NCBI GenBank assembly: GCA_016209155.1
Contig: JACQWU010000210.1
Coordinates: 1 to 5,216, forward strand
Direction of reading: 5' to 3'
Origin: Candidatus Desantisiibacteriota bacterium
Lineage (GTDB): Bacteria > JACRDZ01
DNA: 5,216 bases
Made by a program: the position numbers and the translations under genes. This document shows positions 1 through 5,216 of the stretch, in pieces. How positions within the stretch are numbered: position 1 is the first letter of the stretch; each line of letters starts with the position of its first letter. The notes beneath the pieces were generated by a model. That model was not told the DNA's origin and ran no database searches. It saw nothing but the letters and a program-made list of their open reading frames with translations.

Positions 1-52
1 AACTTAAACTGACAAGTGAAATTGTTAAAAAGGTTTTTCTAATATTTTTCAT
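1..52 (-). CDS. 5' end of a probable secreted or membrane protein (partial)
   Basis: Reading leftwards from an ATG at 52-50, the visible residues are MKNIRKTFLTISLVSLS, after which the gene leaves the window. A short basic N-region (K2, R5, K6) followed by a hydrophobic stretch is what a signal peptide or first membrane helix looks like. A G6 run (61-66 on the plus strand as C6) sits 8 nt upstream of the ATG and could act as ribosome binding site. The start lies 23 nt beyond the stop of the broken MtrA-like gene, so it would be the third member of the same minus-strand transcript. Function cannot be told from 17 residues; the call rests on start, spacing and hydrophobicity only. Confidence 0.5.
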   Translation of the reverse strand, partial: MKNIRKTFLTISLVSLS

Positions 53-75
53 TTTGTGTTCCCCCCAACGCAGGC

Positions 76-813
76 TTATTTTCCCGGCGCTTTGTCTTGA
101 ATGTATTTAAAACCATGCTCCAAAGTTAGTTCAGTCTTTGCTAATTCTCTCCCTAAATAAGCCGCGTGGCTCAATTCCGTAATCCATCCGTTTTTAATAA
201 TTGTTGAGTAAACAGACGGGGCATCTTTCCCTTCAATGATACGCAGAAGTTTGGACTTCAGGGTCCTGCCCGGCAATGATAAAGTATCGGATTGCGGGAT
301 TAGTAATTGTATTTTTAATAATTTTATCAATTCCAATATTTTCAGTTTCAGTTTTACCTACAATACACAGCCCCTTAGGCTTCGCTTTTGCCAAAACCTC
401 AGCCAGAGAAATCCCTATCCAGAGTTGAAACTGCGACAGAACAGGATGAGTCCCGCCCATGCGGGACAAAATATTCTCCTGCTACCGGCGGCCATGCGGC
501 TTTTTCCACCACAAAATTACAGCCCGATGAAAAGGGCCGAATTAAGGAAGGAAATTCTTCTGTTAATATATTTATTGCCGCAGCTGGAAAACAGTGCTTA
601 CAGCCAAGACATGTATATTCTGCCGGTTTAACTTCTTTCAACCGCCTTTTGATTTTGTATTAAGACAGATGATTTTTCAACTTTATTTAATGAAAAAGAC
701 GCCAAAAGATTTTCAAGCGCTTCTTTCATACAGCCGCATTTCGCGCATTTTGCAAGCCCCATCCCGTTTTCTATCTCTGATTTGATTTTCTGAATAGATT
801 CTTTTTCTGTCAT
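76..813 (-). pseudogene. MtrA/DUF4346-like protein, broken by frameshifts and an internal deletion
   Basis: Four consecutive minus-strand pieces in shifting frames read as one protein. Piece 1 (813 to about 650) starts MTEKESIQKIK and has a Cys-rich KCAKCGCMKEALENL motif. Piece 2 (about 659 to 415) has CLGCKHCFPAAAINIL, then WPPVAGEYFVPHGRDSSCSV. Piece 3 (about 425 to 265) has KPKGLCIVGKTETENIGIDK and a following AGQDPE. Piece 4 (about 260 to 76) has KLLRIIEGKDAPSVY, NGWITELSHAAYLGRELAK and ends in a TAA. From memory of the families, the middle resembles tetrahydromethanopterin S-methyltransferase subunit A (MtrA), and the end resembles DUF4346, often fused to it in bacteria. Piece 1 to 2 and piece 2 to 3 need single-base shifts. 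Between pieces 3 and 4 roughly 100 codons expected in the family are missing. The start overlaps the upstream regulator (ATGA) and has a GGAAAATAGGAA site. The intact protein would probably handle methyl or corrinoid chemistry; this copy is unlikely to work. Confidence 0.75.
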
Positions 814-1094
814 TTCCTATTTTCCAATTTTCGCAAATGTTTAAACGCGTCTGTTAAAAGATTTTCTATATACCTATTAACAAGCGAGTAGTAAACCATA
901 TTTCCATCATTCCTAAACCTTACAATTGAAAGGGCAAAAACGATTTTAACCCGGGTTTTATCTCCTAATATGGAAAAGGTATCTGCAATCTCTTCAATTC
1001 CAGGATTAGAGGGCATCATTTTATTCAACTTTGACACCACCTCTTTATTGAAACATACGACATTGCATATATCTTTTATTTTGACTTTTTGCAT
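810..1094 (-). CDS. ArsR/SmtB (CadC-like) regulator with winged-helix core deleted
   Basis: This encodes 94 residues. The N-terminus has ICNVVCFN (C10, C14), matching the position of the N-terminal metal-binding cysteines of CadC-type sensors. Residues 32-56 (GIEEIADTFSILGDKTRVKI to FALS) are the typical first helices of ArsR proteins. After S56 the sequence jumps to IVRFRNDGNMVYYSL, the beta-hairpin wing, followed by a C-terminal helix (ENLLTDAFKHLRKL). About 30 residues normally in between are absent: the ELCVCD metal motif and the two HTH helices. The deletion keeps the frame. DNA binding and the second metal ligand pair should therefore be lost, although dimerisation helices remain. ATG at 1094 has a GAAAGGAT site 6-8 nt upstream. 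The stop overlaps the MtrA-like start by 4 nt, which suggests translational coupling. The family call is firm; whether the product does anything is doubtful. Confidence 0.8.
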   Translation of the reverse strand: MQKVKIKDICNVVCFNKEVVSKLNKMMPSNPGIEEIADTFSILGDKTRVKIVFALSIVRFRNDGNMVYYSLVNRYIENLLTDAFKHLRKLENRK

Positions 1095-1111
1095 AAATTC
1101 ATCCTTTCAGC

Positions 1112-1140
1112 TATTTGCTTATTTGCTCAATTACCAAATA
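1112..1140. promoter_or_regulatory. Candidate ArsR operator: TATTTG/CAAATA dyad
   Basis: TATTTG (1120-1125) and CAAATA (1135-1140) form a 6-bp inverted repeat with a 9-bp spacer. The octamer TATTTGCT is tandemly repeated at 1112-1127. The dyad touches the last base of the proposed -10 box and covers the expected transcription start, the usual place for ArsR-type repression. ArsR-family operators are AT-rich dyads of similar size, so the fit is good, but no binding is shown. Confidence 0.4.
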
Positions 1141-1168
1141 TATTAATACAAAAACAAATAAAAAGCAA
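1140..1168 (-). promoter_or_regulatory. Candidate sigma-70-type promoter for the arsR-mtrA-like operon
   Basis: On the minus strand TTGCTT (1168-1163) is followed after 17 nt by TAATAT (1145-1140), ending 45 nt upstream of the regulator's ATG. Spacing is ideal and both hexamers are reasonable. The region is AT-rich, so chance matches are possible. The left end of the transposable element begins only 5 bp beyond the -35 box. Confidence 0.5.
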
Positions 1169-1173
1169 AAGAA

Positions 1174-1200
1174 TATAGGGGACGGTGGTGCAGATAGTGC
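1174..1200 (+). repeat. Left terminal inverted repeat of the RAYT element
   Basis: The outer 18 bp are tataggggacggtggtgc. Over 27 bp it matches the reverse complement of 2257-2283 at 25 positions; the two mismatches lie in the inner 4-bp stretch between the outer 18 bp and a shared GCACT. Confidence 0.9.
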
Positions 1201-1229
1201 TTGACAAGAACAAGAGGAAATAGTAAGAT
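1201..1229 (+). promoter_or_regulatory. Possible transposase promoter just inside the left repeat
   Basis: A consensus TTGACA (1201-1206) begins at the first base after the inverted repeat. Seventeen nt later comes TAAGAT (1224-1229), only 7 nt before the ATG at 1237. If used, transcription would start at or next to the start codon and give a leaderless or nearly leaderless mRNA. The -10 match is weak (4 of 6). Confidence 0.35.
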
Positions 1230-1236
1230 AACAATT

Positions 1237-2247
1237 ATGCCAAGAGGACCAAGATTAGACGCTCCGGGAACTTTGCATCATGTAATTGCAAGGGGAATAG
1301 AGCGAAAAGAAATATTTAAAGACAAGGTTGATTATCAGGACTTTCTGCAAAGGCTGGAGTTAGTTGTAGATCAATGTAATTTAGAAATCTATGCCTGGGC
1401 ATTAATTCCTAATCATTTTCATCTTTTGATAAGAACAAAAGATACCCCGCTATCAAAAGCTATGCGAAAGCTTATGACAGGATATGCTGTAAATTTCAAT
1501 AGAAGACATCAAAGAAATGGATACTTATTTCAAAATCGATATAAATCAATCTTGTGTGAAGATGAACCATATTTAATGGAACTTGTAAGATATGTACATC
1601 TAAATCCATACAGAGCCGGAATAGCGAAAAGTTTAGAAGAACTTGACAGATATAATTGGAGCGGACATTTAGCACTTATCGGCAGGATCGAAAGAAAATG
1701 GCAAAACACGGAAGAAATATTATTGCGATTTAGTGAATATAAAAATAAAGCAATAATAAATTATAGAAAATTTATAGAAGAAGGTAAAGAACAGGGTAGG
1801 AGGACGGAATTTACAGGCGGAGGGTTAAAAAGGAGCGCAGGCGGATGGTTCGAGGTATTGGCTTTAAAGCGTCAAAAATGTGAAATGGCTTCAGATGCAA
1901 GAATTTTAGGCAGAGGAGAATTTGTGGAGGAAATATTAAAAGAAGCGGAAAAAAAAGAATTGGAAACATTAAGATTAAAGAGAAAAAAAATTGGAATAAA
2001 AGAACTATGTGAAAAAGTAATTAAGTTCTATAAAATAGAGATGTCCGAATTGACTTCAGGAAATTGCCGAGAAACAATAATAAAGGCAAGGAGAGAAACA
2101 TCTCATATAGCAGTTAAAAAACTTGGATTAAGCGGAGCAGAAGTTGCGAGATATTTAGGTGTAACTGCATCGTGCATAAATAGAATTGCTGGAAAAGGAG
2201 AGATAAGTAGAGAAGGAGAAATTATATTAAGGAGTCTTGATATTTGA
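1237..2247 (+). CDS. REP-associated tyrosine transposase (Y1/HUH) with C-terminal HTH
   Basis: This is a 336-residue single-strand DNA transposase of the TnpA_REP (RAYT) type. Residues 1-25 (MPRGPRLDAPGTLHHVIARG onwards) are the classic N-terminus. The HUH metal motif is NHFHLLI (H60, H62). Y83 in TGYAVNFNRRH is the likely catalytic tyrosine that joins covalently to DNA. GYLFQNRYKSI (95-105) and RYVHLNPYRAGI (118-129) are conserved family signatures. Residues about 180-250 are a basic linker. Residues about 250-336 form a helix-turn-helix tail (SGAEVARYLGVTASCINRI) resembling the DnaA C-terminal domain, likely to recognise the element's ends. I chose ATG 1237 because it restores the family N-terminus; an in-frame TTG at 1201 would add 12 atypical residues. 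GAGG at 1214-1217 is too far away to be a good ribosome site. All catalytic motifs appear intact, so it may be active. Confidence 0.93.
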   Translation: MPRGPRLDAPGTLHHVIARGIERKEIFKDKVDYQDFLQRLELVVDQCNLEIYAWALIPNHFHLLIRTKDTPLSKAMRKLMTGYAVNFNRRHQRNGYLFQNRYKSILCEDEPYLMELVRYVHLNPYRAGIAKSLEELDRYNWSGHLALIGRIERKWQNTEEILLRFSEYKNKAIINYRKFIEEGKEQGRRTEFTGGGLKRSAGGWFEVLALKRQKCEMASDARILGRGEFVEEILKEAEKKELETLRLKRKKIGIKELCEKVIKFYKIEMSELTSGNCRETIIKARRETSHIAVKKLGLSGAEVARYLGVTASCINRIAGKGEISREGEIILRSLDI

Positions 2248-2256
2248 GAATGTAAT

Positions 2257-2283
2257 GCACTTTCCGCACCACCGTCCCCTATA
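2257..2283 (-). repeat. Right terminal inverted repeat of the RAYT element
   Basis: It lies 10 nt after the transposase stop codon and ends in gcaccaccgtcccctata, the exact complement of the left end. An identical copy occurs at 2500-2526 at the end of the neighbouring remnant. Confidence 0.9.
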
Positions 2284-2288
2284 ACCGA

Positions 2289-2490
2289 CGAATTAACTTC
2301 CGGAAATTGTAGAGAAATAATAAAAAAAGCAAGGAGAGAAACAGCTCATATAGCGGTTAAAAAACTTGGATTCAGTGGAGCGGAGGCAGCGAGATATTTA
2401 GGTGTAACTGCATCGTGCATAAATAGAATTGTTGGAAAAGGAGAAATAAATTCAGAAGGAGAAATTATATTAAGGAGTCTTGATATTTGA
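2289..2490 (+). pseudogene. 5'-truncated RAYT transposase, C-terminal HTH domain only
   Basis: This reads DELTSGNCREIIKKARRET onwards to GEIILRSLDI and a TGA stop, the counterpart of residues 270-336 of the intact transposase. About half of the codon differences are synonymous (for example ttg/tta, tgc/tgt, cga/aga). The two copies therefore diverged while coding was still selected, rather than arising by a very recent tandem duplication. No start codon or ribosome site precedes it, and the HUH and tyrosine motifs are missing. Confidence 0.85.
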
Positions 2491-2528
2491 GAATGTAATG
2501 CACTTTCCGCACCACCGTCCCCTATAAC
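2289..2528 (+). mobile_element. 3' remnant of a second, diverged RAYT element
   Basis: From 2289 the sequence repeats 2046-2285 at a constant offset of 243 bp without gaps. The coding part differs at about 20 of 202 positions, while the last 75 bp (2454-2528 against 2211-2285), including the end repeat, are identical. The left end and more than three quarters of the gene are absent. It abuts the intact element through only a few unmatched bases (2286-2288). Confidence 0.85.
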
Positions 2529-2551
2529 GCGCACCACCGTCCCCTATAACG
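2508..2551 (-). repeat. Perfect 22-bp tandem repeat of the RAYT right end
   Basis: Two adjacent identical 22-bp units (2508-2529 and 2530-2551) each contain gcaccaccgtcccctata. A third match with one difference lies at 2265-2286. The second unit is a solitary end sequence with no transposase attached, like a REP-type element left by or mobilised by the RAYT. Confidence 0.85.
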
Positions 2552-2584
2552 TTTGCGCATGTATATATAAAGATACAAAATTTA

Positions 2585-2613
2585 TTGACAACCCTATTTT
2601 TATGTGATTAAAT
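2585..2613 (+). promoter_or_regulatory. Candidate promoter for the split-barrel flavoprotein gene
   Basis: TTGACA (2585-2590) is followed after 17 nt by TTAAAT (2608-2613). It lies just outside the repeat cluster and would give a leader of roughly 115 nt. An 8-bp inverted repeat, AAATAAAT (2610-2617) with ATTTATTT (2631-2638), covers the presumed start and could be an operator or merely AT-rich sequence. Confidence 0.45.
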
Positions 2614-2733
2614 AAATTATCCAAAATTTGATTTATTTGCAAATTAAGTAGTTGTGAATGCTGGCTTTGCCAATTTTTAGGTGAGATCGATAAATCAACA
2701 AAACTAAGGCACCTTACATAAGAAGGAGAACTC

Positions 2734-3240
2734 ATGGACATCAGCAAAGAGAACTGGAAAATGGTTCGAGATGTATGTAATAAGGGATTGGATACCAATT
2801 CACATCTGTCACTCGGAACAGTTAACGAGGACGGTTCCCCCAATATAGCTCCTGTCGGATCGTTTATATTTCTTGAATATCCCGGTAAGGCATTCTTTTT
2901 TGATAAGTTCTTTACCACAACATCAAAGAATATTGATCGAGATCCTAGAATTTGCGTAATTGGCGTCAATAGCGGCTTCTTGTTTTGGATGAATAGTCTG
3001 CGCCGAGGCTATTTCTCTTCGCCTCCCGGTATTCGACTTACGGGTATTGCCGGACAAAAGCGCGAAGCCACCGATAAAGAGAGAGCAATGTGGCTCGATA
3101 AGGTCAAGACGGCAAGACGCACTAAAGGCTATAAGATACTATGGGCCGATATGAAACATATTAGAGATGTAGAGTTCAAGACATACGAGTTAGGCAGTGT
3201 AGGTGAAATGACCCCCCAATATAAGAAGCAGCGAGTATAG
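2734..3240 (+). CDS. Pyridoxamine 5'-phosphate oxidase-family (FMN split-barrel) protein
   Basis: A 168-residue soluble protein. Residues 24-43 (HLSLGTVNEDGSPNIAPVGS) are the first strands of the split beta-barrel, with the usual DGSPN..P turn. Residues 61-75 (TTTSKNIDRDPRICV) match the segment that contacts the FMN phosphate in this family. Residues 99-106 (GIRLTGIA) form the next barrel strand, and the remaining C-terminus is charged. Such proteins usually bind FMN (some bind F420 or heme) and reduce or oxidise small molecules. True PdxH is longer and has a specific C-terminal motif that I do not see, so vitamin B6 synthesis is not claimed. ATG 2734 has an excellent AAGGAG (2723-2728) at 5 nt. 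It appears to be a single gene; the next gene starts 105 nt later. The substrate cannot be inferred from the neighbours. Confidence 0.8.
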   Translation: MDISKENWKMVRDVCNKGLDTNSHLSLGTVNEDGSPNIAPVGSFIFLEYPGKAFFFDKFFTTTSKNIDRDPRICVIGVNSGFLFWMNSLRRGYFSSPPGIRLTGIAGQKREATDKERAMWLDKVKTARRTKGYKILWADMKHIRDVEFKTYELGSVGEMTPQYKKQRV

Positions 3241-3345
3241 TAAGAAGAAAGGGAAGGGACTTAGTTGAGTGGGAAGGAATAATGCTGAAATTGCTACTAT
3301 AAATTTAATCTTTTAACAAATTTTCTATGATGAGGAGAAAAATTT

Positions 3346-3684
3346 ATGAAGAAACTTAAACACTCATATTCAAGTATTATTATTGTTATATTGTTATTGC
3401 TTGCAGTTAAAATCTGGGCATCTATGTTGTTTAGACCGGCAAACAGTGAACAAAATGAGATTGCAAATCAAACAGAACTGTTTGATAATCCGGGCGGTTC
3501 TATAATCGGGAAAATTAATCAATCAACAGGCGTAGAGATTCTGGAAGAAAAACAAATTCCTGTTCCCCATAAAAATAATAAATCTGCTCTGCAAAATGAG
3601 ATATGGGTAAAAGTAAATTTAACCGGGTGGATTAAGAAAAGCAATTTAAAAAATAACAGAAGTACCGTTATTTTGACACATTAA
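3346..3684 (+). CDS. Small membrane-anchored SH3b-domain protein
   Basis: This encodes 112 residues. A basic start (MKKLKHSYSS) is followed by a hydrophobic helix at about 10-28 (IIIVILLLLAVKIWASMLF) with no clear cleavage site, so it is probably an N-terminal anchor with the rest outside the cytoplasm. Residues 43-68 (TELFDNPGGSIIGKINQSTG onwards) and 86-101 (IWVKVNLTGWIKKSNL) fit the two halves of a bacterial SH3 (SH3_3-like) domain, with the characteristic strand pairs and a GWI turn. A polar insertion (70-84) separates them. Such domains often bind peptidoglycan or other envelope ligands, but no enzyme domain is present. GAGGAG (3332-3337) lies 8 nt upstream of the ATG. It could be co-transcribed with the flavoprotein gene, since I see neither a good promoter nor a terminator in the 105-nt gap. 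Confidence 0.7.
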   Translation: MKKLKHSYSSIIIVILLLLAVKIWASMLFRPANSEQNEIANQTELFDNPGGSIIGKINQSTGVEILEEKQIPVPHKNNKSALQNEIWVKVNLTGWIKKSNLKNNRSTVILTH

Positions 3685-3842
3685 TTTATTTGGAATTTTT
3701 TAACAAATGTCTCTGCTCCTATAATTTGAACTGTCCAGTATCCTTTCCCCTTTACACTTATTATTTTTGTGTTTTCCTTATTTCTCAATACCGTATACTA
3801 TTTTATATATTTTTTTTGGGGATACTTCTTTTAATAATCAGC
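3685..3842. other. Non-coding gap after the SH3b gene, no gene recognised
   Basis: This AT-rich stretch carries several T runs but no convincing stem-loop terminator. A 66-codon open frame beginning at 3767 runs through it into the next gene; it starts at TTG, lacks a ribosome site and resembles nothing I know, so it is not called. Confidence 0.5.
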
Positions 3843-3870
3843 TTGAAAATTTTTTTGTCTATGCTATAAT
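3843..3870 (+). promoter_or_regulatory. Strong extended -10 promoter of the DHS-like gene
   Basis: TTGAAA (3843-3848) and a perfect TATAAT (3865-3870) are separated by 16 nt, and a TGC directly before the -10 box makes it an extended -10. Transcription would start near 3877, giving an untranslated leader of about 83 nt. A perfect 10-bp palindrome, attccggaat (3884-3893), lies just downstream of the start and could be an operator. Confidence 0.7.
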
Positions 3871-3959
3871 TATAAATCTTTCCATTCCGGAATTCTATTT
3901 GCATATGTACTGCTTAATAAAAATGCAGTCGATTAAAACATTGAAACAGGAGAAGGGTT

Positions 3960-5117
3960 ATGAATAAAATCAAATTGCCAAAAAATTTTGTTAGTAAATA
4001 CCCTCATAAGTTTTCAAAAGGTAAACATGAATTTTTATGCGGTCAGCGTATTTTACCCGAACCTATAACAGGGAAGGAAAATTTTCCTGATCTTATGGAC
4101 AGGGTATTTCTTGCATATAATGCCGGACGTCTTCAGGAAGGGTGCAGACTTTTTACCGAGAAGATGCTTGCTCCCGATGTTACAGTCGGGATGACTCTTT
4201 CAGGCGCTCTTACACCGGCAGGTCTTGGCTGTTCATCTGTTATTCCGCTTATTAAAGCGGGTTTTGTGGATTGGATAATCTCAACCGGCGCAAATCTTTA
4301 TCATGATTTACATCACGCGCTCAACCTGCCGCTTTTCCGCGGGACACCGTTTGTTAAGGATAAAGACCTGAGGAAAGCAGGTGTTGTGCGTATTTATGAT
4401 ATACATTTTGATTATAACGATGTATTAATGGTAACCGACCATATTTTAAGACAAATTTTACTTCAGGGCGAATTTCAGCGCGAGATGGGAACATCAGAGC
4501 TCCACTTTTTATTAGGTAAATACTGCGCTGAATTTGAAAAGCAGACAGGTATGAAAGATGTATCAGTTCTTGCGGCCGCATACCGTGCAGGAGTTCCGTG
4601 TTTCTGCCCTTCCCCGGGTGATTCAACAATTGGTATGAATATTGCCGGATTGGAATTGCGTGGTTTTAAGCTTCGCATAAATCCTTCACGCGATGTAAAT
4701 GAGACAACTGCAATTGTACTGGATGCAAAACACAGCGGCCAAAAAAGTGGAGTGCTTTTGATAGGGGGGGGCTCACCTAAAAATTTTGCTCTGCAGACAG
4801 AACCTCAGCTTCAGGAAGTACTGCGTATAAAAGAAGAAGGCCATGATTTTTTTCTTCAAATTACAGATGCCCGTCCGGATACAGGAGGTCTTTCCGGAGC
4901 AACTCCTCAGGAAGCAGTAAGCTGGGGGAAAGTGAATCCGGATCAGCTTCCCGATGCAATCGTATGCTATACCGATTCGACCATAGCACTGCCGTTAATC
5001 ACACATTATTCACTGGCACGGCATAAAAAGAGAAAACTTAAACGTCTTTATGACAGGCTCCCTGATCTTATAAAAATGATTACAGATGAGTACTGGAAAC
5101 ATAATAAAATATTATAA
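3960..5117 (+). CDS. Deoxyhypusine synthase-family protein, probably polyamine (homospermidine-type) synthase
   Basis: This 385-residue protein has the NAD-dependent aminobutyl-transferase fold of deoxyhypusine synthase (DHS). Recognisable segments are [12 protein letters not shown] (79-90), [13 protein letters not shown] (107-119), [14 protein letters not shown] (212-225), [11 protein letters not shown] (266-276) and [16 protein letters not shown] (309-324). K324 corresponds to the lysine that carries the aminobutyl imine in human DHS, and D221 to an active-site aspartate. Compared by eye with the human enzyme, His288 is Asn275, Asp243 is Met226 and Glu137 is His115. These changes, and the lack of eIF5A in bacteria, argue against hypusine formation. 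The DHS-like enzyme SpeY of Anabaena makes homospermidine, and this may do the same. The start has AGGAG (3948-3952) at 7 nt. A G8 run at 4764-4771 encodes the GGG motif. Family call is firm; substrate is inferred. Confidence 0.9.
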
Positions 5118-5181
5118 TTATTTAGGGGTATAGGCTGAAGGTAGAAGGTTTTTAGGTACAAAAAATATTTTGGAGAAAAAG

Positions 5182-5216
5182 ATGCCAAATAAAGAAGCTG
5201 CAGCAGTTAAACATAA
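5182..5216 (+). CDS. 5' end of a downstream gene (partial)
   Basis: ATG at 5182 follows TGGAG (5171-5175) at 6 nt and opens a frame MPNKEAAAVKH that leaves the window without a stop. It lies 64 nt beyond the DHS-like gene with no visible terminator between them, so the two may be co-transcribed. Eleven residues do not identify it; a polyamine-pathway partner would be a natural guess but is not supported by sequence. Confidence 0.55.
   Translation, partial: MPNKEAAAVKH

Follow-up and report, generated by a model that had tools for sequence, protein, structure and literature searches.

The window, a whole contig of 5216 bp from a 352-contig draft assembly (3.08 Mb, 79% complete), contains an intact TIRYT element whose right end is followed by two additional units, each composed of a few host flank bases and a portion of the element. 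Such "stuttered" ends recur across the relatives of this element and start at nearly one point of the host flank. We assign a probability of about 0.5 to the reading, drawn from sequence comparison, that the TIRYT transposase cuts host DNA approximately 7 nt outside the end and rejoins it after a variable extension or exchange, which would generate the outward stutter of the right end.

Architecture of the Locus

The locus consists of the intact element, a 243-bp unit, and a 22-bp unit, placed in this order and in one orientation. The layered arrangement described in the earlier note, i.e., an intact element, a 3′ remnant, and an end unit positioned head to tail, was confirmed by the repeats, the ORF, and the alignments. 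The intact element begins with the left terminal inverted repeat (TIR) TATAGGGGACGGTGGTGCAGATAGTGC (1174–1200, plus strand), in which the GGGGACGG core starts at 1178. It encodes a TIRYT transposase of 336 aa (1237–2247, plus strand; PF01797 (Y1_Tnp), E = 2.6e-12) and is closed by the right TIR (2257–2283, minus strand), followed by the flank TATAAC (2280–2285). The inverted arms 1174–1206 and 2251–2283 extend over 33 nt with 88% agreement, and their outer 27 nt (1174–1200 and 2257–2283) pair at 25 of 27 positions. Folding of the element ends gave no significant hairpin, so that the earlier description of 27-bp inverted repeats in place of hairpins holds.

The 243-bp unit (2286–2529, plus strand) is composed of the last 67 transposase codons in frame with their stop codon (coding part, 2287–2490), a 9-bp spacer, and the end, which includes a TIR at 2500–2526 and the flank TATAACG at 2523–2529. 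Its protein piece aligns with residues 270–336 of the intact protein at 87%, and a direct repeat between 2046–2285 and 2289–2528 was detected at 92% identity (TRF score 826). The outermost 22-bp unit (2530–2551, minus strand) contains the TIR start (2530–2544) and the flank TATAACG (2545–2551), forming an exact 22-bp tandem CGCACCACCGTCCCCTATAACG at 2508–2551. This unit is identical to the preceding end, yet incomplete, as its share of the TIR is 15 nt, counted from the GGGG core (19 nt if TATA is included), next to 7 nt of flank (shift 22, flank 7, prefix 15). When read in the direction from flank to element, the locus is written as CGTTATA plus 15 nt, CGTTATA plus ~237 nt, and (CG)GTTATA plus the intact element. 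An Rfam search of the window gave no match.

Outside the element, a conserved block of ~36 bp, AAATTTCTTGACAACCCTATTTTTATGTGATTAAATTA, was observed at 2576–2625 of the window, ahead of the PNPOx gene. It occurs at 12 other sites in the genome (G000 contigs C320, C81, C302, C144, C334 (two), C291, C209, C34, C141, C41, and C278) and at one site in another genome of the phylum (G003:C4). The presence of TTGACA, a conserved 17-nt spacer, and TTAAAT suggests that this block may be a promoter with a built-in operator, which would define a regulon. Positions 3960–5117 encode a member of the deoxyhypusine synthase family (PF01916, E = 2e-67), an observation from an undersampled phylum that was represented by four genomes in the analysis. 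On the minus strand, an ORF at 79–641 matched PterinBD-DUF4346 (E = 4e-15) and is overlapped by a second minus-strand ORF; it is possibly a frameshifted or decayed gene.

Transposase and Element Class

The element is a TIRYT ("TIRtron") of TnpAREP subclass 2.1, a known but little-studied type. Its transposase contains the HUH motif N59-H60-F-H62, Y119 located within RY(V/I)HLNPxRA, and a C-terminal DnaA-like HTH, and the N-H-x-H motif, the tyrosine, and NPxRA are retained almost throughout 12 aligned relatives. The Bac_DnaA_C/HTH extension was detected for 11 of the 12 aligned members (best E = 2.1e-7) and weakly for the window protein (E = 0.011), whose structure model also matched the DnaA domain IV fold. 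The predicted structure comes closest to 4er8, E. coli TnpAREP in complex with a REP (E = 7.6e-7); ISDra2 and IS608 rank next.

According to excerpts of Di Nocera et al. 2013 (PMC3733652), a TIRYT/TIRtron has a RAYT-kin Y1 transposase between long TIRs carrying a GGGG-type motif, and these TIRs are also present in solo, dimeric, or clustered form. The present element shares the Y1 transposase, the long terminal inverted repeats, and the GGGG-type motif, whereas its motif GGGGACGG agrees with the GGGGWSAS given in those excerpts except at position 7; the relatives have GGGGTCAG. Nearly all relatives possess 16–29-nt inverted ends that start with GGGGACG (GGGGACGnTG), with GGGGTCA found in the more distant ones. 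The combination of a Y1 core with a C-terminal DnaA-like HTH, and a gene without an adjacent REP, is shared with TnpAREP subclass 2.1 as portrayed in excerpts of PMC6006769.

The RAYT/REPtron and BIME systems resemble the element in their HUH fold, for which 4er8 is the closest solved structure, and in the NPxRAG motif (PMC2817692, PMC8266576). They are characterized by hairpin REPs with GTAG, which are dispersed in hundreds of copies, and by one gene that is not mobile, whereas neither hairpin nor amplification was found here. Assignment as a strict RAYT/REPtron was rejected on the basis of the score against the curated RAYT model NF047646 (67.9 bits for the window protein, below the 80-bit cut-off), the lack of palindromic GTAG-type REPs, and the low abundance of the end. 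The IS200/IS605 elements (IS608 and ISDra2) similarly use HUH/Y1 catalysis, which is predicted here, and create no target duplication; however, their hairpins are subterminal and their left end differs from the right, in contrast to the inverted repeats of the present element and the symmetrical behavior of its two ends. An ssDNA circle intermediate and cleavage at a short target are further characteristics of IS200/IS605. Membership in IS200/IS605 was rejected on the ends, since inverted repeats are present and subterminal hairpins are absent.

In the host genome (79% complete), four exact copies of the end were detected, all of them in the window; a single diverged copy stands solo on a different contig, where it precedes a putative TetR-family gene. 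The search for the 18-bp end proposed in the earlier note hence gave one diverged copy beyond the locus and no further exact copies in the genome, and only two single-mismatch sites were obtained for this 18-mer in 192 other genomes. REP-like amplification of the end in the genome was rejected, because reversed-pattern controls were equally frequent at 3 mismatches. A single match to a viral contig looks fortuitous, as the surrounding sequence is without a transposon end. The comparison with a RAYT generating REP clusters accordingly found no support in this genome, considering the non-hairpin ends, the sub-cut-off score, and the confinement of the end essentially to one locus. For the empty site that the earlier note proposed to look for, the right flank was compared with the remaining three genomes available from the phylum, and no homologue was detected apart from a dispersed short motif.

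Stuttered Ends across the Relatives

Among 109 non-redundant elements collected by one profile search, between which kinship was not fully removed, 23 of 213 ends (10.8%) carried a tight tandem duplication that bridges host flank and element, as compared with 27 of 16,350 control positions (0.17%). The thresholds were fixed when the pattern was already visible in some of the loci, and the 213 ends comprise those loci plus newly fetched ones. The duplications were located on the left side in 11 cases and on the right in 12. A stricter first test, for which an exact 13-mer had to span the boundary, was positive at 13 of 147 ends and at 3 of 14,800 control positions. Controls were matched for base composition only through a set of GGGNNC positions in the same loci, of which 1 of 1873 carried a perfect 13-mer. 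Perfect tandems with a period of 10–60 were further located for 204 ends; 24 of 28 were centered within 50 bp outside the core with a sharp peak in the first 25 bp, and none lay within 300 bp inside. The end-recombination at one site suggested in the earlier note is thus supported, as part of a family-wide pattern.

Each unit is composed of 6–10 nt of host flank and a variable stretch of the element's end. Where the core recurs outside, the flank-match lengths are bimodal, being either 0–3 (unrelated) or mostly 5–10 with a mode of 7–8, while the prefix reaching into the end is 15 and ~237 nt in the window and 2–37 nt elsewhere. The clearest case was observed at the left end of L166, located in a single-contig 5.0 Mb genome, which reads CTAAGTA plus ~8 nt, ATAAGTA plus 37 nt, ATAAGTA plus 27 nt, and then the intact end. 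All four of these units start with TAAGTA, so that the start is constant and the inner end is variable. The stutter was also detected in two finished records, NZ_LR134433.1 from Legionella adelaidensis and NZ_CP154629.1 from Acetoanaerobium noterae, and with a 20-bp unit in the paralogue located in the genome of the window (L007). Its occurrence in single-contig and finished records shows that the stutter is no product of assembly. Judged by their sequences, the two units of the window have the same construction as these stutters, one of them being unusually long. The stutter across TIRYT relatives is a new observation; a description of it was not found in the open-access literature, as represented by excerpts of TIRYT and RAYT papers, including those of PMC3733652 for the flank-plus-end stutter and of PMC6006769 for end duplications.

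Replication slippage or misaligned repair may also be considered, in which a G-rich end, perhaps bound by the transposase, stalls the fork and the nascent strand slips back without any catalysis. Such slippage agrees with the units being short tandem duplications, with a 1–5 nt overlap at some junctions, and with the frequent termination of prefixes at GGGGTCA. However, the overlap is 0–1 nt at most junctions, the control GGGNNC positions of the same loci were duplicated far more rarely than the ends, and the units start at a set distance in unrelated flanks with varied inner ends. We thus regard slippage as a rather unlikely source of the stutter.

Two side observations were made on these loci. 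Eleven elements exhibited an inverted similarity of 7–14 nt between the left and right host flanks (~1.5 expected; flanks of 107 TIRYT elements), which suggests palindromic insertion sites or, for some copies, longer ends. In the 5′ flank of the transposase gene of L021 (MGUA01000007.1), two ends lie in inverted orientation at a distance of ~80 bp, and this pair resembles a small non-autonomous element or a REPIN-like dimer.

Origin of the 243-bp Unit

The intact copy and the remnant differ at 22 nt in their coding parts and agree completely over the 38 nt that follow the stop codon. Half of the 22 differences are non-synonymous against 74% expected without selection (P = 0.012 in a test of modest power), and a distant outgroup, L025 (about 70% nucleotide identity), assigned 11 changes to the remnant and 7 to the intact copy with 4 unresolved. 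As a dead duplicate of the neighboring element is not expected to show such differences, the coding part of the long unit was probably derived from a second active copy; the power of the test and the distance of the outgroup make this likely rather than proven. The earlier interpretation of this unit as a diverged piece of another element is hence favored.

These differences also bear on a history of repeated independent insertions at one target, in which two successively older elements were truncated from the inner side and the intact copy was added beside them. The silent excess among the 22 differences is consistent with it, the changes on both lineages indicate that two copies evolved separately, and the order of intact copy, part, and scrap suits such layering. 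It requires, however, independent truncations that each retained the same 6–7 flank bases between units. Furthermore, no target-site duplication beyond that of shuffled flanks was detected for 107 elements, and a coding-length remnant is present in this element only (1 of 109), whereas short units are common. Repeated insertion, proposed in the earlier note, is on its own an improbable explanation and does not account for all units starting at the same few flank bases.

In an assembly artefact, reads from two copies of the element, or from two strains, would have been merged where they share the 38-nt end, and the draft state of the genome with a window that is one whole short contig leaves room for such an error. 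Against this, the junction requires reads over TATAAC/CGACGAATT, and numerous assemblies made independently, some of them single-contig or finished, show the same architecture. Given the 22 differing coding positions between the two copies and the recurrence of the architecture in such records, a local misassembly, which the earlier note had also raised, is considered very improbable.

Proposed Mechanism

The preferred reading, cutting and rejoining by the transposase, starts from the observation that the units begin at nearly one flank point, ~6–10 nt outside the GGGGWC core, with a varying inner reach. This recurrent start in the relatives implies that the stutter probably marks the cut-and-rejoin site of the enzyme. 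The HUH/tyrosine transposase would cut the strand 5′-flank-GGGG… on the 5′ side of the core, at a distance of about 7 nt, and remain attached to the 5′ end of the cut flank. The freed 3′-OH may then be extended through the end, or swapped with a second cut strand, before the strand is rejoined to the same 5′ end, so that each round would add one unit of flank and end prefix. The two ends would act alike, and the long unit could arise from strand exchange between two elements or from later replacement of the intact copy.

Several observations count against this reading. Characterized TnpAREP requires CT or CA at cleavage, whereas the bases around the putative cut showed no consensus. The flank length varies from 5 to 12 nt, at times shifting by 2 nt within one array, and the prefixes cluster at 6–7 nt, so that in many cases the inner end could be fixed as well. 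No other unit of such a size as the 243-bp unit was seen among the 109 elements, and the divergence of this unit is not predicted by simple copying of the adjacent end. In favor of the reading, the related TnpAREP enzymes were reported to cut 5′ or 3′ of the REP, near but not in it, leaving a 5′-phosphotyrosine and a reusable 3′-OH, and to perform strand transfer in vitro (PMC8266576). Nunvar et al. proposed priming from the 3′-OH for BIME growth and reported, for four cases, that a rayt 3′ end had been captured between REPs of a neighboring repeat cluster, which provides a precedent for the 243-bp unit (PMC2817692).

The stutter would accordingly represent the sequence footprint of a reaction, and it predicts the position of the cut, the equivalence of the two ends, and the addition of one unit per round, all of which are open to in vitro testing with oligonucleotides. 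We tentatively speculate that TIRYTs repeatedly cut host DNA at a fixed short distance outside their ends and append units of flank and end by extension of the 3′-OH or by exchange of strands, and that such one-ended amplification could be a general Y1 route that seeds solo ends, clusters resembling those of REPs, and captured parts of genes.
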